Below are positions 1 through 24,428 of a stretch of 24,428 nucleotides of DNA, one piece after another (within the stretch, counting starts at the first letter, position 1; the number at the start of each line of letters is the position of its first letter). The DNA lies in IMG/VR virus record IMGVR_UViG_3300021957_000292, positions 1-24,428 of that record, one strand, 5' to 3'. Origin of the DNA: a virus. The position numbers and the translations under genes were made by a program. Under the pieces are notes generated by a model. That model saw only the letters and a program-made list of their open reading frames with translations, was not told where the DNA came from and searched no databases.

Positions 1-1125
1 TGTGTTTGTTGTTTTGTTGTAAACTACGTTGGCATCTCCACCGAATAAGCCACCGTCATTGAACTGCATCTGTGTGTTAGCACCGCCTGGTGATCCACCT
101 CCGCCTCCGCCTGAGTTAAGAGTCCAACTTAATCCACCTGATCCATCAGTTGCTAATACATATCCGTTGAGTCCGCCGTCAATATGTAAGTTTGCTACTG
201 GAAGTTCTATGTTAGGTGAAGTTTGTAAATTAGCATTACCTGAGACTGCAAGATTACCAAGAGAATCAATGACTACTGGCCCAGTAAATGTAGCAGTGTC
301 TGTGATTGCAATATTGGCTCCACCGATGTTACCTACTACAGATAATCCTCCACCGACTTGAAGCCCTGTTAACGTACCTACAGAAGTTATGTTTGGTTGA
401 CTAGCAACTGTAAGATTACCCGCAAAGTTTGCAAAGTTTGCACTTGCTCCTGCTGAGATATCTGCAAACACACCGTTAGCATATAAAACAGTATCAGATG
501 CACCTGTAAGATTGACTGCTGAGATGTTTCCTATACCAGTGATGTTTGCATATGTAACATTAGATATGTTTCCACCTTCACCTGCAATGTGTGTTGCTGA
601 TAATAGATTGGTATCTACATCATAAATGAAACCTGCATCTCCAGCAAAAGAACCTGCACTATTAAACTGAACTTGCATGTTGGAGCCACCAGGGCTACCA
701 TTACCACCACCGCCACCGCCTGATTGTGCTGTCCAACTTAATCCACCTGCACCGTCTGTTTGTAAAACATATCCGTTAACTCCACCTGATATAGAAACAG
801 TCTGTACATCTCCTAATGCAGTGTTTCCAGTGACTGATACATTGAGTGCTGTTAATGTATCTGAAGTCGAGTCAAATACTAGATTTGCACTTGCACCGAA
901 TACTCCGTCCTTGTTAAACTGAACTTCAGTGTTTGCTCCTGCTGGATCACTTGAAAAAGATGCTCCATTTGCATAAAAGTAGTTGTTTGCGTAAACACTG
1001 TTAGATGTGACATTACCGGCTGGGTAGTTATGATTTGTAACGATATTACCGTTTGCGGCTATAGCATCGATTGGTGGCAAGCCTACTGAATACCCGGTTA
1101 ATGCATTAAATTTGTCTGCGGCCAT
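1..1125 (-). CDS. Repeat-built tail fibre/virion structural protein, 5' part (partial)
   Basis: An open frame of 375 codons runs from ATG at 1125 off the left edge of the window, so only the N-terminal part is seen. The protein is rich in Gly, Ala, Asn, Ser and Thr with almost no charged stretches, as in phage fibre or adhesin-like virion proteins. A module recurs: a segment like NGYVLQTDGAGGLSW, then six glycines, then PGGxNxQxQFN followed by a G-x-F/L-G-G-D-A type segment. Two full modules and one partial one are visible, the full ones about 609 bases apart. The PGG..QVQFN motif is common in fibre-like proteins of marine T4-like phages (known from the family). A late-type box CATAAATA lies 25 bases upstream. 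Being a structural protein is fairly safe; the exact virion location is inference. Confidence 0.75.
   Translation of the reverse strand, partial: MAADKFNALTGYSVGLPPIDAIAANGNIVTNHNYPAGNVTSNSVYANNYFYANGASFSSDPAGANTEVQFNKDGVFGASANLVFDSTSDTLTALNVSVTGNTALGDVQTVSISGGVNGYVLQTDGAGGLSWTAQSGGGGGGNGSPGGSNMQVQFNSAGSFAGDAGFIYDVDTNLLSATHIAGEGGNISNVTYANITGIGNISAVNLTGASDTVLYANGVFADISAGASANFANFAGNLTVASQPNITSVGTLTGLQVGGGLSVVGNIGGANIAITDTATFTGPVVIDSLGNLAVSGNANLQTSPNIELPVANLHIDGGLNGYVLATDGSGGLSWTLNSGGGGGGSPGGANTQMQFNDGGLFGGDANVVYNKTTNT
59..171 (-). repeat. Gly-rich/QFN module, second full copy in the fibre gene
   Basis: This stretch encodes NGYVLATDGSGGLSW, a run of Gly, then SPGGANTQMQFN. It repeats the module at 665-780 with many identical bases, for example CCAACTTAATCCACCTG on the plus strand in both. 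It probably arose by internal duplication of a collagen-like or knotted fibre module. Confidence 0.7.
665..780 (-). repeat. Gly-rich/QFN module, first full copy in the fibre gene
   Basis: This encodes NGYVLQTDGAGGLSW, a Gly run, and SPGGSNMQVQFN. It is the partner of the copy at 59-171. A third, partial copy (PAGANTEVQFN) lies near 912-947 and lacks the Gly run. Confidence 0.7.
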
Positions 1126-1150
1126 GTGTTAGTTCCATTGTTGTATCTTG

Positions 1151-1158
1151 TATTTATG
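1151..1158 (-). promoter_or_regulatory. Late-type promoter box CATAAATA for the fibre gene
   Basis: On the minus strand the 8-mer CATAAATA sits 25 bases before the fibre ATG. It matches the T4 late consensus TATAAATA except at the first, variable base. The spacing leaves a short leader. This is a motif match only. Confidence 0.55.
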
Positions 1159-1208
1159 CTGATATAACAAAAATGATTTCATAAAAAAGAACCCTACAGC
1201 ACTTTTTT

Positions 1209-1216
1209 AATAAATA
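1209..1216 (+). promoter_or_regulatory. Possible late-type box AATAAATA directly before the HNH-like gene
   Basis: AATAAATA lies 5 bases before the ATG at 1222. If used as a T4-type late promoter, transcription would start at about the ATG, giving a leaderless message. The surroundings are very AT-rich, so chance occurrence is quite possible. Confidence 0.25.
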
Positions 1217-1221
1217 AAAGT

Positions 1222-1575
1222 ATGCTTACAAGACAACCAGTTAGACCTAAATGCACTAGTTGCAACATATCTTTTGCTAAACCTAACGGTATTAGTAAAC
1301 ATGGATTTCAGAAGTGGCACAAATATTGTGTAGATTGTGCTAAGGCAATCTATATTAAGAAGATACCAAAGAAGAATACAATGTGCATTGAGTGTGGGTT
1401 TGTGCCTGAGGATATGATTCAGTTAGATATTGCTTATAGAGACTTAAATCCAAATAACAAAACAAAAGAAAATATATTGACAATGTGTGCAAATTGTACT
1501 AGACTAAGAAATAAGAAAATAAGAGAAGGACAAAAACAACTAGAAATTTCTGTTGATTCAGAAATTAGAATTTAA
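1222..1575 (+). CDS. Small HNH-like zinc-binding protein, catalytic His apparently missing
   Basis: A 117-aa protein with four CxxC pairs: C11/C14, C36/C39, C55/C58 and C89/C92. The C-terminal half looks like an HNH fold: CIECG, then QLDI..RDLNPNN...N.LTMCANCTRLR. In active HNH enzymes the QLD segment is normally followed by a DH or HH and the final cysteine pair by a His; here Tyr-Arg-Asp and Thr occupy these places. It may therefore be a DNA-binding zinc protein rather than a nuclease. Similar small proteins occur in marine T4-like phages (recollection). It is the only plus-strand gene in the first 12 kb, and its stop overlaps the stop of the convergent neighbour. There is no clear Shine-Dalgarno sequence. 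AATAAATA ends 5 bases before the ATG. Confidence 0.6.
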   Translation: MLTRQPVRPKCTSCNISFAKPNGISKHGFQKWHKYCVDCAKAIYIKKIPKKNTMCIECGFVPEDMIQLDIAYRDLNPNNKTKENILTMCANCTRLRNKKIREGQKQLEISVDSEIRI

Positions 1576-2282
1576 AGTTTGATTTCTTCTATCTTATTGT
1601 ACCAGTCGTTGTAATAGATAGATAATTTTTCTCTGTCATATCCTCTGATTCCTAATAGATCATACATTTCTTTAACAGCATCTAATGTTTCTGTTTCAGA
1701 TTCATATTTTCTCACATCAAATTCATAAACGACATTTGGTAATGCTCTCATTTCTTCTATGTTTTCTTCATAATCACAAAGACGTTCATAAAAAACTTTA
1801 ATGTTTGGATCTTTACTTGCTCGTTTTTCTACATAATCATGTGGGTGTGTGAACAAGATAATGTTTGCATTCTTCCAAATCTTTTTGATTTCAATTACTT
1901 CTGGATTAAAGTGTGATGCTATAAAAAATTTGTAATCTCCGTGAGATACATCTTTAACATAGTCATGGTATGATATACCTCTCCAAGGATCGATATAATC
2001 TTTTTTATCAAATCCGAAAAAAAAGTTATCTGTGATATGAAGATCAGTCCATGTCATTCCCTTTTCTATCTCAGATAACTCACCTAGAAGATACTTTAAT
2101 TTATCATCTGGAGAGAACTCGCCTCTAAGTTGTGCTTCTGTTATTTCTTTATGACCGAACAAGCCATGATCTGATAGACTCAGACAATTCGCCATAAATT
2201 TGCCACCTGAATAATTGTGGTACCAAATTATAGTTAAGTTGTCTGTTTCTAAATTACAATCTTCTGGACGACATCTAGCCAT
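1572..2282 (-). CDS. Uncharacterised 236-aa phage protein, possible sulfotransferase-like P-loop
   Basis: Not firmly recognised. The N-terminus has a beta strand and glycine-rich turn, TIIWYHNYSGGKFMANCLSL. This looks like a phosphate-binding loop followed by a helix, as in sulfotransferase-like P-loop proteins. A second strand, KNANIILFTHPHDYVEKR, recalls the second half of such folds. The C-terminus is helical and charged (DWYNKIEEIKL). It begins one base after the stop of the 321-aa gene, so the two form an operon. Its stop codon overlaps that of the convergent HNH-like gene. There is no signal peptide or membrane segment. The P-loop idea is inference from motif shape only; being a real gene is much more certain than its function. 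Confidence 0.55.
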   Translation of the reverse strand: MARCRPEDCNLETDNLTIIWYHNYSGGKFMANCLSLSDHGLFGHKEITEAQLRGEFSPDDKLKYLLGELSEIEKGMTWTDLHITDNFFFGFDKKDYIDPWRGISYHDYVKDVSHGDYKFFIASHFNPEVIEIKKIWKNANIILFTHPHDYVEKRASKDPNIKVFYERLCDYEENIEEMRALPNVVYEFDVRKYESETETLDAVKEMYDLLGIRGYDREKLSIYYNDWYNKIEEIKL

Positions 2283-3248
2283 TTAGAGTTCTTCGCCTTC
2301 TTCTCCTCTACCATCACCGTGTCCATTTAATCGTGTGAGTTGATCTTGTACTTCTTTATATGACTCTGCTTCATCTTCGGATACAAGCGGTGGCTCAACG
2401 ATAGGCTCAACGTTAGTATCAACTTCTACTACATCGTCTATTGTACCAACTTCTCCTACAATTTCATTTACTGAAATATCTAAAGGAACTGTCGTTGATG
2501 CTTCTTTCTTTGCTTCTTCTACTTCATCATCAAACTCTTCCCAATAAACATTGAGACTTTCTGCGCCTTCTATATACTTGTCGCCAATATCATGCCACTT
2601 GGTGTTCATATAACCTATACCAGCATAATAGCCTTTGCCTGTAGTATCGTTGTAGTCATAGTCTGTTTCTAATTCTTTTTTATCATACCATACAGAATCA
2701 ATAAACTCACCCATATCAGTTTCAACAATACCATATGTGAATTTATATTTGTCAAATGGTTCGCCATCTGTTTCTACAAACCAGCAACCAAATCCACCTT
2801 TCTCTCCGCTATGAAATGCTAAAGTAGGAACATAGTTATCATCATCTTTAATGTCTTCATCATCAGGCACAGTGCCCATTGAATAACATTCTCTACCATA
2901 AAGAGGCATAATTGCTTCTAAAGGAGTTTCAGTTTCTGAGTAGTCATGTTTAGAGTCTAAACCAGTTACTTCTGTTACAAAGAATCCGCTATCAGCATAT
3001 GCGGCATTAATGTGTTCCAAATCATCACACTCCCACATATAGTAATCTTCTTTAGGAAGAGGGGCATCAGCATCTGGTTGCTCATCGTCCCAATCTAAAC
3101 TAGTGACATGTTCTATAATAGCCGATTCTCTTTCGCTTCTGTCATCGTGTTCGTTGAGAAAATACTCAACAAATTCTTCGTTTACTGTTCCAATTACTGT
3201 TTCTCCGCCATATCTGCCGGCTTCAATTCTGAAGATTCTTTTACTCAT
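2283..3248 (-). CDS. Uncharacterised acidic 321-aa phage protein
   Basis: Function unknown. The protein is strongly acidic, with many Asp/Glu clusters (DDEQPDADAPLPKEDYY, PDDEDIKDDDNY). The middle is rich in aromatic and glycine residues, with short beta-like stretches such as KFTYGIVETDMGEFIDSVWYD. The last 70 residues are low-complexity, rich in Glu, Val and Pro, and probably disordered. No Cys clusters, membrane spans or catalytic motifs stand out. It is the first gene of a two-gene operon with a consensus sigma70-type promoter (3286-3314) and a GGAG Shine-Dalgarno in the short leader. It is probably expressed early, unlike the capsid genes next to it. Acidity could fit DNA mimicry, but that is only speculation. 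Confidence 0.7.
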   Translation of the reverse strand: MSKRIFRIEAGRYGGETVIGTVNEEFVEYFLNEHDDRSERESAIIEHVTSLDWDDEQPDADAPLPKEDYYMWECDDLEHINAAYADSGFFVTEVTGLDSKHDYSETETPLEAIMPLYGRECYSMGTVPDDEDIKDDDNYVPTLAFHSGEKGGFGCWFVETDGEPFDKYKFTYGIVETDMGEFIDSVWYDKKELETDYDYNDTTGKGYYAGIGYMNTKWHDIGDKYIEGAESLNVYWEEFDDEVEEAKKEASTTVPLDISVNEIVGEVGTIDDVVEVDTNVEPIVEPPLVSEDEAESYKEVQDQLTRLNGHGDGRGEEGEEL

Positions 3249-3285
3249 AGGTGTACTCCGCTAAAACTATACTCGTATTTAATAT

Positions 3286-3314
3286 ATTATACTGCCTCAA
3301 AAATAATTTGTCAA
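3286..3314 (-). promoter_or_regulatory. Perfect-consensus sigma70-type promoter
   Basis: On the minus strand TTGACA (3314-3309), a 17-base spacer and TATAAT (3291-3286) match the bacterial housekeeping consensus at all 12 positions. The predicted start is near 3279, about 30 bases before the ATG at 3248, with GGAG between. It drives the 321-aa and 236-aa genes. Confidence 0.85.
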
Positions 3315-3332
3315 GCCTTTTTCTACCCAAAA

Positions 3333-3358
3333 AAAAGCCTCTAATAAAAGAGGCTTTT
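3333..3358 (-). terminator. Intrinsic terminator after gene 23
   Basis: Perfect 10-bp arms AAAAGCCTCT and AGAGGCTTTT enclose a 6-base loop. On the minus strand the hairpin is followed by a run of T. It lies 36 bases past the gene 23 stop and just upstream of the promoter at 3286-3314, so it insulates the early-type operon from capsid transcription. Because the arms end in A/T runs it could also act in the plus direction. Confidence 0.85.
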
Positions 3359-3394
3359 AAACTTATTTAATAAGTTGACTATATAATAATCGGC

Positions 3395-4594
3395 TTATTG
3401 GAAAGTTAAGTTTTGAACTGCGATCTCGCCTAAGTAATCAGCCGCATTACCAAATGATGATGCAGTGTTAGTTAGTTCGATGTAACCGTAACGAGTCATA
3501 AATGACACGACTGGCTCAAACGTAGCTGGATCTAGTACAACTCCACTGCTCATTAATGGAATATATGGGCAATAGAAGGCAGCCGCATCAGTCTCAGATG
3601 ATCCTTTGTATCCAACTAATACTGCTTGAGTATCAGGAGCATATGAATCAACGAAAACACGCATAGCGCCGTTCAACGTACCAACAAACTTAGTGTTAGT
3701 AGGTGCTTCAAAAGTACCTTCAGTTGTACGTGCAAATGCTGATGTAGTTGCAGATTGTAATACAGTTAAGGCCGCAGAACTCACAACAGCCCAGTTACCT
3801 GCGCCTCTACGTGTTCTTTGTGCGATCAAGTTTGCAACTCTGTTGATTAATACAGCAAGTGCCGCATGTTCATCACCAACGTAAGTAGCAGTACCAGATA
3901 CCGCAGCCTGATTATAAGTGAACTCAGTTGCCGCTAACGTTCTAAGAGATAGTAATACCTCTTGATCGATTTCAGCAGTGATTTCTTGTGCTAAAGCAGC
4001 CATAATCTCTGCTTCAACATCGATGCCGTGCTGAGACTGTGCGTCCTGAGCGGCTTCAAATGTCCAACGTGCTTGTAACTTACGTGACTTCGCTTCAACC
4101 GCTTGTCTTAAGATTTGCACACTGATTTGTTTACCACCGTTACCTTCTAATACCGCTGTGTCTCCACCTGTATATGAATTGGTTGTCGCTGTTCCACTAG
4201 CAGTACGTGAGTATGCTTGTGCAATTTTGAATGGTGATAATGCTTCTTCGCCTGCTGTTACTGATGTAGCGGCAGCCGAGTTGTCAGTCAATGACTGAGC
4301 ATAACGAACACGCAATGTGTGAATCTGTCCAACAGGACCAGTCATTGGCTGAACGCCGACTAGTTCGTTAGCAATAACAGTAGGCATAACCCTTCTGATT
4401 ACTGGTAAGATTACACGGTTAAGTGTTGCTATATTTCCTGCTCCGGTGCTACCTGCTGTAGCAGTCTCATTTAAGAGTCCTTTGCGAGTGTTTTCAAGGA
4501 CGACACCCATTGTTGATCGGCGATTGCCTTTTAAGCCTTCTAACAGAGCTTCTTTGGTTTCGCCCCAACGACTTTCTAAGAGTACTTTTGACAT
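3395..4594 (-). CDS. 23: Major capsid protein gp23
   Basis: T4-type major capsid protein, which forms the hexamers of the prohead shell. Recognisable stretches are RWGETKEALLEGL at the N-terminus, NIATLNRVILPVIRRVMPT and ELVGVQPMTGPVGQIHTLR. The HK97-fold body follows and the protein ends in an ELTNTASSFG..LGEI region. At 399 aa it is much shorter than T4 gp23 (about 520), implying a reduced insertion domain. The N-terminal 43 residues end in L-N-E, the (L/I)-x-E pattern cut by the gp21 protease, so the mature protein probably starts at T44. AGGAGA lies before the ATG. It is the last gene of the capsid cassette and is followed by a strong terminator. No obvious late box was found directly upstream, so it may depend on read-through from gene 22. 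Confidence 0.95.
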   Translation of the reverse strand: MSKVLLESRWGETKEALLEGLKGNRRSTMGVVLENTRKGLLNETATAGSTGAGNIATLNRVILPVIRRVMPTVIANELVGVQPMTGPVGQIHTLRVRYAQSLTDNSAAATSVTAGEEALSPFKIAQAYSRTASGTATTNSYTGGDTAVLEGNGGKQISVQILRQAVEAKSRKLQARWTFEAAQDAQSQHGIDVEAEIMAALAQEITAEIDQEVLLSLRTLAATEFTYNQAAVSGTATYVGDEHAALAVLINRVANLIAQRTRRGAGNWAVVSSAALTVLQSATTSAFARTTEGTFEAPTNTKFVGTLNGAMRVFVDSYAPDTQAVLVGYKGSSETDAAAFYCPYIPLMSSGVVLDPATFEPVVSFMTRYGYIELTNTASSFGNAADYLGEIAVQNLTFQ

Positions 4595-4626
4595 TGTTAT
4601 TTCTCCTAATCTATGTCTAGTTTAAA

Positions 4627-5739
4627 TTAAAGCCCTGCCAGACGTTTCAGATCAATCACGTTGCTACTTGCATCGGATTCATCTTCGACATGCTGTTCTT
4701 TCTTGGCAGATTTATTACCGGTTTGTACAGTTGAAACAGATTCAGTTAAAGATTTCTTTTCAGATTTCTTTTCACTTCCTTCATTTAATACTGCTGGTAA
4801 ATACTTGTCAAATGCGTTCTTCAGCTTTGGCGTCTGAACGCTTTCAAGTAAAGATCGCATTACTTGAGCCTTCTCTTTGTTCAAAGAAGCAGTTAATTTA
4901 ACCATTTCTTTTTCACGCTGAGTAGATTCTTTAATAATGTTAACTTCACGTTCCTTTGATTCAATGATCTGATTTGCTTTCGCAAGTTCGACCTTTGATT
5001 CTGCTAGTTCTTGTTCTTTATCATTCAATACAGAAACGATCTTACGTGTTTCAGCCTTATCATTTAGATAAGTTGTGCTGAATTCACCTGCGAATGTTTC
5101 AAATATCTTACGACCGAAGTTATTCTCCCTAGCGATTTTAATATCTTCTTTAAGTTGTGATAGTTCACCTTTAAGATGTGTTGCAACTGAAGCACTAACT
5201 CTTTTAGAACTCTCAGAGACGAATCTCGCTTTAAGTTCTTCAAGTTTAGCACGACCTTCTGCAACTAACTTAACTCGTTGTTCAACCACTGCTTGTCTAT
5301 CCTGAGCAAATTCTTTGATCTCTCTAGCCAATGCATGAGTGATAAACTTTTGAAGTTTATCTTGGTTTTCCAACTGAATCTTACGATCAGTACGTAGTTC
5401 TTTAATTTCTTCTGCTAACTTAGTTACCATAAAGTTATTAAATTTACCTGCACTTTCTTTAAGTTTCAATTTCGCTTTTACACGATCTTCGTTAATAGCC
5501 TTCTTCTCATCGTGGAAGTCTTTTATTTCTTCACTTAGAGATTCCGTTACCATCTTGTCAAGGGCCTCTACCATGACACTTCTGTCATGTTCATATCGTT
5601 GTGCAAATTCATTTCTGAGTTCGCCGCGGACTTGATCTTTAGCCTCGTTTAACTTAGTGCTCCAAGTACTTTCTAATTCACTTGCAACATCTTCGTTAAT
5701 AAGACCTGAATCAATTAATGGTTTGATAGCATCTAACAT
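4627..5739 (-). CDS. 22: Prohead core scaffold protein gp22
   Basis: The main internal scaffold around which the prohead is built, later digested by gp21. The 370-aa protein is almost wholly helical and charged, with long coiled-coil stretches. A unit of about 45 residues recurs in the first half: variants of L-(S/A)-x-E-I-K-(D/E)-F/L-x-x-D-R/E-K at about residues 70-165. The C-terminus (last 60 residues) is Ser/Lys-rich and then ends VIDLKRLAGL. Identification rests on the gene order 21-22-23, size and scaffold-like composition. A box TCTAAATA overlaps the upstream gp21 stop, and GAGGGG precedes the ATG. Confidence 0.88.
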   Translation of the reverse strand: MLDAIKPLIDSGLINEDVASELESTWSTKLNEAKDQVRGELRNEFAQRYEHDRSVMVEALDKMVTESLSEEIKDFHDEKKAINEDRVKAKLKLKESAGKFNNFMVTKLAEEIKELRTDRKIQLENQDKLQKFITHALAREIKEFAQDRQAVVEQRVKLVAEGRAKLEELKARFVSESSKRVSASVATHLKGELSQLKEDIKIARENNFGRKIFETFAGEFSTTYLNDKAETRKIVSVLNDKEQELAESKVELAKANQIIESKEREVNIIKESTQREKEMVKLTASLNKEKAQVMRSLLESVQTPKLKNAFDKYLPAVLNEGSEKKSEKKSLTESVSTVQTGNKSAKKEQHVEDESDASSNVIDLKRLAGL

Positions 5740-5753
5740 GCTGATTTCCCCTC

Positions 5754-5761
5754 TATTTAGA
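5754..5761 (-). promoter_or_regulatory. Possible late-type box TCTAAATA overlapping the gp21 stop
   Basis: TCTAAATA on the minus strand contains the TAA stop of gene 21 and lies 14 bases before the gene 22 ATG. A start at the usual distance would fall past the GAGGGG Shine-Dalgarno, so it may be chance or used weakly. Confidence 0.3.
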
Positions 5762-6395
5762 TTTTTAAGTCTTTGATAAGACGAGTTACCTCATCTTTCA
5801 AATAACGTTCTACTTGTTTATTGCCTCTCGCTTCTCGTGCTACTTCTAAAACTTTATGTCCGTTGGTCATATTCATCAGACCTTCGTATATTGCTTTAGG
5901 ATAAGCATTTGGTGCACTTGGTTGAGCAACAATATCTACTGTGATTATTTCAAAATCACTTACACGGCCATCTAAATCGTTAACGTTTCCGCTACCTCTA
6001 CTAGATACACCGAGTTTTACCCCCGACTCTAACATGGTCTGAACTAACTGACCCATTGGAGTTGGTAAAATCTTTAACTTACCGTAACCGTTCGGTCCAT
6101 CCATCCACATATTTGAGATCATGTGTGATACACGATCTAAATTGATTTTTAAATCATCTGGATGGTCAACTTCACCTAATACTGAATTGCCTTCTTTAAT
6201 CTGAGCATTCAGTGTGTCTACGGCATTTTCGATCTCGTTGACAGGATAAACACGTTCATTTGCGTTTTTTACCCCGCCTTGTATGAAGATACCCTTCATA
6301 TAAAGAGTCTTCAAATCAGAATCACCTTCTTTAACAGACTCGACAACCATTTCGGAGTTGTCGAATGTTAAGTGTTCTTTAAGATATAAAGCCAT
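5757..6395 (-). CDS. 21: Prohead core protease gp21
   Basis: Serine protease that matures the prohead by cutting the scaffold, core proteins and the gp23 N-terminus. The 212-aa protein has the family triad: His78 in GEVDHP, Ser131/Ser132 in GVSSRGSG, and Asp154 in ITVDIV. The segment KNANERVYP near residue 43 and GYGKLKILPTPMG near 103 are also typical of this fold. The length equals T4 gp21 (212 aa). The gene follows the gp67-like gene after 13 bases and precedes gene 22 after 17 bases, in the conserved T4 order. AAGGAA precedes the start. Confidence 0.94.
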   Translation of the reverse strand: MALYLKEHLTFDNSEMVVESVKEGDSDLKTLYMKGIFIQGGVKNANERVYPVNEIENAVDTLNAQIKEGNSVLGEVDHPDDLKINLDRVSHMISNMWMDGPNGYGKLKILPTPMGQLVQTMLESGVKLGVSSRGSGNVNDLDGRVSDFEIITVDIVAQPSAPNAYPKAIYEGLMNMTNGHKVLEVAREARGNKQVERYLKDEVTRLIKDLKI

Positions 6396-6408
6396 TTATA
6401 TCAGTTCC

Positions 6409-7212
6409 TTAATCTATAACAGATTTAGTGTTTGTACCTGAAGCCTGTGTAGTCACTGGCTTAGGAGCGGCAGACATGTCTTTCATGTTTTTGCCGGGCT
6501 GATTTTGGAAGCTAGAAGCGCCATCAACGTCTTTTGCTTTTGGAGCTGGACGTCCTTGCTCTCCTGAATTGCCTTCATCAAAATCTACTGGATGTGCATC
6601 CATTCCTTTTTGACCTGAGTTTGCATCTACTGGAGACTTAGTATTTTCACCGTTGTCGCCCATTTTTGCTGTGACTTTTTGAAGTGTAATTGCTTCTGCA
6701 ACTAATTCTTCATCATCAACAGAAACGTCTACGTCTACTTCTTGGTCGTCAATATCACCTTCGATATCATCTTGCTTGTCTTCGATGTCATGCAAGTCTG
6801 CATCCATCTCATCGTCACGACCTTTTAGTTCGTCTTCGTCTGCCATGATTTCATCAAAGTCAGCCATTAATTCGTCTAGTTTGTCTTCGATTCTGATAAC
6901 AGCATCTTCAACTTCAGAAGATTCTTCACCAGAGTCTCCGTCAATGTCAAAAATCTCTTCAGATTCGATATCAATTTGTTCGTCTTCATCTTCTGAGACG
7001 CCTTGTTCTTCTGAGGCGATTTCGTCCATCATTTCGCCTACATGCTCTTCGCTTTCATGCATGTCATCGTCATCCATAGCCTCTTCTGCCATAATTGACT
7101 CATAGATTTCTCTGGACTTTTCTACAACGATGTCATGGAAAAGGTCTTTTGCCTGTTCTTCGTTCTCATTAATAATGAGGTCGATAAGTTTATCAAATTT
7201 TTTGTTTTCCAT
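6409..7212 (-). CDS. 67: Prohead core protein, gp67-like with long acidic tail
   Basis: The first 40 residues (KFDKLIDLIINENEEQAKDLF, then VVEKSREIYESIM) look like the amphipathic start of T4 gp67/gp68 core proteins. The following part is extremely rich in Asp, Glu and Ser, with DDE/EDE runs to about residue 165, as in the acidic T4 gp67. The last 80 residues are low-complexity, with Gly, Asn, Pro and Lys. At 267 aa it is over three times longer than T4 gp67 (80 aa). It may stand in for both gp67 and gp68, since no other core gene lies between portal and protease except a 76-aa ORF. Several L/I-x-E sites for gp21 occur. AGGAG and a GCTAAATA box precede it. Confidence 0.75.
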   Translation of the reverse strand: MENKKFDKLIDLIINENEEQAKDLFHDIVVEKSREIYESIMAEEAMDDDDMHESEEHVGEMMDEIASEEQGVSEDEDEQIDIESEEIFDIDGDSGEESSEVEDAVIRIEDKLDELMADFDEIMADEDELKGRDDEMDADLHDIEDKQDDIEGDIDDQEVDVDVSVDDEELVAEAITLQKVTAKMGDNGENTKSPVDANSGQKGMDAHPVDFDEGNSGEQGRPAPKAKDVDGASSFQNQPGKNMKDMSAAPKPVTTQASGTNTKSVID

Positions 7213-7253
7213 TATTGGTCTCCTGATTGTTTATAAATGGCTTTATGTAAAGA

Positions 7254-7261
7254 TATTTAGC
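7254..7261 (-). promoter_or_regulatory. Late-type box GCTAAATA before the gp67-like gene
   Basis: GCTAAATA on the minus strand lies 41 bases before the ATG at 7212, directly after a small hairpin (7266-7282). The position fits a late promoter for genes 67-like, 21, 22 and 23. Confidence 0.5.
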
Positions 7262-7265
7262 ACAT

Positions 7266-7282
7266 AGCCACCAAAAGTGGCT
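7266..7282 (-). other. Small hairpin upstream of the gp67-like late box
   Basis: AGCCAC and GTGGCT form a 6-bp stem with loop CAAAA. No T-run follows on the minus strand, so it is a poor terminator. It may protect the 3' end of upstream mRNA. Confidence 0.4.
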
Positions 7283-7332
7283 TTTAAGTACTACTTTTTT
7301 ACGTTTTTTGAGTTTTTGAGGTAAAAATAGGC

Positions 7333-7359
7333 AAAAAACTAAATTAATTTTAGTTTTTT
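7333..7359 (-). terminator. AT-only hairpin at the end of the 76-aa gene (weak terminator)
   Basis: Eleven-base arms AAAAAACTAAA and TTTAGTTTTTT with a 5-base loop overlap the stop codon of the 76-aa gene. On the minus strand the 3' arm ends in six T. The stem has a single G:C pair, so it would be weak and termination partial. Confidence 0.35.
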
Positions 7360-7588
7360 AAAGAGAAGGACCGGCGCCTTCTTCTGGTTTTGCACCATAC
7401 TGATTTTTAACTTTCAGTAAATGTTTTGCTTTTTCGTAATTTCTCACATCTAACATTTTACGCAATTTTCTAATTTGGTTTAATGTGAGTTTAGTTTTCC
7501 TAGATGTTCGCCAAACAGGTTTTGAGTTGTCATCTCCGACATCTTGGAACCCGGGTATTGCGGCGTCAAACATTTCAAATAATTTCAT
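7358..7588 (-). CDS. Small conserved protein between portal and core genes
   Basis: A 76-aa basic protein lying between the portal and gp67-like genes, where T4-like marine phages often carry a small ORF of this kind (recollection). It begins MKLFEMFDAAIPGF, then has a Lys/Arg-rich helical stretch, SRKTKLTLNQIRKLRKMLDVR, and a short loop-like tail. No enzyme motif is visible. Position suggests a minor head-assembly role, possibly in the place of gp68, but this is inference. The start has no clear Shine-Dalgarno; GATAAATA ends 5 bases upstream of the ATG. It follows the portal stop by 21 bases. Confidence 0.65.
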   Translation of the reverse strand: MKLFEMFDAAIPGFQDVGDDNSKPVWRTSRKTKLTLNQIRKLRKMLDVRNYEKAKHLLKVKNQYGAKPEEGAGPSL

Positions 7589-7593
7589 AAGAG

Positions 7594-7601
7594 TATTTAT
7601 C
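7594..7601 (-). promoter_or_regulatory. Possible late-type box GATAAATA directly before the 76-aa gene
   Basis: GATAAATA on the minus strand ends 5 bases before the ATG at 7588. At T4 spacing the RNA would start at about the ATG itself. The same geometry is seen at 1209-1216. Confidence 0.3.
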
Positions 7602-7609
7602 TTTTCTTA

Positions 7610-9394
7610 TTATGTAGGACCGACTTCACCAGCACCTTCAACTGAGCCGGTAGCTGTGCCTGGAGTTCCTACTGGACCTGCTACGTCCATATCACCAAAG
7701 TCTTCTAAGTTTTCAGAATCTTCGATTTCTGCGTTTGTGTCAATATCAGCATCGAAATCACCTGTAGAGACTCCAACACTTCTGAGATCAGACCCTGTTG
7801 GATCCATATCAGGTTCTTCAGCATTTTCTTCTCCCCACATTTTCTCATTCTTAACGATTTCGTCTTCAGTCAATCCTAAGAATCTTTCTAGTGCAAAACG
7901 TTTAGAGATATAAGGGAACGCTTCCATACCGCTGAATGTGTTGACTCTTGCTGTGTCTAATTCACTTTGACGATATGCGGCAAAGTTTTGTGGAGGATTA
8001 AATTCAATATCAAATAACTGTGTATCGATATTGAATCCTCTCCAACGCAAGAATAATTTAAATTCATCATCAAGTTTCTGACAGATATAATTTTGTAGTC
8101 TTTCACAATACTGATTGAATCTAAATTCTTGTATCATAGCAGTACCAACACGACCGTCGTTTAGAGGTGTTGTGTTGTCATCAGGACCTGTGGGTAAGTA
8201 TGAACTAGGTACACGTAGTCCTCTTGCTAGTCTGTTATTAAAGTATTTAAGATCGTCAATCTCACCTAAGTTCTGTCCACCTGGGAGAACTTCGATAGAT
8301 GATCCTCTACCTTCTGATGTAACTGGGAAGAAGTAATCTTCATTCATTGACAGTGGATTATATGTAGCATCTACTTTTGATTCTCCGCCATGAATACTTG
8401 GAATACGTCTTTGATGTATCTCGTTTTTAATTCTGTCTACGAATGCCATTGCTAAGTGACTAGGCATGTTACCTACGTCAATCTTAAACATTCTACGTTC
8501 TGGCGCACGTTGTACACGATAGATTAAGATAGCATCTTCTAATAGTTCTTTCTGTTTATATACTTTAAAGATGTTCTCTAAGATTGATTGTCCGAAAGGC
8601 CAGAAACGATCTAAGCCTTCTGTTAGTGACAAGTGAACAACATGATTAGAATCGATTGCTGATTCTGCTTGTCCTAATGTAAATCTACTACCTGATGTGT
8701 TGTATGGCATAGATGGGACAGTATATCCGCCTCCACCTGCTCCGCCACCGCCACCAGTACCACCTAATCCTGTTGTTGGATTAGCGGCAAAATCTGTGTT
8801 TGTTTTCTGTGCAACTGTTAAGTTCTGTAAGTTAATGTTTAAGTCTTTAATAACATACTGCTCAGGAAGTTTACCTTCACTCTCATTAACAATAACTTTA
8901 ATGACTTTAACCATGTCAACCCAGTAGAGTTTAAAGTTCTCTGGATCTCTTACAAAGACTTGATCTCCGTATTTCACTACGTTTCTAAACATTTTAAACA
9001 TACGAGTATCAAACTCGTTGAGTTTACACCACTGTTGTAACTGTTTAGTTAAGAGTTCTGTTTCATGTGGTGTAGGGTCATCTCTAAATGCTATTGAAAA
9101 TGGAGTTTTATTATGATCGTTGCGTTGTGTACTAAACTCTGCTATAATATCTAAACATGCATTGATTTCTGCATCAACATCCATCATCTCATACTGATTG
9201 TATCTTTCGATTCTATTAGGATGTCCTGTGTAAACTTCAGGAAGCCTACTCATGTAGTTCTTGTAACCAAATTCAGTATTTGAGTAACCTGCTTCAGAGG
9301 CGCCTACACCATTCCAACTGCCAGAGTTACTATTACCCCCTGATATAGGACTTGATACTCCGCTCTTGTTTAAAAATTTCTTTGTGTATGCCAT
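7610..9394 (-). CDS. 20: Portal vertex protein gp20
   Basis: The dodecameric portal at the head vertex, which initiates prohead assembly and is the channel for DNA packaging. Typical stretches are SRLPEVYTGHPNRIERYNQY, MDVDAEINACLDIIAEFSTQ near residue 75, the central IYRVQRAPERRMFKIDVGNMP and the RVPSSYLPTG region. The protein is 594 aa versus 524 in T4. Extra length comes from a Gly-only-like insertion near residues 208-223 (GGTGGGGGAGGGGY) and an acidic, Gly/Thr-rich C-terminal tail of about 70 residues. It heads the capsid cassette, with an ACTAAATA box 23 bases before the ATG. Confidence 0.95.
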   Translation of the reverse strand: MAYTKKFLNKSGVSSPISGGNSNSGSWNGVGASEAGYSNTEFGYKNYMSRLPEVYTGHPNRIERYNQYEMMDVDAEINACLDIIAEFSTQRNDHNKTPFSIAFRDDPTPHETELLTKQLQQWCKLNEFDTRMFKMFRNVVKYGDQVFVRDPENFKLYWVDMVKVIKVIVNESEGKLPEQYVIKDLNINLQNLTVAQKTNTDFAANPTTGLGGTGGGGGAGGGGYTVPSMPYNTSGSRFTLGQAESAIDSNHVVHLSLTEGLDRFWPFGQSILENIFKVYKQKELLEDAILIYRVQRAPERRMFKIDVGNMPSHLAMAFVDRIKNEIHQRRIPSIHGGESKVDATYNPLSMNEDYFFPVTSEGRGSSIEVLPGGQNLGEIDDLKYFNNRLARGLRVPSSYLPTGPDDNTTPLNDGRVGTAMIQEFRFNQYCERLQNYICQKLDDEFKLFLRWRGFNIDTQLFDIEFNPPQNFAAYRQSELDTARVNTFSGMEAFPYISKRFALERFLGLTEDEIVKNEKMWGEENAEEPDMDPTGSDLRSVGVSTGDFDADIDTNAEIEDSENLEDFGDMDVAGPVGTPGTATGSVEGAGEVGPT

Positions 9395-9417
9395 ATAGGT
9401 TCTCTTTGTACTCTATG

Positions 9418-9425
9418 TATTTAGT
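9418..9425 (-). promoter_or_regulatory. Late-type box ACTAAATA for gene 20
   Basis: ACTAAATA on the minus strand lies 23 bases before the portal ATG, at the edge of the 32-base tandem repeat. The box begins within two bases of the duplicated stop-codon copy. The same 8-mer occurs twice at 12632-12659. Confidence 0.55.
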
Positions 9426-9487
9426 TAAACTGAAGAGTATTGAACTATTTTCTCTGTTAAACTGAAGAGTATTGAACTATTTTCTCT
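9424..9487 (-). repeat. Perfect 32-base tandem duplication at the tape-measure gene end
   Basis: Copies at 9424-9455 and 9456-9487 are identical over 32 bases. The upstream copy (9487-9456) holds the last codons (EKIVQYSSV) and stop of the 1043-aa gene. The other copy lies untranslated between that stop and the gene 20 late box. This looks like a recent slippage or recombination event. Confidence 0.95.
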
Positions 9488-12400
9488 GACAGATCATTAC
9501 TTTCTGTTTGCTTGGAGAGTAGTTCTCCTAGTCTCTGATTGGTCAGTTTTGATTCTGCCAGTTGTTGTTCTGCTAGGATCTGTGTTTCATCTAATTTACC
9601 CAACTGCAAATCTTCTGTACCTGGTGCCAATTCATCTGATGCTTGTGCATCTGGATCTGTTACAAGATTGTTAGTGTCTGGGGGTGGTGGAATTACATGT
9701 CCCCTCTCTGCTAAAAGTTCAGCATCTAGTTCTGCTAAATCCGCGGCTTCTTTTGCTTTGAATCTTGCATCGGCTATAGGGTCGCGGCCAAATTGGTCTG
9801 ATTTTTGATATGCATCTGCTTCTTCTGCTGTTTTAAAGTTTTTAGCATACAGACCACCGCCTTCTTTAGTATCAGAAAGTTTATATGCATATGATCTAAA
9901 TTCACCAGTCAATGTGTCTAGCATAACTCCTGGAGGAAGTTCTTCTGGTTTAGCCTTTTCTATTTGTACTTGCTGACCAGTTATTTCTGCTACTACATTT
10001 GTTGCAACAATAAGTCTTGCAGTAGCCTCTGCTTGTTTATCAATCGAATCTTTTAATAAGTCTGTTTTAGTAACCATTTCTTTTTGCACTTCAACTACTG
10101 CATCATCAATCTCTGTCTGTGTATCTCCATCTAAACCAAGGTCTGCAATTAGTTTCTCATCAGCTTCTGATTCTTTTTTGATATCTGCTTGTTCAGCATC
10201 TGCTACTGTTTTCTCAGTTTCAAGTCCTTCATTGGCATCTTTCATCTGGTTTAGAATCTTAGTGATTTCTGCTTCATCGTCATCACTCATGTCATTATCT
10301 TCTAACATGGATTGAAGTGTATTTTGCGTCAGAGTTTTATCTTTTTGAGCCGCTCTAACTTTATCAAAGTCTACTGTACTGTCTTTGAATGCTCCTTTTT
10401 TATCATAAAAACCACTTTGCTCTGCTAAGGCTAAATTTGCTTTTCTAACATCTTTCTCAAGGCTTGCACCCATATTAGATCCGATCTTTTCACCAACTTC
10501 TGATCCACCTTTTCCACCTGCCCATGCGCCTAACCCTGCTCCAATAAGAGTACCTAGTGTTCCACCAATTGCTACTCCGACTGGACCACCAAATGCTCCG
10601 AGCATTGCTCCAGCTTTAGCACCTGCAAATGCGCCGCTTACGGCGCCGACCATATTACCAGTCATTTCACCAGTAGTTTCAGCATTAGTTACTGTGGTTC
10701 TTCTATCTGCTTCTGCTTGATCTATATTTTCGTCTGCAAGATCGTTTGCAATGTCTCGTCTTTCATCTTTGCCTTCATCATATGAACCATATGCCGCTAT
10801 AGCTCCAGTTGCAACACCTCCACCTATTTTAAACGCATTAGAACCTGCTAATCTAGTAGCAAGGCTTGCCCCTTTAGTACCAAGATTTTTAAACATGCCT
10901 TTCATGCCACCAGGACCACCTAATAGAGCCAATGACGTAGCCGCTTTTGCCGCCGCTATTCCTAAGGCTACGACTGCTCCAGCAGTCAATACCAATACTG
11001 CTGGACCAGCAAAGTCTAACAAACCATCTGAGGCTGTTCTGACTGATCTGGCCATGGCTTCTAACTCTGCTTGGAAATCTAATTGAGTATCTTTACCGCT
11101 TTTAGTAGTTTCATTAACATTGTCTAATGCTGTTTTTAATATCTCTCTCGCTTTATCTTCGTCTCCAGAGTCCATTGCTTGTTGATACAGATTTAAATTT
11201 TCTGCACTTAGACCAACTGATTTACCAAATCCTTCTGCATCAGCACCCATTCTAATGAGTGCATCACCAAATCTTTCTAAACCATCTTCTTGTCCAGAAA
11301 TAACATCAGACAAGATTTTTTGTGTTGCCGCCATTACTTCTTCAGGCTTGTCAGGATCAACACCTTCAAATGCAGTTGCAAGATCGCCAGCATTTAATCC
11401 TAACTGTGCGATTGCTGTAGTTGTCTCATCAAAGTTACCAGTAATCATTACTGTGTTAATTTGTTCTGCTAGATCAGGTCCTAATATTCTTGCCAAGGTA
11501 CCAGTCATTTGAGTTCTTGCACCTAACTCATCTTTCATTGACTGGGCTTTATCTTCTAATTCTTTTTTTCTAGCGGCATTTGTTTCATTAGCCGCTTCTC
11601 TTTCTAAGGCTGATATCTCACGTTGCTGGTTCATTGAGACTATTTTATTACGATATTCTGCTTTCTGTTGTTGTTCTGCGGCTATCTGTTGCTCGGCATT
11701 CCTACCAGTAATTTCAGATATCGCAGTTAAACTTTTTGCATACTCAAGTGATCTTTTTTGCAACTGACGTGCAGTAAGATTTTGGGCCTTTGTGTTAATA
11801 CCACTTGCTCTTTGAAGTTCTATGTAATTTGTTTGAACTGCATTCAAATCTTCAATTGTGTAACCAAGTCTAGCAAAACGTTTTTGTTCAGTCTTTGAGA
11901 TATTGGAGTATTCTAAGAATGCTTTAGCACCGTCAGTAGAGTTTGTGCCTAGTAATGCAACTGCTTCACTACTTTTTACCATCATGCCAGCAATTTTACT
12001 TAACATTTCACTAGTATAACCTGCTTCTCTGGCTAAGTCTGTCATACTATCTGTAGTGTTGCGAGTGCCATCACCCATTTCTGCAACAGTTACACCCATC
12101 TTACGCATTTGTCCACCGAACTCATTTTGTTCAGCAAACTGTGTAAGATATGCGGCAGAAAGTTCACCTAAAAGTTGGATGGCTACGTTAATCTGGGCAC
12201 CGAACGCCGGAAGTAGATTTTCTGCTAAATTACCTAAACTTTTGCCAGCATTTGTAGCTACACCACCTAAGTCTGCAAAAGAAGGTTGAGAATTAGTTAA
12301 GGCATCGCCTAAAGTGTTTAACGCCGCTATCGATTGATCATAGGCAGCCTTCGACCGCGTAGTATTATCTTCAGTCGCCCTGACATGCTTTTGCTCTGCC

Positions 12401-12588
12401 TCTGTCGCTTTTTTCTTCGCAGTAGAGTAAGTGCCCATACTGTTAGCCGCATCTTTCGCACTATCACCTAAACCGCCTAAACCGCCATTTGCGTTTTTGA
12501 TTGAGTCAGCAAGTTTATTAAAAGAATCAGGTAACGGACCCAATGACTTTATCAATCTTTCTATTTGTTCTTGGTCGTATTCTTCCAT
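9457..12588 (-). CDS. Large tape-measure-like tail protein
   Basis: At 1043 aa this is the largest gene in the window. The N-terminal third is helical and Ala/Thr/Asn-rich. The middle (about residues 300-350) is a charged coiled coil with EQQQKAEY and ALEREAANE. A strongly hydrophobic segment lies at about 526-560 (AVLVLTAGAVVALGIAAA) and a Gly/Ala zipper at about 636-700 (GAVSGAFAGAKAGAMLGAFG). The C-terminal part is acidic and Gln-rich. Size, long helices plus membrane-active Gly-zipper segments and the adjacent divergent hub-chaperone genes suggest a tail tape measure that may enter the host membrane. T4's own tape measure is gp29 (590 aa), and no clear similarity to it was seen, so a general structural role is the safe reading. 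ACTAAATA precedes it by 63 bases. Confidence 0.65.
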   Translation of the reverse strand: MEEYDQEQIERLIKSLGPLPDSFNKLADSIKNANGGLGGLGDSAKDAANSMGTYSTAKKKATEAEQKHVRATEDNTTRSKAAYDQSIAALNTLGDALTNSQPSFADLGGVATNAGKSLGNLAENLLPAFGAQINVAIQLLGELSAAYLTQFAEQNEFGGQMRKMGVTVAEMGDGTRNTTDSMTDLAREAGYTSEMLSKIAGMMVKSSEAVALLGTNSTDGAKAFLEYSNISKTEQKRFARLGYTIEDLNAVQTNYIELQRASGINTKAQNLTARQLQKRSLEYAKSLTAISEITGRNAEQQIAAEQQQKAEYRNKIVSMNQQREISALEREAANETNAARKKELEDKAQSMKDELGARTQMTGTLARILGPDLAEQINTVMITGNFDETTTAIAQLGLNAGDLATAFEGVDPDKPEEVMAATQKILSDVISGQEDGLERFGDALIRMGADAEGFGKSVGLSAENLNLYQQAMDSGDEDKAREILKTALDNVNETTKSGKDTQLDFQAELEAMARSVRTASDGLLDFAGPAVLVLTAGAVVALGIAAAKAATSLALLGGPGGMKGMFKNLGTKGASLATRLAGSNAFKIGGGVATGAIAAYGSYDEGKDERRDIANDLADENIDQAEADRRTTVTNAETTGEMTGNMVGAVSGAFAGAKAGAMLGAFGGPVGVAIGGTLGTLIGAGLGAWAGGKGGSEVGEKIGSNMGASLEKDVRKANLALAEQSGFYDKKGAFKDSTVDFDKVRAAQKDKTLTQNTLQSMLEDNDMSDDDEAEITKILNQMKDANEGLETEKTVADAEQADIKKESEADEKLIADLGLDGDTQTEIDDAVVEVQKEMVTKTDLLKDSIDKQAEATARLIVATNVVAEITGQQVQIEKAKPEELPPGVMLDTLTGEFRSYAYKLSDTKEGGGLYAKNFKTAEEADAYQKSDQFGRDPIADARFKAKEAADLAELDAELLAERGHVIPPPPDTNNLVTDPDAQASDELAPGTEDLQLGKLDETQILAEQQLAESKLTNQRLGELLSKQTESNDLSEKIVQYSSV

Positions 12589-12631
12589 TATGCCCGGTTT
12601 CCTAAGATTTTATATGGGGGTGTATATTACC

Positions 12632-12639
12632 ACTAAATA
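12632..12639 (+). promoter_or_regulatory. Late-type box ACTAAATA for the gp26-like gene
   Basis: The plus-strand ACTAAATA lies 54 bases before the ATG at 12694. It faces an identical minus-strand box at 12652-12659 across 12 bases, forming a dyad. Confidence 0.6.
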
Positions 12640-12651
12640 TATCTACAATAC

Positions 12652-12659
12652 TATTTAGT
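12652..12659 (-). promoter_or_regulatory. Late-type box ACTAAATA for the tape-measure-like gene
   Basis: The minus-strand copy of the same 8-mer lies 63 bases before the ATG at 12588. Transcripts from the two boxes would start almost back to back near 12645. Confidence 0.6.
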
Positions 12660-12693
12660 ATTGGTAAAATACCCATAAAATATGAGGAAGAAA

Positions 12694-13542
12694 ATGACAG
12701 AAAACAAAAACAATCCACTTAGACAATACTTTCGTAGACCAGCAGTGTTCATATCCCTGCCGTCAGGTGGAGAAGGATATGGTCCAGACGATATCGAATT
12801 TGAGGATGAAAACAATTTAGAATTGCCAGTTTATCCCATGACTGCTATCGATGAAATAACGACAAAAACACCAGACGCATTATTTAATGGTACTGCAACA
12901 GTAGAGATTATTAAAAGTTGTATTCCTGCTATTAAAAATCCTTGGAGTGTATTAAGTTGTGACATCGATGCAATTTTTATTGGTATTAAAGCCGCATCTG
13001 GTGACGAGGCAATCGAAGTAGAATCTACTTGTCCCAAAGAAGAATGTGGCGAAACAGAATCATACGCAATCAACTTACAAAATATGTTGCGAACTATTAC
13101 TTCTGGTGATTACAGTAAGCCTTATAATGTTGGTGAACTATCAGTTTACTTTGCTCCTATAAACTATAAAGAGATGAATGCTGTGAGTCTAAGACAGTTT
13201 GAAATACAAGCAAAGTATAAAGATATGAATCTTATTGTAGATGAAAAAGAACGTATTGAAAAAAGTCAAGAGGCATTAGTAGAAATAACATCTGTAACAA
13301 TGGAAGTACTAACTGGTGCAATTTCTAAGATTGTTGCCCCAGAAGGTGAAGAAATTACTGAAAAAGAATATATCATTGATTTCTTACAAAACTGTGATAC
13401 AAAAACATATGAAGGAATACGAGATTATAATGGTGAACTCAGAGCCGCAAGTACAATCAAATCATTAGATATGAAATGTGCAAAATGCGAACATGAATAC
13501 ACTCAGCCATTTACTCTCAACGCAACTGATTTTTTCGCATAA
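12694..13542 (+). CDS. 26: Baseplate hub subunit gp26-like; probable donor of a -1 frameshift
   Basis: T4-type baseplate hub or tail-assembly protein of the gp26-like family found in marine T4-like phages. Recognisable parts are FISLPSGGEGYGPDDI near the N-terminus, PVYPMTAIDEITTKTPDALF (about 45-64) and KSCIPAIKNPW. Two Cys pairs, C113/C118 and C262/C265, may bind one zinc. I chose ATG at 12694 (282 aa) over 12682 because GAGGAAG lies at proper distance before it. The gene ends GAT TTT TTC GCA TAA. T TTT TTC is a classical slippery heptamer, and a hairpin follows after 6 bases. The -1 frame is open to 13766 and encodes a gp51-like segment. It is divergent from the tape-measure-like gene, as expected for a tail chaperone, and has an ACTAAATA box. 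Confidence 0.85.
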   Translation: MTENKNNPLRQYFRRPAVFISLPSGGEGYGPDDIEFEDENNLELPVYPMTAIDEITTKTPDALFNGTATVEIIKSCIPAIKNPWSVLSCDIDAIFIGIKAASGDEAIEVESTCPKEECGETESYAINLQNMLRTITSGDYSKPYNVGELSVYFAPINYKEMNAVSLRQFEIQAKYKDMNLIVDEKERIEKSQEALVEITSVTMEVLTGAISKIVAPEGEEITEKEYIIDFLQNCDTKTYEGIRDYNGELRAASTIKSLDMKCAKCEHEYTQPFTLNATDFFA

Positions 13543-13578
13543 GGCTTTTATCACTGGACCCTGACGGGATAAAAGACC
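13530..13578 (+). promoter_or_regulatory. Programmed -1 frameshift signal (slippery site, spacer, stem-loop)
   Basis: The heptamer T TTT TTC (13530-13536) is in phase with the gp26-like frame. Both P-site and A-site tRNAs can re-pair perfectly in -1. The 6-base spacer GCATAA contains the zero-frame stop. A stem follows: CTTTTATC (13545-13552) with GATAAAAG (13568-13575), extended by GG (13543-13544) pairing CC (13577-13578) past one bulged A. The loop is 15 bases and could form further pairs. Layout and spacing are those of known bacterial and viral -1 sites. Confidence 0.75.
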
Positions 13579-13766
13579 TAATAGAATCGTATAAAAACTA
13601 CACACAGGGAATCAAAGATCAAGCACTTTCATATTCTTGGTACATGAGAGGAGGTGCCACTTATGAAGACGTACTTAACATGTCTAAATTAGAACGTGAA
13701 GGTCTTAGAACACTCATAGATAAAAACCTGGAAACTACCAAAGAAACTCAATTACCATTTTTCTAA
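13536..13766 (+). CDS. 51: gp51-like tail/hub assembly ORF, read as -1 extension of gp26-like protein
   Basis: This frame is open from a stop at 13527 to TAA at 13766 but has no ATG, GTG or TTG until 13644, deep inside the conserved-looking part. The likely product is therefore the C-terminal 76 residues of a gp26-gp51 fusion of about 357 aa, made by -1 slippage at 13530-13536. The segment DPDGIKDLIESYKNYTQGIKD, then SYSWYMRGG, VLNMSKLEREGLRTLID and ETTKETQLPFF is compact and well-formed. It resembles the short gp51-like proteins that follow gp26 in marine T4-like phages (recollection). The lambda gpG/gpGT pair is the functional parallel. Alternatives are a CTG start at 13554 with AAGG 9 bases upstream, or a 40-aa product from 13644, which has no Shine-Dalgarno. 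Confidence 0.75.
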   Translation, partial: RIRLLSLDPDGIKDLIESYKNYTQGIKDQALSYSWYMRGGATYEDVLNMSKLEREGLRTLIDKNLETTKETQLPFF

Positions 13767-13799
13767 CCAACACTATAAGATATTATTGGTGTCATCTAA

Positions 13800-13818
13800 A
13801 AGTTCTCTACGAGAACTT
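13800..13818 (+). terminator. Hairpin 34 bases after the gp51-like ORF, possible terminator
   Basis: AAGTTCTC and GAGAACTT form a perfect 8-bp stem with a 3-base loop TAC. No long T-run follows, so termination would be weak. It may mark the end of the gp26-gp51 transcript. Confidence 0.4.
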
Positions 13819-13918
13819 AATTACTCATTCACTTCGTTCATTCGTAATTTTATTATTAATAAAAAGGATATTAAATTCTTAATTAAATTAATTAAGACTT
13901 ATTATCTTTTGAAAGCCA

Positions 13919-13943
13919 TGGTAGTGCCGGACAAGCACTACCA
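13919..13943. other. Nine-base-pair hairpin within the gene-free region
   Basis: TGGTAGTGC and GCACTACCA pair perfectly around the loop CGGACAA. It is the most stable stem in the region. On the minus strand it could end an RNA begun near 14057. Confidence 0.6.
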
Positions 13944-14063
13944 CAGCAATTTTCGGTTCTCATTATCCCCGTCAATCCATGTTGATTATCCCCGACTAAC
14001 TACGTTACTATAATTAATCGCTACCGGTTGCTCTGTAAAGTTTACTGGGTTGTAGTTGAGCCT

Positions 14064-14093
14064 ATTATATTAATAAACATAATATCTCAGCAA
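14064..14093 (-). promoter_or_regulatory. Sigma70-like promoter candidate inside the gene-free region
   Basis: On the minus strand TTGCTG (14093-14088), an 18-base spacer and TATAAT (14069-14064) resemble the promoters of gp47 and gp55. No protein gene follows before 13767, so any product would be a non-coding RNA antisense to the end of the gp51-like transcript. Confidence 0.35.
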
Positions 14094-14274
14094 CGCATGT
14101 TCTATATCATCAAATCAAAATAGATATAGACTCATTGAAGGTTCGCTACCATGACGATTGCCTTCTCGGTATTGTTGTGTATAACACACTACTCCAAATC
14201 CGTCAGCAGGGTTACTGCATCCTCGAGGAGAGCCGAGCATTGATTACGGCTATGCTTATGTAGTTAACTAATTA

Positions 14275-14838
14275 TTAATTAGGTAAAGTTTGTGTTGACT
14301 TGGTGTCGGTTAGCTGTGAGTTGGTCTCTGATATGCCTGAATATGCTTTGAATATTTTTTTGTTAAATTTGAAAAAGTGATCATGTTCTATAATAACCCA
14401 ATCAGCATGATCTGCTGAAGTGTAATACATAAACTGATCACTTACCCATGTATACTTACTAGGTACACATATGAAACGTCCTTTACGATTAAATTTCATA
14501 AACAGAACGTTTAAATCGCCTTCGTCGGCTACGTCCATTAATTGATCTAACCATGAATCTAGTTGCTTACATGAACCTGCAAGTACTTGATGAAAAGGAA
14601 AGTCTGCGTAGAATTTACATTCTACGTTAAGTTTGTCGAAACTTTGTCCAGGAACAATGTCCCCTTTAAAACTACGAATTTGACCCTCGTGCAGAATTTC
14701 TGTACGGGTTTGATTTTTACCACCTACATAAGCGCCTGATCCAGGTGCTCGTATAAAACTTTCTTCATAAAGTTCACTAAGATACTTTGCGATTTCTCTT
14801 TCGTATCCTGATCCTTTATTCTTAGACGGTGATGGCAT
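14275..14838 (-). CDS. Hjc-like Holliday junction resolvase (PD-(D/E)xK nuclease)
   Basis: The 187-aa protein starts KNKGSGYEREIAKYLSEL, then RAPGSGAYVGG, FKGDIV and NVECKFYADF. This is the archaeal Hjc-type resolvase pattern: Glu13, Asp60, Glu73 and Lys75 would form the metal site of a PD-(D/E)xK fold. The function would be cutting branched DNA made by recombination-dependent replication, so that packaging can proceed. T4 uses the unrelated endonuclease VII (gp49) for this. The gene is the last of the gp47-gp46-radical SAM-resolvase operon, 17 bases after the radical SAM stop, which fits a recombination role. The last 40 residues are extra to the nuclease core. A general restriction-like nuclease is the alternative. 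Confidence 0.75.
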   Translation of the reverse strand: MPSPSKNKGSGYEREIAKYLSELYEESFIRAPGSGAYVGGKNQTRTEILHEGQIRSFKGDIVPGQSFDKLNVECKFYADFPFHQVLAGSCKQLDSWLDQLMDVADEGDLNVLFMKFNRKGRFICVPSKYTWVSDQFMYYTSADHADWVIIEHDHFFKFNKKIFKAYSGISETNSQLTDTKSTQTLPN

Positions 14839-14855
14839 AATATATAGTTATCTCT

Positions 14856-15440
14856 TTACCACTCAGTGGCATAATTTTTATTTACTCTGTGCTGGGCACA
14901 TTTGTTCTGACACTCGTAAGAGCCGTGTATAAACTCGGATACCCAAAAAGAATCCATAACTACTTTGGGTAATTGTTTTTCATGTAAGTTATATTTCTTA
15001 CCTGTCTCTGCCCATTTGTCATTGTGACCGTATCTTGTCGCAACCCAACAACATGGATAAAACTCTCCCCTAGCATTGATATAACTTCCTTTGTTACCTA
15101 TGTGACAAAGAGGTCTCTCACTGCCTACGAGATTAGATTCTTCATACAACTTAATATTTGTTCTCATCCAAGGCTCTAATACTTCTTTGTCTGTTAATTT
15201 AAAAATTTCTCTTTCAAATCTATGACTAGATGATAACAGATTGTCACTTGGTTGTAAAGCATCTTCTTTCCCATAAGAGTCTTCGTATATCTTACCAAAC
15301 TTAGTACTCTTGGTTAATTGAAATGCATCAAAGCCTAATTCTTTTGCATAAGATTTCATATCTTCTATCTTATCTTCATTAAACTTGAAGCCTATTGCGT
15401 CCCAGACAGTGTAACATTTAGAATTATCAGTCAGTGCCAT
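14856..15440 (-). CDS. Radical SAM protein, C-terminal fragment (SPASM-like), frameshifted
   Basis: A 194-aa frame from an internal ATG at 15440. The same frame is open further upstream to about 15490 and there reads SIYRINSNWSSIIAGV, the missing link to the N-terminal half. The fragment ends with cysteines placed as in SPASM/twitch auxiliary cluster domains: C112, C130-C131, C177 and C181 (RPLCHIG, EFYPCCW, SYECQNKC). It therefore belongs to the same radical SAM enzyme as the fragment at 15431-15871. With one base restored the full protein would be about 338 aa. On its own it lacks the CxxxCxxC site, so it could not be catalytic. The substrate is unknown; related genes lie near gp46/47 in other marine T4-like phages (recollection). 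Confidence 0.7.
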   Translation of the reverse strand: MALTDNSKCYTVWDAIGFKFNEDKIEDMKSYAKELGFDAFQLTKSTKFGKIYEDSYGKEDALQPSDNLLSSSHRFEREIFKLTDKEVLEPWMRTNIKLYEESNLVGSERPLCHIGNKGSYINARGEFYPCCWVATRYGHNDKWAETGKKYNLHEKQLPKVVMDSFWVSEFIHGSYECQNKCAQHRVNKNYATEW

Positions 15441-15871
15441 GACACCAGCAATAATACTAGACCAATTAGAATTGATTCGATAGATACTATACTTTCATGG
15501 TCCCAACCATCGATGCTAAAATGTATTTGGTCTTGTTCGTCTAGCAGTTTTGCTAATTGTGTCCACCAATCTTCGTTTTTATATGATCCGTTAGTGACGA
15601 TAATGATCGCTATGCTAGGCTTTATAGATTTGAAATACTGGATGACTTCAATGAAGTCATGTGCATAGATAGGATCACCATCGTCACCACAGAATGTTAA
15701 TTTTTCTACATTCTTCAGAATGAATTCTTTAGGAAAGTTTTGTTTAAAGAAATCTAACTTAAGTTCAGTACTAACTAATGTGTCAGGAACTTCTTGTCTA
15801 GGACATCTAGGACACTTTAGTGTACACTTACTGCTGATCTCAATGTGCCAGTGCCAAAGTGCTAGGCTCAC
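15431..15871 (-). CDS. Radical SAM protein, N-terminal fragment, frameshifted
   Basis: A 146-aa frame starting at GTG 15871, overlapping the gp46 stop (GTGA). It carries the radical SAM cluster motif C16-x3-C20-x2-C23 in SSKCTLKCPRCPR. Strands of the partial TIM barrel follow: KLTFCGDDGDP (GGEP-equivalent), IIIVTNGSY and IHFSIDGWDHES. After HES at residue 127 the sequence turns into the hydrophobic nonsense tail IVSIESILIGLVLLLVSWH and stops. In the -1 frame the family-like sequence continues. Inserting a single A near 15488-15492 gives HESNSIYRINSNW and one continuous protein. No X XXY YYZ slippery heptamer is present here, so mutation or assembly error is more likely than programmed frameshifting. 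Confidence 0.75.
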   Translation of the reverse strand: MSLALWHWHIEISSKCTLKCPRCPRQEVPDTLVSTELKLDFFKQNFPKEFILKNVEKLTFCGDDGDPIYAHDFIEVIQYFKSIKPSIAIIIVTNGSYKNEDWWTQLAKLLDEQDQIHFSIDGWDHESIVSIESILIGLVLLLVSWH

Positions 15872-17634
15872 ATATTCTCCATTTCTCTGGTAGTACTATA
15901 TGTTGTAAATCCGTTCTCTTTAATAACTTGTAAGACACTAGCAACTCTTCCTGCTAGTTCTTCTCTATGTGAGACTAGCCAAATAGACTTGTTACGATTA
16001 CGAGCCATGTCTTTAAGAATAGCCATAGCATTTTCAACGCCTATTGAATCTAATCCAGAGTCAATCAATTCGTCAATAAACAATGTATTGATTGGGAAGT
16101 ATAAGTTCTCCCACACATCTCTAAATGCAAACGATAGTCCTAATATAAGTCTGTTACGTTCACCTCTACTTAAGTTGTCAAAGTCTAGTTCTCTACCCAA
16201 CTCTGTAATTTCTACAGATAAATCGTTTTGGAACACAACTTGATGCGGTAAGCCCATCTTATCTAAGTAAGATGTCAACCTTGAATTTAAATATGATAAG
16301 TTTTGATCAATAATCTTCTTACGTACAAACGAATCTTTGCTTGTTAAAAGGTCTAGTAAGAACTTCTGATGATCTCCTATACGAGATAATTCATTAATCT
16401 TGTCAAAGTCAAATTCTTGTAATGCATTGTTTTCCATGTCACTGATTTGATCAGTATATGGATTCTCTTCTTGTTCTTTACGTTTAACTTGTCCACTTAA
16501 GTCTTTGATTCTATTCTTGTGTTCAATTGCTTCTACTTCAGATGCATATGAAGTGATAGGTTTTTCTCCTATCTCTCCGATCTTGTCTTTTTCTTTTTCT
16601 AATTCTACATAGACTTCAGCCAATTCTCCTATATGAACATTGGCATCTTTTAATGATTCTTTTTTACTATCAAAAACTTGCGTATGTGCATCATCATGGA
16701 AGTCTTGTCCACAAGTGTGACATTTGTTCGTTTCTAGTATACTTATTTCTTTCTCTATCTTTGTAATAGACTTGGCTTCTCTATCAATATCAGACTGTGT
16801 TCTGACAAGTATTTTGTCGATATCTTTGTGTTCTTTAAGCCTTTCATTGTATATAACTAACTGTTTATGTCCAAGTAATTCTGCATCAATATCGAGTTTT
16901 TTTAATCTTTCGATATCATCTTTTAACTTAGTAATGTCTTCGTTTGTCTTGGCATCCCATAGTCTTGCTCTACTTTTAAGACTAGTAATTTGCTCTTCTA
17001 TTCGCTTGTTAGCCTCTTCAATTGCTTGTACTTTTAGTTGCTCATGCTGAATGTTTTCTTTGTTCTGCTTGATTATAACCTTTATCTTCTCTGCTTTTTC
17101 TGATAATAATGTTATGCCTAACAGTTGTTCGATGATGTCACGTTGCTGTGCTTGAGACATACTTAAGAAAGGCTGACTGTATGTGTTCAGTGCTATAACA
17201 TTTCTAAACATCGTAGGAGACATGCCAATGATCTTTTCAATAAGAAGTTGTGTCTCTTTGTTTTCACCTTGTGCTTCATTATCTTCTTCGTTAACACCAT
17301 CAATAAAGAATCTTAATAGATTTGGCTTACGACCACGTTCAATACGATACTCAATGCCATTGGCTTCAAAGTCTAGTGTGACCATCATACCTTTAGTATT
17401 AGTTCTATTGATTAGATTGTTTTGCTTGATATTATTAAGAGCGGTACCATACAATGCATAACTAACTGCTTGTATGAGTGTAGTCTTACCAGTACCATTT
17501 CTAGCACCATCGCCACCTAAATCTAAGTTATCCCCTAAGATAAGAGTAAGTTCTTGGTTATCTAAATCGACTGCTTGTGTGACAGAGCCTACACTTAGAA
17601 AGTTTCTTAACGTTACATTTTTTAATTTTATCAT
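15868..17634 (-). CDS. 46: Recombination endonuclease subunit gp46 (Rad50/SbcC-like)
   Basis: ATPase subunit of the gp46/gp47 complex, which resects DNA ends for recombination-dependent replication and degrades host DNA. The 588-aa protein has a Walker A motif at about 44-52 (ARNGTGKTT) and the Rad50-type zinc hook C305-H-T-C308 in the middle of two coiled-coil arms (about 180-300 and 310-400). The ABC signature LSRGERNRLILGL is at about 488 and Walker B NTLFIDELID at about 516-525. The switch His is in WLVSHREEL (556). T4 gp46 is similar in size (560 aa). It starts inside the gp47 stop (ATGA), giving translational coupling, and its own stop overlaps the radical SAM start. Confidence 0.96.
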   Translation of the reverse strand: MIKLKNVTLRNFLSVGSVTQAVDLDNQELTLILGDNLDLGGDGARNGTGKTTLIQAVSYALYGTALNNIKQNNLINRTNTKGMMVTLDFEANGIEYRIERGRKPNLLRFFIDGVNEEDNEAQGENKETQLLIEKIIGMSPTMFRNVIALNTYSQPFLSMSQAQQRDIIEQLLGITLLSEKAEKIKVIIKQNKENIQHEQLKVQAIEEANKRIEEQITSLKSRARLWDAKTNEDITKLKDDIERLKKLDIDAELLGHKQLVIYNERLKEHKDIDKILVRTQSDIDREAKSITKIEKEISILETNKCHTCGQDFHDDAHTQVFDSKKESLKDANVHIGELAEVYVELEKEKDKIGEIGEKPITSYASEVEAIEHKNRIKDLSGQVKRKEQEENPYTDQISDMENNALQEFDFDKINELSRIGDHQKFLLDLLTSKDSFVRKKIIDQNLSYLNSRLTSYLDKMGLPHQVVFQNDLSVEITELGRELDFDNLSRGERNRLILGLSFAFRDVWENLYFPINTLFIDELIDSGLDSIGVENAMAILKDMARNRNKSIWLVSHREELAGRVASVLQVIKENGFTTYSTTREMENM

Positions 17635-18647
17635 AAGGATTGATAAATCTCCAATAGTACACCCTTGTCATAGAAGTCACTCTCTATGTTTTTAATTTGA
17701 TCGACAATAATTGAATCGACACTCTCAAATGATATCTCGCCAGGTGCTAAGTCTTGTGAATGTTCCTCGTTCTTAACTGGAAGCAATGACATTTCTCTTA
17801 ATTCATGTTGCGGAATTAACTGTTCTCTGATATAATTAGATTCTTCATAAGAAATGTCGATATCCAAATGTACTCTAACATGAGCATTCTTAACAAGCAA
17901 CCCTTCTGGGTTCTCTAATACTTCACTTAGTTTATAAACTCTGTATACAGGTTGATCAGGCCAAGAATGAAAGATAGGTTCTTCGTCCCATTCTAACACC
18001 ATCATGCCTCTAGCATCATCTCCTGCATCTGCATAATTGTGAGGGAATGCATTACCCATATACCAAACGTTTTTTCTTGCTTGTCTTTTGTGAAAGTGTC
18101 CTGAGAATACTTTGTCGAAATGAGATAAGTGATCAGTGTTTGCACCGCCATGATCAGGCATTTCAATCATTGCATTCATATAGAAGTACGGTAACTCTAA
18201 GTGAGCAAAAAGATACTTGCCTTTCTTCTTTCTGAGTAACTTGTAATCATCACCACACAACCAAGGAGCAATAACACAGTCGCCTTCTTCGATAAAGTGA
18301 TCGACAATGACTACGTTCTTAAGATGTTTAGCCCATTCGACTGAATGAATATCACGTTTGTCTCTGTAATAGAGATCATGGTTACCTGTAATAAAATAGA
18401 CTTTTTCAAATGCATCGTTTAATTTCTCTAATGCATTGAGTCCGAATTGTAAAGTGTGCATGTTAATACTTGCACGATGGTGATTCCAGTCTCCCAAAAA
18501 GAAACAAGTCTCACAGCCTTCTGCTAGTGATTTCTCAATAAACCAATCCACAAAGTTGCTACAATCTTGGTTATGTTGTATACTATTACTCTTTAATCCA
18601 AAATGTATATCTGTGAATACAGCGGCTTTCTTAAAAAGATTTGACAT
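17631..18647 (-). CDS. 47: Recombination endonuclease subunit gp47 (Mre11/SbcD-like)
   Basis: Nuclease subunit partnering gp46. The 338-aa protein has the calcineurin-like metallophosphatase motifs: D13-I-H15 in VFTDIHFG, D53 in FFLGDWNHHR, N89-H90-D91 in ITGNHDLYY, the AHLELPY strand and GHFHKRQ near 178. The size matches T4 gp47 (339 aa). The C-terminal 100 residues form the helical and beta cap that binds gp46. It is the first gene of the recombination operon, with a sigma70-type promoter (18675-18703) and GGGAAAA before the ATG. Confidence 0.96.
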   Translation of the reverse strand: MSNLFKKAAVFTDIHFGLKSNSIQHNQDCSNFVDWFIEKSLAEGCETCFFLGDWNHHRASINMHTLQFGLNALEKLNDAFEKVYFITGNHDLYYRDKRDIHSVEWAKHLKNVVIVDHFIEEGDCVIAPWLCGDDYKLLRKKKGKYLFAHLELPYFYMNAMIEMPDHGGANTDHLSHFDKVFSGHFHKRQARKNVWYMGNAFPHNYADAGDDARGMMVLEWDEEPIFHSWPDQPVYRVYKLSEVLENPEGLLVKNAHVRVHLDIDISYEESNYIREQLIPQHELREMSLLPVKNEEHSQDLAPGEISFESVDSIIVDQIKNIESDFYDKGVLLEIYQSL

Positions 18648-18674
18648 AATTAGTTTTCCCAGTATTCAACATCT

Positions 18675-18703
18675 ATTATACATGACATAGGTAGGCAAAG
18701 CAA
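18675..18703 (-). promoter_or_regulatory. Sigma70-type promoter of the gp47-gp46 operon
   Basis: On the minus strand TTGCTT (18703-18698), a 17-base spacer and TATAAT (18680-18675) precede gp47 by 27 bases. The -35 element lies inside the 5' side of the hairpin at 18694-18726. Confidence 0.7.
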
Positions 18704-18726
18704 GACATTTGGACGTCTTGTTTGCC
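18694..18726 (-). terminator. Strong hairpin after gp55, overlapping the gp47 -35 element
   Basis: GGCAAA-g-CAAGAC (18694-18706) pairs with GTCTTG-TTTGCC (18715-18726). This gives 12 bp with one bulged G and an 8-base loop. It starts 17 bases past the gp55 stop. No T-run follows on the minus strand, so it may attenuate or protect mRNA ends rather than terminate fully. Confidence 0.5.
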
Positions 18727-18743
18727 CAATAGTATTAATAATA

Positions 18744-19679
18744 CTACTCAGTGTATGTTTCTACTGGCTTTTCTGCACCTAAACCCGTGTAGTCTTTCAT
18801 CTGACGAGAGAAAGATGGGTTAAGTCCGTTCATTTCTAAAATATCGTCTCTGATATTTTGATTACGTTTTTCAGAGTTGAGAACTCTACAGAAACTGTTT
18901 GTGATAGCCGCAGTATAGTATGCGAAAGGATTCGCAGACTTGGCTTCGTTAAATCTTAATCCTACGTAAGTCAACTGTAAGATAGCAGAGTTACGCATTT
19001 CATCGTTGTAAGTATAACCACGCCAGTTATACTTCATGGCATATTTTTCACATAGCATAATGTACATACGTGCTAGTTTGTCAGTTAATGCTCCGTTAGT
19101 AGCACTGAAAGAACCAGTCTTAACACCGCCTTTCCAATGTGATTTGCCAACTAAACTTAGTGTCATTGTGTTAGCATCTAATACATAATGATGAAATGGT
19201 GGAAAATTAACTTTAGCATAAACTAAATCTTCAGCAACTGGTTTAGTTGCTTTTTTGTTGCTCTCTAAATCTAATAATTCTGCATCTGTGCTATCATCAA
19301 AATCAATTATATCAACTGCCTTTTTCTTCTTAACTATCTTTCTTGGTTGTTTTTGTGTTACTGGAATGTGATCCCATGTCATAACCCTAAACATTAATCC
19401 GTCAGTTTCGATTGTTTTTGGATCAATTTTGTTTTTACCAGTTAACCCTTGCTCTGCTGATAGTCTAAGAGACTTTTGCAACTTTGCTTCTTTAATTTGG
19501 GTTGGCTTCAAGCACCAAGCAAGACTTTTTTCTAGTCCTGACTCAAACATATCTGCGATTAAATCAAATTGATGATACTCTTGTTTGGTATATGAACAGT
19601 ATGATGTTTTACTCTTGTGAATCTCTTTAAGAATATCTTTGTTGTTTAGATAGTTTGTAGTTTTTCTAGGTGCTGGCAT
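18744..19679 (-). CDS. 55: Late-transcription sigma factor gp55 with large internal insertion
   Basis: The T4-type sigma factor that directs host RNA polymerase to late promoters. The N-terminus TTNYLNNKDILKEIHKSK matches the start of gp55 (NYVNNK in T4). The sigma region-2-like core is at about 199-280: LARMYIMLCEKYAMKYNWRGYTYNDEM, then RFNEAKSANPFAYYTAAITNSFCRVLNSEKRNQNIRDD. T4 gp55 is 185 aa; this one is 311 aa. The extra part is about 50-195 and includes a Lys-rich stretch (RKIVKKKK), an acidic one (DIIDFDDSTDAELLDLES) and NFPPFHHYVLD..SLVGKSHWKGG. The C-terminus ends EKPVETYTE and shows no T4-like hydrophobic clamp-binding tail. AAGGAAAA precedes the ATG. The promoter is sigma70-type, so expression begins with host polymerase. 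Confidence 0.9.
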   Translation of the reverse strand: MPAPRKTTNYLNNKDILKEIHKSKTSYCSYTKQEYHQFDLIADMFESGLEKSLAWCLKPTQIKEAKLQKSLRLSAEQGLTGKNKIDPKTIETDGLMFRVMTWDHIPVTQKQPRKIVKKKKAVDIIDFDDSTDAELLDLESNKKATKPVAEDLVYAKVNFPPFHHYVLDANTMTLSLVGKSHWKGGVKTGSFSATNGALTDKLARMYIMLCEKYAMKYNWRGYTYNDEMRNSAILQLTYVGLRFNEAKSANPFAYYTAAITNSFCRVLNSEKRNQNIRDDILEMNGLNPSFSRQMKDYTGLGAEKPVETYTE

Positions 19680-19728
19680 TAATTTTCCTTTTGGTTAGTT
19701 GAGTTAGATAGATATAACTATGAGATGT

Positions 19729-19757
19729 ATTATACATCAACACTGTCCTATATGCAA
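19729..19757 (-). promoter_or_regulatory. Sigma70-type promoter of gp55
   Basis: On the minus strand TTGCAT (19757-19752), a 17-base spacer and TATAAT (19734-19729) lie about 50 bases before the gp55 ATG. Confidence 0.65.
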
Positions 19758-19791
19758 CTGATACGGGTAAATTTCCGGGGTATTTTGCAAA

Positions 19792-19799
19792 GATAAATA
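19792..19799 (+). promoter_or_regulatory. Late-type box GATAAATA for the baseplate gene run
   Basis: GATAAATA lies 60 bases before the ATG at 19860 and is the only late-type box seen ahead of the plus-strand baseplate genes. Confidence 0.6.
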
Positions 19800-19815
19800 T
19801 ATCATGTGAGATTAC

Positions 19816-19823
19816 TATTTATA
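19816..19823 (-). promoter_or_regulatory. Perfect T4 late box TATAAATA facing gp55
   Basis: The minus strand has the exact T4 late consensus TATAAATA, 137 bases upstream of gp55 and facing the plus-strand box at 19792-19799 across 16 bases. It could give gp55 a second, self-driven promoter. Confidence 0.5.
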
Positions 19824-19859
19824 CAAATAGGTAAATCCGTTAAAATTTAGGAACACTGT

Positions 19860-20633
19860 ATGCCAGAAGAACAACAAGAAGGAGCGATTGATGCCATCAC
19901 CGCCGCTCAAGCATCTGATTGGAGAGTTAGGCTAGCCTTAGCGCCTGACGCCAACTATCTATATAAAGATAGTCAGCCTGGAATTATGGCACCTTTAGCG
20001 GCTACAGATGGAGTTGTATTTCCTTATACGCCTGGGATTAATATTAGTTATGCGGCAAACTATGATGGCGCACACCCAACGCATACAAACTTTAAAATAA
20101 ATCAATACAAAAACAGTATGATTTCTGATATCTCAGTGAGTGCAGACTTTACTTGCCAAGACACATTTGAAGCAAACTATCTATTAGCATCTATACACTT
20201 TTTTAAATCTATGACTAAAATGTTTTATGGACAAGATGAAAACCCAAGAAACGGAACACCTCCTCCATTAGGATTTTTTCATGGTCTAGGAACATTTCAG
20301 TTTAATCGTCACCCTGTAGGCATTACTAATTTTTCATATGCGTTGCCTAAAGATGTAGACTATATTCGAGCAACAAGTACAGACACAGCGGGAGCAGATG
20401 CAGAAACTACTCTGATTGGCGGTCAGTTATCTCCTGGTGGTAGTATACCACCTGCTAACTTTGCAGTTACTGAATCGACTGGGATAACATATGTCCCAAC
20501 AAAGATGACTGTCACACTCACATGTATACCGATTCTTAGTAGAAATACTATTAGTAATAAGTTTAGTCTCAAAGAGTATGCTAAAGGAGCATTGACTCGT
20601 GGTGCTAAGAATGACTTCCCAGGTATTTGGTAA
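19860..20633 (+). CDS. Baseplate/tail structural protein, possibly a gp48/gp54-like tube-junction protein
   Basis: A 257-aa protein beginning an uninterrupted baseplate gene run. Conserved-looking parts are DWRVRLALAPDANYLYK (about 20-36), VFPYTPGINISYAANYDG (about 57-74), DISVSADFTCQDTFEANYLLASIHFFKS and MTKMFYGQDENPR. The near-end segment reads YVPTKMTVTLTCIPILSRN. The composition is beta-rich, like tail-tube-fold proteins, which would suit the tube initiator or cap at the baseplate (T4 gp48 or gp54). I do not recognise it with certainty. AGGA lies before the ATG. Its stop overlaps the next start (TAATG), so the two are translationally coupled. Confidence 0.6.
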   Translation: MPEEQQEGAIDAITAAQASDWRVRLALAPDANYLYKDSQPGIMAPLAATDGVVFPYTPGINISYAANYDGAHPTHTNFKINQYKNSMISDISVSADFTCQDTFEANYLLASIHFFKSMTKMFYGQDENPRNGTPPPLGFFHGLGTFQFNRHPVGITNFSYALPKDVDYIRATSTDTAGADAETTLIGGQLSPGGSIPPANFAVTESTGITYVPTKMTVTLTCIPILSRNTISNKFSLKEYAKGALTRGAKNDFPGIW

Positions 20634-20956
20634 TGGCTACTCAAAAAAACAACATATATCCGAAGTCTAGTCCATACTATAATTCACAGATTGTGAATAA
20701 TAATTATTTAGATGTGTTGCAACCAGGAGTTCCTATTCCAAAATTACCAAATGATGCAGATTTTACAATTACTGCACAATATGAATTTAGACCAGATTTG
20801 TTAGCACAGCACTTGTATAATAATTCTCGTTTGTGGTGGGTATTTTCTGCGAGAAATCCAAATTCTCTTGGACCAGACCCATACTTTAACTTTGTCACAG
20901 GACTTAAAATTAAAATACCAACACAAAACACTATATCAACTGCCCTAGGTATCTAA
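20633..20956 (+). CDS. 53: Baseplate wedge protein gp53-like
   Basis: A 107-aa protein whose second half matches the gp53/LysM-like wedge family: ITAQYEFRPDLLAQHLYNN, SRLWWVFSARNPNSLGPDP, FNFVTGLKIKIPT. In T4 gp53 joins neighbouring wedges in the inner baseplate; T4's protein is 196 aa, so this is a short form of the core domain. I take ATG at 20633, overlapping the previous stop as TAATG, rather than the TTG at 20627. It ends one base before the next start. Gene 53 directly ahead of the hub genes agrees with T4 order (53-5). Confidence 0.85.
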   Translation: MATQKNNIYPKSSPYYNSQIVNNNYLDVLQPGVPIPKLPNDADFTITAQYEFRPDLLAQHLYNNSRLWWVFSARNPNSLGPDPYFNFVTGLKIKIPTQNTISTALGI

Positions 20957-20957
20957 T

Positions 20958-23054
20958 ATGACGGATCAAACAGATCAACCTGGAAGAAGATTAGACAATC
21001 CACTAGGCGCATTATCTTCCTACACATATCAACTTTCTCTGTATATGATCAGTCCAGATGCTTACGATGCATTTGTTGCAACTGGCAGAAGAAACATCGA
21101 TGCTTTGACAGATGCAGGTGCTGGTGAAGGTACAGGCGGTGCATATCTTATTGCTCAATCAGGTGGTATCAACAATGAAAGAGAAAATCGTGGTGCAGGG
21201 TTTGACAAAGACCTTTACATTGAAAATGCTGAAATAGAACACGTAGCAGGCAGTAATTCTAACCAATCAGCAACAGGTACTTATCATGTTAAATTTAACA
21301 TCATTGAACCGTATTCGTTTTCGTTTACTACAAAACTTAGAGAAGCAAGTACTGCTATTATTAATGCATACCCAGATAGATTCAGTAGCGGCAAGAAGCC
21401 TGGTTTAAGTTCAGGCACTAGACAGTTTTTTATATTAGGTATAAAATTTTTAGGTTACGATGCAAATGGAAATATAGCAAAAGGAAAAGAAGTTTTAATG
21501 GAAGACGGTCAAGCAATTGACCAAAATGCGACTGGCGATGACGGCGCAGGATTATTTGAGACTTATTATGATATTGCTATTACTAGTATAAAATTTAAAA
21601 TTGACGGTGATGCAACAAACTATGCTTGTAAAGGTGTAGCACTAGCACCTAATAGAGCATTCGGAACTAAAGCAGGAAGATTGAAATCTCCGTATACACT
21701 AACTGGAAGTACAATAGAAGAAATGTATACAGGTGAAGAAGGGTTATTTACTAAACTAAATCAATTTGAAGTAGATCAGACTGAAGGAGATTCTGCTACA
21801 CAAGAATTTGCTAACAAATATGTATTAGAGTTTGTCGGTGACGGTGATGAAGAAATTTTAAAAACTGCAAGTATGTTAAACCCAGCAGATTTAGATAAAT
21901 CAAAATGGGGAACACCTCCTCCAGAACCAAAAACTACTAACGGAGCAGATGGTACAGGAGCAACATCAAATCCAGATGACAGTAAAAGAAGCATATCTTT
22001 TAAAATGGATGATCCTATTCTACTTACGTTTGACACAATAATTAAAAGTAGTTCATACATGTTAAATGCATTGCAAGTGTTGTACAAAAACAAAGCCGCC
22101 CCTGATTTAGATACTGGCGAAGCAGAAGCAGATGGAGGTACTAGTCAAACTCGTCTTGGTTGGTATCATGTTACTCCTATAATATCAGAAGCCCAATGGG
22201 ACGGACTAAAAAATGACTGGGCATACACAACAACATATCGTGTAGAAACATACAAGACTCCAATTGTTGAAGTGGGCGGAACAAATCCTGGCGTAGATTA
22301 TTATGGTCCTCATAAAAGATATGAGTATTGGTGGACTGGACAAAACAAAGAAATTTTAGAATATAGTCAACAACTTGACAATTTGTTTTATAATGAAACA
22401 ATCGGCAATATTAGTAAGAATGAAAATAATGCGACAAGAAATACAAATGTTGCAACTGTTAAAGAAAAATCGGCTAGACCTTCAGTAAATGCTCTTGCAA
22501 ACTCAGACTCAGTACAACAAGCATATGTTACTTCTCTGTATTCACCAGACTCTTATGCTCAAGCAAAAATAAAAATATTAGGAGACCCAGACTTCTTTAT
22601 CGAAGATCATCGAGGTGGTCCAAATGATGTATACAGTAGATTTTATGGCGATGATGGTTTTAGAATCAATGCAAATGGCGGACAAGTATTTTTTGAGATT
22701 GACTTTAAAGAAGCAGTAGACTATAATGATGATAAAGGACTTTTAGACATTAACGAAAGCATTCTATTCTTTAAATATCCAGACTGGGTAAAGGATCAAA
22801 TTAAAGGTGTTAGTTATAAATTAGTTAAAGTAAAATCAAACTTTCAGGATGGAATGTTTACACAAACACTAGAAGCAGTACTCAATTCTTTTCCTGATAA
22901 AGATCCAAGTGAAAGCGGTGCAACAGGTGACAATGAAGATGGCGGTGAGGGAAGAGAATCTACTGGCGAAGGAGAAAATAATCAACAAAATAATGCTGAG
23001 AATGTGAACATCACTCCAGCATCAAGTAATGAAGACCAAGGACCAGACGAGTAG
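20958..23054 (+). CDS. Baseplate hub protein, probable gp27/VgrG-N-like with insertions
   Basis: A 698-aa structural protein between gp53 and gp5. The N-terminal part NPLGALSSYTYQLSLYMISPDAYDAF and YHVKFNIIEPYSFSFTTKLREA looks like a beta-rich hub domain. The middle has KRYEYWWTGQNKEILEYSQQLDNLFYN, the shape of the strand in gp27-type hubs (aromatic, T-G-x-N-x-E/D-I-L). The C-terminal SYKLVKVKSNFQDGMFTQTLEAVLNSF is the usual end of phage hub domains. In T4 gp27 trimers hold gp5, the next gene here, so this protein may fill that role despite being nearly twice as long as T4 gp27 (391 aa). The last 50 residues are acidic, Asn/Gly-rich and probably disordered. The gp27 link is inference from local patterns and position. 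Confidence 0.6.
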   Translation: MTDQTDQPGRRLDNPLGALSSYTYQLSLYMISPDAYDAFVATGRRNIDALTDAGAGEGTGGAYLIAQSGGINNERENRGAGFDKDLYIENAEIEHVAGSNSNQSATGTYHVKFNIIEPYSFSFTTKLREASTAIINAYPDRFSSGKKPGLSSGTRQFFILGIKFLGYDANGNIAKGKEVLMEDGQAIDQNATGDDGAGLFETYYDIAITSIKFKIDGDATNYACKGVALAPNRAFGTKAGRLKSPYTLTGSTIEEMYTGEEGLFTKLNQFEVDQTEGDSATQEFANKYVLEFVGDGDEEILKTASMLNPADLDKSKWGTPPPEPKTTNGADGTGATSNPDDSKRSISFKMDDPILLTFDTIIKSSSYMLNALQVLYKNKAAPDLDTGEAEADGGTSQTRLGWYHVTPIISEAQWDGLKNDWAYTTTYRVETYKTPIVEVGGTNPGVDYYGPHKRYEYWWTGQNKEILEYSQQLDNLFYNETIGNISKNENNATRNTNVATVKEKSARPSVNALANSDSVQQAYVTSLYSPDSYAQAKIKILGDPDFFIEDHRGGPNDVYSRFYGDDGFRINANGGQVFFEIDFKEAVDYNDDKGLLDINESILFFKYPDWVKDQIKGVSYKLVKVKSNFQDGMFTQTLEAVLNSFPDKDPSESGATGDNEDGGEGRESTGEGENNQQNNAENVNITPASSNEDQGPDE

Positions 23055-23063
23055 GAATAACTT

Positions 23064-24428
23064 ATGCCAAGAAATGTAGACAAAAAATACGGAAACTTAA
23101 AAAGATCGCCACCAAGTCTTGGGCCGTTGCTTTGTACTGTGTATTCTAATTATGATCCGACACGACAAGGTTTATTACAAGTATATGCATCAGATAGTTT
23201 AGATACAAACACCAACAATCCACAAACTTATAAAGTACGTAGACTATCTCCGTATTTTGGTCAGACAATCGGTGGAGGTGCTGACGATGATTGGGGAAGT
23301 TATACAAGTAATCCAAGTTCTTATGGTCAATGGCAGTCTCCACCAGATATAGGTACAGAAGTTATTTGTATCTTCATTGAAGGTGATGATGTAGGATATT
23401 GTTTAGGCGCAAAACAAGACCCAAATGCTCTTACAATGATACCTGCTATAGGAGCATCAGAACAAGTAACTCTCAATGAAGGTGAAGGTCAATCATATGG
23501 CGGCTCTACAGTTTTGCCCGTCACTAATATTAATACTAAAAACCCAGATTTGGCTGACACAGTAGATTTTTTAAGTGCGGCTAAACCCGTACATAGTTAT
23601 GTTGCATCAATCATGCAACAACAAGGGATATTGAGAGACTCTTATAGAGGACCAATTACAAGTAGTGCAAACAGAGAGTCTACTAGTAGAGTGGGTTGGG
23701 GAGTAAGTACTCCTGGTCGTCCAATTTATGAAGGCGGATATACAGACGAAACTCTTGTATCAGAGTTAGGCGTAGATGCAAACGATGTAAATCAAGCAAA
23801 CTATAATGTTATAGCCAGACGTGGTGGGCATTCACTTGTTATGGATGATGGAGACATCATCGGTAGAAATCAGTTAATTCGATTACGTACAGCATTGGGT
23901 CATCAGATATTAATGAGTGATGACGGACAGATGTTGTCTATCTTACATTCAAACGGTCAAACATATATTGAATTAGGCAAAGAAGGTACAATCGATCTTT
24001 ATGCCACAAACTCTGTCAATGTACGTACACAAGGTGATCTTAATTTACATGCAGACAATGATTTAAATTTACATGCAGGTAGAAATGTTAACGTTAAAGC
24101 AACTCAAAACATGTTTGTTGATGCTGACAACAATTATTCACAGAGAGTAGGCAATGATCATACATCATATGCTCTTAACAATATGTCTTTTAAATCAGAC
24201 AACGCAATTGGATTGCTATCAGCAAATCAATTAGGTATAGAGTCTGGTATGGAAATACTTGAGAATGCCCCAAAAATACACATGAACGGTCCTAGTGCTT
24301 CTCTTATTCCAGGACTTGTAGAACCAATTGAAGTAAAACAACACCCAGATACATTATTTGATAAAGCAGTAGGATGGGCAACAGCATTGGCTCAAATTGA
24401 TAGTATCACAACACGAGCACCTGCTCAC
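23064..24428 (+). CDS. 5: Baseplate central spike gp5/VgrG-like, 3' end missing
   Basis: 455 codons are visible from ATG at 23064 to the window end. The OB-fold typical of gp5/VgrG is at about 15-125: GPLLCTVYSNYDPTRQGLLQV, VRRLSPYFGQ, then PPDIGTEVICIFIEGDDVGYCLGAK. From about 250 on (RRGGHSLVMDDGD) the sequence turns into the repetitive beta-helix type: GTIDLYATNSVNVRTQGDLN, LHADNDLNLHAGRNVNVKAT. T4 gp5 has a lysozyme domain between these parts. Here the 120-residue link (TVDFLSAAKPVHSYVASIMQ to IYEGGYTDETLV) shows no lysozyme-like sequence, so this is a spike without that enzyme, as in many marine T4-like phages. The first AGGAATAA upstream may be the Shine-Dalgarno. The end of the helix and tip are outside the window. 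Confidence 0.88.
   Translation, partial: MPRNVDKKYGNLKRSPPSLGPLLCTVYSNYDPTRQGLLQVYASDSLDTNTNNPQTYKVRRLSPYFGQTIGGGADDDWGSYTSNPSSYGQWQSPPDIGTEVICIFIEGDDVGYCLGAKQDPNALTMIPAIGASEQVTLNEGEGQSYGGSTVLPVTNINTKNPDLADTVDFLSAAKPVHSYVASIMQQQGILRDSYRGPITSSANRESTSRVGWGVSTPGRPIYEGGYTDETLVSELGVDANDVNQANYNVIARRGGHSLVMDDGDIIGRNQLIRLRTALGHQILMSDDGQMLSILHSNGQTYIELGKEGTIDLYATNSVNVRTQGDLNLHADNDLNLHAGRNVNVKATQNMFVDADNNYSQRVGNDHTSYALNNMSFKSDNAIGLLSANQLGIESGMEILENAPKIHMNGPSASLIPGLVEPIEVKQHPDTLFDKAVGWATALAQIDSITTRAPAH

Follow-up and report, generated by a model that had tools for sequence, protein, structure and literature searches.

A conserved compact pair of putative late promoters between a late sigma factor gene and a virion operon in a clade of T4-like phages

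Here, we describe two short promoter-like boxes that face each other between the gene for a gp55-type late sigma factor and an operon of virion and baseplate genes in a 24,428-base virus record (the window, i.e., the whole stretch of DNA that was analyzed), which belongs to a T4-like phage with kinship to jumbo phages. With a probability of about 0.68, we read both boxes as T4-type late promoters that together make up a single compact, bidirectional late promoter, whose gp55-directed half would provide late, autogenous transcription of the sigma factor gene in addition to a sigma70-like promoter. T4 late promoters are gp55-dependent, carry TATAAATA at positions -13 to -6, start transcription 6 nt past the box and need no -35 element; promoters of this type are activated by the gp45 sliding clamp.

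Results

Two facing boxes at the gp55 border

The site and its gene neighborhood comprise the following features, with functions predicted from profile matches:

19792 to 19799, plus strand: putative late box GATAAATA, read directly, for the virion/baseplate operon; predicted start ~19805
19816 to 19823, minus strand: putative late box TATAAATA (reading TATTTATA on the plus strand), aimed at gp55; predicted start ~19810, leader ~131 nt
19683 to 19690, minus strand: ribosome binding site AAGGA of gp55
18744 to 19679, minus strand: gp55-type late sigma factor, 311 aa (phrog_12791, E 1.1e-70; phrog_234, E 3e-23)
17631 to 18647, minus strand: gp47-like recombination nuclease subunit, SbcD-like (phrog_100, E 9e-66)
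15868 to 17634, minus strand: gp46-like recombination nuclease subunit, SbcC-like (phrog_77, E 7.5e-101)
14856 to 15871, minus strand: two radical-SAM-like frames, 15431-15871 and 14856-15440 (weak Pfam matches below the cut-off)
14275 to 14838, minus strand: nuclease that ends the gp55-strand block (PHROG, RusA-like resolvase; Pfam, PDDEXK_15, E 1.5e-26)
19860 to 20633, plus strand: virion structural protein, encoded by the gene that opens the baseplate-side operon (phrog_12050, E 2.7e-44)
20633 to 20956, plus strand: gp53-like baseplate wedge protein (phrog_7145, E 8.5e-21; PF11246, E 0.0016, below the cut-off)

The boxes GATAAATA (plus) and TATAAATA (minus) face each other with 16 bases between them, and the site separates gp55 on the minus strand from the virion/baseplate operon on the plus strand. 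Direct reading of the sequence reproduced exactly the face-to-face arrangement and the 16-base gap that the original prediction had placed between gp55 and the baseplate genes, together with its perfect minus-strand box, which agrees with the T4-type octamer TATAAATA at 8/8 positions; the plus-strand box agrees at 7/8. The site consists of two separate boxes and not of one shared -10 element read both ways, and the boxes precede and point at presumed late genes, lateness being taken from the virion functions. The resolvase label of the nuclease is uncertain because its Pfam match is to PDDEXK_15, other than the PHROG assignment. The radical-SAM-like frame pair sits within the recombination block, between gp46 and this nuclease.

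The phage encodes a gp55-type sigma factor of its own, which is of a long type (311 aa vs 185 aa in T4) and gave no match in a Pfam search. Its best cultured matches are Phosso, MIJ3/PA5oct and Atu_ph07 (36-41% identity), and among 50,697 phage records, 197 of which match gp55, the top identity was 41% and no member of its clade, a group of uncultured giant T4-like phages, was seen. A T4-type clamp epitope was not obvious at the gp55 C-termini, as compared by eye with the T4 end, and the gp45 clamp profile PF02916 matched 0/5 relatives, with the control genomes also giving no match, so that this absence carries no weight.

Distribution of the boxes in the window and in relatives

Loose octamer matches carry no evidential weight, since TATAAATA, when one mismatch is allowed, shows no enrichment across the window (46 found vs 55 expected). 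The 7-mer [AC]TAAATA, which was picked after sight of CTAAATA at the gp26 site and in relatives, has 11 sites in the window, 10 of which are non-coding and have a gene start no more than 150 nt away in the direction in which they point; with a non-coding share of 5.9% of bases, the binomial P for 10/11 non-coding boxes is 5e-12. Under a stricter coding call, 9/11 sites were non-coding and 9/9 of those were aimed at a gene start, and the other first bases tried in the window (GTAAATA, TTAAATA) were mostly coding. Four relatives of 58, 128, 361 and 364 kb, in which genes were called by a simple longest-frame rule, had 11/20, 27/45, 82/182 and 74/127 of their boxes, respectively, in non-coding DNA, which makes up only 3-8% of these records. 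Of these non-coding boxes, 11, 24, 74 and 67 had a gene start ahead of them at no more than 200 nt, compared with 4, 13, 23 and 21 when the orientation was reversed (pooled, 176/194 vs 61). Judged by position and orientation, this distribution is the behavior of a promoter element of the T4-type late-promoter form. Variants of the late box are known from other phages, namely, CTAAATA in Aeh1 (PMC1524935) and NATAAATA in S-PM2 (PMC2984593; see also PMC2988020), and for CBB, a related jumbo phage in culture, ATAAATA has been proposed as the late motif (PMC5259590).

As a detector of box pairs, the pattern TAAATA-N8-24-TATTTA was rejected: in nine relatives it gave 36 matches vs 29 in the reversed control, with 4/9 relatives lacking any excess, because it takes no account of the first base or of the gene context. 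Between divergent genes, nine face-to-face pairs with a gap of at most 16 bases were found in five records (the window and the four relatives above), and by their coordinates all of these compact pairs lie at one of two borders, that of gp55 or that of gp26. The gp55 border of G005 is arranged back-to-back with a gap of 3.

In G003 and G005 (loci L270-L273, L281, L282, L287, L292 and L295), late boxes also occur at the head of a repeated leader of ~70 nt, with 11 copies in G003 and 3 in G005 as counted by eye. Its order is late box, stem, UCUAA(C/U)GCU, AGGAGC and start codon, and the stem shows two-sided changes (GUAGUU..AACUAC vs GUGAGU..ACUCAC) around a CGCGG..CC core. The genes that follow the leader look, from nine translations inspected by eye, like homing endonucleases of two unrelated types (HNH-like and GIY-YIG-like); a search of the window for the leader pattern did not find it.

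Conservation and geometry of the pair at the gp55 border

Relatives were drawn from the best 80 of 597 confirmed and the best 80 of 117, and as only the best-scoring ones were kept, the closest relatives are over-represented. A first comparison, of 148 loci with both genes, with starts less than ~330 nt apart and identical ones merged, yielded 31 regions. In a set of 97 regions, merged when identical within 200 nt, both boxes were present within 320 nt in 95, and two had the away-pointing box only. For the main comparison of 249 loci, pieces of long records and T4 were left out (11), and 231 of the 238 loci searched had a gp55 match. After truncated starts, short proteins and loci with less than 170 nt upstream had been dropped and identical ones merged, 155 distinct gp55 upstream regions were obtained, which are not independent, many of them being close relatives. 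They divide into 95 clade regions (best query, the window gp55) and 60 others, among which the neighbor gene was identified for the annotated cultured records only.

A gp55-directed box was present in 93/95 clade regions vs 10/60 outside the clade, and the box pointing away from gp55 in 95/95 and 57/60, respectively. The compact pair itself, with a gap of 0-16, was found in 92/95 clade regions vs 2/60 outside (L215 and L219). Among the clade regions that deviate, L120 and L138 lack an exact gp55-directed box (by eye, each has a one-mismatch form), and in L078 the boxes are 41 bases apart. Dinucleotide shuffles of 170-nt regions contained a box in one direction in 12% of cases and in both directions in 1.5%, vs both within 170 nt in 93/95 observed regions. 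Chance matches in AT-rich DNA, for which the lack of enrichment of the one-mismatch octamer in the window might speak, are refuted by these comparative data, the gp55-directed box occurring in nearly every clade region vs 12% of shuffles, and we consider their probability negligible.

The gp55 border looks different elsewhere. In nine cultured jumbo phages with a divergent neighbor, the gap holds the away-pointing box only (9/9); the gp55-directed match of Atu_ph07, 223 nt upstream, lies outside the gap between gp55 and its neighbor. In the 1.8 kb upstream of T4 gene 55 there is no [AC]TAAATA towards the gene, with GTAAATA at 254 nt and CTAAATA just inside the gene, so that the T4 layout, as far as examined, does not include feedback by the late sigma factor. 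Within 600 nt upstream of seven other T4-like gp55 genes, five had no [ACGT]TAAATA, RB43 had TTAAATA at 80 nt and phiN3 had CTAAATA at 405 nt. As the gp55-side box is rare outside the clade and absent from the gaps of the nine cultured jumbo phages and from the T4 region examined, it is a feature of the window's clade, and gp55 does not need such a box in general.

A tree of 151 distinct gp55 proteins (quick method, SH-aLRT) united all 92 rows of the window-like type in one group with support 100, of which 59 were face-to-face, 30 compact back-to-back and 1 a wide pair, and 2 were without an exact gp55-side box. Whether the box was gained or lost can be inferred but not fixed, because branches are long and the root is not firmly placed. 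Within the group, all back-to-back rows fall in a single 38-row subclade (support 97), where 6 face-to-face rows are also found, pointing to several geometry switches there. Gaps were mostly 8-16 bases in face-to-face pairs (a few 0-1) and 0-5 in back-to-back pairs, and lineages in which a face-to-face pair had become back-to-back kept both directions. Over the 55 face-to-face regions whose gap was at least 8, the gap had a standard deviation of 1.9, vs 13.8 for the distance between pair and gp55; the box pair moves as a unit.

A second compact pair at the gp26 border and a third, wide pair

The original prediction had considered the gp55 site a repeat of a layout elsewhere in the window, where the following features are found, listed together with a third divergent pair for comparison:

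12632 to 12639, plus strand: putative late box ACTAAATA for the gp26-like gene, member of a face-to-face pair
12652 to 12659, minus strand: putative late box ACTAAATA for the gene of the 1043-aa tail-associated protein, member of the same pair
12682 to 13542, plus strand: gp26-like baseplate hub gene (PF12322, E 8.5e-13; phrog_150, E 5e-17)
9457 to 12588, minus strand: tail-associated protein, 1043 aa (weak matches to phrog_1047 and phrog_16692; no Pfam match)
1151 to 1158, minus strand: putative late box CATAAATA, third divergent pair
1209 to 1216, plus strand: putative late box AATAAATA, third divergent pair

The face-to-face layout at 12632-12659 was as predicted, but the boxes differ from those at gp55, reading ACTAAATA on both strands, and are 12 bases apart. 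We compiled 108 loci with a gp26 match among the best-scoring relatives; with truncated and short ones dropped and duplicates merged, 70 distinct clade regions remained, all of which (70/70) were face-to-face with a gap of 5-14. Among ten cultured jumbo phages, five were face-to-face at this border (MIJ3, 12; RaK2, 12; Munch, 14; XbC2, 25; CBB, 26), 121Q, SCTP-2 and Phosso (GTAAATA form) were back-to-back and wider, and Atu_ph07 and Vibrio phage 2.275, in the latter of which the neighbor gene is not divergent, had the gp26-directed box only. Divergent late promoters are known from the intergenic region of T4 genes 26 and 51, where we found opposing late boxes within ~20 bases, overlapping or back-to-back; overlapping divergent late promoters of the T4 baseplate cluster were reportedly described by Scarlato and co-workers in Virology in 1989.

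Facing boxes are inherently an inverted repeat, which could instead serve as the operator of a repressor that binds as a dimer, or form a hairpin or terminator in the RNA. The gp26 site lends some weight to such a function, as its RNA folds slightly better than shuffled sequences do (z -2.4 and -2.0) and the first bases of the two arms agree in 51/70 pairs, and there may be a weak preference for a palindrome at that site. A stable hairpin at the gp55 site, on the other hand, was rejected since RNA folds there were no better than those of shuffles (z -0.6 and -0.3), and the arms mismatch at the first base in 11/61 face-to-face pairs at gp55 and in 19/70 at gp26. Moreover, arm order reverses between lineages with both directions kept, as expected of two promoters and not of a hairpin or fixed operator, and single boxes of identical sequence precede other genes; an operator or hairpin in place of two promoters is therefore very improbable.

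A more serious alternative, although we still regard it as unlikely, is that two independent late promoters lie close together merely because the intergenic space is short, with no coupling between them. The third pair (back-to-back, 52 bases between the 7-mer cores) is by its layout two plain promoters, and of the 19 divergent borders with two boxes in G003 and G005, the 15 others have gaps >16. Such independence would leave unexplained that the small gap is held at exactly two borders, i.e., at gp55 in all but three clade regions and at gp26 throughout, while gp55 has diverged to ~63% identity, and that the distance to the gene varies while the gap stays small. Overlap of the two polymerase footprints follows from the geometry, whether it is used or not.

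Control of gp55 and of the genes downstream

Between the box pair and gp55, two further elements are found:

19729 to 19757, minus strand: sigma70-like gp55 promoter, TTGCAT-17-TATAAT
19763 to 19771, minus strand: conserved element TTTACCCGT, located 5 bases ahead of the -35 element of the gp55 promoter

The sigma70-type promoter that had been proposed for gp55 is present, with TTGCAT at 19757-19752, TATAAT at 19734-19729 and a 17-base spacer, and its TTG and TA..AT columns are kept in 23 close relatives. Consensus promoter scans of the window did not list it, because its -35 element fits TTGACA at 3/6 positions only. The upstream element contributes TTTACCC to 70/95 clade regions vs 0/60 outside; TTTACCCGT occurs once in the window, and G001 has one extra non-coding copy besides that at gp55. 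This element may serve the early or middle gp55 promoter as an activator site or a UP-type site. In place of such a late box, the gp55 gene of CBB has a predicted middle-type promoter before it (PMC5259590), which counts against our reading.

The proposal that gp55 is also under its own late control draws support from the position and orientation of the minus-strand box and from its conservation. A sigma factor gene with a conserved box that would be of its own specificity, recognition by this very gp55 being presumed, is seen in all clade regions but two, and as the box was kept even after the switch in geometry, late self-driven transcription of gp55 appears to be the best reading. Hence, gp55 probably helps to drive its own late production.

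The gp55-side box could also be a real late promoter that is kept for the genes downstream, i.e., gp46/47 and above all the PDDEXK/RusA-like nuclease, which might debranch DNA before packaging, with extra gp55 as a by-product; we hold this to be possible, at somewhat less than even odds. Endonuclease VII of T4 (gp49) is required late for packaging. In all 66/66 clade loci that have the compact pair and at least 6 kb downstream, the nuclease is on the gp55 strand, whereas outside the clade it is on the opposite strand in eight visible cases and on the gp55 strand in two (L222 and L223), and both of these carry a late box directly before the nuclease gene. Of 12 outside loci inspected, nine yielded the nuclease again, with a late box 15-28 nt upstream in four (L306, L308, L311 and L312) and 285 nt upstream in L313; the remaining four of the nine have no box within 1.5 kb of it. 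The strand association is weak because it is phylogenetically close to a single event. In addition, among 74 clade loci with the compact pair and the nuclease on the gp55 strand, 33 have additional boxes between gp55 and nuclease, and L120 lacks both an exact gp55-side box and any other box ahead of the nuclease. The nuclease may be the real reason for the gp55-side box, but feedback on gp55 and late supply of the nuclease are compatible and not mutually exclusive.

A model for the shared site

Our preferred reading, a bidirectional late promoter with autogenous control of gp55, would operate as follows. During early and middle infection, host-type RNA polymerase would transcribe gp55 from the sigma70-like promoter at 19757-19729, which presumably suffices to launch the late program. 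Late in infection, the plus-strand box would give rise to RNA of the virion/baseplate operon from ~19805, and gp55-polymerase at the minus-strand box would produce RNA from ~19810 that covers gp55, gp47, gp46, the two radical-SAM-like frames and the PDDEXK/RusA-like nuclease; no terminator-like site was found on the minus strand from 19860 to 13500, and in 41 of the 74 clade loci that have the compact pair and the nuclease on the gp55 strand, no further same-strand [AC]TAAATA intervenes between gp55 and the nuclease. By acting at this box, gp55 would sustain its own synthesis in a positive feedback and the recombination/nuclease block would stay on. A counterpoint is that the leader of ~131 nt would traverse the sigma70-like promoter.

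The predicted starts, which assume T4 spacing, are 19805 (plus) and 19810 (minus) at gp55 and 12645 (plus) and 12646 (minus) at gp26. At gp55, both predicted starts fall between the boxes, at a distance of 5 bases from each other, so the site would admit one polymerase at a time, and transcription of the virion operon and of the gp55 block would compete. Each polymerase would cover the opposite box, making occupancy mutually exclusive, and thus the two directions probably exclude each other. More speculatively, and in our view doubtful as a whole, the pair could act as an arbiter, a single-polymerase site that is split between more late sigma factor (with recombination and nuclease genes) and virion parts, so that the feedback would be self-limiting. 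The clade would have added the sigma-side half beside an older virion box and later altered the geometry, the halves never being long apart.

Discussion

The boxes described here are, by their sequence, ordinary T4-type late boxes; what appears to be new is their arrangement as a conserved compact pair that ties a late-sigma gene to the neighboring virion operon, and a literature search found no title or abstract describing such a pair at gp55. A clade with a late box on the late-sigma gene, locked to a virion promoter, is a natural test case for whether T4-like phages can have self-sustaining late transcription and for the way in which opposing polymerases share a single site. It also provides a clean late-promoter marker for phages known from metagenomes only.

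With T4 late promoters, the boxes of the window share the sequence, the single short element and the position before late genes. In contrast to T4, the clade keeps compact opposing pairs at two fixed borders, and one of the boxes in the window points at the late-sigma gene itself. The opposing late boxes at the gp26 border resemble those at T4 genes 26/51, which are overlapping or back-to-back, whereas the gp26 pair of the window is face-to-face.

Bidirectional promoters of E. coli, as studied by Warman, Grainger and co-workers, provide another comparison (PMC12825309). There, too, opposing starts are too close for two polymerases at once, which in the window would follow from predicted starts, and competition was absent at basal activity and appeared only at higher activity. 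The E. coli promoters have a shared -10 element, with starts commonly 10, 18 or 23 bp apart, whereas the window has two separate facing phage-sigma boxes whose predicted starts are separated by 5 bp at gp55 and by 1 bp at gp26.

Finally, in S-PM2 and RB49, 'middle' genes combine a sigma70-type promoter with a late promoter ahead of the same gene, an arrangement thought to replace MotA-type control (PMC2984593). The window gp55, with its sigma70-like promoter and late box, resembles this dual control, but here the controlled gene is gp55 and the late box is one half of a shared pair.
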